Shown here: one piece after another, positions 1 through 64,000 of the stretch | Layout: the number at the start of each line of letters is the position of its first letter | Position numbering within the stretch: the stretch's first letter is position 1 | Assembly (NCBI RefSeq): GCF_007993755.1 | Contig: NZ_CP042467.1 | Span: 5,666,001-5,730,000, forward strand | Length of the DNA: 64,000 nucleotides | Source of the DNA: Microvenator marinus | Lineage (GTDB): Bacteria; Myxococcota_A; Bradymonadia; Bradymonadales; Bradymonadaceae | Direction: 5' to 3' | Position numbers and translations under genes: made by a program | The notes under the pieces: model-generated | Databases searched by the model: none | What the model saw: the letters and a program-made list of their open reading frames with translations, nothing else | What the model was told of the DNA's origin: nothing

Positions 1-116
1 CCTCCGTTCTAAGCCACGTCTCCAAGCTACTCCCCGGTGATTTTGAGGATATGACTTGGATCATAAACTGCGACGATCACCGCGATATGTTGGGCGAGTC
101 TTTTGTGTGGCGGTAA
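1..116 (+). CDS. C-terminal end of an unidentified protein (partial)
   Basis: One frame is open from the window edge to a TAA at 114-116 and encodes about 37 residues ending in GESFVWR. Its stop codon lies one base before the nadA ATG at 118, the spacing typical of a co-transcribed upstream gene. The fragment is too short to identify: it has an acidic, aspartate-rich stretch and two tryptophans but no motif I recognise. It could still be a chance open frame. Confidence 0.5.
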   Translation, partial: SVLSHVSKLLPGDFEDMTWIINCDDHRDMLGESFVWR

Positions 117-117
117 G

Positions 118-1068
118 ATGCAGAAGCCCGATGGTGTGCATTTAACAGATTTTGAGTGGGAGCTGGTTCGGCCTTTGATTCAAGAAATCGAAGAGCTCAA
201 GGCCGAGAAAGATGCGCTGATCCTTGCGCATAACTATCAGCGCTCCGAGCTCTACCACAGCGTCGCGGACGTTCGCGGCGATTCCTTAGCATTAGCCGTT
301 GCTGCAACGACGCACGCCAAACGTGGTCCGATTGTGGTCTGTGGCGTTCACTTCATGGCCGAGACCGCCAAGATTATGAACCCAGATCGTGTGGTTCTGA
401 GTCCCGATCCAAGCGCGGGATGCTCCCTGGCGGATTCGATCAGCGCCGACGATATGAGGCATCTTCGCCAATCAAATCCAAACATTCCGATTGTGGTTTA
501 CGTTAATACCAGTGCGGAAGTGAAGGCATTGGCTGATGCGTGCTGCACCTCTTCGAATGCGGCCCGTGTGGTGAATTCGTTCGAGGAGGACACCGTGATT
601 GTGGCTCCCGACCAGCACCTGGCTGATTGGGTGCGCTCTCAAACGACGAAGACGATTCTGACCTGGGACGGGTCGTGTGAAGTACACCGGCTCTTCACCA
701 CCTCCGATGTGGCAGAGCTTCGCCAGATGCATCCCGACACGCATGTGCTGGTGCATCCCGAATGCGAAGTTAGCGTCCAGGAGTCCGCGGATTTTGTGGG
801 GTCCACGTCCCAGCTCGCCGACTATATCGAGCGGAATCGTCCTCAAAAGGTGTCGCTGCTCACGGAGTGCACCATGAGTGATAACTTACGCTCGGGCTAT
901 CCACAGACTTCGTTTGTGCAACCGTGCTCGCTTTGTCCGCACATGAGAAAGATTACCCTGGAAAGTGTCCGTGATTCGTTGAAGCACGGCTTCGGTGAAG
1001 TTCATGTGGACCCCGATGTGTCGCGCCGCGCCAGACGTTCACTGGAATACATGGTGCGCGTCGGATGA
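118..1068 (+). CDS. nadA: Quinolinate synthase NadA
   Basis: NadA condenses iminoaspartate with dihydroxyacetone phosphate to quinolinate in de novo NAD synthesis, using an oxygen-sensitive [4Fe-4S] cluster in the cytoplasm. Family signatures are clear: LAHNYQRSE near the N-terminus, the cluster-cysteine contexts AGCSLAD, LTECTMSD and QPCSLCPHM, and HPECEV. At 316 aa it is close to the usual length of this family. I chose ATG 118 rather than TTG 103 because the upstream frame ends at 116 and 118 follows it directly. The last bases overlap nadB in an ATGA, so the two are translationally coupled. Confidence 0.95.
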   Translation: MQKPDGVHLTDFEWELVRPLIQEIEELKAEKDALILAHNYQRSELYHSVADVRGDSLALAVAATTHAKRGPIVVCGVHFMAETAKIMNPDRVVLSPDPSAGCSLADSISADDMRHLRQSNPNIPIVVYVNTSAEVKALADACCTSSNAARVVNSFEEDTVIVAPDQHLADWVRSQTTKTILTWDGSCEVHRLFTTSDVAELRQMHPDTHVLVHPECEVSVQESADFVGSTSQLADYIERNRPQKVSLLTECTMSDNLRSGYPQTSFVQPCSLCPHMRKITLESVRDSLKHGFGEVHVDPDVSRRARRSLEYMVRVG

Positions 1069-2465
1069 AGTACGACGTCATTGTTGTGGGTGCTGGTGTT
1101 GCAGGGTTGAGCACCGCACTCTCTCTAGCTGGGCGGCGGGTTCTCTTGGTCGCTGGGCGCGAATCCGCGAGCCGAATGGCACTTGGAGGCGTCGCGTTTC
1201 CTCTGAACACGGATGATATCGATTCGCATATCTCGGACACCTTGAAAGCAGGTGCCGGACTCTGCGTGGAATCTAGTGTTAGAGGCATCATCAACGACGC
1301 CCTAGACACCCTGGAGTGGCTGGAGAGCACAGGTTTTAGATTTGATAAGGGTTTGAATCACGAAGGAGGGCACGAAGTTGCCAGAGTCCGACGCTGCGGC
1401 GGAGACCGAAGTGGTGCAACGCTAACTACGCATCTGGACAACCGTCTCGGTGGACGTGTTGAGCGCGTGGATGCGCGCCTTACGGGCCTGTTTTTAGACG
1501 AATTTGGTGGACGAATCCGCGGAGTGGAGCTTCAGCGCGAGGGAAAGACTCAGCGCGTGGACGCAGAGACGGTCGTCCTGGCAACTGGTGGAATTGGGGG
1601 CCGTTTTGAAGCCTCGTCAAATCCGCTCAACGCCACGGGCGCGGGACTTGAGCTAGCACTTGCCGCTGGTGCAATGGTTCGAGACCTCGAAATGATTCAG
1701 TTTCATCCCACGGGCTTGGACGTCCTGACGCGACCTACACCCATCATCTCGGAGGCTTTGCGTGGTGCGGGTGCGCGGCTCGTGGACTCTAGCGGTCAGC
1801 CGTTTATGCAAGAACTTGGCGGCGATCTCGCGCCTCGGGATATTGTGGCTCGCGGCGTAGAAAGGGCACTTCAGACCGGCGGCGCATTTTTAGATTTGAC
1901 GCCCATCAAGGACCTTCAGAGGGAGTTTCCAAGTGCTGCCCTGGCGCTCCGGACCTGGGGGTTGAGTCTTGATCGCGTCCCGATTCGGCCACTCGTTCAT
2001 TACCACATGGGAGGACTCTTAGTTGACGAGGAAGGTCGCACATCCATCGACGGCTTGTTTGCCTGCGGGGAGGTTGCAAGCACAGGCCTGCATGGTGCGA
2101 ATCGTCTGGCGAGCAACTCGCTCTTGGAAGGTCTTGTGTGTGGCCGAAGGGTAGGGCGCGCAATAGGGGCAGAAGAGTCTCACTCAACGCGTTCCGGATT
2201 CAAGGTGGAGAACGTCAGAGCAAGGTTTTCGCCAAGAACTCTCTCCCTTGCAATGGGTGTGTCCAGAAGTCAGGAGATGCTTGAAATGGCGTTGGAAGAA
2301 CTGGAGCGAAGTGCACCCCAAGATCTGCTCGCCAGAGCGATTCTCCTATCCGCCTATCATCGGCGCGAATCGTGTGGCGCGCACCATAGGGCGGATTTTC
2401 CTGACCGAGTCGGACTTGGACATACCTTGATGGTCATGGACGGAGACGAGCTAAGCATCGCCTAG
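1065..2465 (+). CDS. nadB: L-aspartate oxidase NadB
   Basis: NadB is a cytoplasmic flavoenzyme that oxidises L-aspartate to iminoaspartate, the substrate of NadA. Visible features are the N-terminal FAD Rossmann motif GAGVAGLS, the substrate-domain segment MIQFHPTGL, and the FAD-closing segment GLFACGEVASTGLHGANRLASNSLLEGL. The protein is 466 aa, shorter than the roughly 540 aa of E. coli NadB, because the C-terminal helical domain is reduced. The start overlaps nadA by 4 nt. The stop overlaps the stop of the convergent regulator gene by 4 nt in a CTAG, leaving no room for a separate terminator. Confidence 0.95.
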   Translation: MKYDVIVVGAGVAGLSTALSLAGRRVLLVAGRESASRMALGGVAFPLNTDDIDSHISDTLKAGAGLCVESSVRGIINDALDTLEWLESTGFRFDKGLNHEGGHEVARVRRCGGDRSGATLTTHLDNRLGGRVERVDARLTGLFLDEFGGRIRGVELQREGKTQRVDAETVVLATGGIGGRFEASSNPLNATGAGLELALAAGAMVRDLEMIQFHPTGLDVLTRPTPIISEALRGAGARLVDSSGQPFMQELGGDLAPRDIVARGVERALQTGGAFLDLTPIKDLQREFPSAALALRTWGLSLDRVPIRPLVHYHMGGLLVDEEGRTSIDGLFACGEVASTGLHGANRLASNSLLEGLVCGRRVGRAIGAEESHSTRSGFKVENVRARFSPRTLSLAMGVSRSQEMLEMALEELERSAPQDLLARAILLSAYHRRESCGAHHRADFPDRVGLGHTLMVMDGDELSIA

Positions 2466-3172
2466 AAGTCGTCTTCACCTTCGGCGATTTCTGAGAGGCG
2501 GGCAGGGTCGGTGATCAAAAAGCCGTTTGGCAATGTTTGGACCGGACCTTCCTTATTCCACCGGCTCATCATGCGGATCGCGGTCTCGATGCGCACATTG
2601 ACAAGGTCGGCGATATCCCGTCTCGAGAGAGGCACATCTACGAAGATCGCCATGTTTCCGTTCTCGTCTTTTCTGCGTTGGCCCAATTTTTCCGCAAATT
2701 TTTCGAAGACCATCGCTAGGCGTTGTTCGGCAGACGAGGTGGTAAGCTCCTCGAGACGCCTCACCAAATGGTAATTCCGCTCCATCATCGCCTGGATGAA
2801 ACACTCCATGAGTTGGGTGTTTCGTTGGATGGTGCCGAAGAAATGGTCGCGATAGATTTCTAGACAAAGCGAGTCATCGAGGGCCACCGCACTCGCGGGG
2901 TAGGGGATGCGCCGAAACACAGCGATATGGCCTACGGCATCACCTTCGTCGAAGACCCCGAGAATCGTCTCTCCGCCATCTGGGCGGTACTTCACGATCT
3001 TGATCTTGCCTTCCACCAAAAAGACAAAATTATGAGCTGGCGAGCCCTCCCGCCAGAGCTCGTCACCGCGCTCAAACCGTTTGACCACAAAGTAGTCGAC
3101 CAACGGTTTCAACACGTCCTTCGAGACATTCTCAAAGATCGGCATCGACTGTAGCGCGTCCAATTTATCCAT
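2462..3172 (-). CDS. Crp/Fnr-family transcriptional regulator
   Basis: This 236-aa regulator has an N-terminal cyclic-nucleotide-binding-like jelly roll (about residues 5-125) and a C-terminal winged helix. The recognition helix reads LVNVRIETAIRMMSR, with the E-x3-R spacing used by FNR-type proteins that read TTGAT half sites. There is no N-terminal cysteine cluster, so it is unlikely to be an [4Fe-4S] oxygen sensor; a Dnr/Nnr-like NO or heme sensor is an inference. I chose ATG 3172 because GGGAG sits 5 nt upstream and MDKLDALQSMPIF resembles family N-termini; ATG 3211 would overlap the hemerythrin gene by 4 nt. It is co-directional with that gene, and FNR-like boxes lie nearby at 3701, 3921 and 8668. 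Confidence 0.9.
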   Translation of the reverse strand: MDKLDALQSMPIFENVSKDVLKPLVDYFVVKRFERGDELWREGSPAHNFVFLVEGKIKIVKYRPDGGETILGVFDEGDAVGHIAVFRRIPYPASAVALDDSLCLEIYRDHFFGTIQRNTQLMECFIQAMMERNYHLVRRLEELTTSSAEQRLAMVFEKFAEKLGQRRKDENGNMAIFVDVPLSRRDIADLVNVRIETAIRMMSRWNKEGPVQTLPNGFLITDPARLSEIAEGEDDF

Positions 3173-3207
3173 ATCGTCTCCCGGAGGAGCACATTCGACG
3201 CTGATAT

Positions 3208-3636
3208 TCATGGCGCACCTACGGAGCGCAGAATGAACTCCCTTTCGTCGGCACTATGGCGTTTGAAAGCAGCCCTGAAGTCGTCGATGAGCCATTGAAA
3301 TTTCTTGAAGTGCTCCTCGTTATGCGTGTAGGTTTGGATGAATTGGGTGATTTCGTCAACGCGGGACTTGAGATCGCCGTGCTGCTTTTGCAACGCTCGT
3401 AAATTGCGGTCGTTCTTGCCCGTCAGGTGAGGAAACATCTCGTTCTCCTCCTCGTCGATATGTTCGAAGAGTTCTTGCTTAAACGCGTTCCAGTAAGGCT
3501 TCAGCTCCTCGATCATGAAGTCCGGCGTCTGGCATCCTTGCAGACCGTCGATATGGGCCTCGACCTCATCGAGCAGGCGCACGAGGCTGCTGTGACCGTG
3601 TACGAAGTGCTCTTTTTCTTCTGCTGGCAATGACAT
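3208..3636 (-). CDS. Hemerythrin-like (HHE domain) protein
   Basis: This 142-aa all-helical cytoplasmic protein has the iron-ligand pattern of hemerythrin-like domains: HGHSSL near residue 14, HIDEEENEMFPHL in the middle, QHGDL, and a late His plus acidic run, RHSADERE. Such proteins bind O2 or NO at a di-iron site or help repair iron centres (YtfE/DnrN-type functions). It precedes the Crp/Fnr gene, probably as an operon, and carries an FNR-like box 65-76 nt upstream of its start. GAGG before the ATG supports the start. The context suggests handling of NO or nitrite stress, which is inference. Confidence 0.85.
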   Translation of the reverse strand: MSLPAEEKEHFVHGHSSLVRLLDEVEAHIDGLQGCQTPDFMIEELKPYWNAFKQELFEHIDEEENEMFPHLTGKNDRNLRALQKQHGDLKSRVDEITQFIQTYTHNEEHFKKFQWLIDDFRAAFKRHSADEREFILRSVGAP

Positions 3637-3700
3637 GATTTCCTCATCGGGTTGAAATTGCGTCCAAGGTTGAGAGTAAGCGCAGATATTGCGGAGGGTA

Positions 3701-3712
3701 TGATCTAGGTCA
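3701..3712 (-). promoter_or_regulatory. FNR/DNR-like box upstream of hemerythrin gene
   Basis: The sequence is TGATCTAGGTCA, one base from a TGAT-N4-ATCA palindrome. It lies 65-76 nt before the hemerythrin start. With flanks it shares TATGATCTA with the box at 8668. The likely ligand is the Crp/Fnr protein encoded two genes downstream, giving autoregulation; that is inferred from box spacing and the regulator's E-x3-R helix. Confidence 0.5.
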
Positions 3713-3750
3713 TTCGCTATCCGTGGGAATCATTGCCCAAGAAAAACGAA

Positions 3751-3773
3751 AGTCACGGCGCAGCACCGTGACT
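3751..3773. other. Hairpin, possible terminator or small-RNA stem
   Basis: AGTCACGG and CCGTGACT pair perfectly around a 7-nt loop (CGCAGCA). A short T-run (ATTTT) follows on the plus strand and an A-rich stretch precedes it, so on either strand it could act as a weak terminator. Its place between two divergent promoters makes an ordinary gene-end terminator unlikely. Confidence 0.4.
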
Positions 3774-3791
3774 CTCATTTTGCGCCCCCCG

Positions 3792-3875
3792 GCGAGTGAG
3801 TCCAGACGTGGGCGGCGTCCGGAGCTCGGGTAGGAGGTGACTGCACTTAAAGTGAAGGAGCGAGTGAGTGCAGAC
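3792..3875. repeat. 16-nt direct repeat pair
   Basis: GCGAGTGAGTCCAGAC at 3792-3807 recurs at 3860-3875 with one change (C to G at position 11), 68 nt apart. The repeats lie between the hairpin at 3751 and the FNR-like box at 3921. They may be regulator-binding sites or part of a structured transcript; nothing here decides between these. Confidence 0.6.
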
Positions 3876-3920
3876 ACCGTCAACTGAATGGAAAGGTATC
3901 AGGAAAAATTGAAAAGAAAG

Positions 3921-3932
3921 TGATGTGGATCA
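3921..3932 (+). promoter_or_regulatory. FNR/DNR-like box upstream of the membrane operon
   Basis: TGATGTGGATCA is a perfect TGAT-N4-ATCA palindrome, the core of the FNR/DNR consensus TTGAT-N4-ATCAA. It sits 72-83 nt before the ATG at 4004. A class II position (centre near -41.5) would put the transcription start near 3968, leaving a short 5' leader. Confidence 0.6.
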
Positions 3933-4003
3933 TACGCGAGATTTTTTTTGGAACGAGATTAGCAGTGTGTGGAGGGCAAGGTTGGTTTTGGCCCGGAGAA
4001 TTG

Positions 4004-5206
4004 ATGAACACAAAGAAGACAAAGCTTGATTGGGAATGGAAGGCGGCAGCCTCGGGATTTGTGTTTGCGGGCTTGGTCGGTGCCTGGATGCGCTATGCGA
4101 TGTCCACAGGAAACTGGGCTGGCCTTGAGCTCGCCCACGTTCGGCACGCCCATTCTCACGTCATGCTCTTTGTGTGGGCTACTACCGGCTGGATGATCCT
4201 CTTGACGGAATATTTGGGACGTCTCGGCGCGCATATTGGCGGGTTTAGGCGCCTGATTCACTGGTCGCTGGGTCTTGGAATGGCGAGCTTCATTCCCTTT
4301 CTTTTTTGGGGCTATAAATTGGCTGAGATCGGCCCGGTTAGGATGCCGCTTTCGGTCATTATTTCAACGGCTCTGATGTTCGTTTGGTACGGGTTCGCCT
4401 GGGTGTGGAAAAAGCACCGGCACATCGTATTCGACCAAGGAACCCGCCTAGTTTTGGATATCGCGAATTTCTTCATGGTGGTTTGCACTCTTGGCGCCTG
4501 GCTTAGAGGCCTACTAGTGCCTCTTGGCGTTGACGACCCCGTATGGACGACCGGCGTTGTTCATATGTTTTTGAATACCATGACCGATGGTTGGCTCCTG
4601 GTGGGCCTTTTGGGCCTCATGGCCTTGTCAAGAAACGCAACGCTCACAACGCGCTTTCTTCCCGTCATGGCGGCAGGCATTCCGCTCAGCTTTCTGGCTG
4701 TGATTCATGGGCTCCCTTTGGAACTGCGAGTGCTCGGCGGACTTAGTTCCGTATTTTTTGTGTATGGGCTTCTGCGCACCTGGTGGCCGCTTCTGAAGCA
4801 TGCCTCAAAGTTCTTGGCGTTGGCGCTGCTCCTGATGGCAGCGGCGCGCCTGCTCTACACGGTTCCAGACATTATGCACTGGGCAGACCGAAGCGGCGTG
4901 CGGATCCTCTTTCTACATTGGGTCTTTCTCGGCGTGTTATCGGTAGGACTCTGGGAAGTTAGAGATAGGCTGGTAGGTTCGCGAACGGCAAGTGCCCTCG
5001 CATGGACCGTGCCGCCATTGGTCCTCGGGATTTTGCCCGCAACCGCACTCTGGTCGGTCTTTGCTTCATTTTTGAATCTGGATGCGTTGGCGTTTCTTAG
5101 GGCGGGTCAAGTGGCCACCGTATTGACGAGTTTCGGTCCTGCTCTTGTGGTCTTCTGGGCATTGGTCCACTTCAAGAACTCGAATCAAAGGAGGGGACAT
5201 GCCTAG
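4004..5206 (+). CDS. Polytopic membrane protein, heme-copper oxidase/NnrS-like
   Basis: This 400-aa protein has roughly ten to twelve hydrophobic helices. A His cluster HVRHAHSHVMLFVW (His45, 48, 50, 52) lies at the start of helix 2, and another His-bearing helix reads VVHMFLNTMTDGW. The H-x-H followed by a hydrophobic helix resembles the ligand helices of subunit-I-like heme-copper oxidases and NnrS/NorB relatives, so it may bind heme or copper; I cannot identify the exact family. ATG 4004 is chosen over GTG 3920 because GGAGAA lies just upstream and the earlier start would fall inside the FNR-like box. It overlaps the next gene by 8 nt. Confidence 0.75.
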   Translation: MNTKKTKLDWEWKAAASGFVFAGLVGAWMRYAMSTGNWAGLELAHVRHAHSHVMLFVWATTGWMILLTEYLGRLGAHIGGFRRLIHWSLGLGMASFIPFLFWGYKLAEIGPVRMPLSVIISTALMFVWYGFAWVWKKHRHIVFDQGTRLVLDIANFFMVVCTLGAWLRGLLVPLGVDDPVWTTGVVHMFLNTMTDGWLLVGLLGLMALSRNATLTTRFLPVMAAGIPLSFLAVIHGLPLELRVLGGLSSVFFVYGLLRTWWPLLKHASKFLALALLLMAAARLLYTVPDIMHWADRSGVRILFLHWVFLGVLSVGLWEVRDRLVGSRTASALAWTVPPLVLGILPATALWSVFASFLNLDALAFLRAGQVATVLTSFGPALVVFWALVHFKNSNQRRGHA

Positions 5207-5606
5207 AATCACACGAGTATTTCTTCGGACCGCGCTGGTCTTTTTTGTCTTGGGGCTGAGCCTTCTCTTGGCCGCGACTGTGGCCGGTATGCCGTGGGCC
5301 ATGCTCCTCTTGCCCACATACCTTCACTATTTCACGGTTGGGTTCATGACCTTCATGATCGCGGGAGTGGCGCTTTGGATGTTCCCCAGATGGACCAAGG
5401 AAGCGCCGCGCGGCCCTGAATGGCTCGGTTGGCTGTGTTATGGACTCCTCACAGTGGGATTGGCATTGCGAGGCATTGCAGAACCTGCAGGCGCACTTGG
5501 CTGGCTTTCAATGAACGCAGTGGTGGTCTTTTCCGCAGTTCTTCAATGGATGGGGGGATTGATCCTCGTTGGACTCCTCTGGCCAAGAATCAAGGAGAAG
5601 GGATGA
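5199..5606 (+). CDS. Four-helix membrane protein, oxidase subunit I-like fragment
   Basis: This 135-aa protein has four predicted membrane helices. The segment YLHYFTVGFMTFMIAGVALWMFPR follows the pattern H-x4-G-...-G-V-A-x-W-M-x-P-R seen in small cbb3-oxidase-subunit-I-like proteins. GGAGG (GAGGGG) lies just upstream of ATG 5199. It overlaps its upstream neighbour by 8 nt and the next gene by 4 nt, so all three are probably made together and may form one complex. The function is inferred only from fold resemblance and context. Confidence 0.7.
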   Translation: MPRITRVFLRTALVFFVLGLSLLLAATVAGMPWAMLLLPTYLHYFTVGFMTFMIAGVALWMFPRWTKEAPRGPEWLGWLCYGLLTVGLALRGIAEPAGALGWLSMNAVVVFSAVLQWMGGLILVGLLWPRIKEKG

Positions 5607-6022
5607 CTCGACTTTCGATCATAGCGTTGAAGGTGGGGCTCTTGAATTTCGCCATCGGCTGGACGATGGGCGCATGGTTATTGGCTGCCAAAGGTGCACC
5701 CTACATTCATCCCGGGTTCGACCTTCTCCACGGTCATGTCTCGATGATGACACTCGGGGCGATGGCTCAAATTGTATTTGCGGTGGCGTATTGGATCCTT
5801 CCAAGGGATGGGCGAGAACGCCCGCGTCCCGGCTTTGCCGCTGCTTCGCTCGTGGTCTTAAACCTCGCCGCATGGGTCGGGGTTATGGTGCATTGGACAC
5901 TGTATTCGATTGTCTTGGCGCTGATTTCGGCGCTTCTATTTCTGATTCACGCCTGGCCGAGAATCCGTCCTTTTGGGGCGGTCATTCCTAAGAAGAAGTC
6001 AGGCAATGGGAGGTTGGTATGA
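5603..6022 (+). CDS. Four-helix membrane protein, oxidase subunit I-like fragment
   Basis: This 139-aa membrane protein is similar in plan to its 135-aa neighbour. The motif DLLHGHVSMMTLGAMAQIVFAVAYWILPR again gives H-x-H plus a helix ending in a W-x-L-P-R turn, as in heme-copper-oxidase-like small subunits. The tail is basic (IPKKKSGNGR) and probably cytoplasmic. GGAGAAGG precedes the ATG. It overlaps the neighbours on both sides by 4 nt. I infer an N-oxide or oxygen-linked membrane complex with the two upstream proteins; no reaction can be assigned. Confidence 0.7.
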   Translation: MTRLSIIALKVGLLNFAIGWTMGAWLLAAKGAPYIHPGFDLLHGHVSMMTLGAMAQIVFAVAYWILPRDGRERPRPGFAAASLVVLNLAAWVGVMVHWTLYSIVLALISALLFLIHAWPRIRPFGAVIPKKKSGNGRLV

Positions 6023-7290
6023 AAAACACACATCTACTTTTTGTGGTTCTGGGATTGCTGCTCAGCACCGATCTTGCGGCGGAGACACTGCCTAGCGTCA
6101 CCAGAGACGAAGTGGCCGAGCCCGTCTTGAAGGTACACGCGAGCCTTCGTCCACGGCTGGAGTTGAGAACAGGACATCTCTTTGGCGAAGAAGCGGCCGA
6201 CGTTCTTTACGGGCCCAAAGTCGACTCCATGGACCTCTTCTCCCAGCAGTCTAGAGTCGGGGTAAGCCTTAATCACGGACAGGTTCATTCACGTGCCACG
6301 GTGCAGTTTGCGCAGGTTTGGGGAGCTCCGGTGAATGCTCAGCTGCATCCTTTTCCGATTCAGCTCTATGAAGGATTCATCGACTACGCCTTCCTTCCGA
6401 ACCTGAAGCTTCAGGCGGGGCGTTTTGAAATCGCGTATGGCGAGGAAAGGGTTCTGGGGTCTGTTGGGTGGAGCCAGGTTGGCAGAACCTGGGATGGATT
6501 GAGGCTCAAAGTAGGTTTTGGCGAGGATCATTTTGTGCACGTCTTTGGTGCTCGACATATCGATGGTGGAGCAGGAACTGAGGCCCTTGTGGGCGATGCG
6601 TATCTGAGCGGAGTCTACTCCCGGTTCGGCAAACTAGGACCGGTTGCCGAGCTTGACATCTATGCGTTGGCCGACACCCATTTTTCCGATTTTGACACCG
6701 ACGCTGCGCATCAAGAGATGCTCTTCACCTTCGGAGTGCGGTCAAAGACAGTCGTAAACGCGTGGGACCTCGTAGTGGAGGGCGCCATCCAGGGGGGCAC
6801 ACGGTGTTTGCGGGATGTTGACGGTGCGTGTCTTACCGAAAGTCAGGATGCGTTTGCGTGGTTCGCGGAGGCTCAGAGTGGATACAAATTTGGGCAGACT
6901 AGAACGTTTGTCGGGGGATCTGTAGCCAGCGGCGACAATCCCGATACCGAGACAAACGAGGCCTTTGACCAACTCTATCCCACCGGACATGCGCACGTGG
7001 GCTGGATGGACTTCTTCCCTCGCTCCAACATCGTGGACATCTACGCAGGTGTGAACACAAAGTTTGAGTGGATGAGCTTCACCCTCAAACTACACGAGTT
7101 TCAACGTCTTGAGCCGGAAATGGTTCGATTGGGAAATGAACTGGACTTTCAGTTGACTCTGCCTCTCACCGACTCGGTGGCGGTGGATGCCGGAATGGGG
7201 TTGTTCCTTGCAGCTGAAGGAATGTCGGCGACTGAGGAGGCGAGCGGCCTCGCAACATGGACATTCGCGTCCATGCGATGGGCATTCTAA
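6019..7290 (+). CDS. Outer-membrane beta-barrel, alginate-export-like porin (copy 1)
   Basis: The 423-aa product has a cleavable signal peptide (hydrophobic core, then LAAETLPS) and an aromatic C-terminal residue pattern ending in RWAF, as expected for a BAM substrate. Motifs such as RPRLELRTGH, VQFAQVWG, LQAGRFEIAYGEERVLG and QVGRTWDGLRLK match the alginate-export-type porin family. It overlaps the membrane trio by 4 nt, so it belongs to the same operon, and it is paralogous to the next gene. It may let a small anion or metal reach the periplasmic cupredoxin; that role is inference. Confidence 0.8.
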   Translation: MKNTHLLFVVLGLLLSTDLAAETLPSVTRDEVAEPVLKVHASLRPRLELRTGHLFGEEAADVLYGPKVDSMDLFSQQSRVGVSLNHGQVHSRATVQFAQVWGAPVNAQLHPFPIQLYEGFIDYAFLPNLKLQAGRFEIAYGEERVLGSVGWSQVGRTWDGLRLKVGFGEDHFVHVFGARHIDGGAGTEALVGDAYLSGVYSRFGKLGPVAELDIYALADTHFSDFDTDAAHQEMLFTFGVRSKTVVNAWDLVVEGAIQGGTRCLRDVDGACLTESQDAFAWFAEAQSGYKFGQTRTFVGGSVASGDNPDTETNEAFDQLYPTGHAHVGWMDFFPRSNIVDIYAGVNTKFEWMSFTLKLHEFQRLEPEMVRLGNELDFQLTLPLTDSVAVDAGMGLFLAAEGMSATEEASGLATWTFASMRWAF

Positions 7291-7310
7291 GGGCGCGCCT
7301 AAACCTGAGC

Positions 7311-7365
7311 TTTTTGATCCATTCGAGTGCTGCTAAACAAAGTAGAAATTCGAATGGATGAAAAA
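7311..7365 (+). promoter_or_regulatory. Long inverted repeat covering the leader and start of the second porin
   Basis: The arms TTTTTGATCCATTCGA (7311-7326) and TCGAATGGATGAAAAA (7350-7365) pair at 15 of 16 positions around a 23-nt loop. The right arm contains the only purine-rich ribosome-binding candidate and ends on the A of the start codon. If transcribed it would hide the start site, so it may control translation or act as an attenuator between the two porin genes. Confidence 0.6.
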
Positions 7366-8585
7366 TGCGAAATCTACTTCCTCTAATCTTCTCATCGATG
7401 CTCTTTGTTCCGGCAGCTGCTGCCGAAGACGGTGCTAAGCCGGAGCTCGAAATTCACGCCGACACACGTCCACGCCTTGAAGCCCGGTTTGGTCACCATT
7501 TCGGCAAAGAACTCGATAATCAACTCGTCACAGGCAACCAGCCGAATTCACGGGATGTCTTCTCGCAGCGCACGCGCCTCGGGGTGAGTTTGCCTGGCGA
7601 GGAGCTGCGCGCCCGCACCACAATTCAGTTTGCACAAATCTGGGGGGACGAAGCAGATGCTCAAATTGCTCCCTTTCCGGTCAAAGCCTACGAGGCGTGG
7701 ATTGAGTACTCGATCAGGTATCACCTGGAGCTGAGGGCAGGGCGCTTTGAGCTCAACTATGGTGAGGCGAGAGTTGTTGGGGCACCGGGCTGGAATCAGG
7801 TGGGCCGTACTTGGGACGGCGTGCGTGTGCGAACAAGACTCATTGAGGATGGATTTGTAGACGTGTGGGCCGCTCGAAATCAGGACGGCGGGCCCGGCAC
7901 CGAGTTCCTGGAGAACGACGGCTATTTCTCCGGAATCTACTCGAGCCTGAGAATGATTCCCGGAATCTCTGAGCTCGATGTCTATCTTCTTGCAGATACA
8001 AAACTGAGCGATTTCGAGTCAGATGCCGCCCATCGGAAGCTCCTCGGTGTGGCTGGTATGCGCCTGAAATTGGGCGACAAAAAGGCCAACCTAGTGGCTG
8101 AAGGCGCGCTCCAAGCCGGACAAATTTGCGTGCAGGATTCGGAAAGCCTGTGTACCTCAGCTACTGAAGATTTCACCGGTGGCATGTTTGAGATCGAAGG
8201 CCGCTACGTCCTTGGTGGCGTTCTGACAACTTACGGCGCGATATCTTGGGCCAGTGAAGACAACGACCCGGTCTACCCCAAGGGACATGCGCATCTGGGC
8301 TGGATGGACTTCTTCAGGCGCAGTGATCTGGCAGAGGCTCATGTGGGTGCGAAGTTCGACACCGGTTACACGCAAATTCACTTCAAAGCGCATGAGTTCT
8401 GGCGCTCCGACTTCGATTCCAGACTTGGGACTGAGTTGAACCTCGCCATCGGCGTCAAGCCGATTGGTGGACTGAGTTTTGAGGGTGGTGGCGGACTTTT
8501 TTTCGCGGATGAGGGCATGGTTCTTGACGGAAATCCTGACGGAACTGCAAGCTGGCTATACACCACAATGTTGTGGTTCTACTGA
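7365..8585 (+). CDS. Outer-membrane beta-barrel, alginate-export-like porin (copy 2)
   Basis: This 406-aa paralogue of the preceding porin shares RPRLEARFGH, TIQFAQIWG, LRAGRFELNYGEARVVG, QVGRTWDGVRV and GHAHLGWMDFF. A signal peptide (SSMLFVPAAAAEDG) precedes the barrel and the C-terminus is aromatic (TTMLWFY). Pairwise similarity to copy 1 runs along the full length, so this is a tandem duplication with moderate divergence. The gap from copy 1 is only 74 nt and is filled by the inverted repeat at 7311-7365. Confidence 0.8.
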   Translation: MRNLLPLIFSSMLFVPAAAAEDGAKPELEIHADTRPRLEARFGHHFGKELDNQLVTGNQPNSRDVFSQRTRLGVSLPGEELRARTTIQFAQIWGDEADAQIAPFPVKAYEAWIEYSIRYHLELRAGRFELNYGEARVVGAPGWNQVGRTWDGVRVRTRLIEDGFVDVWAARNQDGGPGTEFLENDGYFSGIYSSLRMIPGISELDVYLLADTKLSDFESDAAHRKLLGVAGMRLKLGDKKANLVAEGALQAGQICVQDSESLCTSATEDFTGGMFEIEGRYVLGGVLTTYGAISWASEDNDPVYPKGHAHLGWMDFFRRSDLAEAHVGAKFDTGYTQIHFKAHEFWRSDFDSRLGTELNLAIGVKPIGGLSFEGGGGLFFADEGMVLDGNPDGTASWLYTTMLWFY

Positions 8586-8667
8586 GGGTTAGGGTGCGAC
8601 AATTTACCGCATTGTCCGCTCGTTGATTCGAATTTATCTTAGATTGGGGAAATTTCTTCGTTTTGTA

Positions 8668-8679
8668 TGATCTACATCA
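8668..8679 (+). promoter_or_regulatory. FNR/DNR-like box upstream of the NirK-family gene
   Basis: TGATCTACATCA is a perfect TGAT-N4-ATCA palindrome lying 64-75 nt before the start at 8743. It is the third such box in the island and shares TATGATCTA with the one at 3701. TAGGTT near 8702 could be the -10 element for a class II activated promoter. Confidence 0.6.
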
Positions 8680-8742
8680 CTGCCGGCTCCTCGCGTGTTG
8701 CTAGGTTCCGTTCATGGCATGCAGCACACAGGAGGTCTGGCC

Positions 8743-10515
8743 ATGACGAAAAAATCCCCACATCCCGCCCTAAAGGGCATTCTTCTCGCTCTCGTCTCAA
8801 TGGGCGCATTCTACAGCGCAGACGCGCTCGCGTGCGATTCGTGTAACGAGGTCTTCCGTAAACAAGTCATGGCGGAGCGCTCCGATTCGCTCACGGGCAA
8901 AGACATGCTCCAGGCCATGGAAAACCAGAAGGGACTTCCTATCGGTAATGAGGTCAAGGGCAATGTGGTCCTTGCCCAGGCGGATATCAAGGCACCTAAG
9001 GCTGCCCCAACACAAGTCGCCTCAGTGACCCCAGACGCCAAAAAGCGCGTAGCTAAGAAGGGTGAGCTCAACCCCATTTTTGAAGGTGCGGATTTTATCG
9101 ACATCATCGAGCGCGACGAGAACCTCTCCATTCGCACCACGAGCTTCGTTCCTCAAAACACCAAACCCGACAAGACCTTCACGATCGAACTCAATGAAGG
9201 CAAGACTTATATCGGACAAGGTGTGGTCTATGATGGTTTCCTCATGGACGGCGGTGTGCCTGGTCAAACGATCGTCGTGCAAGAAGGCGATATCGTCGAA
9301 ATGAAGATCAAGAACACTGGCTCCGTGCCTCACGGGGCGTCGATTCACGCGGCGTACACCCAAACGTCAAAGTATGTGGGTAAAGTGCAACCCGGCGAGA
9401 CCAAATCGGTGGTCTTCCGCGCGACTGTGCCCGGTGTGTACATGTATCACTGCGCGCCGGGTGGCCACGCCATCCCTATGCACGTGCTCTTCGGACAGTA
9501 CGGAATGATGGTGGTTGAGCCTAAGGAGACCAAATACAAACTTGAGGAAGAGCTCGGCAGAAAGCCCGACATTAACCTCTACCTTCTTCAACACGAGTTC
9601 TACGCGAGCGGCGCCGACGCTATCAATGGCGACCTTCTCTACACGGCATTCAACGGAAAGGTATTCCGCTACGTTGAGGAGCCGATTGTAGGGCGCCCAG
9701 GCGACTACGTCCGAATTCACTACTTGAATATCGGTCCGAATCGCACCTCGACCTTCCATATTGTGGGTATCCTCTGGGACTACGCCTACTGGCAGGGGCA
9801 CCCAGATAAGTTCCAATACGGCGGACAGTCCATTACCTCGGGCCCTACGGATTCATGGGTTGTGGAATTCAGGCTGCCACCGGACGAAGGCTCGTACTTG
9901 ATGCTCGACCACGCCGTAGGCGCGACCAGTCGTGGCTCAATCGGAGTCATCGTTGCGGACGGCAAAGCAGAGCCCGGTCCTAAGACCTACCTCGCCGAAG
10001 CACCGGCCTATACCGAAGCTGAGAAGGCAGAGCAGATCGAGAAGGCGACACGTACGATTTCGCCTTTCGGAATCGGTAACGCTGAGGCTGACCGTCCGGT
10101 CTACTATGGCCCAGAGCAGAAGGAAGTGTTCGTCAAAATCATCGGTAACTCCTTCCATCCGAAAGTGATCGAAATCGAGCCAGGCACCAAAGTCACCTGG
10201 ATCAACGAGGACGTCTTCACCTTCATGGCTGGCGAGTACTCAGGTATTCACAACGCCATTGGTATCAACGGTCCGGAGCGGTTTGCCACCCCACTTCTGG
10301 CGCACGCTGAGACAGCTTCTCATACCTTCACGACTGCCGGCGAGAACGAGTATATGTGCGCACCCCACCCGTATATGAAGGGTAAGATTATCGTGCGCCA
10401 ACCTAAGGTGGTCGAGGAGCCCAAAGGTGGTTGTTCAACAACTGGCTCCCCTGCAGGTGCGGCTGGCCTCGTGCTCATCGCGCTTGGACTGCTCTTCGTA
10501 CGCCGCCGAAACTAA
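8743..10515 (+). CDS. NirK-family copper nitrite reductase-like protein with three cupredoxin domains
   Basis: The 590-aa protein has a signal peptide ending near ALA-CDSC, two NirK-type cupredoxin domains (about 140-265 and 280-410), a third C-terminal cupredoxin (about 465-555; His503, Cys539, His542, Met545) and a MYXO-CTERM-like tail (Cys564, helix, VRRRN). By eye, domain 1 keeps His197, His202, His236, Cys237 and His247, but Ser200 replaces the catalytic Asp98 and Gln252 the axial Met150 of Achromobacter NirK. Domain 2 keeps His390 but has Leu344 in place of His255. Nitrite reduction is therefore plausible by family but not assured; another copper oxidoreductase is possible. AGGAGG 7 nt upstream fixes the start. 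An FNR-like box precedes it. Confidence 0.8.
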   Translation: MTKKSPHPALKGILLALVSMGAFYSADALACDSCNEVFRKQVMAERSDSLTGKDMLQAMENQKGLPIGNEVKGNVVLAQADIKAPKAAPTQVASVTPDAKKRVAKKGELNPIFEGADFIDIIERDENLSIRTTSFVPQNTKPDKTFTIELNEGKTYIGQGVVYDGFLMDGGVPGQTIVVQEGDIVEMKIKNTGSVPHGASIHAAYTQTSKYVGKVQPGETKSVVFRATVPGVYMYHCAPGGHAIPMHVLFGQYGMMVVEPKETKYKLEEELGRKPDINLYLLQHEFYASGADAINGDLLYTAFNGKVFRYVEEPIVGRPGDYVRIHYLNIGPNRTSTFHIVGILWDYAYWQGHPDKFQYGGQSITSGPTDSWVVEFRLPPDEGSYLMLDHAVGATSRGSIGVIVADGKAEPGPKTYLAEAPAYTEAEKAEQIEKATRTISPFGIGNAEADRPVYYGPEQKEVFVKIIGNSFHPKVIEIEPGTKVTWINEDVFTFMAGEYSGIHNAIGINGPERFATPLLAHAETASHTFTTAGENEYMCAPHPYMKGKIIVRQPKVVEEPKGGCSTTGSPAGAAGLVLIALGLLFVRRRN

Positions 10516-10571
10516 CCCCGTCTTGAACACTTTGGGTTAATGCGATACTTCAAATGGCTTCAAGGAGTCAG

Positions 10572-11933
10572 ATGAGGTTAGCTTCAACCATACGCGGGGT
10601 TACCTACTCATTTAGGTCGATCAAGGAAGTACTCGCCAAGGCGAATTCGCATAAGTCTGGCGATGTACTCGCCGGTGTCGCAGCCCGCGACGCCGTAGAG
10701 AGAGTGGCAGCACGCGCCGTGCTCGCCGATGTGACTCTCGAAGAATTACGCAACAATCCAGTACTTCCTTATGAGACCGACGAGATTACACGGCTTGTCG
10801 AGGACGACCTCCACGAGCCTTCGTACGCGGCGATCAAGCATTTGACGGTGGGGCAGTTTCGAGAGTGGCTGCTCGAAACGAGCACGACCGGTGAGCTGAT
10901 GCGCTCTATCTCGCGTGGGCTTACCCCGGAAATGGCAGCCGCGACCTGTAAACTCATGTCCAATATGGACTTGATGACCGTTGGGGCTAAGGCACAGGTT
11001 GTGGTCAGGGCAAACAACACGCTCGGCCTTCCGGGGCGCATGAGTTCTAGGATTCAGCCGAATCACCCAACGGACGATGTGCAAGGGATTTTGATCAGCG
11101 CCCGCGAAGGCTTGAGCTACGGCTGTGGCGATGCGGTGATTGGCGTTAACCCGGCTACGGATACCGCAGAATCGACTCGCGATATCCTGATGGCCTTGGA
11201 TGAAGTCACACGCAAGAATCGCATCCCAACTCAGAATTGTGTCTTGAGTCACGTGACGGTTCAGATGGCCGCTTTGGACCTTGGGGCGCCGATGGGGCTC
11301 ATGTTTCAATCGCTCTCTGGAACCCAGACCGGAAATGAGGCTTTTGGGATTTCAGTAAGCCTCATGGATGAGGCTTGGGCCAAGATGAAGGAGATGACGC
11401 CCACCAAAGGCCCGAACGTGATGTACTTTGAGACAGGGCAGGGCTCCGAGCTTAGCTCCGATGCGCATCACGGGGCCGACCAGGTTACCCTTGAGGCACG
11501 TTGTTATGGTTTTGCGCGCCGATACGACCCGTTTTTGGTCAATACCGTGGTGGGCTTCATCGGGCCGGAGTATCTGGAGGATGGTGCGCAGATCACGCGG
11601 GCGGCGCTCGAAGACCATTTCATGGGTAAATTGCTTGGCATTCCCATGGGCTGCGACGCGTGCTTCACCTACCATGCGCGTATGGGACAGGACGAACTCG
11701 AATGCCTGAAAGTGCTTCTCGGGTCAGCGGGCGTGGCGTTCCTGATGTCTTTGCCTGTGGGCGACGATATCATGCTTAACTACCAGTCGACCTCTTTCCA
11801 CGACATCCCGAGCGTGCGTGGCCTTTTAGGCAAACGTCCGACTCCTGAGTTTGATGCGTGGTTGAGCGAGATGGGAATCTGGGACGGCGGAAAACCGGGC
11901 CCGAGATTCGGCGACCAAACGGTGATTCGATGA
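10572..11933 (+). CDS. eutB: Ethanolamine ammonia-lyase large subunit EutB
   Basis: EutB is the catalytic subunit of adenosylcobalamin-dependent ethanolamine ammonia-lyase, which splits ethanolamine into acetaldehyde and ammonia. From ATG 10572 the protein is 453 aa, the length of E. coli EutB, and begins MRLASTIRG, aligning with MKLKTTLFG; ATG 10554 is less likely. AAGGAG precedes the start. Substrate-site contexts are intact: RIQPNHPTD (Arg160, Gln162), GVNPATD (Asn193), FETGQGSE (Glu287) and GCDAC (Asp362). TTGAAC near 10532 and GATACT near 10554 are possible promoter parts. No cobalamin riboswitch is visible in the 56-nt leader. Confidence 0.95.
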   Translation: MRLASTIRGVTYSFRSIKEVLAKANSHKSGDVLAGVAARDAVERVAARAVLADVTLEELRNNPVLPYETDEITRLVEDDLHEPSYAAIKHLTVGQFREWLLETSTTGELMRSISRGLTPEMAAATCKLMSNMDLMTVGAKAQVVVRANNTLGLPGRMSSRIQPNHPTDDVQGILISAREGLSYGCGDAVIGVNPATDTAESTRDILMALDEVTRKNRIPTQNCVLSHVTVQMAALDLGAPMGLMFQSLSGTQTGNEAFGISVSLMDEAWAKMKEMTPTKGPNVMYFETGQGSELSSDAHHGADQVTLEARCYGFARRYDPFLVNTVVGFIGPEYLEDGAQITRAALEDHFMGKLLGIPMGCDACFTYHARMGQDELECLKVLLGSAGVAFLMSLPVGDDIMLNYQSTSFHDIPSVRGLLGKRPTPEFDAWLSEMGIWDGGKPGPRFGDQTVIR

Positions 11934-12835
11934 GTACCACACGCGACATGATCGAGGGTTTGAGACAGCGACTAGGGCATAGTCGTCCGCTCTCGCCGCC
12001 GAAAGCCGTTGGTAAGATCCCCGCGCCGCCGGCAAAGATTTTCCCACGTGAGGCACACTCGGATGCCTACGCTCTGGCTGCGGCGGAGCATACAACTGCA
12101 TTGGTGGGTATCGGTCATGTTGGCACGCGCTATGCCACAGACGTGGTGCTTCAGTTTCAGGCAGAACTCGCGGTTGCGCACGAGGCAGTGGATGCGGTCT
12201 TGCCCGAAAATTGGGCGAAGGAGCAAGGTCTCCTCTCGTTAAACACGCGAGTCAAAGACCACCACGAGTTTTTGCTCCGTCCAGACCTTGGCCGCAGACT
12301 CAACGACGAGTCGCTTGAGCGGCTTCGACGAGAAGCCAAGCGGGGCGTAGACGTCCAGCCGATTCTTGCGGATGGCCTCTCTGCGGTTGCCTGTATGGGT
12401 TCTGGAATGACCTTGTTGGAGGCGTTTACCCGTGAGTGTGAGACGCGTGGCTGGAGCGTTGGAACACCGATGTGCGCCCGTTTCGCCCGGGTTTGGCTCG
12501 AAGATGAAATCGGGCAGGAAGTTCAAGCTAAGGTGGCCGTGATTCTGCTCGGTGAACGGCCAGGCCTTGGCACAGGTGACGGACTAAGTGCCTATATGGT
12601 GTACGAGCCAAGAATCGGTAAGACCGACGGCAATCGAAACATGATGTCCAACATCCATGAGCGCGGAACCCCGCCTGCTCAGGCCGCTCGAAGACTGGCC
12701 GTGCTCGCCGGCGCGATGATGGAGCAGAAGACATCAGGCGTGCCTCTGGACTTGAGTGGGCTTGTTGCAGAACTTGGAGAGGCGGCGGGGCGCGCCCACC
12801 GTGCGCCTCAAAAACGTGTGAGGTTGGTGACATGA
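11930..12835 (+). CDS. eutC: Ethanolamine ammonia-lyase small subunit EutC
   Basis: EutC completes the ammonia-lyase and contributes to the cobalamin-binding site. The 301-aa product shows the conserved core HVGTRYATDVVLQFQ, VLPENWAKEQ, ILLGERPGLG and GKTDGNRNMMSNIHERG, typical of the family. Its N-terminal 40 residues (basic, then SPPKAVGKIPAPPAKI) are a variable, proline-rich extension of the kind that directs E. coli EutC to the microcompartment. It overlaps eutB and eutL by 4 nt each. ATG 11930 is used rather than the longer in-frame GTG because of this coupling. Confidence 0.95.
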   Translation: MSTTRDMIEGLRQRLGHSRPLSPPKAVGKIPAPPAKIFPREAHSDAYALAAAEHTTALVGIGHVGTRYATDVVLQFQAELAVAHEAVDAVLPENWAKEQGLLSLNTRVKDHHEFLLRPDLGRRLNDESLERLRREAKRGVDVQPILADGLSAVACMGSGMTLLEAFTRECETRGWSVGTPMCARFARVWLEDEIGQEVQAKVAVILLGERPGLGTGDGLSAYMVYEPRIGKTDGNRNMMSNIHERGTPPAQAARRLAVLAGAMMEQKTSGVPLDLSGLVAELGEAAGRAHRAPQKRVRLVT

Positions 12836-13494
12836 TTCTGGAACCTATTTATCCGAAGATCTTGAGTGTTCGCCGACTCCATAACGCCCATCCTTCGCTA
12901 CTCGAGGCGTACGGCGCCGATCCTTCGAAACACAGCTCGTTGGGCCTAATCACCTGCGACCAGGACGATTCCACATATGTGGCGTTGGACGAGGCCACAA
13001 AGCACTCACCCGTTGACGTGGTTTACGCCAAGTCTTTCTACGCGGGGGCTGCTCACGCGTCCGGAAGGCTCTCTGGCGAGATTCTAGGGGTTATCGCGGG
13101 TGCAAACCCGGATGAGATCGAAGAAGGCCTTAAAGCGGCTATTAGATGCCTTGACCATGACGCTTGTTTTTACACGGCGGATGCGGACGGCACCATCGCG
13201 GTATTCCCGCACGTGATTTCGTCGCTTGGATACTACTTGTCCGAGCAAGCAGGGCTGAAATTTGGGGATTCGATGGCGTACCTTGTCGCACCACCCATGG
13301 AAGCCTCAATCGCGCTCGACGCTGCCCTTAAAGCGGCAGATGTGCGTGCGGCCAAGATCTTCCCACCTCCCACTGAGACTAACTTCGCAGCCGCATGGCT
13401 CACCGGCGAGCTCCCCGAATGTCAGGCAGCGGCCGAGGCGTTCGCCGAGATGGTCGTTCGGGTCGGCATGAACGCCATCGAACAACTCGGTTAA
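12832..13494 (+). CDS. eutL: Ethanolamine microcompartment shell protein EutL
   Basis: The 220-aa product matches EutL, a tandem-BMC-domain shell protein that forms trimers with a gated pore. Close matches to E. coli EutL include SLGLITCDQDDSTYVALDEATK, VVYAKSFYAGAAH, GDSMAYLVAPPMEAS and FPPPTETNFAAAWLTG. It overlaps eutC by 4 nt. No other shell gene or aldehyde/alcohol dehydrogenase of the eut pathway lies near, which is unusual. Its stop overlaps the stop of the convergent ABC-F gene. Confidence 0.93.
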   Translation: MILEPIYPKILSVRRLHNAHPSLLEAYGADPSKHSSLGLITCDQDDSTYVALDEATKHSPVDVVYAKSFYAGAAHASGRLSGEILGVIAGANPDEIEEGLKAAIRCLDHDACFYTADADGTIAVFPHVISSLGYYLSEQAGLKFGDSMAYLVAPPMEASIALDAALKAADVRAAKIFPPPTETNFAAAWLTGELPECQAAAEAFAEMVVRVGMNAIEQLG

Positions 13495-15146
13495 GTCGCG
13501 CGTCGTTTGGCCTTCTCGGCCGCCAGTACTTGTTGGTGGTCCAAATGGTCCGTAGTCTGTGACCAGGCCAAGAAGTCATCGTAGGAGCCACGGTAGTCAG
13601 TGACGCCGTTTTCGGTAATCTCCACGATCCGCGTGGCGAGACGCTGAACAAACCAGCGGTCGTGCGACACAAAAATCATGGCGTTGGGGTACTTCTCCAA
13701 ACCTTCGGCCATGGCCTCGATGCCCTCAAGGTCAAGGTGGTTCGTAGGCTCGTCGAGTACCAGAACGGTGGGTTGCTGGATACCGATTCTTGCGAACGCA
13801 AGCCTCGCAAGCTCGCCACCCGAAAGGTTGCCGACCTTTTTCTCCACGTCGTCGCGGGTGAAAAGAACTTCGGCAAGTTTCCCGCGCACAAAGCCTGTGC
13901 TCTGGTCGGAGCAAGATTTCCAAAGCCATTCGATGAGCGAGAGCTCGCCATCAGCCTTCATCTCGGCATGATCCTGCGAGAAATAACCAGGCTCCGCAGC
14001 ATGCCCCCACTCAACCGTTCCTTCGTCAGCCGGGTACTCGCCCATGATAATCTTGAGCAAGGTAGACTTACCGATACCGTTCGGGCCGATGATGGCCATA
14101 CGCTCGCCGCGCAGGAGCTCAAGGGTCACGTCCTCGAGGACTCGGTTTTCGCCGAACGATTTTGAGACGTGCTCCACCGTCAGCGCGACCTTGCCCGTGT
14201 CGCGTGCCGCAGGGATGTTGAACGTGGGATACATCCTGGAACTCTGAGCAAGAATCTCGATATCGATCTTTTCGATCTGCTTGACTCGGCTCTGAGCTTG
14301 ACGCGCCTTGGACGCTTTGGCTTTGAAGCGCGCAATGAATTCTTTCTGGTCTTGAATGAAGTCCTGCTGCTTCTGAATCTCGGCTTCTTTGCGGTCGCGG
14401 TCCCCTTTCTTGGCGTCTTCGAACGCGTCGTAATTTCCGGGATAGAGCGTGACCAGCTCGTAGTCGACGTCCACGATATGCGTGCAGATCGTGTTCAGGA
14501 ATCGCTGGTCGTGAGACACGACAATGGCGCATCCTTTGTAGTCCAAGAGGAACTTCTCAAGCCAGGCGATCGAGACGATATCCAAGTGGTTTGTTGGTTC
14601 GTCAAGAAGGAGGATATCGGGATTGCTCGCGAGCGTTTGAGCGAGAAGTACGCGGAGCTTGTAGCCACCGCTTAACACCGAAAGGGGCTGCAGGTGCTTC
14701 TCTCGAGGGATGTTTAGGCCTTCCAGAATATCGGCTGCGCGCGACTCGAGGGTGTAGCCATCGTTGGCGATAATGACTTCCTCGAGCTCTCCGTAGCGGT
14801 CCACATCAAAGGCTTCAGGGTCTGTTGCGCACGCGGCGAGCATCTTTTCTTTTTCGTCGATCGCCTTCCAGAGCTCCGGCAGACCCATCATCACCACGTG
14901 AAGGATGGGTACCTTGTCGTACTTGAAGTGATCTTGGCCGAGTACACCAACGAGCTTCCCCTTTTGGATGGTGACCGTTCCGTAGGTGGACTCCTCTTGG
15001 CCAGCAATAATGCGCAGAAGGGTGGATTTTCCCGAGCCGTTTGCTCCTACGATTCCGTAACGCGAGCCCGCGTTGAAAATCATGGTTGTACCGGCGAAGA
15101 GGTTGCGTGCGCCGTGGCTAACACCGAGGTCTGTCAATGAAATCAT
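13491..15146 (-). CDS. ABC-F family ATPase (translation factor type)
   Basis: This 551-aa soluble protein has two ABC ATPase domains and no membrane segment. Walker A motifs are GANGSGKST and GPNGIGKST; the signatures are LSGGYKLR and LSGGELAR; the Walker B motifs LLLDEPTNHLD and LVLDEPTNHLD both keep the glutamate. The inter-domain linker (about 245-300) is the charged P-site tRNA interaction motif region. It most resembles the YbiT-like branch of ABC-F factors, which act on ribosomes; specific drug resistance cannot be claimed. GGAAG lies before ATG 15146. The gene is divergent from the YaiI-like gene. Confidence 0.9.
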   Translation of the reverse strand: MISLTDLGVSHGARNLFAGTTMIFNAGSRYGIVGANGSGKSTLLRIIAGQEESTYGTVTIQKGKLVGVLGQDHFKYDKVPILHVVMMGLPELWKAIDEKEKMLAACATDPEAFDVDRYGELEEVIIANDGYTLESRAADILEGLNIPREKHLQPLSVLSGGYKLRVLLAQTLASNPDILLLDEPTNHLDIVSIAWLEKFLLDYKGCAIVVSHDQRFLNTICTHIVDVDYELVTLYPGNYDAFEDAKKGDRDRKEAEIQKQQDFIQDQKEFIARFKAKASKARQAQSRVKQIEKIDIEILAQSSRMYPTFNIPAARDTGKVALTVEHVSKSFGENRVLEDVTLELLRGERMAIIGPNGIGKSTLLKIIMGEYPADEGTVEWGHAAEPGYFSQDHAEMKADGELSLIEWLWKSCSDQSTGFVRGKLAEVLFTRDDVEKKVGNLSGGELARLAFARIGIQQPTVLVLDEPTNHLDLEGIEAMAEGLEKYPNAMIFVSHDRWFVQRLATRIVEITENGVTDYRGSYDDFLAWSQTTDHLDHQQVLAAEKAKRRAT

Positions 15147-15255
15147 CTGTCTTCCGAGCGTCCAAATAGGTCGGGCGACGGTTTACACGGAAGTACTTAG
15201 GGTTTCAATCCGAGGTTTGGTCTGCCAAAGTAGTTGGGCCTAAATAGGAGAGTGT

Positions 15256-15705
15256 ATGAAGATCTGGGTCGATGCAGATGCAACCCCAAACGCAATCAAA
15301 GAGATTCTGGTTAAGGCTTCGTGGAAGCGCGAGATCGATGTGGTCTTTGTGGCGAACCGATGGATGGAAAAGCCGAAATCGAGTCGAGCCTCCGCGGTGG
15401 TGGTGTCGGCAGGAGCCGACGTGGCCGACGACCATATCGTAGAAGAGCTCGAAGCCGGCGACCTCGTTATCAGCGCCGACATCCCGCTCGCCGCGCGGGT
15501 TGTGGAGAAGGGGGGCGAGGTTTTGACGCCTTATGGGAGGGAACTGGACGAGGAGAACGTCCGTGAAGCCCTTAGTTTGAGGGATTTTCAGCAGGAATTA
15601 CGCGACCAAGGCGTGCAGGCAGGCGGGCCGCCACCTTTTAGCGAGTCGCATAAGCAGACGTTTGCGAACGCTTTAGACCGCTGGATTACAAAAGCGAAGC
15701 GTTAG
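15256..15705 (+). CDS. yaiI: UPF0178 (YaiI/YqxD) family protein
   Basis: This 149-aa PIN-like protein matches the UPF0178 family: MKIWVDADATPNAIKEIL at the N-terminus, DLVISADIPLAARVVEKG in the middle and ALDRWI near the end. The family has no settled function; the fold suggests a metal-dependent nuclease-like site formed by the conserved aspartates. AGGAG lies 8-9 nt upstream of the ATG. Its 3' end overlaps by 4 nt a small convergent reading frame at 15702-15842. Confidence 0.92.
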   Translation: MKIWVDADATPNAIKEILVKASWKREIDVVFVANRWMEKPKSSRASAVVVSAGADVADDHIVEELEAGDLVISADIPLAARVVEKGGEVLTPYGRELDEENVREALSLRDFQQELRDQGVQAGGPPPFSESHKQTFANALDRWITKAKR

Positions 15706-15842
15706 TGTGGCAAATCTTGCATAATTAATTCCTTTTTTGCACGATTGTTGCTCGTGAGCGAGGCCCATGCCCAGAATCCAACTACGGTTATCGATGTGGC
15801 GGCGTAGATTGTGGTAAGAGTATATGCGAATATGGCTTCCAT
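15702..15842 (-). CDS. Small single-pass membrane protein, 46 aa
   Basis: This frame is shorter than usual ORF cut-offs. It starts at ATG 15842 with GGAGG 4 nt upstream, one of the best ribosome-binding sites in the window. The peptide has a short acidic N-terminus (MEAIF), one hydrophobic helix (about residues 4-30, including TVVGFWAWASL) and a charged tail (NNRAKKEL). It resembles in form the small accessory subunits of membrane complexes, but I recognise no family. It is divergent from the LysR gene, with a palindrome at 15941-15953 between them, so LysR control is plausible. Confidence 0.6.
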   Translation of the reverse strand: MEAIFAYTLTTIYAATSITVVGFWAWASLTSNNRAKKELIMQDLPH

Positions 15843-15940
15843 AGAACCTCCGTAGAGCGCATGAATAAGCGCTCCAGTTACAATATTGAGTTTAGGTTCT
15901 CGGATGGAATTGTGTAGAGTGTGAATCGTCTAGACTCTCG

Positions 15941-15953
15941 TTCCAATTTGGAA
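15941..15953. promoter_or_regulatory. Perfect palindrome, candidate LysR-type operator
   Basis: TTCCAATTTGGAA is a perfect 6+1+6 inverted repeat with the T-N11-A form of LysR-type boxes. It lies 20 nt before the LysR start at 15973 and about 100 nt before the divergent small membrane protein. Autorepression and control of the divergent gene would fit. Confidence 0.5.
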
Positions 15954-15972
15954 TGAATAATCTGGAGGATTG

Positions 15973-16866
15973 ATGATTGACCTCTTTGAAGCATTTGTTT
16001 TGGTGGCAGAAAAGGGCTCGTTTGCCGAAGCTGCACGTGTGCTCGACGTGGTTCCATCCACCGTGAGTAAGAAGATTTCGCAGCTTGAAGACCACTACCG
16101 AGTGGCCCTGATGCAGCGAACGACGCGGCAGTTGAGTTTGACCCCGGAAGGCGAGCTTGTACTCGATGAGGCCCGAGAGATTGTGGGTCGCGCCCATAAC
16201 TTGGAAGAAAAACTGCGCGACACACTGGAAAACCCAGGCGGGACCTTGTCCATCACGACCATCCCTTCGTTTGGGCAACTCCACCTCGCGCGTCTCTTGC
16301 CAAGATTTCATCGGCAATATCCGGAAATCAGAATCCACCTGACGTTGACTGAAAAAGTCGTGGATTTTGCAACCGACCCGCACGACGTGGCCATTCGAAT
16401 GGGAGTTCTGCCCGACAGCGATATGAAGGCCCGCAAACTTGGCAATAATCTCTACTATCTCTGCGCGAGCCCTGAGTACCTCGAGAGGAGCGGCCGCCCC
16501 AATAGGCCGGCTGACCTCGAGAACTTTTCGTGCATGACTGACTTGACCTATCCCGCGCTTCGCCAGTGGATCTTCGATACTCCTGAAGGGCGAGTGGTGG
16601 TGAACCCAAGGGGGCCGTTGCAGACAGACGACCCGATTGCACGCTACTACGCGACGCGAGGCGGGATGGGGATTGGAGCGCTCCCAGCCTACGTGATTCG
16701 TGGGCCAGTGGATCGAGGAGATCTCGAGGTTCTATTCCCTGAATACCCACTCGATATTGGCGAGGTTTGGGCTCTGCACGCGCCTCGTGAAGTTGTCCCG
16801 AGAAGGATTTCGCTCTTTTTGGACTTTGCGGTACTAGAGCTTCAGATTCGGATACGGATTAAATGA
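15973..16866 (+). CDS. LysR-family transcriptional regulator
   Basis: This 297-aa protein has a typical N-terminal winged helix (FVLVAEKGSFAEAARVLDVVPSTVSKKISQLED) and a periplasmic-binding-protein-like effector domain starting near residue 90. The helix-turn-helix and the AAAR-like helix place it with CrgA/DsdC-like LysR proteins. ATG 15973 is favoured over TTG 15970 because GGAGG ends 4 nt upstream of it. The 3' end overlaps the convergent heme lipoprotein gene by 33 nt. Effector and targets are unknown; the divergent 46-aa protein is the nearest candidate. Confidence 0.9.
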   Translation: MIDLFEAFVLVAEKGSFAEAARVLDVVPSTVSKKISQLEDHYRVALMQRTTRQLSLTPEGELVLDEAREIVGRAHNLEEKLRDTLENPGGTLSITTIPSFGQLHLARLLPRFHRQYPEIRIHLTLTEKVVDFATDPHDVAIRMGVLPDSDMKARKLGNNLYYLCASPEYLERSGRPNRPADLENFSCMTDLTYPALRQWIFDTPEGRVVVNPRGPLQTDDPIARYYATRGGMGIGALPAYVIRGPVDRGDLEVLFPEYPLDIGEVWALHAPREVVPRRISLFLDFAVLELQIRIRIK

Positions 16867-17337
16867 GGGGCGCTCGACCTGCAGATGGCCGTATCCCGTC
16901 ATGGTGTGGCAACGGTTGCAGTTGGAGATTGCCGTATCATAGGCGGCCTCAAAGGCTTTCATGTCCTTCTTAGCCACAGCCTCTTCCATCGCCTCAAAGT
17001 GCGGATAAAGAGTCTTTTGGAAGTCCTCTCCCACCACAACTTTGCCTTCGACCACATTCTCCTCTTTCAACTCCTCGCCGATCTCTTCGAGCTCGTGGGT
17101 TTGGTACTTCACCATCTCGGCATTGCCCGCCTGTCCCGCGTACCAGATATGCGAGAATCGCGTTGAAATCGTGAACATGGTCTTTCCGAGCTCGTAATGG
17201 TGGTCGTGCTCCTCGGCGTGGTGCTCAGCGTGCTCTGGCCCGTCACCCACCGGGGCTTCAGTTTGAGCCTTGGGTTCGGAGGACTTCGATTGACACGCAA
17301 GAGTTAGGGAGATTAGCAAGATGGCGAGGAATTTCAT
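16834..17337 (-). CDS. Lipoprotein with one c-type heme site
   Basis: The 167-aa product begins with a lipoprotein signal (LTLACQ lipobox) and so is anchored in the envelope. A His-rich stretch (HAEHHAEEHDHH, about residues 36-47) may bind metal. The C-terminal part is helical and carries CNRCH (CxxCH), in a layout like cytochrome c prime. ATG 17337 has GGAG 6 nt upstream; the GTG 12 nt earlier would use that same GGAG as coding sequence. A Fur-box-like site covers its promoter region. Electron transfer or metal handling in the periplasm is inferred. Confidence 0.75.
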   Translation of the reverse strand: MKFLAILLISLTLACQSKSSEPKAQTEAPVGDGPEHAEHHAEEHDHHYELGKTMFTISTRFSHIWYAGQAGNAEMVKYQTHELEEIGEELKEENVVEGKVVVGEDFQKTLYPHFEAMEEAVAKKDMKAFEAAYDTAISNCNRCHTMTGYGHLQVERPSFNPYPNLKL

Positions 17338-17380
17338 GAGTGACTCCACAGGTCTTTAGTGGGTGGAGGGTGCTCTAATT

Positions 17381-17399
17381 GATAATGATTGTCAATTTC
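17381..17399 (-). promoter_or_regulatory. Fur-box-like site
   Basis: On the minus strand the sequence GAAATTGACAATCATTATC matches the classical 19-nt Fur box at 16 positions. It contains TTGACA, a possible -35 for the heme lipoprotein gene, and lies 44 nt from its start. On the plus strand TTGATA in the same region could serve the divergent dCMP deaminase. Confidence 0.6.
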
Positions 17400-17430
17400 G
17401 TAATCGAATTGGCCCGGACCCAGATTCATC

Positions 17431-17937
17431 ATGCAAGAGAAACATATCAAGATTCGCGTTGAGCAATGCCTAGCCCTTGCCAAAGCTTCAAATTGTCCGC
17501 GCCGGAAGTTCGGTGCGTTGCTCCTCGATCCGCTGCGAAACGTCATTCTTATGGATGGTTACAACGGCGGTCCAAGAGGCGGCGGCCATCTGTGCGGCGA
17601 TGAAGTTTGTCTGCGTGACACGATGGGTGTGCCATCTGGACAACGCATGGAGGTTGGTTGCCATCACGCCGAGATGAACGTGATCTGCAACGCGGCGGCA
17701 AGCGGAGTCCCGTGTAAAGGTGCATGGCTCATCGTCACCGGCGAGCCTTGTATCCTTTGCGCGAAACTGATTCACCACGCGGGCATCTCAAAGGTGCTCG
17801 TGGTCGAAGGTGGGTACATGGGAGAGAACGGCGTGGCGTATCTTCGCGATCATGGCGTCGGTGTGGACACTGTGGAAGGACCGCGCGACCCGCGTTTGGG
17901 CGAGCTTGTGGATGATGAGCCAACAACCGAGAGTTGA
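17431..17937 (+). CDS. Deoxycytidylate (dCMP) deaminase family protein
   Basis: This 168-aa zinc deaminase converts dCMP to dUMP if the family assignment holds; other CMP/dCMP-type substrates are possible. The zinc motifs are HHAEMNVICNAA (His-Ala-Glu with the proton-shuttling Glu) and GEPCILCAKLIHHAGI (PCxxC). Additional family features include RRKFGALLLDP, DGYNGGPRGGGHLC and the CNAAA helix. The first Cys-rich segment GGHLCGDEVCLR resembles the second zinc site of phage T4-type dCMP deaminases. It ends one base before the following gene. Confidence 0.9.
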   Translation: MQEKHIKIRVEQCLALAKASNCPRRKFGALLLDPLRNVILMDGYNGGPRGGGHLCGDEVCLRDTMGVPSGQRMEVGCHHAEMNVICNAAASGVPCKGAWLIVTGEPCILCAKLIHHAGISKVLVVEGGYMGENGVAYLRDHGVGVDTVEGPRDPRLGELVDDEPTTES

Positions 17938-17938
17938 A

Positions 17939-19126
17939 ATGACCGAATTCGATATTGTTATTTACGGAGTCAGCGGGTTCGCCGGAAAGCTGGTGGCTGA
18001 ATACATGGTCCGGTACGCCCCTAAAGATTTAGCCTGGGCCGCGGCTGGCCGAGACGAAGCCAAGGTGCGTGCGGCATTGGACGACGTAGGCGCGGCATCT
18101 AGCGTGCCAGTCATTGTTGCCGATTCCAATGACGTTGAGTCACTGCATAAGATGGCCAAAGCCACACGTGTGGTGTGCTCTACCGTTGGTCCTTATGCAC
18201 GATACGGCTCCGGCTTAGTGGCTGCGTGCGTGGACGAAGGCGTGGACTATTGCGACCTCACGGGCGAGGTTCATTGGATGAGGCGGATGATCGACCGCCA
18301 CCACGAACGAGCCGAGGAATCTGGCGCTCGAATCGTTCATACCTGCGGCTTCGACTCCATTCCTAGTGACCTCGGGAACTTGTTTGTCCAAGACGCCTTC
18401 AAGAGGAAATTTGGGCGTTATGCCAGTGAGGTTCGGTTCTACCTCAAGGTGGCAAAAGGTGGGTTCAGCGGCGGCACGGTGGCCAGCATGTTGAATCTAA
18501 TGGAGGAAGCCAGCGAGAACAAAGAAGTGCGCCGAATTCTGGTGAACCCCTACAGTCTTAGTCCCGGTGACAAAGGCCCCGATGGGCGAGACAGGATGGG
18601 CGCTGAGCACGATGCGCGTGTCGGGCAATGGACCGCGCCATTTCTGATGGGGTCGGTCAATACGCGCGTGGTGCGACGTTCGAACTTTTTGATGGACCAC
18701 GTTTGGGGAGAGAACTTCTCCTACGACGAGAGAATGCTCACGGGCAAAGGCCCCAAGGGGGCAATCGCCGCGGGTTCGATCAGTGCAGGAATGGTTGGTT
18801 TTACCGGGGTGGCAGCGATTGGCCCAACCCGGAATCTACTCTCCAAGTTCTTGCCTAAGCCCGGTGAAGGGCCCACACCCGAGCAGATCGAAAAGGGCTT
18901 CTACGAAGTGCTTTTTGTGGCGAAAGATGGTGATGATGAGCTTCAGGCGAAAGTCGCAGGGAAGAAAGACCCGGGCTATGGCGCGACCGCCCTTATGTTG
19001 GCTGAAAGTGCTATGGAGCTCGCTCAAACTGAAGGCAACGGCGGGGTGCTCACGCCCGCATCAAGCATGGGAGAAGGCCTCATTCAAAGACTTCAATCCG
19101 CCGGGATGGTCTTCGAAGTCCTCTGA
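17939..19126 (+). CDS. Saccharopine dehydrogenase-like / trans-acting enoyl reductase family protein
   Basis: This 395-aa protein has an N-terminal NAD(P)-binding Rossmann fold (DIVIYGVSGFAGKLVAEYM) followed by VVCSTVGPYARYGSGLVAACVDEGVDYCDLTGE, the hallmark of the saccharopine-dehydrogenase-like group that includes mycobacterial trans-acting enoyl reductase. CGFDSIPSDLGN is also conserved. Substrate specificity cannot be read from the sequence; a lipid-linked reduction is likely by family. ATG 17939 follows the dCMP deaminase stop by 1 nt. The 3' end overlaps the convergent membrane protein gene by 34 nt. Confidence 0.88.
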   Translation: MTEFDIVIYGVSGFAGKLVAEYMVRYAPKDLAWAAAGRDEAKVRAALDDVGAASSVPVIVADSNDVESLHKMAKATRVVCSTVGPYARYGSGLVAACVDEGVDYCDLTGEVHWMRRMIDRHHERAEESGARIVHTCGFDSIPSDLGNLFVQDAFKRKFGRYASEVRFYLKVAKGGFSGGTVASMLNLMEEASENKEVRRILVNPYSLSPGDKGPDGRDRMGAEHDARVGQWTAPFLMGSVNTRVVRRSNFLMDHVWGENFSYDERMLTGKGPKGAIAAGSISAGMVGFTGVAAIGPTRNLLSKFLPKPGEGPTPEQIEKGFYEVLFVAKDGDDELQAKVAGKKDPGYGATALMLAESAMELAQTEGNGGVLTPASSMGEGLIQRLQSAGMVFEVL

Positions 19127-19725
19127 TGGCGAATCTTTAGTGCCACCAACAAGATTGCCCCAAGGGTTGGTGGCGCGAAGCCTGCGATAAGGCCCGGAGC
19201 CGGTGAATCCACGGTGCTGATACTGCCGGCCCATGCGCCGATGAACGCAAAGGGCGCGTTGGTGGCTAAGAAAATCGGCAAATACCTGAAGTAGCGAAGT
19301 TTTGAGACGCCCGCGATAGCACTCAGAGCTTCTGGCATCATCGGAATGGTGCGGCAAAAGACAAACGCCCAGATGCCGTACTTATGCGCCACAAACGCAA
19401 GGGGTTTCGCGAGATCCTTGGGTAAGAGCCTCTGTCCACCGAACCGGGAGAGCGTGTAAACGGCCGTGCCCGCACAGCCGATTCCTATGGTGGTTACTGT
19501 GCCTCCTAAAAGCGTACCGAGAACGTGGCCCGCAAGGATGGCTGTAGCCATGGTCGGAATGGCGAGCAAGCTGTCGATGGTCAAGAGAAGGATGACCCCG
19601 AGCGCGAACTCGGTCCGGTGCTCACTCAGCGTGTTAACCCACGCTAGCAAAAACTCACGGTTAGAGACCCCGAGCACGCCTCCGACTGCCGCAATGGCGG
19701 CAAAACCCAAAAAGGTCAGCACCAA
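19093..19725 (-). CDS. TVP38/TMEM64 (DedA-like) family membrane protein
   Basis: The product has about five membrane helices and the family core: FGLGV-type re-entrant loops represented by AILAGHVLGTLLGGTVTTIGIGCAGTAVYTLSRFGG, then FVFCRTIPMMPEALSAIAGVSKLRYFRY. Proteins of this family move lipids or polyprenyl carriers across membranes. The start is unclear. TTG 19725 lacks a ribosome-binding site, and the open frame continues upstream to 19810 through a plausible N-terminus (DPIPWKRLFKLL) without ATG, GTG or TTG; CTG 19770 is a candidate. Confidence 0.85.
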   Translation of the reverse strand: MVLTFLGFAAIAAVGGVLGVSNREFLLAWVNTLSEHRTEFALGVILLLTIDSLLAIPTMATAILAGHVLGTLLGGTVTTIGIGCAGTAVYTLSRFGGQRLLPKDLAKPLAFVAHKYGIWAFVFCRTIPMMPEALSAIAGVSKLRYFRYLPIFLATNAPFAFIGAWAGSISTVDSPAPGLIAGFAPPTLGAILLVALKIRHQRTSKTIPAD

Positions 19726-19868
19726 GAGTTTGAAGAGTCGTTTCCACGGAATTGGGTCTTGATCGTGCAGGGTATTCTCTTGTGCGCTGGGTTCACTTCT
19801 TCGATTCTAGCAGCTTGAACGATGACTCTGCGATATAGAAAAGCATCCTTTGAGTTGAACGGTGTTGT

Positions 19869-20300
19869 ATGGCGCGAAAATTAAAGAAATCGAGAGGACC
19901 GGACCTTCGTTGCAAGTGTGGCTCAGGCAAAGAGTACGATGTTTGCTGTGAACCTTTTCATCAGGAGTCGGAGTTTGCTTCAAGCCCTCTGGAGCTTCTG
20001 AGAACACGATATTGCGCTTATGCGGTGGGGGACGCCGACTATATCATCAAGACCACCGACCCCGACGGGAGCGCGTGGTGGCATGACGAAGCGGCCTGGC
20101 GCGCGCACACACGTACCTTCTCAAAAGGCGCAAACTTTCTGGGCTTTCGGGTGATTTCCGAAGATATTGGAGAAGAGCGCGGAACATTGAAGTTCAAAGC
20201 CTTGATCAAACAAGGTGCAAAAGACATTTCGATGGTCGAAACCAGTCAATTCATCAAAAAGGACGGCCGATGGCTCTATCACAGCGGTATTGTGCACTAA
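19869..20300 (+). CDS. ychJ: YchJ-like UPF0225 / SEC-C motif protein
   Basis: The 143-aa protein begins with a zinc-binding SEC-C motif (RCKCGSGKEYDVCCEPF, about residues 14-30) followed by the YchJ domain, an NTF2-like fold, with RTRYCAYAVGDADYIIKTTDP and a closing FIKKDGRWLYHSG. Its biochemical role is not settled; the zinc motif suggests a protein or nucleic-acid contact. The gene overlaps the following secreted-protein gene by 31 nt in another frame. Confidence 0.9.
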   Translation: MARKLKKSRGPDLRCKCGSGKEYDVCCEPFHQESEFASSPLELLRTRYCAYAVGDADYIIKTTDPDGSAWWHDEAAWRAHTRTFSKGANFLGFRVISEDIGEERGTLKFKALIKQGAKDISMVETSQFIKKDGRWLYHSGIVH

Positions 20301-20968
20301 TTCTCCTGGGTGCGGCCTTCGGTTGGTCGGAAGCTGAGGCGCGAGATTTTAGGGTCGACCAGATTCCACACGGGTCCAAATTTGGCTGCACGAGTTGTCA
20401 TCAAACGGCGAGTGGTGGAGGAAATTTTACGCCGTTTGGGTCGGCAACCGTATCGGCGCTAGGTGAGGGTCTAGTCTCTCAGGCTGATATCGACTGGTCT
20501 AGATTGGCGTCGCTGGATTCTGACCGAGATGGCTTCACGAACGGCGAAGAGCTCGGTGACCCGGACGGATTCTGGGAAATCGGTGACCCGGACCCTCCGG
20601 GGACGTTCACCCATCCTGGGAATGACAGGTTGCACCCGCCATCATCGTGCGGTGATGGCCGAGTTACACCTCCCGAAGAGTGTGATGGCGAGAACTTCGA
20701 TCGAAGAACCTGCGTGACGCTCGGTCTCGATGACGGCGTGTTGGTCTGCAATGAAGATTGCAGTTTGGACCGTAGCGGCTGTGGAGCTTCAGGGATGGAG
20801 CCCGCTGAGACGGACATGGGCCAGCCCGAGGTAGACATGGGCTTTGAGGTTGACCAAGAAGGCGACGAAGGCTGCTCGAGCGTTGGAGGGAGTGCGTCTT
20901 GGGTTTTGCTTCTTTTTTTCGGCCTTCTGGGGCGGCGTTCCAGGTATAAAAAAAGACCCAGATCTTGA
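20270..20968 (+). CDS. Secreted MYXO-CTERM protein with CxxCH and Cys-rich repeat
   Basis: The 232-aa product has a signal peptide (GWSEAEA then RDFRV), a heme-type CTSCH motif, a calcium-binding-like DSDRDGFTNGEEL segment, a CGDGRVTPPEECDGENF repeat of the DUF4215-like kind common in Myxococcota, an acidic linker, and a tail of Cys (GCSSVGG), hydrophobic helix and RR. The tail is a MYXO-CTERM-type surface-sorting signal. ATG 20270 starts inside the end of the YchJ-like gene but is required for the signal peptide. Its stop lies in the loop of a terminator hairpin. Confidence 0.8.
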   Translation: MALSQRYCALILLGAAFGWSEAEARDFRVDQIPHGSKFGCTSCHQTASGGGNFTPFGSATVSALGEGLVSQADIDWSRLASLDSDRDGFTNGEELGDPDGFWEIGDPDPPGTFTHPGNDRLHPPSSCGDGRVTPPEECDGENFDRRTCVTLGLDDGVLVCNEDCSLDRSGCGASGMEPAETDMGQPEVDMGFEVDQEGDEGCSSVGGSASWVLLLFFGLLGRRSRYKKRPRS

Positions 20969-20984
20969 GTTAGATCTGGGTCTT
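20953..20984 (-). terminator. Strong hairpin terminator between convergent genes
   Basis: AAGACCCAGATCT (20953-20965) and AGATCTGGGTCTT (20972-20984) form a perfect 13-bp stem with a 6-nt loop. On the minus strand a run of seven T follows the stem, a standard Rho-independent terminator for the lipoprotein gene ending at 21026. The loop holds the TGA of the plus-strand gene, for which it may also act, weakly. Confidence 0.9.
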
Positions 20985-21025
20985 AAGTCTTTGCTTCCTA
21001 AGCGGCCGAGGCCCGCTTGTAGGTC

Positions 21026-22756
21026 TTAGTCGATGGTCACGTTGATCGTGTAGTCCACGGTTCCTGGTGACTCGTAAGCCCGAACTTTGATGAAGTGAAC
21101 GCCTGCGGTAAGCGCGACTCCGGCAGCGACTTCTGGGTTATCAGTTGAGGACCCGCTTGCTACGGAGCCAGCCTCAATGTCGGCTTCGTAAACTCGGAAG
21201 TCGATATCGGTGTCAGGGTCCGTCCACGTTGCTGTCACGGTAACTGTGGCGTCTGCGTCGAGTGTGAAGGTGTACCAATCAGCCTCAAGAGCGTCTTCAT
21301 CGGTACAGATCTTTGCGCTGACTTCGGTGGCAACGGTGAGTGTGTTTGCGCCCAAAGCTCCGTCGTCTCCGTGCTCGTTAGCGTCGTCGTCCACGCAGGA
21401 GTCTACGATGCCGCACGCAGCGGCAGCGCCCGATCCGATACATACTGGGTTGGTTGCGTCGCAATCGCTGTCTTGGAGGCATCCAACGCAAAGGCCGGTG
21501 GCTACGTCACAGATACCTGCATCGCCTGTGCATGAGGCGTTGTCGGTGCATGGGTCAGTTGCATCAGCGCGAAGAGTGTAGGTGATTGCAGCCGCACCAT
21601 CATCGTCCAAGGTTTCGAAAGGCGTGACTATGAAGTAGTAGTCGCCGGCTGGGAGGAGTTCCACAAACGACTCTCCGCTTGGAGGGTTAGCCTCTTGTGA
21701 GCCAGTGATTGGCACAGCATCAGCACCAAAGACGTAGAAGTCGATGTCGTGGTTGCCTTCCCATGCCAGGGTAGCGCTCACGGTTTGATCTGTCGCCAAT
21801 GTAAAGGAATACCAGTCGACGTCACCCGTGGTAGTTCCCGAGCACATTCCGCCGGTCACGTCGGTGCCGAGCGTGTAGGCTGTTGCAGTGGTTGGGTGGT
21901 TGTTTGGCTCGTCTACATCACCGGTGCAGGTTTCGATTGCGGTACATGCGCCTTCCACACAGAGTGGCAGGTCAGATCCACAGTCGAGGATTCCGAGACA
22001 CTCAACACATGTCAGGGAATCGCTGCAGAATGGTTTCGCTTCGTCGGTGCACTCGTCGTTTGTGGTGCACTCAGGAGTGGTGTCGAACGCGAGGCTGTCT
22101 ACACACCACGTACCGCCGTTGGCCACTGGAGTGGAGCGGAACGTGTTCTCGTCGATCGTCACTTCGCGAAGTTGAAGGCCACTGACCTCGCCGATGACGG
22201 CGCGATTTTCTTCGTCGTATCCAGTGAACTCAATTTGACCAGCTTCGGCGAAGTAGACCTTTGCACAGCCTGTCTCCTGCGAGCACTGCTCAAAAATGGT
22301 TACGCAAGTTTGGCAAGTTTCGTAGTTCTGATCGGCAGGGGTTGAACCGATCATATAGGTACCAGGGCCGACAAGCGGGGACGGCGCATCTCCACCCACT
22401 TCTGGGTAGAACTCAACGCTCAGGATGTTTAGAGGCTCGTTTTCCGATGACAAGAACTGAAGGAAATGGCTTCCGTCATCTTCCTCAAACTCGGCCACGA
22501 CCGGAGTAAATCCGTTGGTCTGACACACAAACTCGTTGTTGTTTGGACCCGTCGTGTTGGTCTGGTTGTTGGTGTTGGTTTGGTTGTTGGTGTTGGTTTC
22601 GTTGTTCGTTTCGTTGTTGGAGTTGTTGGTGTTGTTTTCACCGGTGGTGTTGTTGGGGCCCGTCGTATTGTTGCCGCCCTTACCACCGTCGTCACCACAA
22701 GCTGACCCAAAAAGTGCCAGCGCAACCATTACGCCATAAGGTGTCAATTTCTTCAT
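21026..22756 (-). CDS. Lipoprotein with Asn/Thr-rich linker and two PPC-like domains
   Basis: The 576-aa protein starts with a lipoprotein signal (ALFGSAC lipobox, Cys20), then an Asn/Thr-rich linker (about residues 29-74), an unidentified beta-rich region with paired cysteines, and two copies of a Cys-rich segment (CTTNDEC-like) plus a PPC-like beta domain (DVDWYSFTLATDQ and EADWYTFTLDADA). Surface display and carbohydrate or protein contact are likely. ATG 22756 is chosen because AGGA lies 7 nt upstream and the lipobox falls at the right distance; a longer frame from 22831 has no signal logic. Confidence 0.8.
   Translation of the reverse strand: MKKLTPYGVMVALALFGSACGDDGGKGGNNTTGPNNTTGENNTNNSNNETNNETNTNNQTNTNNQTNTTGPNNNEFVCQTNGFTPVVAEFEEDDGSHFLQFLSSENEPLNILSVEFYPEVGGDAPSPLVGPGTYMIGSTPADQNYETCQTCVTIFEQCSQETGCAKVYFAEAGQIEFTGYDEENRAVIGEVSGLQLREVTIDENTFRSTPVANGGTWCVDSLAFDTTPECTTNDECTDEAKPFCSDSLTCVECLGILDCGSDLPLCVEGACTAIETCTGDVDEPNNHPTTATAYTLGTDVTGGMCSGTTTGDVDWYSFTLATDQTVSATLAWEGNHDIDFYVFGADAVPITGSQEANPPSGESFVELLPAGDYYFIVTPFETLDDDGAAAITYTLRADATDPCTDNASCTGDAGICDVATGLCVGCLQDSDCDATNPVCIGSGAAAACGIVDSCVDDDANEHGDDGALGANTLTVATEVSAKICTDEDALEADWYTFTLDADATVTVTATWTDPDTDIDFRVYEADIEAGSVASGSSTDNPEVAAGVALTAGVHFIKVRAYESPGTVDYTINVTID
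22535..22672 (-). repeat. Low-complexity repeat encoding an Asn/Thr linker
   Basis: Short degenerate repeats of AAC, ACC and CAA codons on the minus strand encode about 46 residues made almost only of Asn, Thr, Glu, Gln and Gly (units such as TNTNNQ and NNTTG). The unit length is irregular, so copy-number change would mostly keep frame when it involves whole codons. Confidence 0.8.
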
Positions 22757-22933
22757 TTCGTTTCCTGTCATTTGTTGGACCACCAGCCGGCCCATGTCTA
22801 TTTTGGTGGCAGGACCATTGGGGATTTGCAAAAAAAAGTCAAATCGAATCTGAAGCCTAGTCCCTAGGTGCCCCTCTCGGATGTGCCTAGAGAAACCAAA
22901 TCCTTTAATCGGTCACGAAATATGAATGAAGTG

Positions 22934-22962
22934 TGGTCAATGGAACGGGGTTAGGCTATACG
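22934..22962 (+). promoter_or_regulatory. Candidate sigma-70 promoter for the TPR/S1 gene
   Basis: TGGTCA (22934-22939) and TATACG (22957-22962) are 17 nt apart. A leader of about 75 nt would follow to ATG 23045, and it contains a GC-rich AGCGGCCG...CGGTCGCGCT inverted pair. Confidence 0.4.
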
Positions 22963-23044
22963 CGAGCCCAAAGCGGCCGTTAGCGGTCGCGCTATTTATT
23001 AAGGAAGCGGGCCATTTGCCCCCATGAACTCCATCGGTTGAATT

Positions 23045-24583
23045 ATGTCCGAGTCGAACGAAAACACTGTCGAACACCCAGAAGAGACCACGCAGGAGAG
23101 CGCTGAAGCCGCTGAGGTGGATACCACCGAAGAGGAGCTTTCAGGTGACGTGGAAAATCAAGAGGATGGAGTAGAAGGCGCCGAAGCTGCGGGAGAAGAT
23201 GAGGAAGAAGAGGATACACGTCCTCGTCGTCCGGTCGTGAACGTGGCATCCGAGCTTTTGAGGCTCTCAGAACTCGCCACTCGATATCCAGAGATTGGTC
23301 CAATCGTGGCGCAATTGGCCATGAAGACCGGCTTTAGAGATATCGGTGAGCGACTGATGCGCGCTGGATTCGATGCCGAAGAACGTGGGATCGAGTACTT
23401 CTCATTAGCAGCAGACCTCGCACGTAAAGAAAAGCGTCCAACAGACGCCGTTAAATATGCGATCAAGGCTGTCAAAGAGGCAGTGAGCAGCGAAGAGCTC
23501 GGACAAGAGGAGGCGAATCGCCTTCCTCACGTGCTCCGCATCGCATTCTCAGCGCTGATGTTCGACCTTGAGGACCTCAACGCGATTCCAGAATTCGCGG
23601 AAGTCTTGAACGAGGACCTGCCTAAGCTCGCTCCGAAGTTTGCGGACGATGCGTTCTTCCACACAATCTGGGCTCAAGCGGCTTGGTTTCAGGACAAGGC
23701 ACGTTCGGAGGAGATTTGGGAAAAGGCCACCGAGCTCAACGATCCTGAGTCTACCTGGAACGCGCGAGGCACGTGGTATAAAGAGGCTGAGAAGAATGTC
23801 CAGATGGCCAAGGACGCGTATCGTCGCGGGCTGAAGCGCACAGGTGCTAGCGCCTTGCTTGCGCACAATCTGGCTCAGATATTCATGGATGAGGCAGCAG
23901 GAGAGGGTATTGAGCCACAGAAAGCTCATGAACTTTTGGAAGAAGCTGACCGGCAAATGCGTCGAGGCCTTCGCCTTAATATGCGTCGGGGACTTCGGCG
24001 TCATATGCAAGCGACCATGGATCGTCTGGTGCAGCAGCGCCGCGCACTGCCAAAGGTCGAAGTCGAGCCTCCGAAAGAGGGCGAGACCGTGAAAGGTCGT
24101 GTTCGGTCGATCACACATTTCGGCGCTTTCCTTTCGCTTCCGGGTGGTCTGCAAGGGCTTTTGCACAACTCAGAGATTGCCCACGAGCACGTCAAGCACG
24201 CTGGCGATTTCATGAAGGTTGGCGATGATGTGGAAGTGAAGGTCATTGAAGTGGCCACGCATCAAGACGGTAAGCCGAAAATCGGATTCTCTCGTAAAGC
24301 GTTGCTTGCAGCTCCCGAGAGAAAAGAGGATTCGGGAGAACGAGCCCCGCGAAAGCCTCGTCCCAACAACAACCGACGAGATTCCGGTAGCGATAATCGC
24401 AACAACGGTGGGCGAAACAACCAGAACAACTCGTCCAAGGGCGGCGGCCGAAATCAAAAGAGCTCAAACCGAGGTCCGGGCCCGAAGCGCTCACATACTG
24501 AGGAGCCAAACGCGGACACCAACCTCGGTAGTCTCGGCGAGCTTCTCCTTCACAAACTTGAAGAAGCGAAGAAAGACAAATGA
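23045..24583 (+). CDS. TPR-like / S1 RNA-binding domain protein
   Basis: The 512-aa protein has an acidic N-terminus (about 1-60), a helical repeat region resembling TPR (about 70-320), one S1 domain (about 344-420; GETVKGRVRSITHFGAFLSLPGGLQGLLHNSEI) and a basic Arg/Asn/Gly-rich low-complexity tail (about 430-490) that ends in LGSLGELLLHKL. The S1 fold binds RNA; the disordered tail suggests multivalent RNA binding. It is a cytoplasmic RNA-associated protein of unknown target. No strong ribosome-binding site precedes ATG 23045. It overlaps tesB by 4 nt. Confidence 0.8.
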   Translation: MSESNENTVEHPEETTQESAEAAEVDTTEEELSGDVENQEDGVEGAEAAGEDEEEEDTRPRRPVVNVASELLRLSELATRYPEIGPIVAQLAMKTGFRDIGERLMRAGFDAEERGIEYFSLAADLARKEKRPTDAVKYAIKAVKEAVSSEELGQEEANRLPHVLRIAFSALMFDLEDLNAIPEFAEVLNEDLPKLAPKFADDAFFHTIWAQAAWFQDKARSEEIWEKATELNDPESTWNARGTWYKEAEKNVQMAKDAYRRGLKRTGASALLAHNLAQIFMDEAAGEGIEPQKAHELLEEADRQMRRGLRLNMRRGLRRHMQATMDRLVQQRRALPKVEVEPPKEGETVKGRVRSITHFGAFLSLPGGLQGLLHNSEIAHEHVKHAGDFMKVGDDVEVKVIEVATHQDGKPKIGFSRKALLAAPERKEDSGERAPRKPRPNNNRRDSGSDNRNNGGRNNQNNSSKGGGRNQKSSNRGPGPKRSHTEEPNADTNLGSLGELLLHKLEEAKKDK

Positions 24584-25461
24584 GCAAAGTTCTATCGGAG
24601 TTGGTTAGCCTTCTGAGTCTCGAGAAGATCGAGGAGAACCTCTTCCGCGGACAAAGCCAAGACCTAGGTTGGGGGCGCGTCTATGGGGGACAGGTGCTTG
24701 GGCAGGCCTTGAGTGCGGCCGCTCAGACCGTTTCTGACGAGCGCCACGTTCACTCGCTTCATGCCTATTTCCTGAGACCAGGAAAGGTGGATAGGCCCAT
24801 CGTTTACGATGTAGACCGAATACGAGATGGTGGATCATTTACCACCCGTCGAGTGGTCGCCATTCAGGATGGAAAGGCTATCTTTCACGTTTCCGCATCT
24901 TTTCAATCAAGAGAGCCGGGCTTTGAGCATCAGGACGCCATGCCTGAAGGTGTGCCATCACCTGAGAGTCTTCTCTCTGACGCAGAAATTATGGATGAAC
25001 ACGCGGCCAAGATTCCTAAGAAGATTCTAGAGCAGCGTTTGGCCGACCGCCCATTTGAGGTGCGATTGGTTGATGAGCCGCGCGACCCCATCAGCCCTGA
25101 GCCAAGTGCGCCCGAGCGTATGCTCTGGTTTAAGACGGTTGATAAGTTGCCGGATGACCCCGCTCTTCATCATTATCTTTTGGCGTACGCCTCCGATTAT
25201 AGCTTCATGACCACGGCGCTTAAGCCTCACGGTGTTGCGTGGCTAACTCCTGGGATGCAGGTCGCGAGTCTGGACCACGTCATGTGGTTTCATCAACCTT
25301 TCAGGGTCGATGAGTGGCTCTTGCACGTTGTGCATTCACCAGCCGCATCGTCTGCGCGTGGTCTGGTTAGAGGTAGCGTCTATACGCGTGACGGTGTGCT
25401 CGTTGCGTCTACGGCTCAAGAGGGGCTCATCCGTCCGCGCGACCCTATCGTCTTGGAGTGA
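24580..25461 (+). CDS. tesB: Acyl-CoA thioesterase II TesB
   Basis: The 293-aa double-hotdog enzyme hydrolyses medium- and long-chain acyl-CoA in the cytoplasm. Family landmarks are FRGQSQDLGWGRVYGGQVLGQAL, VHSLHAYFLRPG, the catalytic Asp in LAYASDYSFM, SLDHVMWFHQPFR with a conserved polar residue, and Gln in VASTAQEGLIR, matching the Asp204/Thr228/Gln278 triad positions of E. coli TesB. It is coupled to the S1 gene upstream (ATGA overlap) and followed by another thioesterase. Confidence 0.95.
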   Translation: MSKVLSELVSLLSLEKIEENLFRGQSQDLGWGRVYGGQVLGQALSAAAQTVSDERHVHSLHAYFLRPGKVDRPIVYDVDRIRDGGSFTTRRVVAIQDGKAIFHVSASFQSREPGFEHQDAMPEGVPSPESLLSDAEIMDEHAAKIPKKILEQRLADRPFEVRLVDEPRDPISPEPSAPERMLWFKTVDKLPDDPALHHYLLAYASDYSFMTTALKPHGVAWLTPGMQVASLDHVMWFHQPFRVDEWLLHVVHSPAASSARGLVRGSVYTRDGVLVASTAQEGLIRPRDPIVLE

Positions 25462-25463
25462 AG

Positions 25464-25847
25464 ATGGAAGCGAAGACACATCTGGGTATCAATGCTGGGC
25501 TAGTAGGCGAAGTCGTGGAGCTCAGTGAGGGTGGGGCCGAATGCCGGCTTGAAACCCTTGAAACCATGTCAGCTGATGCACACGGACTTGTACACGGAGG
25601 GTTCGTTTTTGGCCTCGCAGACTACGCAGCGATGCTTGCCGTGAATCATCCCAACGTGGTGCTCGGCGCAGCCGAAAGCCGCTTCCTCGCACCCGTGAAG
25701 GTGGGGGAGTCGGTCGTCGCTCGCGCAAAAGTGGTGGAGGAGAAAGGAAAAAAACGCATCGTGGAATGCGATGCGTTTGTTTCAGACCGTCATGTTTTTG
25801 CGGCGACTTTCACCGCATTCGTGCTCGAGAAGCACGTGCTCGACTAG
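25464..25847 (+). CDS. PaaI-like hotdog thioesterase
   Basis: This 127-aa single-hotdog protein has the motif ADAHGLVHGGFVFGLADYAA, where HGG and the following acidic residue form the active site of PaaI-type thioesterases, and ends with the strand HVFAATFTAFVL. It probably cleaves a small acyl- or aryl-CoA. ATG 25464 is 2 nt after the tesB stop and has GGAG 5 nt upstream; GTG 25458 is less likely. The stop overlaps that of the convergent acyl-CoA dehydrogenase gene. Confidence 0.88.
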   Translation: MEAKTHLGINAGLVGEVVELSEGGAECRLETLETMSADAHGLVHGGFVFGLADYAAMLAVNHPNVVLGAAESRFLAPVKVGESVVARAKVVEEKGKKRIVECDAFVSDRHVFAATFTAFVLEKHVLD

Positions 25848-27607
25848 AATTCTTCGACGTCGAACTCAAACATATTGGATTTAGAAGCGGCGATGACCTT
25901 CACCAGAGAATCCATCTCTGGAAGGATCACGTCCATGTACCACTTGACCGTCTTGAGCTTTGTGGAGCTTTGTGGCGATGGGTTGTCGAGTGCGTATCGT
26001 GCCTGGTGCGTCAGCGCAAAGCCGATGGCCACGAGTCCAAATAGACGGAGGTAGTTGGTGGCTACTGCGCCAGCAACTTCACGGTCTTCCATCGCTTGGC
26101 CTGCAAGCTCCATCGTCACGCCCGTGAGAACTTTGGAAGCGTTCTTAAGCGGTCCGATAAACGGAGCCATGTTCTCGTCTTCTTTGTTTTCGCGAATGAG
26201 CGTGGTGACTCGGTTGGCGAAGTTTTGCATCAGTCGGCCGCCGTGCATCGGAAGTTTACGACCAACCAGGTCGAGACCTTGAATGTGGTTGGTACCCTCG
26301 TAAATCATCGCAATACGCTCGTCGCGAAGGTACTGCTCGATGTTCCAATCCGCGGTGTAGCCGGCTCCACCGCATACCTGCATGGCTTCCGAGATGTTCA
26401 AGAAGCCACGCTCGGAGAAGAATGCTTTCACGATTGGGGTCAACAGCGCGACCATGTCTTCCGCTTCTTCTCTGACCTTCTCGTCGGGGTGGTAGACGCT
26501 GACATCGTGCTCGATAGAGACGAACGTCGCGAGGGCTCGCATGCCTTCATTCGTGGCCTTGATGTTGAGCAACATCCGGCGAACGTCGGCGTGCACGAGA
26601 ATATTATCGGCTGGTGCATTCGGATCCGACTTCGACGAGTCAAGAGCACGGCTTTGCTTGCGATCCTTGGCGAAGGCGAGGGCGGTCTGGTAGCTGATTT
26701 CGGAAAGTGCGATGCCTTCGAAACCAACGTGCAAACGTGCCACGTTCATCATTGTGAACATCGACCGCATGCCTTTGTTTGGCTCACCGAAAAGGTATCC
26801 GGTCGCACCTTCGAGCTCGATGACGCAGGTCGGTGACGCGTGGATGCCCATCTTGTGCTCAAGGCCCGAGCAGTAGACCTGATTGCGCTCACCGTCGATG
26901 AACTTCGGCACCACGAATGTACTGATGCCCTTGATGCCTTCTGGGGCATCAGGAAGGCGTGCAAGGACAAGGTGGATGATGTTCGACGTCATGTCGTGTT
27001 CACCGTAGGTGATCCAGATCTTGGTTCCCGTGAGTTTGTAGGAGCCGTCCTCTTGGGGCTCAGCTTTAGTGGTGATCAGACCAAGGTCTGTTCCGCACTG
27101 AGGCTCGGTCAAGCACATGGTGCCGGACCATTCACCCGTGATGAGCTTTGGCAAATACTCTTGCTTTTGCTCCTCGGTTGCGTGGGCGACCAGAGCTTCG
27201 ATCAGGCCACGGGTCAATCCGCTGCACATCGTAAAGCTCTTGTTGGTCGCTGTTGCGATTTCCGAGATCAGCGAGCCGAACGTCTCTGGTGCTCCACCTC
27301 CGCCGTACTCGAGCGGGCCAGTGATGCTCATCATGCCGTTGTCGACCAGAGTCTGGTAGGCCTCTTTGAAGCCTGTGGCCGTGGTGACTTCATAAGTTTC
27401 GGGGTCCCATTTCACGCCTTCTTTGTCTCCGATCTTATTGAGAGGCATGGTCTCTTTCGTGAGAACGTCAGCGCTGCTCTCGAGGAGAGCTTGCATCGTT
27501 TCGATGTCGTAATCTTGGTACTTTTCGAGTGATGCCACACGCTCTTGGTATTTGAAGGTACGCAAGGCGAACATCTGATCTTGAAGGGGGGCGCGATAGT
27601 ATTCCAT
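25844..27607 (-). CDS. Acyl-CoA dehydrogenase, long (about 600 aa) FadE1/FadE2 type
   Basis: The 587-aa flavoprotein begins with MEYYRAPLQDQMFALR, typical of the N-terminally extended acyl-CoA dehydrogenases of Pseudomonas FadE1/FadE2 kind. FAD-binding segments are MCLTEPQCGTDLG and IWITYGEHD; the catalytic base is probably the Glu in AMIYEGTNHIQGLDLVGRKL. The extra C-terminal helical region is present. It likely performs the first step of beta-oxidation of medium or long acyl-CoAs. ATG 27607 has GAGAGG upstream; a start at 27652 would lie inside the operator palindrome. Confidence 0.93.
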   Translation of the reverse strand: MEYYRAPLQDQMFALRTFKYQERVASLEKYQDYDIETMQALLESSADVLTKETMPLNKIGDKEGVKWDPETYEVTTATGFKEAYQTLVDNGMMSITGPLEYGGGGAPETFGSLISEIATATNKSFTMCSGLTRGLIEALVAHATEEQKQEYLPKLITGEWSGTMCLTEPQCGTDLGLITTKAEPQEDGSYKLTGTKIWITYGEHDMTSNIIHLVLARLPDAPEGIKGISTFVVPKFIDGERNQVYCSGLEHKMGIHASPTCVIELEGATGYLFGEPNKGMRSMFTMMNVARLHVGFEGIALSEISYQTALAFAKDRKQSRALDSSKSDPNAPADNILVHADVRRMLLNIKATNEGMRALATFVSIEHDVSVYHPDEKVREEAEDMVALLTPIVKAFFSERGFLNISEAMQVCGGAGYTADWNIEQYLRDERIAMIYEGTNHIQGLDLVGRKLPMHGGRLMQNFANRVTTLIRENKEDENMAPFIGPLKNASKVLTGVTMELAGQAMEDREVAGAVATNYLRLFGLVAIGFALTHQARYALDNPSPQSSTKLKTVKWYMDVILPEMDSLVKVIAASKSNMFEFDVEEF

Positions 27608-27636
27608 GTTGGTCCTCTCTCTAGGAGTATTTGATT

Positions 27637-27656
27637 GTGAATGAATATTCATTCAC
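27637..27656 (-). promoter_or_regulatory. FadR (TetR-family) type operator
   Basis: A 20-bp perfect palindrome, GTGAATGAATATTCATTCAC, lies 30 nt before the acyl-CoA dehydrogenase start. Its core TGAATGAATATTCATTCA fits the consensus I recall for Bacillus subtilis FadR, TGAATGA-M-TA-N-TCATTCA. It overlaps the predicted -10 region, so a repressor released by acyl-CoA is likely. No TetR gene lies in the window. Confidence 0.75.
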
Positions 27657-27670
27657 GCAGAAAATGTCAA
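27642..27670 (-). promoter_or_regulatory. Promoter of the long acyl-CoA dehydrogenase gene
   Basis: On the minus strand a consensus TTGACA (27665-27670) is followed after 17 nt by TATTCA (27642-27647). The -10 lies inside the FadR-like palindrome. Confidence 0.55.
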
Positions 27671-27788
27671 TTCTCTGAAAACGGCTCGGGGCCGAGTTAG
27701 GGTCGATCAAAAGACCTCGCCCGCAATTAGGATGCTAAAAAAGGGAGAAGGTGACGGTCATCAGGGCCAAATTGCACGCGATTTGCGA

Positions 27789-28967
27789 TCAAAGAATTTT
27801 TTCAACGTTCGCGAGGTCGCGCACCATATTCTTTTGATGGGCCTCGACCGTACCACCGCCGATCTCAAGCAGTTTTGCGTCTCTCCAAAGTCTTTCGACC
27901 TTGTACTCCGAGACGTAACCGTAGCCACCGAGGACCTGGATCGCCCGATCGGCCACGTTCTTTGCCATGGTGGAACAGTAGAGTTTGACGCCGTCTGAGT
28001 CCGATCGACTTCCGTAGTCTTCGAGCTTCAATGAGTTAGCCACCTGATAGACGTAAGAGCGCCCGGCCATGTACTCCGCATAAGAGTCCGCAATATGGCG
28101 TTGAATCTGGCCGAAGTGGTTCAGGCTCTTTCCGAAGGATTTTCGGTCTTGCGCGTATTGATTCATGATCTCGATACAACGCCGAGCGATCCCGAGGCTC
28201 ATGGCGGCCAATGCTACGCGCTCGATCGCGAGGTTGCGCATCATGCTACGGACAGCGCCTCCCTCTTTGCCCACAAGGTTTGCGTGAGGGACGTGGACGT
28301 TCTCAAAGACCAGTTCCGCGGTGGTGGACGCTCTCATGCCGAGCTTTCCGTGGATCTTTTGGCCCAGTGAGAAACCCTCCATGCCCTTTTCCACGAGCAC
28401 CAATGAGATAGCGCGGTTGGCGACCTCGTCGTCCTTGGCGTAGACGAGGAAGACATCACCGAGCTCGTTATCCGCCACTGCTCCGTTGGTGATCCACATC
28501 TTTTGGCCGCTGAGGCGGTATCCGCCATCCGCTTTGGAGAGCACGCTACCCATGCCCATAACGTCTGTTCCGGCGTCAGGTTCAGACATGCACATGCCTC
28601 CGACCTTTTTGCCCGAACAGACGTCAGGAAGGAGCCGCTTTTTCTGCTCCTCATTGCCGTTTACGGCGAGGTTGTTGACGAAGAGCATGCTGTGAGCGAG
28701 GTAGGCCAGGCAAAAGCCTGGGTCGGCCGCTGAGAGCTCCTCGTGAGCGATAACCGCCGCAGTCGCATCCATTCCAGAGCCCCCATATTCTTCGGGCGTC
28801 GTAATCCCAAGCAAACCCAGCTCGCCGAGCTTGTTGAAGAGGGGACGGTTGAAGGCCTCGCGCTTGTCGTGGTCCTCGGCCTGAGGATCTACTTCCTTTT
28901 CTGTAAAGGAGCGGACCATCTCGCGAAGTGCTTTGTGTTCTTCAGAAGGATTGAAAATATCGACCAT
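27789..28967 (-). CDS. Acyl-CoA dehydrogenase, isovaleryl-CoA dehydrogenase-like
   Basis: The 392-aa flavoenzyme shows MCMSEPDAGTDVMGM, KMWITNGA and the C-terminal QVLGGYGYVSEYKVERLWRDAK of short/branched-chain acyl-CoA dehydrogenases. The usual catalytic Glu near the C-terminus is replaced (GGGTVEAHQ), whereas a Glu is present in NLAIERVALA, the position used by isovaleryl-CoA dehydrogenase. It therefore probably acts on branched or related acyl-CoAs such as those of leucine breakdown. It lies downstream of the MarR gene with a palindrome in its promoter. Confidence 0.9.
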   Translation of the reverse strand: MVDIFNPSEEHKALREMVRSFTEKEVDPQAEDHDKREAFNRPLFNKLGELGLLGITTPEEYGGSGMDATAAVIAHEELSAADPGFCLAYLAHSMLFVNNLAVNGNEEQKKRLLPDVCSGKKVGGMCMSEPDAGTDVMGMGSVLSKADGGYRLSGQKMWITNGAVADNELGDVFLVYAKDDEVANRAISLVLVEKGMEGFSLGQKIHGKLGMRASTTAELVFENVHVPHANLVGKEGGAVRSMMRNLAIERVALAAMSLGIARRCIEIMNQYAQDRKSFGKSLNHFGQIQRHIADSYAEYMAGRSYVYQVANSLKLEDYGSRSDSDGVKLYCSTMAKNVADRAIQVLGGYGYVSEYKVERLWRDAKLLEIGGGTVEAHQKNMVRDLANVEKIL

Positions 28968-28996
28968 GATTGCATCCGGGGTGGTGAAATGCCCGT

Positions 28997-29025
28997 AGGT
29001 TAGACATTGAGTCTAAGGGATGCAA
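28997..29025 (-). promoter_or_regulatory. Promoter with palindromic operator before the acyl-CoA dehydrogenase
   Basis: On the minus strand TTGCAT (29020-29025) and TAACCT (28997-29002) are separated by 17 nt. The palindrome TTAGACATTGAGTCTAA (29000-29016) fills the spacer, a position where a repressor such as the adjacent MarR protein would block RNA polymerase. A second inverted pair (TGATTGCATCC at 28967 and GGATGCAATCA at 29018) flanks it. Confidence 0.5.
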
Positions 29026-29059
29026 TCAGGGAAATGAATGGTGCGTCAGTTTCGGACGA

Positions 29060-29515
29060 CTAGTTTTGAGCTTCTCTCAATTGCTCGTCGATCTTCTTGA
29101 TCGTATTTCGGCACGCTTCGAGCTCAGAATCCGGGATCGTCTTGTAGAGGTCATCTCTCACCGGCGTCATAGCTTGATCAAATTGGTCGTGTATTTTCCG
29201 ACCTTTTTTAGTCAAAGTGACGATGTGCTTTCGGCCGTCATTCGGGTCATCTTCGCGCTGTACCCAGCCTTTAGCCTCAAGTTGGCCCAGAATCCTTGTG
29301 ATATTTGGACGGTCATTGAAGCCATCATCAAGGAGGTCGGTTTGCGTCATCGGCTCACCATTCCTCAACTTGTTCATGGTAAACCACTGCTCCGGCGTGA
29401 TGTCGAAGCCGTTGTTTGCAGCGGTTTGGAGGAAATTCTTTCGCATGCGCCGATAGACAAGATAGATGTCGTAACCGATGGTGTCTGCGATATTGAACGG
29501 TGTTTTGGTGGCCAT
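29060..29515 (-). CDS. MarR-family transcriptional regulator
   Basis: The 151-aa protein has a MarR winged helix: DITPEQWFTMNKL, then MTQTDLLDDGFNDRPNITRILGQLEAKGWVQREDDPNDGRKHIVTLTKKG with the DxRxxx wing. ATG 29515 is chosen because a promoter candidate ends near 29566, so the longer frame to 29584 would begin upstream of the transcript; AGAGAG lies just before. It sits upstream of the isovaleryl-CoA-dehydrogenase-like gene in the same direction, whose promoter carries a TTAGAC-N5-GTCTAA palindrome, so local control is likely. Confidence 0.9.
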   Translation of the reverse strand: MATKTPFNIADTIGYDIYLVYRRMRKNFLQTAANNGFDITPEQWFTMNKLRNGEPMTQTDLLDDGFNDRPNITRILGQLEAKGWVQREDDPNDGRKHIVTLTKKGRKIHDQFDQAMTPVRDDLYKTIPDSELEACRNTIKKIDEQLREAQN

Positions 29516-29565
29516 GGAGCTCTCTTTACGTATTTCGTAGGTCGCGAATTTTGTAAGGCCGGCGC

Positions 29566-29594
29566 ACCCTAGAAAATCGTTCATGCGACGTCAA
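29566..29594 (-). promoter_or_regulatory. Candidate promoter for the MarR gene
   Basis: On the minus strand TTGACG (29589-29594) and TAGGGT (29566-29571) are 17 nt apart, about 50 nt upstream of ATG 29515. This also argues against the longer MarR start at 29584. Confidence 0.5.
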
Positions 29595-29624
29595 CCCATT
29601 GAAATTGACAAAGTTTTGACGGTT

Positions 29625-30335
29625 CTAGAAAAGCGATTCGCTAAGTCGCCGTGCGAAGTCGCGGCTCATTGCGTCAGAAGATAACGCAGATTCGAATTCT
29701 GCGAAATCATCAGAAACACGATCTGCCCACGCAAAAATTGCGCCATTGATGGTCTGCCATTTTTCCATTTCTTGTGGATCCTCGGAAACAAGCGGCAGAA
29801 CGAGGGCATCCAGTGCCGCGACTGAGCCGCGAATCAGCCCGTCTTCCTGAAAGTTTTTACGCGCGGAAGAAAACGAGTCGGCGAGTTTTGGCAGCAACTC
29901 TTGTACTTCCAAAGAAATTATCTGTGCTTGGTCGAGTATTTGCCGGGTTCGAATCGGGCCTTCCTCAAAAAACTTCGCAGTGGTCTTGATCGGCTCTTCT
30001 GGGAAAGCTGCCACCATCAAAGCGATCGAATTGGCTTCAAATCGTATTCCCGTCCACGCGGCATAGATTCTCTTGAGACGCCGGTTGTTCTCGACCGCTT
30101 CTTGAACCCACGTCAGTAGGTCGTTGGCGATCTCCTTAGCCTCGATCATCCTGGCTGAGAGTCTCGACTTTGCATCGTCAAGGCGCTCCTCGGTCATCTG
30201 AGCGACGATGAGAGGGGATTCCGTCTTGACGGTGTTTGCCACATAAAGGGTGAGTCCCAAGAGGCCGACTAGGAGCACACAAGTGAGCACCAGAGCCGCT
30301 ACGAGTCCGCGCTGTTGTTGTTCGGATAAGTTCAA
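29625..30335 (-). CDS. Membrane-anchored helical protein of unknown function
   Basis: The 236-aa product has one N-terminal transmembrane helix (about residues 10-33, ALVLTCVLLVGLLGLTLYV) and a long, mostly helical, charged domain outside, with no family motif I recognise. The start appears to be TTG 30335: the frame is bounded by the stop of the upstream gene 12 nt away and has no ATG near its beginning. It ends the run lipoprotein - synthase-like protein - this gene, so it may be part of the same envelope-linked operon. Confidence 0.6.
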   Translation of the reverse strand: MNLSEQQQRGLVAALVLTCVLLVGLLGLTLYVANTVKTESPLIVAQMTEERLDDAKSRLSARMIEAKEIANDLLTWVQEAVENNRRLKRIYAAWTGIRFEANSIALMVAAFPEEPIKTTAKFFEEGPIRTRQILDQAQIISLEVQELLPKLADSFSSARKNFQEDGLIRGSVAALDALVLPLVSEDPQEMEKWQTINGAIFAWADRVSDDFAEFESALSSDAMSRDFARRLSESLF

Positions 30336-30347
30336 GGGGTGGCTCGT

Positions 30348-32483
30348 TTAAAGGATAGAGAGCAAGTTCGCGTGATCGTCGGTCCATATCGTATCGAGCC
30401 TCGGGCACTCGGTCCAACGATCATCCAGATTTGCGAGATTCTGTGGGTCTCGCGACACGATTACAAAAGAGGAGGTCATGGCGAACTCTTGAATCCGCAA
30501 TTGCTTTGGCGGCCTGAATGTCTGGGCTCTGCATGCAACCCTGGCGTCGTGCGCCAGCGCTCCAACGAGCTCTCGGATGTTGAGGTATCTGTTGGACACG
30601 TGAAAGACCACGGCTCCCGCGTCAGAGACGCGGCTCATGTAGAGTTGCAGCGCCTCGCGGGTCATCAGGTGTGTTGGGACTGAGTCGGAGTTGTAGGCGT
30701 CTAGGAATAGAAGTTGAAAGTGTTCGATGGGTTCTTTCTCGATGAGATGGCGTCCATCTCCAATCTTGACCGTGCAATTCTTGGAGCAGTCTTTGAGATA
30801 CGAGAAATGAGCGCGAGCGATCGCCTCTACCAGTGGGTCTATCTCGTAGAAGGTAAATGGCCGTTCTTCGCTCGCGTAAGCCGCCATGGCGCCGATTCCC
30901 AATCCAAGTACGCCGACGCGTGTTTCTGAGTCCGGCGCGAACGCTTTCAATATCTGGCCTACGGGACCTTCGGGGTGGTGGTAAGCCACTGGGAGCTTTG
31001 GCCGGTCGAGGAGTTGGGCTCCGTGTGCCGTGGTCCCGTGGCTAAACCGCCGAACAATGCCTTGAGGGCTTGGTCGGTCAAAGACTTTGTAGGCGCCATA
31101 AAAGCTCCGCTGAGCCGCGACTTCCCCTTTGGTGGTTGTGAGTTGGAAACATGCTACGAGCCCGAGTATGGCCAGCGCTGGAGCGTATGCCTTGGGCTTG
31201 AAGTAGGTCGAGGCGGCGAGAAGGACCAGTACTGGAATTGCGATCCAAGCTCGCTGAGGGACGAAGAAGGAAGCCTGGAAAAGGAGCAGAACCCCAGAGG
31301 CTGCGACTAGGACGGGGGCGGCGAACTGCCATGGGTCCTGGGTCAACGCGTCCGGTTTCCGCAAGGAGGTCGTGGGCATAAGCGCACAAGAGATCGCGAG
31401 AATAAACCAGTACTCAATGGCTCGAGTGAATATCGCTGGGCCGATAAACGCGTTGAAGAATCCTCCAAGTGCGCCACCTATCGAGGTCAAAAGGAAAAAT
31501 TCGGTTAGCCAGCGAGGATCTGGCCGCGAGTTGGCCAATTCAGCATGAAGTGTCCAAGAGATCAGAAAAAACACGATCAGGTGAGCGACGAGCCGTGTCT
31601 CCATCGGGATTCCCATCCAATGGGTCGCAAAGAGCGCGATGGCCATCGCGGGAAGAGCACGTTTCATGCCGTTAGAAGGCTTCCAAACCCGGTTCGAGAA
31701 CGCGAGGACAAAGGTGAGCAAATAGAGTCCGAGTGGGAGCACCCAAAGCAGGGGAACGGCCGCTAAGTCGGTAGAAATATAGTGTGTGAGGCCGAGCAGA
31801 AGGCTCGAGGGAATCGCCGAAAAGAGAACCCACTTAGCCCGCAATAGGATTGTGGGTTGATGCGCTTTTTGAGTGGATACACTGAGCTCTTGAATGATGA
31901 GCGTTGGCTTTGAGAGTGCCACAACTCCCGCGACGAGGAGGGCGAACACCCAGAACCCAGCCGTCCAGATTTGATTTTGAAGTCGAAGCCCGAAGAAGGG
32001 TTCGATCAGGAAGGGGTAGGCCATCAGGCCTACAAAACTGCCTGCATTGCTCGCCGCATAGAGAAAGTAAGGGTCCTTTGCCTGGGAATGACGGGTGCGT
32101 GAAAGCCAGCTCTGCAACGTAGGGGAAGTCGCGCTCAAGAGTATGAATGAGGGTGCGACGTGCAGGGTCAGGACTTTGAGTAGCCAAAGCGTGGGTTCGT
32201 CGGTGTCGGGGGCGAGTTCGAAGATCTCAAACGGAAGGAATATGGCCGCGAGTATCAGCGCAACGAGTTGAATGGCCATCCAGTGCGTGGATCGCAAGAA
32301 ACGCGCGAAGGTGTGGGCCACGATGTACCCAACCAGAAGCGCGACCTGAAAGAAGAGCATAGACGCAGTCCAGACGCCGGCGCTTCCACCCAGTTTGGGC
32401 AAGAGGATATGGGCCACCATGGGTTGCAAGGTGAAGAGAAGAAGAGCCCCGAGAGCCATGGTGAGCGTGTAGAGGGCGGTCAT
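30348..32483 (-). CDS. Membrane-fused spermidine synthase-like protein
   Basis: This 711-aa protein joins a multi-helix membrane region (roughly residues 1-450, about twelve helices) to a cytoplasmic spermidine-synthase-like Rossmann domain. The latter has the nucleotide-binding VGVLGLGIGAMAAY, the acidic FYEIDPLV and LLFLDAYNSDSVPTHL with the Asp usual in the aminopropyl-transfer site. Such fusions are common in Myxococcota and other bacteria, but their substrate is usually unproven; polyamine synthesis is only a family-based guess. It overlaps the upstream lipoprotein gene by 4 nt. Confidence 0.85.
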   Translation of the reverse strand: MTALYTLTMALGALLLFTLQPMVAHILLPKLGGSAGVWTASMLFFQVALLVGYIVAHTFARFLRSTHWMAIQLVALILAAIFLPFEIFELAPDTDEPTLWLLKVLTLHVAPSFILLSATSPTLQSWLSRTRHSQAKDPYFLYAASNAGSFVGLMAYPFLIEPFFGLRLQNQIWTAGFWVFALLVAGVVALSKPTLIIQELSVSTQKAHQPTILLRAKWVLFSAIPSSLLLGLTHYISTDLAAVPLLWVLPLGLYLLTFVLAFSNRVWKPSNGMKRALPAMAIALFATHWMGIPMETRLVAHLIVFFLISWTLHAELANSRPDPRWLTEFFLLTSIGGALGGFFNAFIGPAIFTRAIEYWFILAISCALMPTTSLRKPDALTQDPWQFAAPVLVAASGVLLLFQASFFVPQRAWIAIPVLVLLAASTYFKPKAYAPALAILGLVACFQLTTTKGEVAAQRSFYGAYKVFDRPSPQGIVRRFSHGTTAHGAQLLDRPKLPVAYHHPEGPVGQILKAFAPDSETRVGVLGLGIGAMAAYASEERPFTFYEIDPLVEAIARAHFSYLKDCSKNCTVKIGDGRHLIEKEPIEHFQLLFLDAYNSDSVPTHLMTREALQLYMSRVSDAGAVVFHVSNRYLNIRELVGALAHDARVACRAQTFRPPKQLRIQEFAMTSSFVIVSRDPQNLANLDDRWTECPRLDTIWTDDHANLLSIL

Positions 32484-33268
32484 CGAATAAAGATCAGGCC
32501 TTGCCGACTGTTTAGCTCGCCGCCCACACAGTCTTCATAGAAGGTGTTGAAACCTTGAGGAAAAAGTCCGTAGGGGACAAATTCAGGAACGTCACGAAAG
32601 AAGAAATGGTCCGTGACTGTGTTCTGGCCGGTCTGGTTAAGCATCGAGACGTTGTTGCACGTTCCTGCCGTGGGGACCACGGATACGGCGCACACAGTAC
32701 TTTGGCAGCTGCTCCAGAAATCGGCTGGGGCTGCGATGCGATAAGCTCTATCGCCGACAGAGTTTCCGGCGCCCTGGGCCGCGACGAGTATCTCGGTGAA
32801 CGGAAAATCGACGAGTCCGAGGGAGTACGGAGCGGCCATATTGTCCAGGGAGCCGGCTTGAGAGCGCCACCCAAAACTTCCTGAGCCGCCGGCCGCCGAG
32901 CGGCCGATCAGCATCCATGCCCCTGAGTCGAATTCCATTTCGCACCAGACCTCATGATCTTGTCCAGCGTGACGGATCGTGTGAGCCCCTGTGGATTCGC
33001 CACGCTCGCGTAGCTCGGCACAAGACGTAGCCGGCGGCAAAGGCATGTCGGGAACGGACACCATATCCTCCTCGGGACTCATGTCGGGAGATCCCGTGTC
33101 TTCCTCGCCGATGTCCGGAGCGGGTTGGGCCATATCACCGAGGTCAGGCACAGAATCGGCCATGTCTTCATCGCAGACCCAGCCTTCGGATTTAAGCTGG
33201 CACCGTCGGTCGGACTCGATGCTGTGGTCACAACCCACAAGGAAGAGTAGAAAAATTAGGCGCTGCAT
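32480..33268 (-). CDS. Lipoprotein with fibrinogen-like domain
   Basis: The 262-aa product has a short lipoprotein signal (FLLFLVGC, Cys13), an acidic Asp/Pro/Met-rich linker (repeats like DMSPEEDM, about residues 35-78) and a C-terminal domain starting SCAELRERGESTGAHTIRHAGQDHEVWCEME with GAWMLIGRS. This follows the first half of fibrinogen-related domains (C...G.Y.I...V.C.M...GGW). Surface binding of glycans or proteins is a reasonable inference. It is coupled to the membrane synthase gene by a 4-nt overlap and is divergent from polX. Confidence 0.75.
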   Translation of the reverse strand: MQRLIFLLFLVGCDHSIESDRRCQLKSEGWVCDEDMADSVPDLGDMAQPAPDIGEEDTGSPDMSPEEDMVSVPDMPLPPATSCAELRERGESTGAHTIRHAGQDHEVWCEMEFDSGAWMLIGRSAAGGSGSFGWRSQAGSLDNMAAPYSLGLVDFPFTEILVAAQGAGNSVGDRAYRIAAPADFWSSCQSTVCAVSVVPTAGTCNNVSMLNQTGQNTVTDHFFFRDVPEFVPYGLFPQGFNTFYEDCVGGELNSRQGLIFIR

Positions 33269-33315
33269 GGTCTTGGTCTTAAGCTATTTGATGGAATTAG
33301 GCAAAGTGTGACGCC

Positions 33316-35049
33316 ATGGATAACAAGGAGTACGCAAAAATTCTGGAGGAGATCGCCACCCTGACGCGCGTGGTAGGCGATAGCTTCTTCCGGGTTCGTG
33401 CCTTTTCGCGCGCGGCACGTTTGATCGAGGACTTGTCGCAGCCCGTGGATGAACTCGTGGACGCGCGGCGACTCGACCTGATCGATGGAATCGGCGAGTC
33501 GATCGAAGAAGAATTGGTCATGATTCGCATGACTGGGTCGAGCCCGAGGCATCAAGAACTCTTGGACCGAATCGGGCGAGACGTGATGGAGCTTTGGGAG
33601 ATTCCGGGACTTGGTATCAAGCGAATCCAGCTTCTCTATCAGGAGTACGGGATCGCGAGTGTCGCCAAACTCAAAGAGGCGATTCTAGCGAACAAGTTGC
33701 TCAACGCCCCACACTTTGGCCCTTCAATTCAAGACAAGCTTCTAGACGAGATCTCTGGCTGGGAAAGAGGGCGTGGTCGACGCTACCCGCTGCCCGAAGC
33801 CAAGGCCCTGGCCGAGTCGCTTCGCCTTCAAATTCTGGAGAATCCCGACGTCAAACGCGCGGAGATTGGTGGGTCGATCCGGCGAGGCAAAGAGACGATT
33901 GGGGATATCGACATTCTTGTGACGTCGAGTCACGCGGCTGCTGTTTCGAGCTGGTTTCGCGGACTGCCCGAAGTGATCGAGGTGATTCAGGAGGGCGATA
34001 CTCGAAGCAGTGTGCGCGTGACCAACGAGATACAGTGCGACCTTCGAATTCTAGACGAACATCTTTTCGGGGCCGGTCTGCACTATTTTACCGGGTCTAA
34101 AGACCATCATATCCAGATGCGTTTGAGGTCAAAGAAGCTTGGGCTGAAGATTAGCGAGAAGGGAGTCACGCTCTACGACGATAAGAGTGAGACTCCGATT
34201 GGGCCGATGGATACGGAAGAAGAGGTGTTTGCCGCGGTCGGAATGCAGTACGTGCCGCCGGAAATTCGGATGGGTAAAGACGAGATTCGACTCGGTGAAG
34301 CGCACTCCATTCCTAAACTTGTTGAGCGCTCCGATTTGACCTGTGACCCTCATGTCTTCACGGATTTGAGTCTTGGGAGGCAGGCGCCCGGGGAGTTTTT
34401 TGAGGCGTGCCTCGCAGCTGGGTATTCAACTGTGGTGCTGGCAGAGAAGGGGACATTGAGTGGAAAGGGAGTCCGACCGGGAGATTTTGAAAACTACCTG
34501 GCTCGCGTCAGGAAACTTGATGAGAGTTTTGCGGAGCTCAAGGTAGTGGCAGGCCTAGATGTGGAGATTCTGGAGAATGGACTCTTGGACTTCGACCTCC
34601 GACTCCTCGCGAAGCTCGATTGGGTCGTCGCTCGAATGGGTAAAGAGGTCTCGGATGAAGCCGAGGAAAACACCCAGCGCGTGATGTGGGGCATTGAGAC
34701 CGGTCTGGTCTCTTGTCTTGCACATCCGACTGGCCGCCATCTAGGCGTTGATAGCGGATATCCACTTTATTTTGATGAGGTGCTCGCCTGTGCCCGAGAC
34801 TTTGGGACGGCGCTCGAGATGAGCGGGAATCCCCAAGAGCTAGACCTCAACGCGGTGCTTGCACGCAAAGCAAGAGAAGCGGGCGTGGATTTGGTCGTAG
34901 CATCTGGTGCCGGACACGTCATGGGTCTAAGCCAGGTCGAATACGCGCTGCAGCAGGCGAGACGCGCGTGGTTAGAACCCAAGGACATCTTGAATACCCT
35001 GCCTTTTAGGGAGATGGTAGGACGTACACGGGTACTACTGAATCGATGA
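33316..35049 (+). CDS. polX: Family X DNA polymerase (PolX) with degenerate PHP domain
   Basis: The 577-aa protein has the order helix-hairpin-helix (about 1-110), polymerase X palm with metal-binding Asp197, Asp199 (GDIDILV) and Asp242 (QCDLRIL), and a C-terminal PHP domain (about 338-577). Bacterial PolX fills short gaps in DNA repair, and its PHP domain normally carries a 3'-5' exonuclease. Here most PHP metal ligands are changed: HxH is H346-V-F348, the TDH segment is AEK (376-378), the later His is lost (ARMGK, 439-443) and TDAH reads SGAGH. The polymerase part looks intact. It is divergent from the fibrinogen-like lipoprotein gene. Confidence 0.93.
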   Translation: MDNKEYAKILEEIATLTRVVGDSFFRVRAFSRAARLIEDLSQPVDELVDARRLDLIDGIGESIEEELVMIRMTGSSPRHQELLDRIGRDVMELWEIPGLGIKRIQLLYQEYGIASVAKLKEAILANKLLNAPHFGPSIQDKLLDEISGWERGRGRRYPLPEAKALAESLRLQILENPDVKRAEIGGSIRRGKETIGDIDILVTSSHAAAVSSWFRGLPEVIEVIQEGDTRSSVRVTNEIQCDLRILDEHLFGAGLHYFTGSKDHHIQMRLRSKKLGLKISEKGVTLYDDKSETPIGPMDTEEEVFAAVGMQYVPPEIRMGKDEIRLGEAHSIPKLVERSDLTCDPHVFTDLSLGRQAPGEFFEACLAAGYSTVVLAEKGTLSGKGVRPGDFENYLARVRKLDESFAELKVVAGLDVEILENGLLDFDLRLLAKLDWVVARMGKEVSDEAEENTQRVMWGIETGLVSCLAHPTGRHLGVDSGYPLYFDEVLACARDFGTALEMSGNPQELDLNAVLARKAREAGVDLVVASGAGHVMGLSQVEYALQQARRAWLEPKDILNTLPFREMVGRTRVLLNR

Positions 35050-35056
35050 GTAAGAC

Positions 35057-36133
35057 GTGAAAGAGACACTGGCTGCACTGCACGAAGCAATTGATCAGGC
35101 CATCAAGAAGGGAGCCGGACTAGAAATTCTAGAGAATTTCACTGCCGAGAGCTCGGCAGACTGGCTGGTCCAGCTTCAAGTTCTGATGTTTTCCAATGTT
35201 GACCATGAACTGACTTCGGCGGCGCGGCAGAAATTTGAAGAGATTGCGCAGCTTCGTGGATTACGTTCGTGGGAATTAGCGGATCGTATCGTGCCAAACT
35301 GCGGTCTGGGCCAGTGGTATGGCACCGAGGATCCCTTTGAAATCAGATTAAACGCGGCCCTTGACCCGGTGTTCGTCAACAAGAGTGGGCAGGTGAGGGA
35401 ACTGACGCCTGCCGAGGCAGAGCTTTGTCAGAAGGACCTCGTTACGCTTGTGGACGCCCTACCTACACAAATCTTGCGTCTGGAGGCGGCTCTCGTTGAG
35501 GAGCAACGGTGGCGAAAGGCAAACTGGGAGTCATTTTTTCTGGGCCACCCATTGCTTGCGAGGCTTTCGCAGCGGCTGGTTTGGGGAGCGTATGCCGAAT
35601 CGGGACGGCTTCGTCACATTTTCAGGGTTGATGAGGAGTTTGAACTTCTGGATGTGGAGGACGAACCTTTCAACCTCGAGGAACCCTTGCAAGTAGGACT
35701 CTTGCATCCGCTCCACGCCCAAGAGCAGGAACTCTCAACATGGAGTGAGGTTCTTTCGGATTACGAGATAGTCACACTCGTCCCGCAGTTGGACAGGCCG
35801 AAGTTCAGCTATCCACCTCCGCTCTCGAAGTCTACCGAACTCAAAGTCGAGTTTAGTGAGCCTGTCGAACACACGCGTTTGCACGCATGGTTTATGGCCC
35901 GTGGATGGTCAAAGTCTCAATCTTATTATGGAGATGTGCTCGTTCGGATGTTCAGGACGGCCGATACCAAAGTCACACTCAGGCTCAAACAAAACGGTGA
36001 GAATGTTGTGAATATCGGCGCAAAATTTGAGCGATTTCTCGGACATCCCCGCTCACCCTTTATGCTCAGGGATGTCAGGCCTGTGGTGATCAGCGAAGTG
36101 ATTTCTGAGCTTCAATCGGCCACGAGTGCTTGA
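35057..36133 (+). CDS. DUF4132 domain protein
   Basis: This 358-aa protein matches the DUF4132 (MolR-like) pattern: HPLLARLSQRLVWGAYAESGRLRHIFRV, then VGLLHPLHAQEQELSTWSEVLSDYEIV. Helices dominate the N-terminal half; the C-terminal third (about 265-355) looks like the beta-rich DNA- or nucleotide-binding-like end of the family. The role is unknown. The start is GTG 35057, 8 nt after polX, and no better start exists upstream. The stop overlaps the convergent dusA gene by 22 nt. Confidence 0.8.
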   Translation: MKETLAALHEAIDQAIKKGAGLEILENFTAESSADWLVQLQVLMFSNVDHELTSAARQKFEEIAQLRGLRSWELADRIVPNCGLGQWYGTEDPFEIRLNAALDPVFVNKSGQVRELTPAEAELCQKDLVTLVDALPTQILRLEAALVEEQRWRKANWESFFLGHPLLARLSQRLVWGAYAESGRLRHIFRVDEEFELLDVEDEPFNLEEPLQVGLLHPLHAQEQELSTWSEVLSDYEIVTLVPQLDRPKFSYPPPLSKSTELKVEFSEPVEHTRLHAWFMARGWSKSQSYYGDVLVRMFRTADTKVTLRLKQNGENVVNIGAKFERFLGHPRSPFMLRDVRPVVISEVISELQSATSA

Positions 36134-37104
36134 GCCTTTTCGCGCATCATGTCGAAGGCGTCTTGAATCAGCTCGGCTCGCTGGCCTGGCAGATGAGAGT
36201 TCTCGCTCAAGTGCCTGCGCCAAACTCTGGCTCCGGGCAGCCCATGAAAAAGGTGGAGCAGATGACGCGTAATCGCAGGAAGTCTCTCGCCCTGCTCGAC
36301 TTCCACGCGAGTGTACTCGACCATCTTCTGGATCAAATCGGGAGCAGATATCTTTTCGGTTTCTTGACTGTAGAAGAGGGAATCCACATCAGAAAATAGC
36401 CATGGGTTGTCGTAGGCGGCCCTTCCGATCATGACGGCGTCTACGTGCTCGAGGTGTTCCTGAATGTCCTCAATGGTCCTGACGCCTCCGTTGATCTCCA
36501 CAACTAGGTGCGGGAGTTCTTCTTTTAGCTTCCAGACCTCCGAGTATCTCAACGGTGGAATCTCACGATTCTCCTTGGGGCTCAGACCCTGAAGCCATGC
36601 CTTTCTCGCGTGCACCGAGAATCTATCCGCTCCAGACTCCGCGACAATCTCCACAAAGCGCTTCATATGGTCGTAGGAGTCGATCTCGTCGATTCCGATT
36701 CGGTGTTTCACAGTGACCGGGATGCTGACGCGGTTTTTCATCTCTCGGACAAGCGATGCAACAAGTTCAGGCTGGGCCATCAGACAGGCACCAAAGTTCC
36801 CGTTCTTGACGCGATCACTAGGGCAGCCCACGTTGATGTTGACTTCGTCGTAGCCCCATTCTTCCCCGATTTGTGCGGCCTCGGCCATCGCATCGGGCGA
36901 GTCACCGCCAAGTTGCAAGCTTATAGGGTGCTCGGATGAGTGGAAATTGAGGTGTCGCGGTTTATCGCCGTGGAGAATCGCGTTTGCCGTCACCATCTCG
37001 GTGTAGAGCAGTGTTCGAGACGTAATCAGGCGCATCAGATAGCGAAAATGGCGGTCCGTGCGGTCCATCATCGGCGCTATGCTTATTGGATGTTCAAACT
37101 TCAT
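36112..37104 (-). CDS. dusA: tRNA-dihydrouridine synthase A
   Basis: DusA reduces U20 and U20a of tRNA to dihydrouridine with FMN and NADPH. The 330-aa protein shows the N-terminal SIAPMMDRTDRHFRYLMR, the TIM-barrel core LQLGGDSPDAMAEAA and the catalytic NINVGCPSDRVKNGNFGACLM with its Cys. The phosphate-binding VEINGGVRT and MIGRAAYDNPW are present. The family length matches E. coli DusA. It overlaps the small DUF5522 gene upstream by 4 nt, so the two are probably co-translated. Confidence 0.95.
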   Translation of the reverse strand: MKFEHPISIAPMMDRTDRHFRYLMRLITSRTLLYTEMVTANAILHGDKPRHLNFHSSEHPISLQLGGDSPDAMAEAAQIGEEWGYDEVNINVGCPSDRVKNGNFGACLMAQPELVASLVREMKNRVSIPVTVKHRIGIDEIDSYDHMKRFVEIVAESGADRFSVHARKAWLQGLSPKENREIPPLRYSEVWKLKEELPHLVVEINGGVRTIEDIQEHLEHVDAVMIGRAAYDNPWLFSDVDSLFYSQETEKISAPDLIQKMVEYTRVEVEQGERLPAITRHLLHLFHGLPGARVWRRHLSENSHLPGQRAELIQDAFDMMREKAQALVAD

Positions 37105-37334
37105 GGGTACGGGAACGAGGGGCCGTCTTGGCGCCCCGCTTTTTTCTGTTCGGGTTCAGACCACGGGCAGTGTCTACATCCGCTTCCGCAGCATTTGCCA
37201 CGATTGCGAAGGTACACAGACGTTAAGACCCAAAGGCCACTTTCAGGGTCCTCATACATGGCTTCCTCGCGGATGCAAGCCTGGATATGGGCTTCGAGGG
37301 CCTTTGGAGTAGGTTTGAGGGTAGGTTTAGCCAC
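37101..37334 (-). CDS. Small Cys-rich DUF5522-like protein
   Basis: The 77-aa protein has the motif RNRGKCCGSGCRHCPW (about residues 44-59), matching the RGxCCGxGCRHCPY signature of a small conserved family often placed beside metabolic or RNA-modifying genes. The four cysteines plus His may bind a metal. It overlaps dusA by 4 nt and follows phoD by 9 nt. The function is unknown. Confidence 0.8.
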   Translation of the reverse strand: MAKPTLKPTPKALEAHIQACIREEAMYEDPESGLWVLTSVYLRNRGKCCGSGCRHCPWSEPEQKKAGRQDGPSFPYP

Positions 37335-37343
37335 GGAAAAGGC

Positions 37344-38903
37344 TCACGCTTCGGTGATATCTCGAATCTTTGACTCGCCACGATCTACCCGAAACTTACG
37401 CGCGGATTGAATCTCGGAGCGAGGGTCGAAGACATCGTCTAGATGCCAAAACTCAGCCTCGCAAGAGTCTCTCGTAAATTGGATCCGATAATACCCATTC
37501 TTTGTGGCTTCAACCCAACGAATGTGGGGGTTGAGAGATTGGAGTCGCTCGACGAGGGTAGGGGGAAGACTTTCCAGTCCTTGAGAAGAAATGGCCGGGG
37601 TTACGAATTCCACAGCTCGTGCTCCGGCTGAGGTTTCGGGGTTGTAAATCTCGGGGTCGACAGGCTCGATGGTGAGTTCGTTGGCCCATGAGGTGTGAAT
37701 ATCGCCCGTGAGTACCACGACATCCTCAACCGAATTGGTTTCGATGTGATTCAGGAGGCGTTCGCGAACGCGCGCATAACCGTCCCATTGGTCTCCATTG
37801 ATGAAGACCTCGTTGGGTGGCAGTCCTAGTCGGAAATGAGCCATCATCACCTGTTGACCGAGCACCTTCCAAACGGCGTTGCTCTGAGTGAGGTTGTCGA
37901 GGAGCCATTCCTCTTGATCTTCACCTAGTAGCTGACGTTCCTCGCGCGCGACCTCGCCAGGCGTAGCAAAAGGTGGTGCTTGTTCCCGGCCCCAAAGTCT
38001 CGTGTCGAGCATAAGAAGATCAACGAGATCGCCGAACTGGAATTGCCGCCAGATACGGCCTGGCTCACGCTCACGTATCGGGAGCCACTCAAAGTAGGCT
38101 TGGAGGCCTGCGGCCTTCCTATCGGCCCAAGAACCCTGTTCTTCGCTGTGATTATCCGCGCCATCCTTCCACGAGTTATTCGCCGTTTCGTGGTCGTCCC
38201 AGACGGCGATGAACGGATGGTTTTGATGCACTGCCTGAAGGTCGCGGTCCGAGCGATACTGGGCGTAGCGCGTTCGATAATCGTTCAGGGAGACAATATC
38301 GTAGCGGGGGAAGGGGTCGCGTTCCGGCGTAGCGCCAGTGCCACCGCCATATTCGTAGATATAGTCGCCGAGGTGCAAAACACCGAAAATATCGTCGCGT
38401 TCAGCGATCTTTCGATACGCGCGGAAAAAACCGCGCGCCATGTTGGAGCACGAAGTGACGGCGAGTGCGACTTCATCGGTCTCAAGTGGAATAGTTCGTG
38501 TGCGGCCGATGATGGATTGGCGTCCCATTGCGAAGAACCTGTAGTAGTAGGTTTGGCCGGGCCCGAGCCCCATCACATCTACTTTCAAGGTCCAATCGGC
38601 GGACTGCCTCGCTTGCGCCCAGTCGGCGGCAACTCGATTCTCGAAATCTTGGTCTGTGGCCATTTCCCAAAACACTTGGACCGGCCCAAGATCCGAAGGC
38701 GTTACACGAGTCCAAATGATTACAGCGTCCGTTGTTGGATCTCCACTAGCGACGCCGTGAGAAAACGTTCGGGGAGGGCCTAGAGGGCCGTCGTACTGAT
38801 AGGTTGGGAGCGGCTCAAAATCCGTGTCGGAACACGAAAATGTAAACATCGGTAACGAGGCACCAACGAGGGCTCCAGTCTTCAAAAACGAACGTCGATC
38901 CAT
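37344..38903 (-). CDS. phoD: PhoD-family alkaline phosphatase
   Basis: The 519-aa enzyme begins with a twin-arginine signal (MDRRSFLKTGALVG) that runs into a lipobox-like FSC, so export by Tat and possible lipid anchoring are likely. PhoD hydrolyses phosphodi- and monoesters with a Ca/Fe centre. Motifs include SHGVASGDPTTDAVIIWTRV, HLGDYIYEYGG, AVWDDHE, LMLDTRLWGRE and VVLTGDIHTSWANE. The extra SerHis-type elements of the family are retained. It is part of a minus-strand run with the Spy-like lipoprotein, and lies in the same window as PiT but not beside it. Confidence 0.93.
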   Translation of the reverse strand: MDRRSFLKTGALVGASLPMFTFSCSDTDFEPLPTYQYDGPLGPPRTFSHGVASGDPTTDAVIIWTRVTPSDLGPVQVFWEMATDQDFENRVAADWAQARQSADWTLKVDVMGLGPGQTYYYRFFAMGRQSIIGRTRTIPLETDEVALAVTSCSNMARGFFRAYRKIAERDDIFGVLHLGDYIYEYGGGTGATPERDPFPRYDIVSLNDYRTRYAQYRSDRDLQAVHQNHPFIAVWDDHETANNSWKDGADNHSEEQGSWADRKAAGLQAYFEWLPIREREPGRIWRQFQFGDLVDLLMLDTRLWGREQAPPFATPGEVAREERQLLGEDQEEWLLDNLTQSNAVWKVLGQQVMMAHFRLGLPPNEVFINGDQWDGYARVRERLLNHIETNSVEDVVVLTGDIHTSWANELTIEPVDPEIYNPETSAGARAVEFVTPAISSQGLESLPPTLVERLQSLNPHIRWVEATKNGYYRIQFTRDSCEAEFWHLDDVFDPRSEIQSARKFRVDRGESKIRDITEA

Positions 38904-38928
38904 GGATTATATCTTCACGAATGGGGTT

Positions 38929-39720
38929 TTATTTTGTCGGGCAAACCTTCATTCGCCGCATCCTATCATTGATAAATGCACGTTGCTCGGGTTTGAAATC
39001 TTTCGAAAGGGAAATCGCATCTTTGGTGGTCACTTTCGCGAAGTCCACGATGCTATCGCTCGCCTTGTTCACCCGGCCTTTGATTTCGGAGACTTCGGGC
39101 TTGTGTTTGACCCATTCGGTGAGGATTGCTCCGGTGTTCGAATGCTGCGCCTTGAGCATGATGTTGGCACGGGACTCGGTCGTCTCAACCATTTGCCAGA
39201 CTTTCTTCTTTTGTGGAGCATCGGCGTCGATCTTCAGGAGTACGTAGTCGATGGCGCGTCTTGCGAGGAAAGGCGTTTCGAATGGCTCAAAGGGCTCGTG
39301 CATCGCGTCTTTGATCTTTTGGCGTTGCTCGGTGGTGAACATACGATGAATGTTCATCGTGACATCCATGAGCTTCCAAGCGTAGACCATGTTTACGCGC
39401 TGAAGGTCGTCAATATGGGCAAAAACGACGGGCACTTTGGGGTCTGGTAGGATGAGTTCGTCGATGATCTTGGATGAGGTGGCTTCTCGAAACTTAACAA
39501 GTTTTTTGCGCTCAGGTTTGAGGCTTTCACGCTCTTTGAACACGTTCTCGCGCTGCATTTCATACGCGTCTGCGGCGTCCAGCCATCCGTGAATGCGTTC
39601 ATCGAACTTTTTTGATCGTTCGTTGAAATCTCTCGGTTCCCGGCATTCACCGCTTTCACAAGCCTGCAAAAATCCACAAACCAAGAGAAGAAGCCCCATG
39701 AGTTTTATGTTGCGCGCCAT
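38929..39720 (-). CDS. Spy/CpxP-like lipoprotein
   Basis: The 263-aa protein has a lipoprotein signal (FLQACE, lipobox Cys) and a long helical body with two LTxxQ-type motifs, FTTEQRQKIKD and FKPEQRAFINDRM, as in the Spy/CpxP chaperone family. Most Spy-like proteins are half this length, so the repeat suggests a duplicated or extended fold. AGGAG lies 5 nt before ATG 39720; the TTG 3 nt upstream is not needed. The gene precedes phoD by 25 nt and likely acts in the envelope. Confidence 0.65.
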   Translation of the reverse strand: MARNIKLMGLLLLVCGFLQACESGECREPRDFNERSKKFDERIHGWLDAADAYEMQRENVFKERESLKPERKKLVKFREATSSKIIDELILPDPKVPVVFAHIDDLQRVNMVYAWKLMDVTMNIHRMFTTEQRQKIKDAMHEPFEPFETPFLARRAIDYVLLKIDADAPQKKKVWQMVETTESRANIMLKAQHSNTGAILTEWVKHKPEVSEIKGRVNKASDSIVDFAKVTTKDAISLSKDFKPEQRAFINDRMRRMKVCPTK

Positions 39721-39756
39721 CAATTCTCCTGCTCTTGCAGGCTATTAACCATAAAC

Positions 39757-41343
39757 TTACGGTTTTGATTCCGAAGCTCTTGATTCGGTGCCTCGCTTTG
39801 CGAGCGCGTTGATGTTCTTGACGCGTTTGGACACGATGCCAGCCAGTTTCAAGGTGGCCATAAAAGAGCCCTTTCCACGCTCGATAAGGGCGTCTGCCAA
39901 CTCTTGAAGTTGCTCGTCGGCAGGAATCCACCACGGATCGGGAGCGCTCGACTTATCAATGAAAAGGGTCCTTGGCCGCGTAAAGACGTGATAGGCCCAC
40001 TGGCTTGACGCGACCCCAGTGCCCGTCTCTTTAACCCCGGTCCACGGTAGATGGGTCATGGTGCCGGTGATCGCATGGTTGTTCACCAAAGCGACTCCGA
40101 CATGGAGTCTCTTGGCTAAAGCCTTTCCCTTTTTGATATCACGCGTCCAAACCGATCCATTGAGCCCATACGGGGAATCGTTGGCGAGTTTGACCGCTTC
40201 GTCTTCGTTCTTGACTCGGATGATCGCTAGTACGGGGCCGAATGTTTCTTCCTTGGCCACGAGCATGTCGGGCGTGCATCGATCGATGAGGGTTGGTTTC
40301 CATCCGTATCCGTCTCCCGTTGGACCACCTTCGCATACGATGGTTGCGCCTTTTTGAGAGGCGTCTTTGACGTGGGCGTCCACGATGTCGAACTGCGCAG
40401 GGTTCTGGATTGGGCCAAGCTCACTGAAGGTCTGGTTTGGGCCGTTAACCCTGAGGTTGGAGAAAATTGCACCGAGCAGGGCAACGAACTCGTCTGCGAT
40501 CGAATCTTCCACAAAAACCCGCTCAATCGCCGCACAATTGTGTCCACAGTTATGGACCGACCATTGTGCAATTCCGAGAGCCGTTCGTTGGAGATCACAA
40601 TCCGAGAGTACAATAGCGGCGTCTTTACCCCCGAGCTCGGCAGAAATTGGAATCAAGAGTTCCCCCGCACGAGCGCTAACTTTCCTGCCGGTCGCAACAC
40701 TCCCGGTAAACGTCAACGCATCGATCCCAGACTCCACGAGCTTTGCTCCGACCTCGCCTGAGCCCTGAACCAGGGTAACGACATCTTTGGGCAAGACTTT
40801 TTGACATGCATCCCAAAGCCAGGCTCCAGTTCTTGGCGTGTATTCGCTCGGCTTGATGACCACGGTGTTTCCCGCCAAGAGTGCGGGGAAGAGGTGCTTC
40901 CAGAAATTTCCGAGCGGGTAGTTCCACGGGGCGATGATGGCTACGACACCTCTCGGTAGAAGCTCCACAGTAGCGGATTTGCCGGGGTACTCGATTTTGG
41001 AGATTGGCATCTTCTTTGGCCGTAGCGTATCTCTTGCGACCTTGATGTGGGTTTGCACGGCCGCGGGCAGTGAAACCAGTTCACTCATCGTGCACTCGAG
41101 CTCTGAACGTCCGGTCTCCATGGACATGATCTTGGCGGCATCTTGGTGATGTTCGAGAATGAACTTGGCCAGATCTGTCAGGTGCCGCGCACGCGTTTCC
41201 AGCGGTAGCTCCGACCATGCTTTCTGAGCTTGTCGCGCGCGAGCGACATGCGCTTCTATCTCGGACAACGGAGTTGATTCCGTCGGGTCCAGCGGTGTGC
41301 CGTCGCTCGGATTGATTGAGCCTGGGACATAATCAGGTTGCAT
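39757..41343 (-). CDS. Aldehyde dehydrogenase
   Basis: This 528-aa NAD(P)-dependent enzyme has the cofactor-binding IAPWNYPLGNFWKHLFPALLAGNTVVIKPSEYT and GSVATGR, the general base Glu in ELGGKDAAIV and the catalytic Cys in NCGHNCAAIERVFV. The C-terminal extension (about 470-528) is Lys/Arg-rich. The group resembles coniferyl or succinate-type aldehyde dehydrogenases, but the substrate is not readable. AAGGAA precedes ATG 41343. It is divergent from the threonine aldolase gene and heads the minus-strand run toward dusA. Confidence 0.9.
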   Translation of the reverse strand: MQPDYVPGSINPSDGTPLDPTESTPLSEIEAHVARARQAQKAWSELPLETRARHLTDLAKFILEHHQDAAKIMSMETGRSELECTMSELVSLPAAVQTHIKVARDTLRPKKMPISKIEYPGKSATVELLPRGVVAIIAPWNYPLGNFWKHLFPALLAGNTVVIKPSEYTPRTGAWLWDACQKVLPKDVVTLVQGSGEVGAKLVESGIDALTFTGSVATGRKVSARAGELLIPISAELGGKDAAIVLSDCDLQRTALGIAQWSVHNCGHNCAAIERVFVEDSIADEFVALLGAIFSNLRVNGPNQTFSELGPIQNPAQFDIVDAHVKDASQKGATIVCEGGPTGDGYGWKPTLIDRCTPDMLVAKEETFGPVLAIIRVKNEDEAVKLANDSPYGLNGSVWTRDIKKGKALAKRLHVGVALVNNHAITGTMTHLPWTGVKETGTGVASSQWAYHVFTRPRTLFIDKSSAPDPWWIPADEQLQELADALIERGKGSFMATLKLAGIVSKRVKNINALAKRGTESRASESKP

Positions 41344-41460
41344 GAATGGTTCCTTTTATTCGCGTGAGCGGTCGTTTTCTTCGCATGTCGCACTAGTTAG
41401 ACGGTTGCAAAGAGTAGAATCAAGTGAAAGATGGACAAAACTGTTGTGGAGATGGCGCCA

Positions 41461-42468
41461 ATGATCGATTTGAGAAGTGATACCGTGACTCGCCCGAGTG
41501 CTGAGATGAGAAGGGCGATGGCGGATGCACCGGTCGGGGACGATGTCTTTGGGGATGATCCCACGGTCAACAAGCTCGAAGACGTAGCAGCGCAAATGTT
41601 GGGGATGGATTCGGCGGTCTTCGTGCCTTCGGGTACTCAAGCCAATTTGATCGCGCTTATGACCCATTGCCAGCGTGGCGATGAATATATCGTCGGGCAA
41701 AGCGCCCATACCTATAAGTACGAAGGGGGAGGCGCGGCTGTGTTGGGGAGTATTCAACCCCAACCCATCGATGCTGAGGCTGACGGGACTCTGTCTTTGG
41801 AGCTTGTGAAGTCCAAAATCAAACCAGACGATCCGCATTTCGCCCGGACTCGACTCCTCGCCCTTGAGAACACGACCGACGGGAAGTGCCTGCCGCTCGA
41901 TTATTTGGCGCAAGCGAGGCGGTTTGTGAATGAACACCAATTGGCGTTGCACCTCGATGGCGCGAGGGTCTTCAATGCGGCGGTGGGTAGCGGCGTAGAT
42001 GTGAGAGAGATCTCAAGACATTTTGACTCGGTATCTGTCTGTCTTTCAAAGGGGCTCGGCGCGCCGGTAGGCAGCGTCCTTTGCGGAGGTCAGGCGTTTA
42101 TCCAGCAGGCGAGGCGCTGGCGCAAGATGTTGGGCGGCGGCATGCGACAAGCCGGAATCATAGCGGCCGCAGGGCTCTTCGCTCTCGAAAACAATGTCAA
42201 AAGGCTAAGCGACGACCATGAAAACGCTGAATTCCTAGCGACGGGTTTGCAGGGGTTGCAAGGTGTGGATGTGGTTGCATGTTCAACGAATATGGTCTTC
42301 TTGGACTACCAGTGCGATTTTTCTCGTTGGGAATCCCATCTTGAGGAGGCTGGCATCTTAGCAAAGGTCGGGAAAAGAACTCGATTGGTCACACATTTAG
42401 ACGTGAGCCGAGACGATATTGAGCACGTTATCAACGCGCACCGTGAATTTTTTGGTGAGTGCCCTTGA
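41461..42468 (+). CDS. ltaE: Low-specificity L-threonine aldolase
   Basis: This PLP enzyme splits L-threonine or allo-threonine to glycine and acetaldehyde. The 335-aa protein starts MIDLRSDTVTRPS, the exact family N-terminus, with GGAG 9 nt upstream; ATG 41431 would add ten residues. Motifs are PVGDDVFGDDPTVNKLE, FVPSGTQANLIALM, ALENTTDGKCLPLDY, HLDGARVFNAAV and the PLP lysine in VCLSKGLGAPVGSVL. The stop codon lies inside the 3' end of the overlapping tRNA gene on the other strand. Confidence 0.92.
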   Translation: MIDLRSDTVTRPSAEMRRAMADAPVGDDVFGDDPTVNKLEDVAAQMLGMDSAVFVPSGTQANLIALMTHCQRGDEYIVGQSAHTYKYEGGGAAVLGSIQPQPIDAEADGTLSLELVKSKIKPDDPHFARTRLLALENTTDGKCLPLDYLAQARRFVNEHQLALHLDGARVFNAAVGSGVDVREISRHFDSVSVCLSKGLGAPVGSVLCGGQAFIQQARRWRKMLGGGMRQAGIIAAAGLFALENNVKRLSDDHENAEFLATGLQGLQGVDVVACSTNMVFLDYQCDFSRWESHLEEAGILAKVGKRTRLVTHLDVSRDDIEHVINAHREFFGECP

Positions 42469-42533
42469 TGGGATTCGAACCCATACTGGACGGATTTTAA
42501 GTCCGCTGCCTCTACCGGTTGGGCTACAAGGGC
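42460..42533 (-). tRNA. tRNA with UAA (Leu) anticodon and short variable loop
   Basis: The 74-nt gene folds into a complete cloverleaf: 7-bp acceptor stem (GCCCTTG with CAAGGGC), a 3-bp D stem with an 11-nt loop (GCC/GGC), a 5-bp anticodon stem (one G-T pair) with loop CTTAAAA, and a 5-bp T stem (ATGGG/CCCAT). The anticodon TAA reads leucine UUA/UUG. Discriminator A fits leucine identity; CCA is not encoded. The D arm is of tRNA-Leu type, yet the variable loop is only CCAGT, 5 nt, where bacterial tRNA-Leu normally has a long arm. The 3' end overlaps the ltaE stop region by 9 nt. Confidence 0.85.
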
Positions 42534-42540
42534 GTGCGGC

Positions 42541-42569
42541 CTTATACGCGACACATCCGAAGTCGACAA
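42541..42569 (-). promoter_or_regulatory. Promoter of the tRNA gene
   Basis: On the minus strand TTGTCG (42564-42569), a 17-nt spacer and TATAAG (42541-42546) lie so that transcription would start at about the tRNA 5' end. This supports an expressed tRNA gene rather than a relic. Confidence 0.6.
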
Positions 42570-42649
42570 GCCTTGGAAAATGATCTGGCACCACCTTATG
42601 GGTTGAACTCATGGGCAATGCGCGTGAGAATGCAGCGTACCTAAGCGAA

Positions 42650-43822
42650 ATGGACAACATGAATAGAAGTATTGCGGCTCTTATCGCGCTTTTGCTGGTA
42701 TTTCCCGTCTCAGCGTCTGCTTTCATCGTCACGTCGGACGGCTCGGATGTAAACGTGCGCGGGGCGAATATGGCCATTCTCCACGGTGGGGATGAGCAAA
42801 CCTTGATCATGTCGGTCGATATCGAAGTTGAGACGGACTCCGAGGTTGTGTGGATCCTACCGCTTCCAGCACCTCCATCACGCGTTGAACGTGCCGGGGA
42901 CATGCTCTGGAGCGAGATTACGAGTTCGATGCAAGTCAGCCGTCTTGCGCCTCCGAAGTCCCGAGGTGAAACGGCAGAAGACGATGAAGTGGAAGGACGC
43001 GTTATCGAAGGGGCAGATGTTTCAATCGTGTCGTTTCCAAATCAGGGAGAGGATGCGCGATCAAAGCTCATCGAAGACGTCGGGGAGGAGGCGAAGAAGC
43101 TGCCATTGAGTTTCTACTCCGATCAAAATTGGACCTTTGTGCGCATGAAGTGGACTGCAAAGGCGGGCCGTCAGCGCACAGCGCCGCTAGTTTTTGATTT
43201 CAAGACCCCGTTTGCGGTGGCGCCAGTGCGTTCTCTGGCTTCGGACAAGGGGACAGATATCTCAATCTATCAGTTCTTGGGGGCTGCACCTGTAGAGGAC
43301 CACTATTTGGATGCGTTCAGCAAAGGCGGGCAGGTTGCCAAGGACCGTAGGAAGTCATCTGGCTGGGCGATTCTTAGTGAAGAGTGGATGATGGGTAGAA
43401 CGGTTTTCTTTGCTCGAGATTTGAAGCTCTTGGTTCGAAATCATTACACCGCGAGATTCTCGGAAGAGGGGCGTGGCTACTTTCAGGCTGTTATTTTTGA
43501 CGGACTCGACAAGAAGAAGGTCCGCAATTGGAAGGAAGATTTGCTTTTTGCCGATCGCGGAACGTCAATGAAAGTCGAGAGTGTGGAGCAGGCTGCGATT
43601 GAGGAGGCCGACATCGAGGACACGCCAGAAGCCGCTGAAGGCGAGGCGCCCGTGGAACAAGAGCCGGCGGCGGAGGCACCCGCGGAAGGGGCAGAAGAGG
43701 TCAATGATGCGGAATCTGGAGGGGAAGAAGCACCGATGGATTGGACATTGATTCTAGGTGTGAGCGTGCTGATTGTGGTAGGCGGACTTGTTGGCATGAT
43801 TCAGCTGATGAGGATGCGATGA
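42650..43822 (+). CDS. DUF2330-like membrane-anchored protein
   Basis: The 390-aa product has a signal peptide (LLVFPVSASAF), a domain resembling DUF2330 (HGGDEQTLIMSVDIEV, VVWILPLPAPPSRVE, FYSDQNWTFVRMKW), an acidic Glu/Ala/Pro-rich linker (about 320-360) and a C-terminal membrane helix (LILGVSVLIVVGGLVGMIQLM). It is probably exported and membrane-bound. Starts at 42650 and 42659 are both possible; neither has a strong ribosome-binding site. Its stop overlaps the next gene by 4 nt. Confidence 0.7.
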   Translation: MDNMNRSIAALIALLLVFPVSASAFIVTSDGSDVNVRGANMAILHGGDEQTLIMSVDIEVETDSEVVWILPLPAPPSRVERAGDMLWSEITSSMQVSRLAPPKSRGETAEDDEVEGRVIEGADVSIVSFPNQGEDARSKLIEDVGEEAKKLPLSFYSDQNWTFVRMKWTAKAGRQRTAPLVFDFKTPFAVAPVRSLASDKGTDISIYQFLGAAPVEDHYLDAFSKGGQVAKDRRKSSGWAILSEEWMMGRTVFFARDLKLLVRNHYTARFSEEGRGYFQAVIFDGLDKKKVRNWKEDLLFADRGTSMKVESVEQAAIEEADIEDTPEAAEGEAPVEQEPAAEAPAEGAEEVNDAESGGEEAPMDWTLILGVSVLIVVGGLVGMIQLMRMR

Positions 43823-44280
43823 GAATTATTGTTTTGGTACTACTCTTCTGTTTTTCGGCTCCTGTTTTCGCACAGGTCGATGTTCGTCCAATCCCAGGAA
43901 TGAAAGATGGGATTGACCCTCGCGAACACAAAAAGATCAAGATGATCGAGTCGATGCAGAAGCGAAAGGCTAATAGAGACGACCTGGTCGAGCATCGACG
44001 CGAAAAGCTTCGCCGTGTCAGGTCCCCCGAGGCACAAGCCCAGACGAAAGAGATCTACCAAAAACATTATCGAAACTTGGCCAGAATTGTTCGGTTGGGA
44101 GAAATCGCTAAGAAGACCGGCAATAGAGAACTCGCCAAAGACGCCAGACGCTTGATGGGCATGGAGAATAAGCGCCACGAAATTGCGCTTCGCCGTGCGA
44201 AGTCGCCTTCAAAGCCCGCCACGGGGTCAGAGGCGCAAAAAGATTCCGGCCCCGACGCTGAGCCATCGAGCGCACCTTGA
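43819..44280 (+). CDS. Small basic secreted protein
   Basis: The 153-aa product has a signal peptide (LLFCFSAPVFAQVDVRP) and a highly charged helical body (EHKKIKMIESMQKRK, HRREKLRRVRS), ending in a Ser/Pro/Ala-rich tail. I recognise no family. It overlaps the upstream DUF2330-like gene by 4 nt and may work with it in the envelope. A hairpin of 7 bp lies downstream (44315-44338). Confidence 0.6.
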   Translation: MRIIVLVLLFCFSAPVFAQVDVRPIPGMKDGIDPREHKKIKMIESMQKRKANRDDLVEHRREKLRRVRSPEAQAQTKEIYQKHYRNLARIVRLGEIAKKTGNRELAKDARRLMGMENKRHEIALRRAKSPSKPATGSEAQKDSGPDAEPSSAP

Positions 44281-44362
44281 CGCTGCAAAATTTGGCGTGA
44301 TAGCTTCCGCGCGCCCTCGTGGGACCATTGGCACGAGGCGACGCGTATCTGGAGAACGTTTA

Positions 44363-46303
44363 ATGAATAAATCGGTGTATTTGGGCCTACTTGTTGCGGG
44401 TCTTTCGAGTTCTATAGCTTTTGCTCAAGATGCGTCGCAGGCGCCGCCCGAGGAAGTTCCGGCTGAAGAAGTTCCGGCTGAAGAAGTTCCGGCTGAAGAA
44501 GTTCCGGCTGAAGAAGTTCCGGCTGAAGAAGTTCCGGCTGAAGAGGTTCCGGTTGAGGAAGAGCCTGTCGAAGAGCCCGCCGAAGAGAGCTTTGAGTCCG
44601 CATTTGGGGATAGTCCAATCGCAGACTTGGCCACCGAGGAGTTTGAGCCACTCGAAGATATCGAAGAAGGCGTGTTGGCCACGATCATTCCTGCGAAGGT
44701 CTATCCGAGAATAGAGTGGAACGGCGCGTTCCGATTCCGCTCGTTGATCGGAGTCAATTGGGACTTGGACACAGAGGGTACATCGGCGAGCGCTCCTGCG
44801 TTGGAAAGTTACGTGCCTGCGGCATCCCCGGATAGCGATCGTCGCACCATCGCTCGTTCCGATAAGCAGGCTCTCTGGTCTTCCAATATGCGGCTGCGCC
44901 TTGAGCCTACCATCCACATCACGGACGAACTCGGGGTACACCTTGAAGTCGACATGCTTAGAAATGTGCAATTCGGCTCCATGCCTATGGCACATCCATA
45001 CGCAGTTTTGACCTCTGGGGACCAGCTCTCGCCGCGTGAAACCGAGTGGTTCCAAAACGCAATCCAGGTCTATGAGGCCTACGGTTACGCCGACACCCTG
45101 CTGGGAAATCTTCGCGTAGGACGTATGGATGACCATTGGGGTCTTGGAATGTGGGTCAACGACGGGGACTGTGCCGATTGCGACTTTGGCAACACGGTCG
45201 ATCGTTTCGAGTACTCAGGCAGCATGTTTGGGCTGCACGCGACGCTCAGCGTTGATTTTCCAAATGAAGGTGTTTCAACTCGAAGCAACCAAGACCTCTT
45301 GAATCAGGCCTTCGATGCGGCCCAGATTGACGACGCTGACCAATACACAATCTCCATCTTCAAAGGCGCAAAGACGCGTGAAGAGCGTGAGCTTGAGCAA
45401 CGGCGTTTGTTGGAAGAGGGCGCCGTGGTACTCGGCGGCGGGCTACTTTATCGCTACCGTACCCAAGAGGGACAATTTGACTCCACGCCAGCAGGCCTTA
45501 ATCCTGAGGCGCCTCCCGGACTGATTTACCTTGGGTCAAGCCAACACATCTTCGACCTCGTAGGCGAGCTCAAGTGGCAGCCCACCTACGATAAGTCAGC
45601 ACACGTCAAGATTGAGGCTCTGATCGGATTTGGTCAGGTCGACAATACGTCAGGGCTTAGCGTGGGCGGCGATACGGAGCCATCTGCCGGAGACGCGATC
45701 AACTGTTTCGACGAAAGTACTCGGCTCGCAAATCCTGACCGATGTCTTTCCGGGCAGACCGATATTCTGCAATTTGGCGCGGCCATGGAATCGGAGTTTC
45801 ACTTTGGAGGCCCGGTTCGCTTTGGCGTTGACGCTGGCTTCGCTTCGGGCGGAGACACCGAGAATTGGGGTTACGCCGGTGATGATTCGAAATTCTTCCG
45901 CTTTAATCCAGACTACAACGTTGACCTCATCCTCTTCGAGCGTGTGATCGGTACCGTTACTAACGCTGCTTATTACCGTCCGCATATCTCGGCGCGTTTC
46001 CTCGAGTCAGGCGGCCGCTACTTGGAGCTCGATTTTGCGGGTGTGTTCTCCCATGCGCTTGAAGTCGACGCGACTCCAGGCCAAGACCGATTCCTCGGGC
46101 TCGAATTCGATGCAGGGCTAAGCTACAACCTTGTCGAGACGTTCAGCGCTGGCCTTGAGGGCGGTATCCTCTTCCCATTCCAGGGACTAGCCGCGCGTGA
46201 GGATGCACGCCGACTTCTACCTATTGGCGGAACCTTCTTTGATCAGTCGGTTGACCCGGGCATCGCCTGGACGGTTCAGTCCAAGTTTTTCTGGAGCTTC
46301 TAG
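44363..46303 (+). CDS. Outer-membrane barrel protein with VPAEE repeats (TIGR04551-like)
   Basis: The 646-aa product has a signal peptide (SSSIAFAQD), an acidic proline-rich repeat (VPAEE units, about residues 31-65) and a large beta-rich domain starting RIEWNGAFRFRSLIGVNWDLDT and ending in FFWSF, typical of outer-membrane barrels. It resembles the TIGR04551 family described in Myxococcota; that identification is from memory. GGAGAA 6 nt before ATG 44363 sets the start. The repeat region may span the periplasm. Confidence 0.75.
   Translation: MNKSVYLGLLVAGLSSSIAFAQDASQAPPEEVPAEEVPAEEVPAEEVPAEEVPAEEVPAEEVPVEEEPVEEPAEESFESAFGDSPIADLATEEFEPLEDIEEGVLATIIPAKVYPRIEWNGAFRFRSLIGVNWDLDTEGTSASAPALESYVPAASPDSDRRTIARSDKQALWSSNMRLRLEPTIHITDELGVHLEVDMLRNVQFGSMPMAHPYAVLTSGDQLSPRETEWFQNAIQVYEAYGYADTLLGNLRVGRMDDHWGLGMWVNDGDCADCDFGNTVDRFEYSGSMFGLHATLSVDFPNEGVSTRSNQDLLNQAFDAAQIDDADQYTISIFKGAKTREERELEQRRLLEEGAVVLGGGLLYRYRTQEGQFDSTPAGLNPEAPPGLIYLGSSQHIFDLVGELKWQPTYDKSAHVKIEALIGFGQVDNTSGLSVGGDTEPSAGDAINCFDESTRLANPDRCLSGQTDILQFGAAMESEFHFGGPVRFGVDAGFASGGDTENWGYAGDDSKFFRFNPDYNVDLILFERVIGTVTNAAYYRPHISARFLESGGRYLELDFAGVFSHALEVDATPGQDRFLGLEFDAGLSYNLVETFSAGLEGGILFPFQGLAAREDARRLLPIGGTFFDQSVDPGIAWTVQSKFFWSF
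44453..44557 (+). repeat. 15-bp tandem repeat (VPAEE coding)
   Basis: GAAGTTCCGGCTGAA occurs six times without change (44453-44542), followed by a degenerate seventh copy (GAGGTTCCGGTTGAG, 44543-44557). Each copy encodes E-V-P-A-E. Copy-number change keeps the reading frame, so length variants are likely between strains. Confidence 0.95.
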
Positions 46304-46318
46304 CTCCTCAGTTCAAGT

Positions 46319-47260
46319 TTACGGCTGAGTCACCCAACCTAGCTTCGTGTGATCGAAGGGGGCCAGACCCTTGTTCTCCAGGGTTTCTCGTAGATTTGTG
46401 ACCAGCACCTTGAATTGGTGGGTGGAGAGGGCTTGTAGGGAGTCTCGAGCATAGAGCTCGCTCTTGAAATACTTCTCAAGTTCGTTTGAAACCGGGCAGA
46501 CTTGAGATTCGTGAAACCAGGCAAAGGGCTCCGGTTCGCCATCCGGGTTCATTTGAGCCACCATCTTCCAGTTCAAAGCCCAACTTGCAAACCCAACGTT
46601 CCTGGATTGCGGCAAGATGTCTCGGCAAAGGGCCAAGAAGAGTCCTTGGACTTCAGGGTCAAAGAAGTAGAACTCTTCGCTATAGAAGAGTGCGTTATGA
46701 AAATAGGAGGGCGTGGTTACCAGACCGTCGAGCTGTAGACGCTTACAGGCTTGCCTGAGAAGCTCCATGACCTGTTTACCAAGTCCAAGTCCCGGGAAGT
46801 TCTGGCCGGGCAGGGGAGGGCGGCTAGCGTCGAAATGAGCCAGGGGATTTTGCATCTGTAGCCACTCCACGTCCAACACGTTGAGGAACTCTCTTTTTAG
46901 GCGCGCCGCCAGTGCTCCACTCGGTTTGATATGTCCTCGACGCACAACGAGTTCGATCAGCGGGACGTCAGGGCATTCGGGCTTCTTTCCCCAGAACCTG
47001 AGCATATGCTCTTCGGAATCGTTGAAGATTAACTCGAAGTCTACCTCTTCAAACCCTTGCTCCTTAAAGTCCTCAATAAATCCGTATTTCTTAAACGCAG
47101 TTTCGAGGCCTTCTTTGGTGTAGAAGCCGAGCCAGAGTTCAGGTTCCGATGCGAAGAGGTCTTCGATTCCAAGTTCTTCAAGTCCGAGCGCGCCTTTCTG
47201 CAGGTCAAGACGACTGATCGAGTTGAACACACGGTCGTATTTTCGCTTGTATTCGGTCAT
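46319..47260 (-). CDS. Hypothetical protein with possible GNAT-like fold
   Basis: This 313-aa soluble protein has no exact family match that I recognise. The segment LPGQNFPGLGLGKQVMELLRQACKRLQLDGLVTTPSYFHNA resembles the acetyl-CoA-binding loop and helix of GNAT enzymes (GLGLG followed by a helix). Aromatic patches such as FYSEEFYFFDPEVQ follow. It overlaps the upstream lipoprotein gene by 4 nt. Treat acetyltransferase activity as a guess. Confidence 0.6.
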   Translation of the reverse strand: MTEYKRKYDRVFNSISRLDLQKGALGLEELGIEDLFASEPELWLGFYTKEGLETAFKKYGFIEDFKEQGFEEVDFELIFNDSEEHMLRFWGKKPECPDVPLIELVVRRGHIKPSGALAARLKREFLNVLDVEWLQMQNPLAHFDASRPPLPGQNFPGLGLGKQVMELLRQACKRLQLDGLVTTPSYFHNALFYSEEFYFFDPEVQGLFLALCRDILPQSRNVGFASWALNWKMVAQMNPDGEPEPFAWFHESQVCPVSNELEKYFKSELYARDSLQALSTHQFKVLVTNLRETLENKGLAPFDHTKLGWVTQP

Positions 47261-47973
47261 TGCGGGCCGTTGCTAGATGCTGCTGCGTCACGACTTGGAA
47301 CAGATGCGTAGACTTCCTCGGAAGGCTCGCCCATGAGCGCGAATGTGTCGGTTTGACTCGTTGAACTTAATGTCACCAGCGAAACTCTGTATGCATAAAC
47401 GCCTTCTGGTTCAACCGCGGTGTCTACCCACTCTGAGGTCGGTACATTGAGTTCCGCGACGCGTTCGAATGGAGTGCCTCTAAGCACGTTTCGACGAAAG
47501 ATTATTGCGGATGATTCCTCGTCAACTTGCCATTTGACTCTAACAAAGTCTGCCTCAGCAGACGCCACAACGTGTGGTTTGAGAGGCTGAGGTCCAAGCT
47601 CAAAGGTAAGCTCCGCTGAACCAACACGCTCTTCTCCATTCATCATCAAGAGAGCATAGACGTAGCGGCCCGCAGCATTGTTGGGATCTCTTAGGGTCAA
47701 GCCCTCGCTTAGCTTTTGGTTCAACGATGCGTCGATGTTCAAGGTGAGGATGTTTTGAGGCTCTTGGTCCTCAAAAACCTTGAAGACTTCGATGTGAGTG
47801 AACGACACCTCTGACGACTGAACCTCCAGCAATATCGCATTGGGGCGAACTTCCAAGACGTTCAAACTCAGAGTTGAAGGTGCAGCCGGTCCATCTTCCC
47901 ATTCGAAAATGGGTGTGCTGGTGGCGCATCCGGCCACCAAGAGGATTCCAATGCATGCAAGAACGACCTTCAT
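47257..47973 (-). CDS. Lipoprotein with fibronectin-III-like domains
   Basis: The 238-aa product has a lipoprotein signal (GILLVAGCAT) and a beta-rich body, with strands such as LSLNVLEVRPNAILLEVQ and a second half DFVRVKWQVDEESSAIIFRRN... ending with PEGVYAYRVSLVTLSS, a pattern typical of fibronectin type III folds. It probably sits in the periplasm or on the surface. It overlaps the GNAT-like gene by 4 nt; the stop of the PiT gene's neighbour region is close. Confidence 0.65.
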   Translation of the reverse strand: MKVVLACIGILLVAGCATSTPIFEWEDGPAAPSTLSLNVLEVRPNAILLEVQSSEVSFTHIEVFKVFEDQEPQNILTLNIDASLNQKLSEGLTLRDPNNAAGRYVYALLMMNGEERVGSAELTFELGPQPLKPHVVASAEADFVRVKWQVDEESSAIIFRRNVLRGTPFERVAELNVPTSEWVDTAVEPEGVYAYRVSLVTLSSTSQTDTFALMGEPSEEVYASVPSRDAAASSNGPQ

Positions 47974-47982
47974 GGCCGTAAG

Positions 47983-49266
47983 TTACACGAAGATGGCAGT
48001 GAAGAGATAGTAGAGGATGATGGTAAGAATCCCGCAGAACGGAATGGTGTAGAGCCAGGATTTCAAGATGTTGATGATGATCTTGAGGTTTAGGGCGTTC
48101 ATACCGCGCGCAAAGCCCACGCCAATCACGGAGCCGACCACGGTGTGCGTAGTGGAGAGAGGAATTCCGAAATGGCTTCCAATTAGGATAGTTGAGGCCG
48201 CACCGAACTCGGCAGCAAAGCCGCGCGTTGGTGTGATTTCCGTGATTTTTGTGCCGATCGTTTCGATTACTCGGTAGCCGTAGGTCGCTAGACCTACCAC
48301 GATTCCGACTGCTCCGAGCAAGAGCACCCAGCTTGGGATTGGCACCTTCCCTGCCGTCATATCCATGGTTTCCAGCGTTCCAACGATCGCTGCGACCGGA
48401 CCGATGGAGTTTGCGACATCATTGGACCCGTGCGCGAAAGCGACGAAGCATGCCGTGATGACCTGAAGGTATCGAAAGACCTTCTCGATCTTCGCGTATT
48501 TCGACTCAGAACTCTCGTCCGCAGCGATGTGGATCTTTCGAATGGCAAAGGCGAGTACGAGCGATGAGAGGACGCCCACCAAAGCGGAGATTCCAATCAT
48601 CTCGATGTTCCCAATGCCGTATTCGGCGAACGTCCCGTGAAGTTTCTTAAGGCCCTTCGTAAACAGAACTAGAGTCAGAGTCATGAATACGGGCATGGCG
48701 AGAATAGGAGAGACCAATCTCAGGCCTAGATTGGCGTTCTTCGCATCAAGAATAGCTTTTCGTATGACGAGGAAGATGATGAACGATAGCACACCTCCCA
48801 AGAGAGGGCTGGTGAGCCAGCTTGCCGCGATTGTGAGTAGTTTCAGCCATTCCACATTCGCGATACCTACAGAAACCGCTCCAAAGCCAGTGATAGCGCC
48901 AACAATGCTGTGCGTCGTTGAGACTGGCCAGCCGAGATAGGCGGCAATATGAAGCCAGAGGGCCGCCGAGATGAGGGACGCCATCATGCCCCAAATGAAG
49001 AGTTCAGCGCCATTTCCCGCCGGGAAGAGGGTTGGGTCGGCAAACAAAGCAGGATCAACGATTCCACTGCGCATCGTGTCGGCCACGCCGCCACCGGCAA
49101 TCATTGCGCCCGCGAACTCGAAGATCGCCGCGATAATCACAGCCTCCCTGAAGGAGACAGCTTTCGAGCCGACACTGGTGCCCATGGCATTAGCAGCATC
49201 GTTGGCTCCGATGCTCCAGGCCATGTAGAAACCGAAGGCAATTGCCATCCAAAGTGCGAAATCCAA
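47983..49266 (-). CDS. pit: PiT-family inorganic phosphate transporter
   Basis: The 427-aa integral membrane protein has the two inverted PiT signatures SIGANDAANAMG and AFAHGSNDVANSIGP, each part of a repeated fold, and takes up phosphate (or metal-phosphate) with protons. The start is TTG 49266, supported by GGAGG 5 nt upstream. It is placed after the DUF47 gene by 11 nt in the same direction, as in many bacteria where that protein modulates the transporter. Confidence 0.93.
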   Translation of the reverse strand: MDFALWMAIAFGFYMAWSIGANDAANAMGTSVGSKAVSFREAVIIAAIFEFAGAMIAGGGVADTMRSGIVDPALFADPTLFPAGNGAELFIWGMMASLISAALWLHIAAYLGWPVSTTHSIVGAITGFGAVSVGIANVEWLKLLTIAASWLTSPLLGGVLSFIIFLVIRKAILDAKNANLGLRLVSPILAMPVFMTLTLVLFTKGLKKLHGTFAEYGIGNIEMIGISALVGVLSSLVLAFAIRKIHIAADESSESKYAKIEKVFRYLQVITACFVAFAHGSNDVANSIGPVAAIVGTLETMDMTAGKVPIPSWVLLLGAVGIVVGLATYGYRVIETIGTKITEITPTRGFAAEFGAASTILIGSHFGIPLSTTHTVVGSVIGVGFARGMNALNLKIIINILKSWLYTIPFCGILTIILYYLFTAIFV

Positions 49267-49277
49267 GTCAGCCTCCG

Positions 49278-49955
49278 TTAGCTAGCGATGAAGAGGCGAA
49301 GGCGATTGCCCATGCGCTCAGCGTGATTGGCCATGTCCCCGACTTTGTTGAAGATCTTGTTCCAGATCAAAAGGCTCCCCGGTTTGATATTGTCCTCGAT
49401 GGCGAAGAGTCGTCGCGCGAGGTCGTCTTGCACGATGTCTGCCTCGTGCTCGAGACGTCCTAGCTCGTCGATCATGGCCAGCACTTTCTTGGCTTCTTGT
49501 CCCTCAAAGCCCGCCTCCGCCAGCGTATCCAGTGCACGAACGATTTCGCACGCGTGGTGTACGGTGGACATGACACGACGAACCAAGCTCTTCAAAGGAG
49601 CCATGAGTTCTTCGTGCGGCTCCATTTCCCGCAGAGTGAAAAGAATACCGACGTCCTCGGCACAATCGGCGATTGCGTCTAGTGACGAGAGCACGTCGAG
49701 GAAATCCCTACGGTCCACAGGCAGGAAAAGAGTTCGAGGAAGCTCGTCCCTCAACTTGTGTTTCTTGACGTCCGCTTCGTGTTCAAGGTGAGAGATTTGC
49801 TCAGAGATCGCCTTCACACGTTCGTAATTGCCCTGAAAGAAGGCATCGAATAGAACGGGTACCTGTTCGCAACACTCTTCGATAGTGTTTGCGAGGTCGA
49901 TCAGGGGTGTGAAGGGACTCTTGGCGAATAAACTAAATATGGATCGAACCATCAT
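49278..49955 (-). CDS. DUF47 (PhoU-like) regulator of the phosphate transporter
   Basis: This 225-aa helical protein matches the DUF47/TIGR00153 family, PhoU-like bundles whose conserved acidic residues (EHEADVKKHKLR, EHEADIVQDDLARRLF) bind metal. It is encoded just upstream of the PiT gene. The family is thought to modulate PiT activity. GGAAGTGAA precedes ATG 49955. Confidence 0.92.
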   Translation of the reverse strand: MMVRSIFSLFAKSPFTPLIDLANTIEECCEQVPVLFDAFFQGNYERVKAISEQISHLEHEADVKKHKLRDELPRTLFLPVDRRDFLDVLSSLDAIADCAEDVGILFTLREMEPHEELMAPLKSLVRRVMSTVHHACEIVRALDTLAEAGFEGQEAKKVLAMIDELGRLEHEADIVQDDLARRLFAIEDNIKPGSLLIWNKIFNKVGDMANHAERMGNRLRLFIAS

Positions 49956-50043
49956 TTCACTTCCATTAGGGGTATTAGGAACCCGACATTGCTGCGGAGC
50001 ATATGAAAGGTAATTCCCCCGTCAATCGCAGGTCGAAGAGATC

Positions 50044-51717
50044 ATGAAATCAACATTCGTTTGTCACCAAATTGTCACACTTCTTTGCATTGTGACGATG
50101 TCCTCAGTCGTCTCGGCTGAAACGTCCAAGCACGGCATGGTTGCTTCCGATACGCCAATAGCGTCGGAAATGGGTGCAAAGGTGCTTGAGGATGGCGGCA
50201 ACGCTGTCGATGCGGGAGTCGTCACACTTTTGACCCTTGGATTGGCATCGCCTTTTGCTTCCGGAATCGGTGGCGGAGGTTTTTGCGTCTATCAACCTGC
50301 CGAGGGTGAGGCTGCAGCGCTTGATTTTAGAGAGAAGGCTCCTGCCAAAGCGCACCCAAATCTCTACATAAAAGACGGCGTTCTGGACAACGAAGCCACC
50401 TTGCGCGGCGGGTTGGCCAGTGGCACACCGGGTGAAATTGCTGGGCTTTATGCGATTCACGAGCGTTATGGGAAATTGCCCTGGAAAGACCTCGTAATGC
50501 GAGTGGCCACGCTCGCGTCCCAGGGCCATCCAACCACTGAGTTGATGGACAAGCGTTTGAGATTGAGGCCCGAGAGAATGGAAGCATTTCCTGACTTAAA
50601 GAAGGCCTACACCGGAAAGAACGGCCTCCTTGAAGCCGGCGAGACTCTCAAGAATCAACCGTTGGCTGACCTTCTCACCCGTGTTGCTAACGAGGGTCCG
50701 AGTGCCTTCTACAAAGGCGATGTCCCACGCCAGATCGTTGAATACGTCAAAAAGTCCGGCGGGATCCTGGAGGTCTCGGATTTTGAAAAGTACCACGTTG
50801 TGTGGAGAACACCGATTCGGGGTACTTATCGTGGTTTCGAGGTGATCGGCATGCCACCGCCTTCCTCTGGCGGCATTGCGACCGTGCAAATGCTCAATAT
50901 TTTGGAGGCATGGGACCTCAAGACCCTTGGGCAGAGTACGGTGGGTCTTCACCTGGTTGTTGAGGCGATGAAGCACGCCTTTGCAGACAGGGCTCGCTAC
51001 CTCGGTGACGATGATTTTGTTGAGGTCCCGCGCGAGAAGCTCATTTCCAAAGAATACGCCGCCAAACAAAGGGTACGAGTTCGACCGTGGACCACATTGG
51101 AACTCAAAGAATACGGTGATCACATGCCTCCGCCAGACAACGCGGGTACCTCGCACATGAGCGTCGGTGACCGCGACCACAATATGTTGGCATGTACGTC
51201 CACCGTAAACACTGTCTTCGGCTCAATGGTCCATATCCCCGAATTGGGGTTTGTCATGAACAATCAAATGGCAGACTTCACGGCACAACCAGGCGTTGCC
51301 AACAATTATGGATTGATTGGAAACATGCAGAACGCGGTAGAGGGTGGAAAACGTCCACTTTCCTCAATGACACCTACGATCATTCGAAAGAACGGAGAGT
51401 CTGTGCTCGCCGTCGGCGGCAGCGGTGGTCCAACGATTATCTCTGGAACGCTCTTTGGGATCATTCGAATTCTCGATTACGAGCTGAGTCCGGAAGACGC
51501 CGTCACACTGCCTCGTATGCACCATCAATGGATGCCGGAAAAGCTCTTCGTGGAGTCGATGGCTGAGTCGGAGCAAGCGGTACTCAAGCGGCTCGGGCAC
51601 GAAGTTGTGATCCGACCCGCATGGACAGCGGTTCAGATGGTCCTAAAAACTAAAGACGGCTATATCGGAGCTTCAGACCCGAGGAAATTGGGTCGGCCAG
51701 CAGGTGCAAAGAAATAA
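50044..51717 (+). CDS. ggt: Gamma-glutamyltranspeptidase
   Basis: The 557-aa periplasmic precursor has a signal peptide (VTMSSVVSAET) and self-cleaves before a Thr to give large and small subunits. The nucleophile lies in NAGTSHMSVGDRD (about residue 366). Other signatures are ASGIGGGGFCVYQP, FREKAPAK, PPPSSGGIATVQML and LSSMTPTIIRKNG. The enzyme transfers or hydrolyses gamma-glutamyl groups of glutathione. GAAGAG lies before ATG 50044. The kinase-like gene follows by 13 nt. Confidence 0.93.
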   Translation: MKSTFVCHQIVTLLCIVTMSSVVSAETSKHGMVASDTPIASEMGAKVLEDGGNAVDAGVVTLLTLGLASPFASGIGGGGFCVYQPAEGEAAALDFREKAPAKAHPNLYIKDGVLDNEATLRGGLASGTPGEIAGLYAIHERYGKLPWKDLVMRVATLASQGHPTTELMDKRLRLRPERMEAFPDLKKAYTGKNGLLEAGETLKNQPLADLLTRVANEGPSAFYKGDVPRQIVEYVKKSGGILEVSDFEKYHVVWRTPIRGTYRGFEVIGMPPPSSGGIATVQMLNILEAWDLKTLGQSTVGLHLVVEAMKHAFADRARYLGDDDFVEVPREKLISKEYAAKQRVRVRPWTTLELKEYGDHMPPPDNAGTSHMSVGDRDHNMLACTSTVNTVFGSMVHIPELGFVMNNQMADFTAQPGVANNYGLIGNMQNAVEGGKRPLSSMTPTIIRKNGESVLAVGGSGGPTIISGTLFGIIRILDYELSPEDAVTLPRMHHQWMPEKLFVESMAESEQAVLKRLGHEVVIRPAWTAVQMVLKTKDGYIGASDPRKLGRPAGAKK

Positions 51718-51730
51718 GGAGTACGAATTC

Positions 51731-53026
51731 ATGGAGAATCTTCAAGGTGGCATACTTGCTCTTGAGCATCGCTACCAAATAGACACTCACGTCGGCTTTG
51801 TGGGCTTGCGAACGTTCTACAAGGGAACTCAGCATCCATTTGATAAGGCCGTCTGGATTTGCATCTACGACCTCTTGGAAGGTGCTAAGGCAGACAAGAT
51901 CGAGGGACGTATCAAGGCGAGCGCTCAAGAAGTCAGCGCGCTCGACCATGAAGGTGTTTTGCGGGTCTTGGATTATGGCGAAGTGGCCGCCGGGGTACCT
52001 TTTGTAGTGAGTGAACGTGTCGGGACTCCGAGTCTTTCAGACAGGCTCACGAGCGATGGTGCGATGAGCCCATCCGATTGTGTGGCGCTCGTGATGAGGC
52101 TTGCGGACATTCTGGAGCGGGCCCACGACAGAAAGGTTTATCACGGCACTCTTGGACCCGAATGCGTTTGGATGCCTGCTGGAAAGCCTGAGCGTGCTCG
52201 GATTGGCATGTTTGGGCTTGGGCTTACGATGTCTGAGATTCGCCAGCTCGACGAGATTGTCCCAAATTTCGAGACCGTTTCGCCGCTTGCTCCTGAGATT
52301 TTCGCAGGGAAAGGGCCTAGCGTCTCAACCGATGTCTATTCGTTAGGGGCCCTCGCATATGAGTGTTTGAGCGGCCAGCATCCCTACTTCGAGGATCGCG
52401 AAGACATCAGCGCAGGACTGATTAAAGTCCAGAAAGAGTCGAATCCTCGCCCTTTGAGCGAGTTCGGCGTGGACTCACGAATCGCTCAAGTGGTTGAAAA
52501 GGCGGTATCTTGGAATCCTTCAAAGAGGTGGGTTAGCGTCAGTGAGTTCGCCAGCGAACTCGAGAGCGCACTTGAACCAGCTAAGCGGCGAGAACCCGAG
52601 GAAGTTGATGCAACTGAGGAAGAAGAGAGCTTCGAGGCTCAACGTGTCGATGAAATGGCTCACGAACGTGAGCCAGGCGTCGTCCTTGGAGTTTTGGTCT
52701 TGCTCCTCGTTGTTTCGAACGTGGGATGGTTCTTTTTCACGCAGTCCACCGCTGAGGAAACGAGTACAAATGAGCCCGCTGAGTTGAAAATGGAGGTCTT
52801 AAAGCCAGGAGTCGAATTTGAGACTCAGCCGCCATCTACGGTCTACCTGGTGGACGGTGAAACGAAGTCTGAACTCGGGGGAACCCCGCTTTCTATCTCG
52901 CCGTCTCTTGGGCGTGATGGTCAAGTCGAGGTTGAGTTCAACGCGAACGGGTCAAAAGTGACGAGCCTGAAAATAGAAGAAGCACCAGACGGTTATCGTG
53001 TGGTGCTTCCTCTCGAAGGACTTTAG
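51731..53026 (+). CDS. Membrane-anchored pseudokinase-like protein
   Basis: The 431-aa protein has a Ser/Thr-kinase-like fold (about 15-285), an acidic linker, one membrane helix (about 317-338) and an outside domain resembling PEGA (TPLSISPSLGRDGQVEVEF). Key catalytic residues are changed: HRD is H138-G-T140, DFG is M160-F-G, and no lysine stands in the VAxK position (KAVWICIYD). LAPEIFAG and the DVYSLGALAYE helix remain. It therefore probably binds or regulates rather than phosphorylates. AGGAG precedes ATG 51731 by 9 nt. The stop lies in a repeat element. Confidence 0.8.
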   Translation: MENLQGGILALEHRYQIDTHVGFVGLRTFYKGTQHPFDKAVWICIYDLLEGAKADKIEGRIKASAQEVSALDHEGVLRVLDYGEVAAGVPFVVSERVGTPSLSDRLTSDGAMSPSDCVALVMRLADILERAHDRKVYHGTLGPECVWMPAGKPERARIGMFGLGLTMSEIRQLDEIVPNFETVSPLAPEIFAGKGPSVSTDVYSLGALAYECLSGQHPYFEDREDISAGLIKVQKESNPRPLSEFGVDSRIAQVVEKAVSWNPSKRWVSVSEFASELESALEPAKRREPEEVDATEEEESFEAQRVDEMAHEREPGVVLGVLVLLLVVSNVGWFFFTQSTAEETSTNEPAELKMEVLKPGVEFETQPPSTVYLVDGETKSELGGTPLSISPSLGRDGQVEVEFNANGSKVTSLKIEEAPDGYRVVLPLEGL

Positions 53027-53147
53027 TGGTGATTCGGGTGCCAGCCAGATCGGTAGGTTATTTGGTAGGTTACCTGGTAGGATATTAGGTAGGTTTTTGA
53101 AGATATTGGTAGGAAACAACCTGCCTGACACCCGAATTACCACTAAA
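53022..53147. repeat. Inverted-repeat element with 12-nt internal tandem repeats
   Basis: Arms at 53022-53044 and 53125-53147 match at 21 of 23 positions (left begins TTTAGTGGTGATTCGGGTG). Between them GGTAGG occurs five times (53052, 53064, 53076, 53088, 53108), four of them at an exact 12-nt period. The unit encodes no protein on its own. It could be a non-autonomous mobile element (MITE or REP-like) or a structured RNA. The left arm contains the stop codon of the pseudokinase gene. Confidence 0.75.
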
Positions 53148-53355
53148 AGGTTTTCTCTCCTTCTGTCTTCTTTAACGCCTAGACCGAGGCGGTTTATTTC
53201 AGTTTAAGTGTAGAATGTCAACATTGCTGTAAAAGCGTTTTGTTCACGTTCTTGACTGCATATAGGAAACAATAGTCCCCCCTAGAGTTATTTCAACCGC
53301 CTGGGTTAGAAGGCGGGCCAGCGATTGTGCGCAAACGAAGCAGTTGAGGTGTAAA
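53027..53355. other. Intergenic region holding the repeat element
   Basis: This 329-nt gap between the pseudokinase and Nudix genes begins with the inverted-repeat element. The remainder (53148-53355) is AT-rich at first, then carries a short hairpin (CCGCCT at 53297, AGGCGG at 53311) and the Nudix ribosome-binding site. I see no further gene; a 69-codon frame through the repeats encodes only GRLF/GRLP-like repeats. Confidence 0.6.
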
Positions 53356-53973
53356 ATGAGCGATTGGCCAGAATCTATGCGTGAATCCGTGATGTACGTG
53401 GACCGGAAATCCTTGGAAAAAGGGGCATCTTTGCCGCAAGGCTTTTTGCCCGAGGCAAACGAGTGGTATGAGCGCATCCTAAGCATTCATGCGTATGCAC
53501 CGCGTTTTGAGCTCGAGGAGGACCCCACTCGCAAACAACCGATTCCCTACGTGGTGGTTTATGGCAAGAATGGCATATTCTGTTTGGCGCGGAAGTCCTC
53601 CCAAGGTGAGGCAAGACTACACGGTAAGCTGTCGATCGGCGTCGGCGGGCATATTTCTGAAGATTCAGAGTGTGGAGAGATTGACGCAATTCGAGCTGGA
53701 ATGTGGCGAGAATTGCACGAAGAGTTGCACATAAATGACGGAAAAATCGTGTCGTTTTGGGGGCTATTGAACGATGATTCGAACGAAGTTGGGCGAGTTC
53801 ACGTGGGTTTGGTGTTTGGCATCAATGTCTTGGACGATCACGTGAGCGTAAAGGAGACCGACAAGATGGAAGGGTTCTGGGCTTCTTATGAGGAATTGGT
53901 TTCCCAATCGGCCCGGCTCGAGTCATGGTCACAATTGATCTTGCCCCACCTCAACGAGCGAATGGGGGCCTAG
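53356..53973 (+). CDS. Nudix hydrolase
   Basis: The 205-aa protein contains a Nudix-type box spread as [30 protein letters not shown] (about residues 99-128), with the catalytic RELHEEL core. Nudix enzymes hydrolyse nucleoside diphosphates linked to another group; the substrate here is unknown. The first 60 residues and the C-terminal FWASYEEL segment are outside the core. GAGGTG lies 6 nt before ATG 53356; an earlier in-frame start (53344) is weaker. It overlaps the convergent aspartokinase gene by 4 nt. Confidence 0.85.
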
Positions 53974-55127
53974 GCGAATCGCTCATGCAGCGTGTTTGCG
54001 AGCTCTCTAACCGAGCTCTTGTCCACAACTACTGAGACGCGTGAGCGTGACGTTGAAATCGCTTTGGGATGGAAGGCTTCTGAGTCCAGGAGGATAGCCT
54101 CCACAAGGCTCGGAGAGCCGCCGATCGCTTCCGCAACAACACTGACCAGCCCGAGGTCCTCAACGTTCGCTCCCGAGGCGTCTAGGCGGCCTCGTAGCGC
54201 TTCCAGGTCGTGAATATTCTCTTTGTTAAGATAGGCTGACACGTGGTCTCGATGTATATCGATGAAAACGGCCGTGTAGGCCCCGAGGAGTTCGAGTGTG
54301 TTGCGCGGTCCTTCTATCCAGAGTCCGTCATTAAAATGGGATACGGAGCCTGACACCATCCCATTTTCTGCACGTTTGGCTTTCTCATCGAATCCATCCG
54401 GTCTGACGATGGTTCCCTTGGATTCGGGCAAGTGGGTGCTGCGCGCATAGAGGGCAATTCCGGCATTTTGCGCAAAGGCTACGGCGTCCTCATTTAAGAC
54501 TTTGGCGCCACTTCTCGCCATCTCCAACATATCCTCATAGGTTAGAGACTCGAGTTGTTTGGCGTTCAAGACGACCCTTGGATCGGCGCTAAACACGCCA
54601 TCGACGTCACTGTAGATTTCGCAGGCTTCGGCGCCCAGCGCGGCAGCAAGAGCAACGGCTGTGGTGTCGCTTCCACCTCGACCGAGCGTAGTGACTTCTC
54701 GTCGGTAACTCGTCCCCTGGTATCCGGCTACGATGACGATATGACCCTTTTCGAGTTCATCTTGGACTCGAAAAGGTCGGACATCCATGATTTTGGCGTT
54801 TGAATGGCTGTCGGTGGTGATGATTCCACATTGAGACCCCGTAAGACTGATAGCCTTGTGGCCATGGGCATGGACCGCCATAGAGAGCAGCGCCATCGAG
54901 ATTCGCTCACCTACAGAGAGGAGCATGTCCAGCTCACGTTTAGATGGGGCTCCGTTGATGGCTTTGGCCATTTCGAGCAGATGGTCCGTGGTATCTCCCA
55001 TTGCAGACACGACAACAACAAGGTCGTATCCACTCTCTTTTGTGGCCACGATCTTCTTTGCTACAGCCTTTATCTTGTCCACATCGGAGACTGAAGAGCC
55101 GCCGAATTTCTGAACTAAAATCCCCAT
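53970..55127 (-). CDS. lysC: Aspartate kinase
   Basis: The 385-aa enzyme phosphorylates L-aspartate as the first step of the lysine, threonine and methionine pathway. Motifs are [60 protein letters not shown] and [15 protein letters not shown]. The C-terminal regulatory part (about 270-385) is shorter and more divergent than in typical double-ACT aspartokinases, ending [13 protein letters not shown]. Feedback control may differ. The gene is followed by the zinc-ribbon protein gene upstream in the same direction. Confidence 0.93.
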
Positions 55128-55139
55128 ATTTGTACTAAC

Positions 55140-57080
55140 TCACTGGATGGGAAGTTTGTCGTAAAGTGTTCGAATGATGGACGCCAGAAAGAGGGCGAAG
55201 CCACCGCAGAACGCAGGGAATCCCACGGAAACCGGTACGAGGTCAAGGAATAGCGTTACGAGGCCAAACCCGCACCCTACAATACCGATTGCAGCCCAAA
55301 CCACTCGTCGAAGCGATGTCGGAGGGCCGGAGAAGGTATTTGCTAGAGACGCGATGCCAAGGACACCAAACACAGCGGAGGCAAATAGCACCACGGCGCC
55401 TCCACTCACTACGCCGAACACAAGGCTGATGAGCAGAAGAAGCGCTCCGAACACGGCTGGGATTCTTTGAAGCAGCACCGGTCCGTAGTCTACCTGAGAC
55501 TGAGCGGTTGGCTGTATCAATGAAGAGTGTTCTGGCTGAGTCTGAGGTTGAGGGCTCGGAGTGACCTGAACATCCCTGGGTGGGAGCACAGGTTCAACGG
55601 CGTCTTGTGTCTCAGGGGCAGGGCCAGGTGTGGGAAAAAGTGGGCGTCCAGGCTCTTGAGCCGGTTGAGTGGGTTGCACTTGAATTGGTTGTGGCTGAAC
55701 TGGCTCTTCTTCAATTTGTTGAAACAAGTCTGTTGGACGTCCATCAACCCGAGCAGGTTCGCTTGAAAGGCCCTCTACGAGATTACTCGGCACGACGCTC
55801 GTATCTGCGAACGCAAAATCCTCTTCGTCTTCAGGCGAGAAGACAACACCCGCTCTTGGAGTCTCGCCGCGCGCTGGCAGCTTGGCCGCGGGTTCTGGCT
55901 GCTCTGATTGTGTTGGCGCGAGTTGAAGCTTTGCGATGGGCGCTTTATCAGGGATTTGGACTGGCGCCTCTTCTTTCGGGCGGCTTACGACATAGGTACC
56001 CTTGCCTAAGACCCCCTGACTGGAAAGATCCTTTTGAGGTTCGGGTTCTGGTTGACTCTCTGCCGGGACCGCGGGCTTCTGCGGCTCGGCTGGCATCTCC
56101 AATTTTGACTTCGAGGGTTCAGGAAGCTCACTAAGTGACGAGGACTTCAACTTGGCTTGAAGCCTCGCGCGCAAATCCGCCGGGTCCAGATTGGGGACAT
56201 TGATTGCTGGTGGAGCACCTGCCTTGGGGCCGCTTGGCAAACTCTGACCGCCTGGTTTCGCACTCTCTTGGGTACTTCGTTTGGCCTCAGCGGGCATTTG
56301 ACCTTTGCGAATTTTCTCCAAAACTTCGCGCTGCTCTTTAGTAGCATCTTCGGGAATTTCGTTCGATGGATTCCACATCTGAGTCGGTGCGCCTACCTCG
56401 TCTGAAATAGGGCCCGAATCGAGTTCCGGCATCGGTGCTGGCTTGGGCTTTGATTCCTGAGAATCGAATTGAACGGCCGGCATTGCAAACTGGGTTGAAC
56501 GTGTCGGGTCAGCTGCTTCAGCCTCAGCAGCGGCTTTGCGTTCAAAGTCTGCAATATTCATCCCCATCAGTGTTGAATGGTCTGGGAACTCCACGTCTTC
56601 TTTTCGAACCGAGAAACCCGCAGGTTCATCCGGAGCGCCAAAGGCATTCTTCGCGCTCATGACCGAGGTTCTTGATTCCTCCGAGTCTTCGTCTAAGCCC
56701 CACGCTGCCTTGATGTTGGGTGCACCAGACTCTTCTTTAGGCGCTGGCTTCTTCATCTCTTCGACCAACGCGCGTTGAGGCTTATCGTCTTCGAACTCAC
56801 GTTGGAGTTGGTCTGCGGGAATCAGGCTTGTGGCGTCATCCTCTTCGGCCTCCGATGGATCTTCAAAGCTTGAAGCAAAACCTTTTTGCGCTGGAAAGCC
56901 AAAGAGAGTTTGTTTGGCAGGATCGACCGCCGATTCCGAATCATCGGAAAGGTCAGCGGCGGTGACCGCAGGAAACCCCATGATGGTTTTGGAGCCAGTC
57001 TCTTGGAATTCGTAACCGCAAGACGGACAAAGCCCAATACTATCGTCGAGTCGGGACGAACAGCCCGGACAGTTCTTCAT
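55140..57080 (-). CDS. Zinc-ribbon membrane protein with repeated T-x2-G-F/M motifs
   Basis: The 646-aa protein has an N-terminal zinc ribbon (Cys4, Cys7, Cys18, Cys21), a long disordered acidic/proline-rich region and about four C-terminal membrane helices. In the disordered part a short motif recurs: KTIMGFP (31-37), QTLFGFP (57-63), STLMGMN and STQFAMP. Such spaced Thr motifs resemble ligands for phosphothreonine-reading FHA domains, seen in Myxococcota zinc-ribbon proteins; this is inference. The C-terminal helices suggest membrane anchoring. The start is ATG 57080. Confidence 0.7.
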   Translation of the reverse strand: MKNCPGCSSRLDDSIGLCPSCGYEFQETGSKTIMGFPAVTAADLSDDSESAVDPAKQTLFGFPAQKGFASSFEDPSEAEEDDATSLIPADQLQREFEDDKPQRALVEEMKKPAPKEESGAPNIKAAWGLDEDSEESRTSVMSAKNAFGAPDEPAGFSVRKEDVEFPDHSTLMGMNIADFERKAAAEAEAADPTRSTQFAMPAVQFDSQESKPKPAPMPELDSGPISDEVGAPTQMWNPSNEIPEDATKEQREVLEKIRKGQMPAEAKRSTQESAKPGGQSLPSGPKAGAPPAINVPNLDPADLRARLQAKLKSSSLSELPEPSKSKLEMPAEPQKPAVPAESQPEPEPQKDLSSQGVLGKGTYVVSRPKEEAPVQIPDKAPIAKLQLAPTQSEQPEPAAKLPARGETPRAGVVFSPEDEEDFAFADTSVVPSNLVEGLSSEPARVDGRPTDLFQQIEEEPVQPQPIQVQPTQPAQEPGRPLFPTPGPAPETQDAVEPVLPPRDVQVTPSPQPQTQPEHSSLIQPTAQSQVDYGPVLLQRIPAVFGALLLLISLVFGVVSGGAVVLFASAVFGVLGIASLANTFSGPPTSLRRVVWAAIGIVGCGFGLVTLFLDLVPVSVGFPAFCGGFALFLASIIRTLYDKLPIQ

Positions 57081-57161
57081 CGAGATGCCCCAATGCGTGG
57101 AGAGTGCAGCAACATGCTTTCACCTAAACATTAGACGGAGGTCGTGTCAAAGAATGTGCGT

Positions 57162-59273
57162 CTAAATATGAGTCGATTCGATTTCGCGGATTTGCGCGAG
57201 GAATTTTTCTTTTTCTTCATCACGATACGCTAGCTCTGCAGCCTCGACCCCGACTTGCAGCCATTCGAGTTTCTCTTCTCGAGAGAGGTTCTCAGAAATA
57301 GACAAGAGCGACTCGACTCCCGCCACAGCGTTAATGAATTCCTCATTATGCATGTGAAGATCGACAAATCCTCCGAGGATGTCCGTGCTGGTGCCTGTGA
57401 GCTCGAGGGCAGATTCAAGGTACTCTCGGCATTCCTCGGGGGCATCAAGATGATTCAACGCGATGTCGGCGAGTTTGATCAGAATACGGGATCGCTGCTC
57501 GTCGGTCTTTACGTTCGTCGCAAGGCCTGAGAGAAAACTATAACATTCGGCGTGTCTTGAGTGAGTTGCGAACCCGAAAATGGCTCGTCGCAACGCGACT
57601 TCGTCATCCGGTGACTGGTCTAGGAGATGCGTCCACCGCGATACCGCGTCAGGGTCGGCCTTTAGCTCTCCCTCGTAGGCCTTCTCAAGTGCCGCTTCAA
57701 GATTGGGTCTCAGGTCTGCAGGTGCTCGGGTCAAACGCGCTCGAATGATCGAGGCAAGGTCTCCAAAATTGTTCTCGGCCTCGTAGAGTCTGGAAAGATT
57801 GGAGAACGCAACTTCGTTGTTCGGAGCAACTTCAAGAACCTTCCGGAGGTTTCGAATCGCGAGCAGGTTCTGGGAACGGCTCAAATAGGACATTGCGCCG
57901 CGCAATCCGACGAGCTCGACCACTCGTGGGTTCGAGGTAGCTTCCAAGATATCATTTAAGAACTCATCAAGCGCTTCTTCGCCTTGTTCTTCGCTCAAAG
58001 ATTCGAGCGTGGCCAATGTTTCGGTGGTGATATGTGTCTCGGGCTCAGACGCGAGAAATGCGGCAAAGAGCAAGAATGCGCGTTGGGATTCGCCGTCCTC
58101 CTTGAGCACCCTCGCGAGTTCAAGGTTGGCTGTTCGCTTCTCAATGGTAGCGAGGTCTTTGGAGATTCGGTCTTCTAACCATGCGCGATAGGAGTTCTTC
58201 GCGTCAGCGTGCTGGCCAGTACGCTTGAGTCCTTCGAGGGCCTTATCGGTGGCTGGACCGCCTGTTTCCACAGCAAAAACGAACGATTCAAAGGCCTTTC
58301 TAGGATTGGCGAGTTTTGACTCGTAGATCGCTCCAAGCGAAAGGTGAATCTGCTGTCTCTCAGCCGGATCTTCGAAGAGCTCAATTCTAGATTCATAGAG
58401 CTCGGCAAGCGCGGGCCAGTTTTGATCTTGAATGTAAGTTTCTCGGAGTTGATTAAGTTCCGCAATTTGAGCTTCCAAATCGGCAGGAGGCTCAGGTGTT
58501 TCTTTGCGCTTGAGGTCTTCGAGTCTGGACATCAACGACTGTGTTCTGACGGTTTGTCTGGACTCATCCACTTCAATGAGTTCGGTGGCCTCGCGATGGT
58601 CTTCATCTTCATCGAAAGAGTCCTTTTCGTCGGCGATGCTGCGCTCAACGGTTGCTCGCTCGTGCACCGTACGCGGGCTGTCTGTGGTTTCGAGTTCTGA
58701 TATATCCAGCGAGGCCGTTTTTCTGGGGTCTTCATCGGTGAATTCCCCAGTGTTTGGTTCGTGTTCTTCTGGCGTCATGTCTTCAAGACATTCTGCGAGT
58801 TCAGCCGCTGCCTTTCGCAATTCTGCGTAGAGTCTGCCTTTTCCTCGAAGTTGTTGGATCACCTCAGGCCGCAGAACATCGATGATATTTCCGATCGGCC
58901 CGAAGGGGTCTACTTCTGCAAGAAAGCGTTCGATGTCGAGGAGGATGCTCGCTGCGGATTGCGCGTCTTCGGGCGTTGCCTTTGCGCCGCGAATGGCCTG
59001 CAGCACCCGCTCCAACTCAATAGAACGTGCCTTTACGTCTTCAACGCGTCTCTCTGCCGCGCGAGTCGCCCAGGGGTGACGGATGACCGTCACAGCTTCC
59101 AGATAGATTGCGGCTGTGAAGAGGTGCAGCGAGCAAAACTCAAAGCCCTCTTCGAGTTTGAAAAACTGTCTTCTGTGCAGTTGAACCAAGTCATCCGAGG
59201 ACAACGGAATTCCGCAAGCATTTGCCAGTCGTTGGAAATCTTGAATGGATAAGGGGGAAAATGCGTTTTTCAC
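57162..59273 (-). CDS. TPR-repeat protein
   Basis: The 703-aa protein has a helical N-terminal domain (about 1-70; may be a winged-helix-like module), an acidic disordered stretch (about 165-245, DSFDEDEDHREATELIEV) and many tetratricopeptide-like helices (about 280-700; for example ELYESRIELFEDPAERQQIHLSLGAIYE and SYLSRSQNLLAIRNLRKVLEVAPNN). It is probably a scaffold for protein contacts. The start codon is GTG 59273. No enzyme motif is visible. It lies between truD and the zinc-ribbon gene, all on the minus strand. Confidence 0.75.
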   Translation of the reverse strand: MKNAFSPLSIQDFQRLANACGIPLSSDDLVQLHRRQFFKLEEGFEFCSLHLFTAAIYLEAVTVIRHPWATRAAERRVEDVKARSIELERVLQAIRGAKATPEDAQSAASILLDIERFLAEVDPFGPIGNIIDVLRPEVIQQLRGKGRLYAELRKAAAELAECLEDMTPEEHEPNTGEFTDEDPRKTASLDISELETTDSPRTVHERATVERSIADEKDSFDEDEDHREATELIEVDESRQTVRTQSLMSRLEDLKRKETPEPPADLEAQIAELNQLRETYIQDQNWPALAELYESRIELFEDPAERQQIHLSLGAIYESKLANPRKAFESFVFAVETGGPATDKALEGLKRTGQHADAKNSYRAWLEDRISKDLATIEKRTANLELARVLKEDGESQRAFLLFAAFLASEPETHITTETLATLESLSEEQGEEALDEFLNDILEATSNPRVVELVGLRGAMSYLSRSQNLLAIRNLRKVLEVAPNNEVAFSNLSRLYEAENNFGDLASIIRARLTRAPADLRPNLEAALEKAYEGELKADPDAVSRWTHLLDQSPDDEVALRRAIFGFATHSRHAECYSFLSGLATNVKTDEQRSRILIKLADIALNHLDAPEECREYLESALELTGTSTDILGGFVDLHMHNEEFINAVAGVESLLSISENLSREEKLEWLQVGVEAAELAYRDEEKEKFLAQIREIESTHI

Positions 59274-59288
59274 ACCAAACTCGCAGAA

Positions 59289-60371
59289 TCAGTAAGTATC
59301 AGCTTTCATGAGTTCTCGTAATAATACCGTGGCATATGCCCCTGAGGGAAGCAGAAATCCTATGCGTATGAACTCTGCATTGGCCTCAAGGAGTTCCAAA
59401 TCCTCAGGGACGATTCGAAGCACTCGTCGCTCACCCCGCAAGAGTGAGCGATACGCCTCGAGATGCGAGTCTTCCACTTCGAAATCCGCCTGCGCCGCAC
59501 TCTCTCGTCTACGAACTTCATCGTTGGGTTCGAGCATGCGAGATCCAACCATCGGGCCTGTGGGAGACATCTCTCCGTTCTGAACATAGCCTGAAGCTTC
59601 TGCTAGATTTTCCTCGTCCACTCGTAGGAGGCCGCCTTCCTTCTTCTCAAGTATGTCGCCTGGCACCGCCTTATGCAGCTCGTCTCCCAAGACTCGCTCG
59701 GCTAACACGCGATTGAAGATTGCACTTTGTACCGAATTGAGTGCGAACCGCTTCAATTTGGAGTTCTTACGGAGCGGAGGAGCAATCTCGGACTTCACGA
59801 GGGCGTTCCAACCCATGATGAATGTGTTGTTCCGGTTCCCAAAACGCTGTTGCCCATAGTAGTTTGGGATGCCTTTAGCGCGTATCGCGTCGAGTAGTGA
59901 CTCGATGCGCTCGGGGGCTTCTGGGGTGTCTGTCCGGATCGTGATTTCGAACCTGTTGGCTTTGAGATGCCCCATCTTTAGCTTGTTGGCGTGCAGGTGA
60001 GCCTCGAGGACTTCAAAACCTTCAGCCTTGATATTCGTGGCCTCTTCGGGGGTTTCGAGCCCTGTTCCCCTAAATGGTAGCGAAATCCATTGTTGGGTGA
60101 TGGCGTATTTGTCCTTTTGGCCAGCAACCCCAAAATCCTTGGGATGGATGTTGAAAATCTGAGCCAGCTCTTTGACCACGTCTTGGGTGTTCAGGCCGCT
60201 CTTCTTGACTTTGAGGTAGAGGTGTTCACCCTCTCCGCACGGCAAATAGAGTGGAACCTCGTCAACGAGAAAATCCTCCATTGTCGAACGAATCTTCCCC
60301 CCGATACCGGGTAGGTCCGAAGTAAGGTAAGGTGTGGCGAGTAATGTATTGAGGTCGAGATGATCGGTCAT
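59289..60371 (-). CDS. truD: tRNA pseudouridine synthase D (TruD)
   Basis: TruD converts U13 of tRNA-Glu to pseudouridine. The 360-aa protein has the catalytic Asp in VAGQKDKYAITQQWISL (about residue 83), HLKANRFEITIR, NYYGQQRFGNRNNTFIMG and the late GSRMLEPNDEVRRRE. The order and length fit the family. ATG 60371 overlaps by 12 nt the start of the divergent glnD gene, so each promoter must lie in the other gene. No clear ribosome-binding site precedes it. Confidence 0.95.
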   Translation of the reverse strand: MTDHLDLNTLLATPYLTSDLPGIGGKIRSTMEDFLVDEVPLYLPCGEGEHLYLKVKKSGLNTQDVVKELAQIFNIHPKDFGVAGQKDKYAITQQWISLPFRGTGLETPEEATNIKAEGFEVLEAHLHANKLKMGHLKANRFEITIRTDTPEAPERIESLLDAIRAKGIPNYYGQQRFGNRNNTFIMGWNALVKSEIAPPLRKNSKLKRFALNSVQSAIFNRVLAERVLGDELHKAVPGDILEKKEGGLLRVDEENLAEASGYVQNGEMSPTGPMVGSRMLEPNDEVRRRESAAQADFEVEDSHLEAYRSLLRGERRVLRIVPEDLELLEANAEFIRIGFLLPSGAYATVLLRELMKADTY

Positions 60372-62975
60372 AATCGATTGGTGGAAACAGAAGGGGCAAG
60401 GCTTAGCACAGAGCGATTTGAGGAGCGACGGCGAGTTCTCGAAGAGGAGGTGGCCAACGGTGAACGCACGATTCCTGTGGGCGGGCTCAGGGTGCCGGAC
60501 GGCTTGTCGATTGCCCAGAGCCTAAGCGATATCACAGACGAATGGCTAAGAACCTTGTGGAATGAAGCAAGTGGCGACGCTATAGGCGGGAGGCTCGTAG
60601 CGCTCGGCGGTTATGGGCGCCAGGAACTCAGCTGGTCGAGTGACGTAGACCTTGTGATTGAGGTCGACGAGGCTGAGTGGGAATCACCTGAGCTCGTAGA
60701 ATCCGTGGAGAGGTTCATGGCGTGGTGTCGTGAGCCGCGCGTCAAAGTGGCTCACGCCGTCAGGGTTTCATCGCATTTGATTCCCGAGTTTCGCAATGAT
60801 TTTCGCACGGCCGTGGCCTACCTGGACGCAAGACCCCTCGGTGCTGACGATGCACTTCAGCGAAAGGAGATTGCAGCCGAGTTTCTGCGTGATGAAGACC
60901 AGGGGATCGGTTTCGTGGACGACTTGATGGTGGGTTATCGCGCGCGTCTACAGCGCTTTGGTCAGACCATTTATCGGCTCGAACCGGAACTCAAGAATGG
61001 GCCTGGTGGATTGAGGGATCTACATTCGATTCTCTGGGGCGCTGAGGCCCGCTTTAACTCGCTTTCCGGTGCTCCGGGCGTGGACTCAAGCACCTTGCAG
61101 GACTTGCGGGCAGCACGCGCGTGGATCCTTGGACTGAGATTGCTGATTCACCTTCGTCATGGTCGAAAGCAAGATAGACTCAATTTTCCCGACCAGGAGT
61201 GGTTGGCGGAGAAGCTTTTGGACCACGGGGAGATGCGCGAGCGCGCCGAGGCTCTGATGCGCTCTCATTATGAGACCACGAAGAGTGTGTCCAGGCATGC
61301 CGAAAGACTCTTGAGGCTCTGGGGTACCCAAGATCAAAAGGAGCGCAACCTGGCCGGTGGGTTCATCGCAGGGGAGACAACCCTTTCATGGGAGGGAGCG
61401 TCTTTTTCGGCGGATAATGTGATTGACGGTCTTGAATTGGCGAGCCGAGAAGACCTCTTTGTGAACGCCGAACTCGAAACGCATATGCTCAACAGTTTGC
61501 GCGATTGGACGCCAAATCAAAAGCAAATCGAGCGAGTCTCGAAGCTCCTCTTTGACCATCAAACATCTAGGCTTACTTCGACACGGATTCTCGACCTGGG
61601 CGTTTTAACCGAGGTAGTGCCGGAGTTTTCTCCGCTTGTATGTCATGTCCAGCACGATGTTTATCACGTCTACACAACGGACGTTCATAGTGTGCGATGC
61701 CTCGAAGCAGGTCGCGATCTCCTCAATAATCAGGGTGAAATCGTCGAGAAATGGCCGAGTGTTTTTGAGCTTGTCGATGGCGTGGAAAAGGACGTGTTTC
61801 TAGCGGCCTGTTTGTTCCACGATATCGGGAAGAACCGAGGCGGTGGTCATTCCGAAAAAGGCGCTCGATTGATGGTGGATGTGGCGCCGCGGCTCGGCTT
61901 TGGACCTGACGCAGCACAGACTCTCGTGTTTTTGGTCCGTGAACACCTAACGCTCGCCCATGCTGCTCGGCGTCGTGACACGCAAGATCCGAAGTTGATT
62001 CGAGAGTTGGCGAATTTGGTGCGAACCACGCGCACGTTAAGAACGCTTACGCTTCTCACGTTTTGCGATATGGCGACGGTGGGAGACAACGTGCTCACGG
62101 ACTGGAATGCCTCGTTATTGCTGGGCCTACACCATCGCATCGAACAGATGTTGGTGCATGGCGCAGAAGATACCTGGCAGCGAAACGAATCGCGGATTCG
62201 AGAGATCGAGGAATGGTTGCTTGAGGAAGGCCATGTTTCGGGGCATGTCGAGCGCTTTTTGAGAGATGTTCCAAGCGCCCACCTCGTGGAGACTCCGGCC
62301 CAGGCTTTGGGGCGGCAATTCTTGGCCTACGAAGCGTCCATGGCCACAACACCAATTGTAGTGACTTCAAATCTCGAGGACGAAGGTGTGACCGAAGTGA
62401 TCGTCGCGACGATCGACCGACCAGGAACTTTGGCGCGAATCACTGGAACAATATCAGCTAATGGCCTCACGATTCTTGGTGCAAGGATTGTTTCTACCCA
62501 CAACGGAAAAACGCTGGATATTTTTCAGGTAGAGAAGTCGGGCGGTCATGGGGCATGGTCTGGGGGCAGTGAGCCGCTGGGGGCGCGTCGCGCGGCAAAA
62601 CTTGAGGAACAATTGAAAGGGGTGTTGAGCGGGGAGTTGGATGTTCGAGAGCTTTTGGACAAGCGCTTGAGCGAGGGTAAATTGGGCCGCAAACCGACGC
62701 CTGCAGTTGACCAAAAAGTAGAGATTCTGGAAATCAGCGAAGAATTTACTGTGTTTGAGATTTCTGCAGAAGATCGCATTGGTTTGCTCTATGAGATAGC
62801 GAGTGCCCTTGAGAACTCGGGGGTTGATATCCAACTCTCGAAGATCGACTCCGTTGGCACGCAGGTCGTTGATACATTTTATGTGGAAGAACTTAGTGGA
62901 GGCGCTCTGAGTCCCCAACGGGCTCAAGAGGTCAAAACATCATTGGAACGCGTTATAGGAAAGAGGTCAGAATGA
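60360..62975 (+). CDS. glnD: PII uridylyltransferase / uridylyl-removing enzyme GlnD
   Basis: GlnD senses nitrogen by uridylylating and deuridylylating PII proteins. The 871-aa protein has the nucleotidyltransferase motif ALGGYGRQELSWSSDVDLV (about 80-98), the HD domain LFHDIGKNRGGGHSEKG (about 482-498) for deuridylylation, and two C-terminal ACT domains (about 675-750 and 797-868) that bind glutamine. All four parts are intact. GAGG 6 nt before ATG 60360 supports the start, which overlaps the divergent truD start. It is coupled to the next gene by 4 nt. Confidence 0.95.
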   Translation: MIGHNRLVETEGARLSTERFEERRRVLEEEVANGERTIPVGGLRVPDGLSIAQSLSDITDEWLRTLWNEASGDAIGGRLVALGGYGRQELSWSSDVDLVIEVDEAEWESPELVESVERFMAWCREPRVKVAHAVRVSSHLIPEFRNDFRTAVAYLDARPLGADDALQRKEIAAEFLRDEDQGIGFVDDLMVGYRARLQRFGQTIYRLEPELKNGPGGLRDLHSILWGAEARFNSLSGAPGVDSSTLQDLRAARAWILGLRLLIHLRHGRKQDRLNFPDQEWLAEKLLDHGEMRERAEALMRSHYETTKSVSRHAERLLRLWGTQDQKERNLAGGFIAGETTLSWEGASFSADNVIDGLELASREDLFVNAELETHMLNSLRDWTPNQKQIERVSKLLFDHQTSRLTSTRILDLGVLTEVVPEFSPLVCHVQHDVYHVYTTDVHSVRCLEAGRDLLNNQGEIVEKWPSVFELVDGVEKDVFLAACLFHDIGKNRGGGHSEKGARLMVDVAPRLGFGPDAAQTLVFLVREHLTLAHAARRRDTQDPKLIRELANLVRTTRTLRTLTLLTFCDMATVGDNVLTDWNASLLLGLHHRIEQMLVHGAEDTWQRNESRIREIEEWLLEEGHVSGHVERFLRDVPSAHLVETPAQALGRQFLAYEASMATTPIVVTSNLEDEGVTEVIVATIDRPGTLARITGTISANGLTILGARIVSTHNGKTLDIFQVEKSGGHGAWSGGSEPLGARRAAKLEEQLKGVLSGELDVRELLDKRLSEGKLGRKPTPAVDQKVEILEISEEFTVFEISAEDRIGLLYEIASALENSGVDIQLSKIDSVGTQVVDTFYVEELSGGALSPQRAQEVKTSLERVIGKRSE

Positions 62976-63619
62976 GATATCTATTCGTTGCACTAGGACT
63001 CCTTTTTGTGGGTTGTGAAAAGAAGGAGGCTGCTCGGGAGTCCGAAACGACTCAAACTCAAGAGGTCGTTGAAGAGGCGCCTGAGGCTAAGCCAGCCCAG
63101 CCGAAGGAAGAAGCAAAGTGGGTTGAGACGCCGATGGTGCCTGAAGGGCAGCGCCGTCAGGTCGCCATCGCGACCGAAGCACAACGACAGCTCGCCACGC
63201 AACTCATGCAGAAGCTCAATGCCGCTATCGCAGAGGGCGGGCCGAGTGCTGGTGTGGAGGTCTGTTCTACAGTGGCACCGGAGATTGCGACGAGCGTAGG
63301 AGAGGCGAACGGAGTCAAGATTGGAAGGACGTCTGCTAAGCTCCGAAACCCTAAGAATACTGCACCTGAGTGGATGGTGAGTGTGCTTGAGGAAGAAAAG
63401 AACACGAGACGCTTCTTTTCGCACCCAGACGGAACACTTGGGGTAGCCACTCCAATCCCGATGGCAGAGCTGTGTGTGCAGTGCCATGGGCCCGCGGAGG
63501 GAATCAGTGCGGAGGTCAAAGAGGCCCTTGGAGCGGCGTACCCCGAGGACGAGGCGACCGGGTATAAGCCTGGTGACACCCGTGGTTGGTTCTGGATTGA
63601 AGTCCCGGCAGAAAGCTAG
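62972..63619 (+). CDS. DUF3365 c-type heme lipoprotein
   Basis: The 215-aa product has a lipoprotein signal (LLFVGCEKK), a Glu/Ala/Pro linker and a DUF3365 (Tll0287-like) domain: VEVCSTVAPEIA, GRTSAKLRNPKNTAPEWM and the heme site CVQCHGP near residue 168. It may sense or transfer electrons in the periplasm. It overlaps glnD by 4 nt, an unusual pairing for a nitrogen regulator, and its stop overlaps the convergent tsaB gene. Confidence 0.85.
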   Translation: MRYLFVALGLLFVGCEKKEAARESETTQTQEVVEEAPEAKPAQPKEEAKWVETPMVPEGQRRQVAIATEAQRQLATQLMQKLNAAIAEGGPSAGVEVCSTVAPEIATSVGEANGVKIGRTSAKLRNPKNTAPEWMVSVLEEEKNTRRFFSHPDGTLGVATPIPMAELCVQCHGPAEGISAEVKEALGAAYPEDEATGYKPGDTRGWFWIEVPAES

Positions 63620-64000
63620 GCGCTTTTTGGGGTTTTTACTTTTGCGTCGCTCGGCCGAATATAATTCGGCTCCAGCTGCTTCCAGGAAAGCGTCTGACTG
63701 GCGAGCGCTTTTTCGCGTCCGAGAAGGGCAAGAGAGTAGGGCGACGGGCAATCCCAGCCCTCACCAAACCGGCTAACGTTCTTGGGGAGGTCTTCGAAGA
63801 ATTTCGAGTATGCGTCAAGGCCGGGGCCTACCACGCTCACCGCGCTCGCTTCGGCCAGTCGTCGAATCGTGTTCGCGCACTCAGTTGGCGAGAGCGCTTT
63901 GTCAGCTTGGACGAGTTGAAAGTCCTCATCCAATACCGAGATGTAGCACTCGTTTCTTCGCGCGTCGGCTAGGGCGACCGTGACCTCCCTGCGCGCAGCC
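63616..64000 (-). CDS. tsaB: tRNA threonylcarbamoyladenosine biosynthesis protein TsaB (3' part)
   Basis: The frame is open to the window edge, so the 5' part of the gene is missing. Visible residues include VTVALADARRNECYISVLDED, the core strand-loop of TsaB, a variable middle (SVVGPGLDAYSKFF) and the typical ending EPNYIRPSDAKVKTP. TsaB is the non-catalytic partner of TsaD in making the t6A modification of tRNA. The first complete methionine-coded start in the track (TTG 63933) is internal, not the true start. The stop overlaps the heme lipoprotein gene by 4 nt. Confidence 0.85.
   Translation of the reverse strand, partial: AARREVTVALADARRNECYISVLDEDFQLVQADKALSPTECANTIRRLAEASAVSVVGPGLDAYSKFFEDLPKNVSRFGEGWDCPSPYSLALLGREKALASQTLSWKQLEPNYIRPSDAKVKTPKSA

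Follow-up and report, generated by a model that had tools for sequence, protein, structure and literature searches.

Within the window analysed here, a stretch of 64,000 nucleotides (positions 5666001-5730000 in one contig of the 5.85 Mb genome of Microvenator marinus), three consecutive genes on the plus strand raise the question of whether a heme-copper oxidase (HCO) subunit can be divided over several small membrane proteins and, if so, what remains of its heme sites. Gene A (4004..5206) is predicted from its translation and homologues to encode a multi-helix membrane protein of 400 aa, and is followed by gene B (5199..5606, 135 aa) and gene C (5603..6022, 139 aa). A and B overlap by 8 nt (5199-5206), B and C by 4 nt (5603-5606, ATGA), and C overlaps a following porin gene by a further 4 nt (6019-6022, ATGA). 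The histidines lie in the motifs HAHSHVMLF of A (H48, H50, H52), YLHYFTVGF...WMFPR of B (H43) and HGHVSMMTLG...WILPR of C (H43, H45). A sequence-only reading had described three overlapping membrane reading frames with overlaps of 8, 4 and 4 nt, and its coordinates, strand and motifs are all confirmed. None of the three proteins reaches the cut-off of any family in Pfam or NCBIfam, and searches of a plasmid collection with A and C returned no match.

The same reading had called the proteins oxidase-like, and for B and C the comparison with known oxidases bears this out. Aligned with hhalign to TM I-IV of CcoN, which is subunit I of cbb3 oxidase, B scored 95.5% (E 1.6e-8) and C scored 95.9% (E 5e-9), against 0.1-0.3% for reversed-sequence controls. 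CcoN itself contains an internal repeat, with unit 1 matching unit 3 at 97% and unit 2 at 88%, and a profile of the B/C unit also retrieves true CcoN proteins in many genomes, including that of the window (3e-4). Chloroflexota relatives of B and C match Pfam COX1 at 1.8e-7 and 5.7e-6 respectively; B itself gives a sub-threshold match (12.5 bits against a curated cut-off of 34.8, E 0.065), A and C give none, and no protein of the three matches COX1 over its whole length above that cut-off.

The AlphaFold2 model of C (pLDDT 90.3, pTM 0.80) contains four helices, at residues 3-31, 38-65, 76-95 and 99-120. Using VIA-align, 131 of its 139 residues superpose on residues 12-180 of human COX1 with a Z score of 13.4, and 125 residues superpose on residues 69-218 of cbb3 subunit I with a Z score of 10.9 and an rmsd of 2.6 Å, so that the model lies on TM I-IV of HCO subunit I. 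Unrelated MAPEG four-helix proteins come close behind with Z scores of about 10, which makes the fold indecisive by itself, and it is the sequence evidence that carries weight; a Foldseek search with the C model found nothing below E 0.001, with HCOs only among the weak matches. Judged by these alignments and, for C, the model, B and C are single copies of the four-helix unit that is present three times in HCO subunit I. They are like CcoN and NorB in the sequence and fold of one unit and in the positions of the low-spin heme histidines, but differ in having one unit per chain without the CuB/FeB ligands and, in B, without the high-spin heme histidine.

A further suggestion, that the small proteins are paralogues of one another, holds for B and C, which find each other by BLASTP (E 1e-7) and by profile-profile comparison (99.9%, E 9e-35, reversed control 0.9%). 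Tandem B-C pairs are present in Myxococcota, and a genome-wide scan together with three phylum samples recovered them in Chloroflexota, in Gemmatimonadota and in the Bacteroidota/Ignavibacteria group, the last including an Ignavibacteriales genome. Among 284 genomes of the window's phylum the pair is carried by 13 members of the window's family and by a few other genomes; Lujinxingia and other Bradymonadales (Myxococcota) have operons closely related to that of the window. In Chloroflexota the pair is present in 27 of 301 sampled genomes. The order is B then C, with an ATGA overlap or a short gap in most cases. The gene overlaps had been taken to argue for a fixed stoichiometry, for which they are insufficient on their own; the conserved tandem order is a better argument that B and C act together. 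In a tree, first and second genes of the pairs form mostly separate lineages (6 and 7 label changes, compared to about 55 when labels are shuffled), which argues for one old division of labour maintained under selection rather than 70 separate events. Many of the 70 pairs are phylogenetically related, and they therefore represent far fewer independent events.

The nature of this division is suggested by the histidines. In HCOs the low-spin heme is ligated by the TM II histidine and the second TM X histidine, and the high-spin heme by the first TM X histidine. If p3 and p5 denote the two histidine sites of HxH, a motif placed where the second helix of each unit begins, the low-spin ligands are p3 of unit 1 and p5 of unit 3. 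Stand-alone four-helix relatives, which fit unit 3 of CcoN best (3e-13), carry HxH in 46 of 49 cases. In the tandem pairs the first gene has a p5 histidine in approximately 67-68 of 70 and a p3 histidine in only about 10, the alternatives being Tyr, Phe or Trp, and the second gene has a p3 histidine in about 67 of 70 and a p5 histidine in about 16-18, the alternatives being mainly Glu, Ala or Gln; these counts are approximate, as a few of the 70 pairs are frame-split or join two unlike families. The alignments thus describe a complementary loss, in which B has kept almost only the second ancestral histidine and C almost only the first, although about a fifth of second genes also retain the second histidine, which counts against it.

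The window pair conforms, with Tyr41-Leu-His43 in B, where His43 (5325-5327) is p5 and Tyr41 is p3, and His45-Val-Ser47 in C, where His45 (5735-5737) is p3 and Ser47 is p5. Poor conservation of the histidines among homologues had been named in advance as evidence against a split oxidase-like subunit. On checking, B H43 is kept in 15/15 and 20/20 homologues, C H45 in 15/15, the N-terminal HxH of A (H50, 4151-4153; H52, 4157-4159) in all 13 rows that cover it and the C-terminal H305 of A (4916-4918) in 14/14, and of the motif histidines A H48 and C H43 are not conserved. In the profile alignment C His45 falls on the TM II heme histidine of CcoN. The assignment of C to TM II and of B to TM X is tentative, since the unit preferences behind it are weak: C prefers unit 1 of CcoN (TM I-IV, 8e-10) to unit 3 (1.4e-5), and B also scores higher on unit 1 (9e-11) than on unit 3 (6e-8).

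As each paralogue keeps a different ancestral heme-holding histidine, a single heme is probably shared by the two gene products. B and C would stem from an HxH-bearing four-helix ancestor through tandem duplication, after which each may have retained the single histidine needed at their common interface. C His45 would act as the TM II low-spin ligand and B His43 as the second TM X histidine, and a B-C heterodimer would hold one bis-histidine heme b between p3 of C and p5 of B, the mirror site having been lost. The conserved histidines could instead be structural or form a proton relay with no heme bound, and the frequent Glu at p5 of the second gene might be part of such a relay; since the stand-alone relatives and the HCOs both have HxH exactly where heme ligands lie, we regard this as very improbable.

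Another possibility that had been raised is that the three chains together make up one catalytic subunit, which would explain why B, C and part of A are homologous to HCOs and why the three co-occur. The catalytic centre of an HCO or NO reductase requires six histidines, two for the low-spin heme, one for the high-spin heme and three for CuB or FeB. Taken together, A, B and C have five conserved histidines, one in B, one in C and three in A, with no CuB/FeB set among them, so the trio is not a split catalytic subunit. The pair is also found without A in 24 of the 27 Chloroflexota genomes that have it, and the genome of the window already carries two oxidases and a NOR-type HCO. A single oxidase or NO reductase centre built from the three chains is therefore barely credible. 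The preferred reading of a heme shared between B and C assigns A the place of a partner, with all three proteins as membrane subunits of the HCO superfold that would lack a catalytic copper site.

The relationship of A to the pair is limited to one region. Residues 1-95 match the B/C profiles at 92-93% (E 4e-7, reversed control 0.5-6%), and by this comparison the N-terminal part of A is a related HCO-type unit and the only securely related part of the protein; the C-terminal part scored between 48% and 3%, varying with the B set used. A structure prediction of A from two sequences reached a pLDDT of only 46 and the model was not used. Within the 57 genomes of the class, A is confined to 13 members of the window's family; in this family 12 genomes have both A and B-C, one has A alone, one B-C alone and seven neither (p 5e-4, a value that ignores kinship and includes some incomplete genomes). 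Outside this family, a test of 80 Chloroflexota genomes found A in three, each of them with B-C. The order A-B-C is seen in the window, in genome G009 (L026), where a cytochrome c gene precedes it, and in the Chloroflexota genome G643 (L239). Most genomes have B-C without A, or A without an adjoining B-C, which counts against the preferred reading, and binding of A to the B-C pair is something that we infer.

In several Chloroflexota a different gene lies directly 5' of B-C (L096:4212-5273, L091:8936-9997, L103:8836-9897). Its product, A', has 353 aa, 11 helices and an AHGPLM motif, has no Pfam family and looks unrelated to A; it was considered as an A orthologue and ruled out by profile comparison (0.5%). 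Full-length A gave no signal against profiles of A', NnrS or CcoN. DUF2871 (PF11070) gives partial sub-threshold matches to an Ignavibacteriales B-like protein (9.6e-4) and to the N-terminal region of a Chloroflexota A homologue (8.5e-5), with none of A, B and C themselves reaching its cut-off.

The surroundings of the operon point to denitrification. A Crp/Fnr-family regulator is encoded at 2462..3211 on the minus strand (Pfam cNMP_binding 2e-21, HTH_Crp_2 9e-11), next to a hemerythrin-domain protein (3208..3636, minus strand, Pfam Hemerythrin 3e-12) that is divergent from A. An Fnr/Dnr-type palindrome, GTGAT-GTGG-ATCAT, lies at 3920..3933 on the plus strand, and the start codon of A follows about 72 nt downstream. 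C is followed on the plus strand by two alginate-export-type outer-membrane porin genes, one at 6019..7290 (Pfam Alginate_exp 9.7e-22), which is probably on the same transcript as C, and one at 7365..8585 (Pfam Alginate_exp 1.9e-13). Beyond these a second palindrome (8667..8680, plus strand) lies some 60-61 nt upstream of the ATG (8740) of a NirK-like copper nitrite reductase (8740..10515, plus strand, TIGR02376 2e-37) with a C-terminal cupredoxin domain (amicyanin 1e-14) and a MYXO-CTERM anchor (1e-5). The pattern TGATN4ATCA occurs 112 times in the genome and five times in the 32 kb around A-B-C, compared to 0.6 expected; these five include the copies before A and nirK and one about 62 nt before a NOR-type operon. 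The regulator at 2462..3211 likely reads these palindromes; a search for sigma-70 promoters found none.

Further upstream, over 4-20 kb, are genes for CyoE, NnrS, TlpA, a degenerate COX1, COX2, an eNOR-like subunit, SCO and a cytochrome b-ferredoxin-FlpD fusion. TM VI of the NOR-type HCO of this genome reads GHQSQ, with Gln in place of the oxidase Tyr, a substitution that is the mark of eNOR (PMC8756737). The degenerate COX1, which lies upstream of the window, is a second paralogue (L005:14917-16398, minus strand) with HYH at TM X that matches COX1 at only 5e-6, and shares one operon with COX2 and the eNOR-like subunit. The fusion protein (L005:9544-11601, minus strand, 685 aa) combines cytochrome b, a 4Fe-4S ferredoxin and a FlpD/MvhD-like domain. 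This cytochrome b-FeS gene directly precedes B-C in four Bradymonadia loci (L062, L067, L069 and L071) and so may feed electrons to the pair; in L062, L069 and L071 a COX1-type gene lies further upstream, giving COX1-SCO-cytb/FeS-B-C operons. In other phyla the neighbours of B-C, part of which were named by eye, include NosZ, narGHJI, NirK, RIC, Rrf2, truncated globin, cupredoxins and heme-synthesis genes. Full-length NosZ is present in 6 of the 27 Chloroflexota genomes with B-C and in 10 of the 274 without (p 0.0013 over 301 genomes, ignoring kinship).

Some of these neighbours would also fit an assembly factor: A-B-C would then supply NOR, NirK or NosZ with heme or copper, by delivery or insertion, without being a redox protein itself. 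SCO, CopD-like, CyoE, TlpA and cupredoxin genes are close by, and heme-synthesis genes, identified by eye, adjoin B-C in two Chloroflexota: hemC/hemA-like genes in L093 and hemC-hemB-HemQ-hemE-hemH-like genes in L232; the HemQ-like chlorite dismutase match reaches 3.7e-46. However, a resident heme needs just such invariant histidines in the membrane, on the HCO heme helix, A-B-C showed no metal-transfer motif of Cys or Met, and most HCO genomes lack the pair, which is present in at most 27 of 253 COX1-bearing Chloroflexota. An assembly role is thus rather improbable.

Others of the neighbours, namely the NnrS, hemerythrin/RIC, truncated globin and Rrf2/Fnr genes found near B-C in several phyla, suggest an NnrS-like device for NO protection, in which a membrane system with heme would bind or detoxify NO and pass no respiratory electrons. 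NnrS (PF05940) shares genomic neighbourhoods with B-C, and a Chloroflexota protein forms a bridge between NnrS and COX1. This 469-aa, 12-TM protein (L225:885-2294, minus strand) has three HCO-type units in one chain (3e-15, 2e-9 and 6e-18) and matches both Pfam NnrS (1e-13) and Pfam COX1 (1e-12), which ties together NnrS, the HCOs and the four-helix units and places NnrS in the same superfold. NnrS differs in having 12 helices in one chain, and A, B and C have no PF05940 match, with A scoring only 0.3% against NnrS profiles. The genome also has a separate NnrS, and the mechanism of NnrS itself is unsettled. We consider such a device possible, though on the unlikely side. At another locus (L233:6210-7441, minus strand) a two-unit protein of 277 aa overlaps a one-unit protein of 133 aa by 4 nt, and is a 2+1 split of the three-unit plan.

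The explanation that we favour, at a probability of about 0.5, is that B-C is a non-catalytic b-heme module split over two chains, with A as its partner, and that it serves electron transfer or NO handling in denitrification. The one heme common to the B and C gene products would then probably belong to the nitrite/nitric-oxide pathway; together with A the pair may pass electrons at the membrane or handle NO, next to a periplasmic cytochrome c, a cupredoxin, NirK and a NOR. A more far-reaching version is speculative and unlikely: that a single low-spin heme site of HCO type is now split over two separately encoded paralogues, each of which lost one ligand, and that A-B-C is a novel NO- or electron-handling complex of denitrifiers that survives from a modular stage before the three-unit oxidases.

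Four-helix "HCO unit" proteins are reportedly the subject of Pei, Li, Kinch and Grishin 2014, Protein Sci 23:1220. As represented in papers that cite it, that study concerns HCO subunit I arising from four-helix units with free-standing relatives (PMC4602095) and roles in the handling of nitrogen compounds (PMC11218638). Single units, the pseudo-threefold HCO subunit I and the link to denitrification are therefore shared with that work, and the idea of a four-helix unit is prior art; in so far as the citing papers convey its content, what is added here is the B-C pair with its complementary histidine loss, its spread, and an operon of A, B and C within a denitrification regulon.

Respiratory oxidases and NO reductases resemble three fused copies of one four-helix unit, and the single units with HxH, the split pairs with one histidine each, the 2+1 pairs and the three-unit fusions provide a series in which the origin of the heme site can be tested. 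The B-C pair is widespread, carries no name in Pfam or NCBIfam and lies beside nirK, nosZ and NOR genes, and may therefore be a part of denitrification and N2O turnover that has been overlooked.
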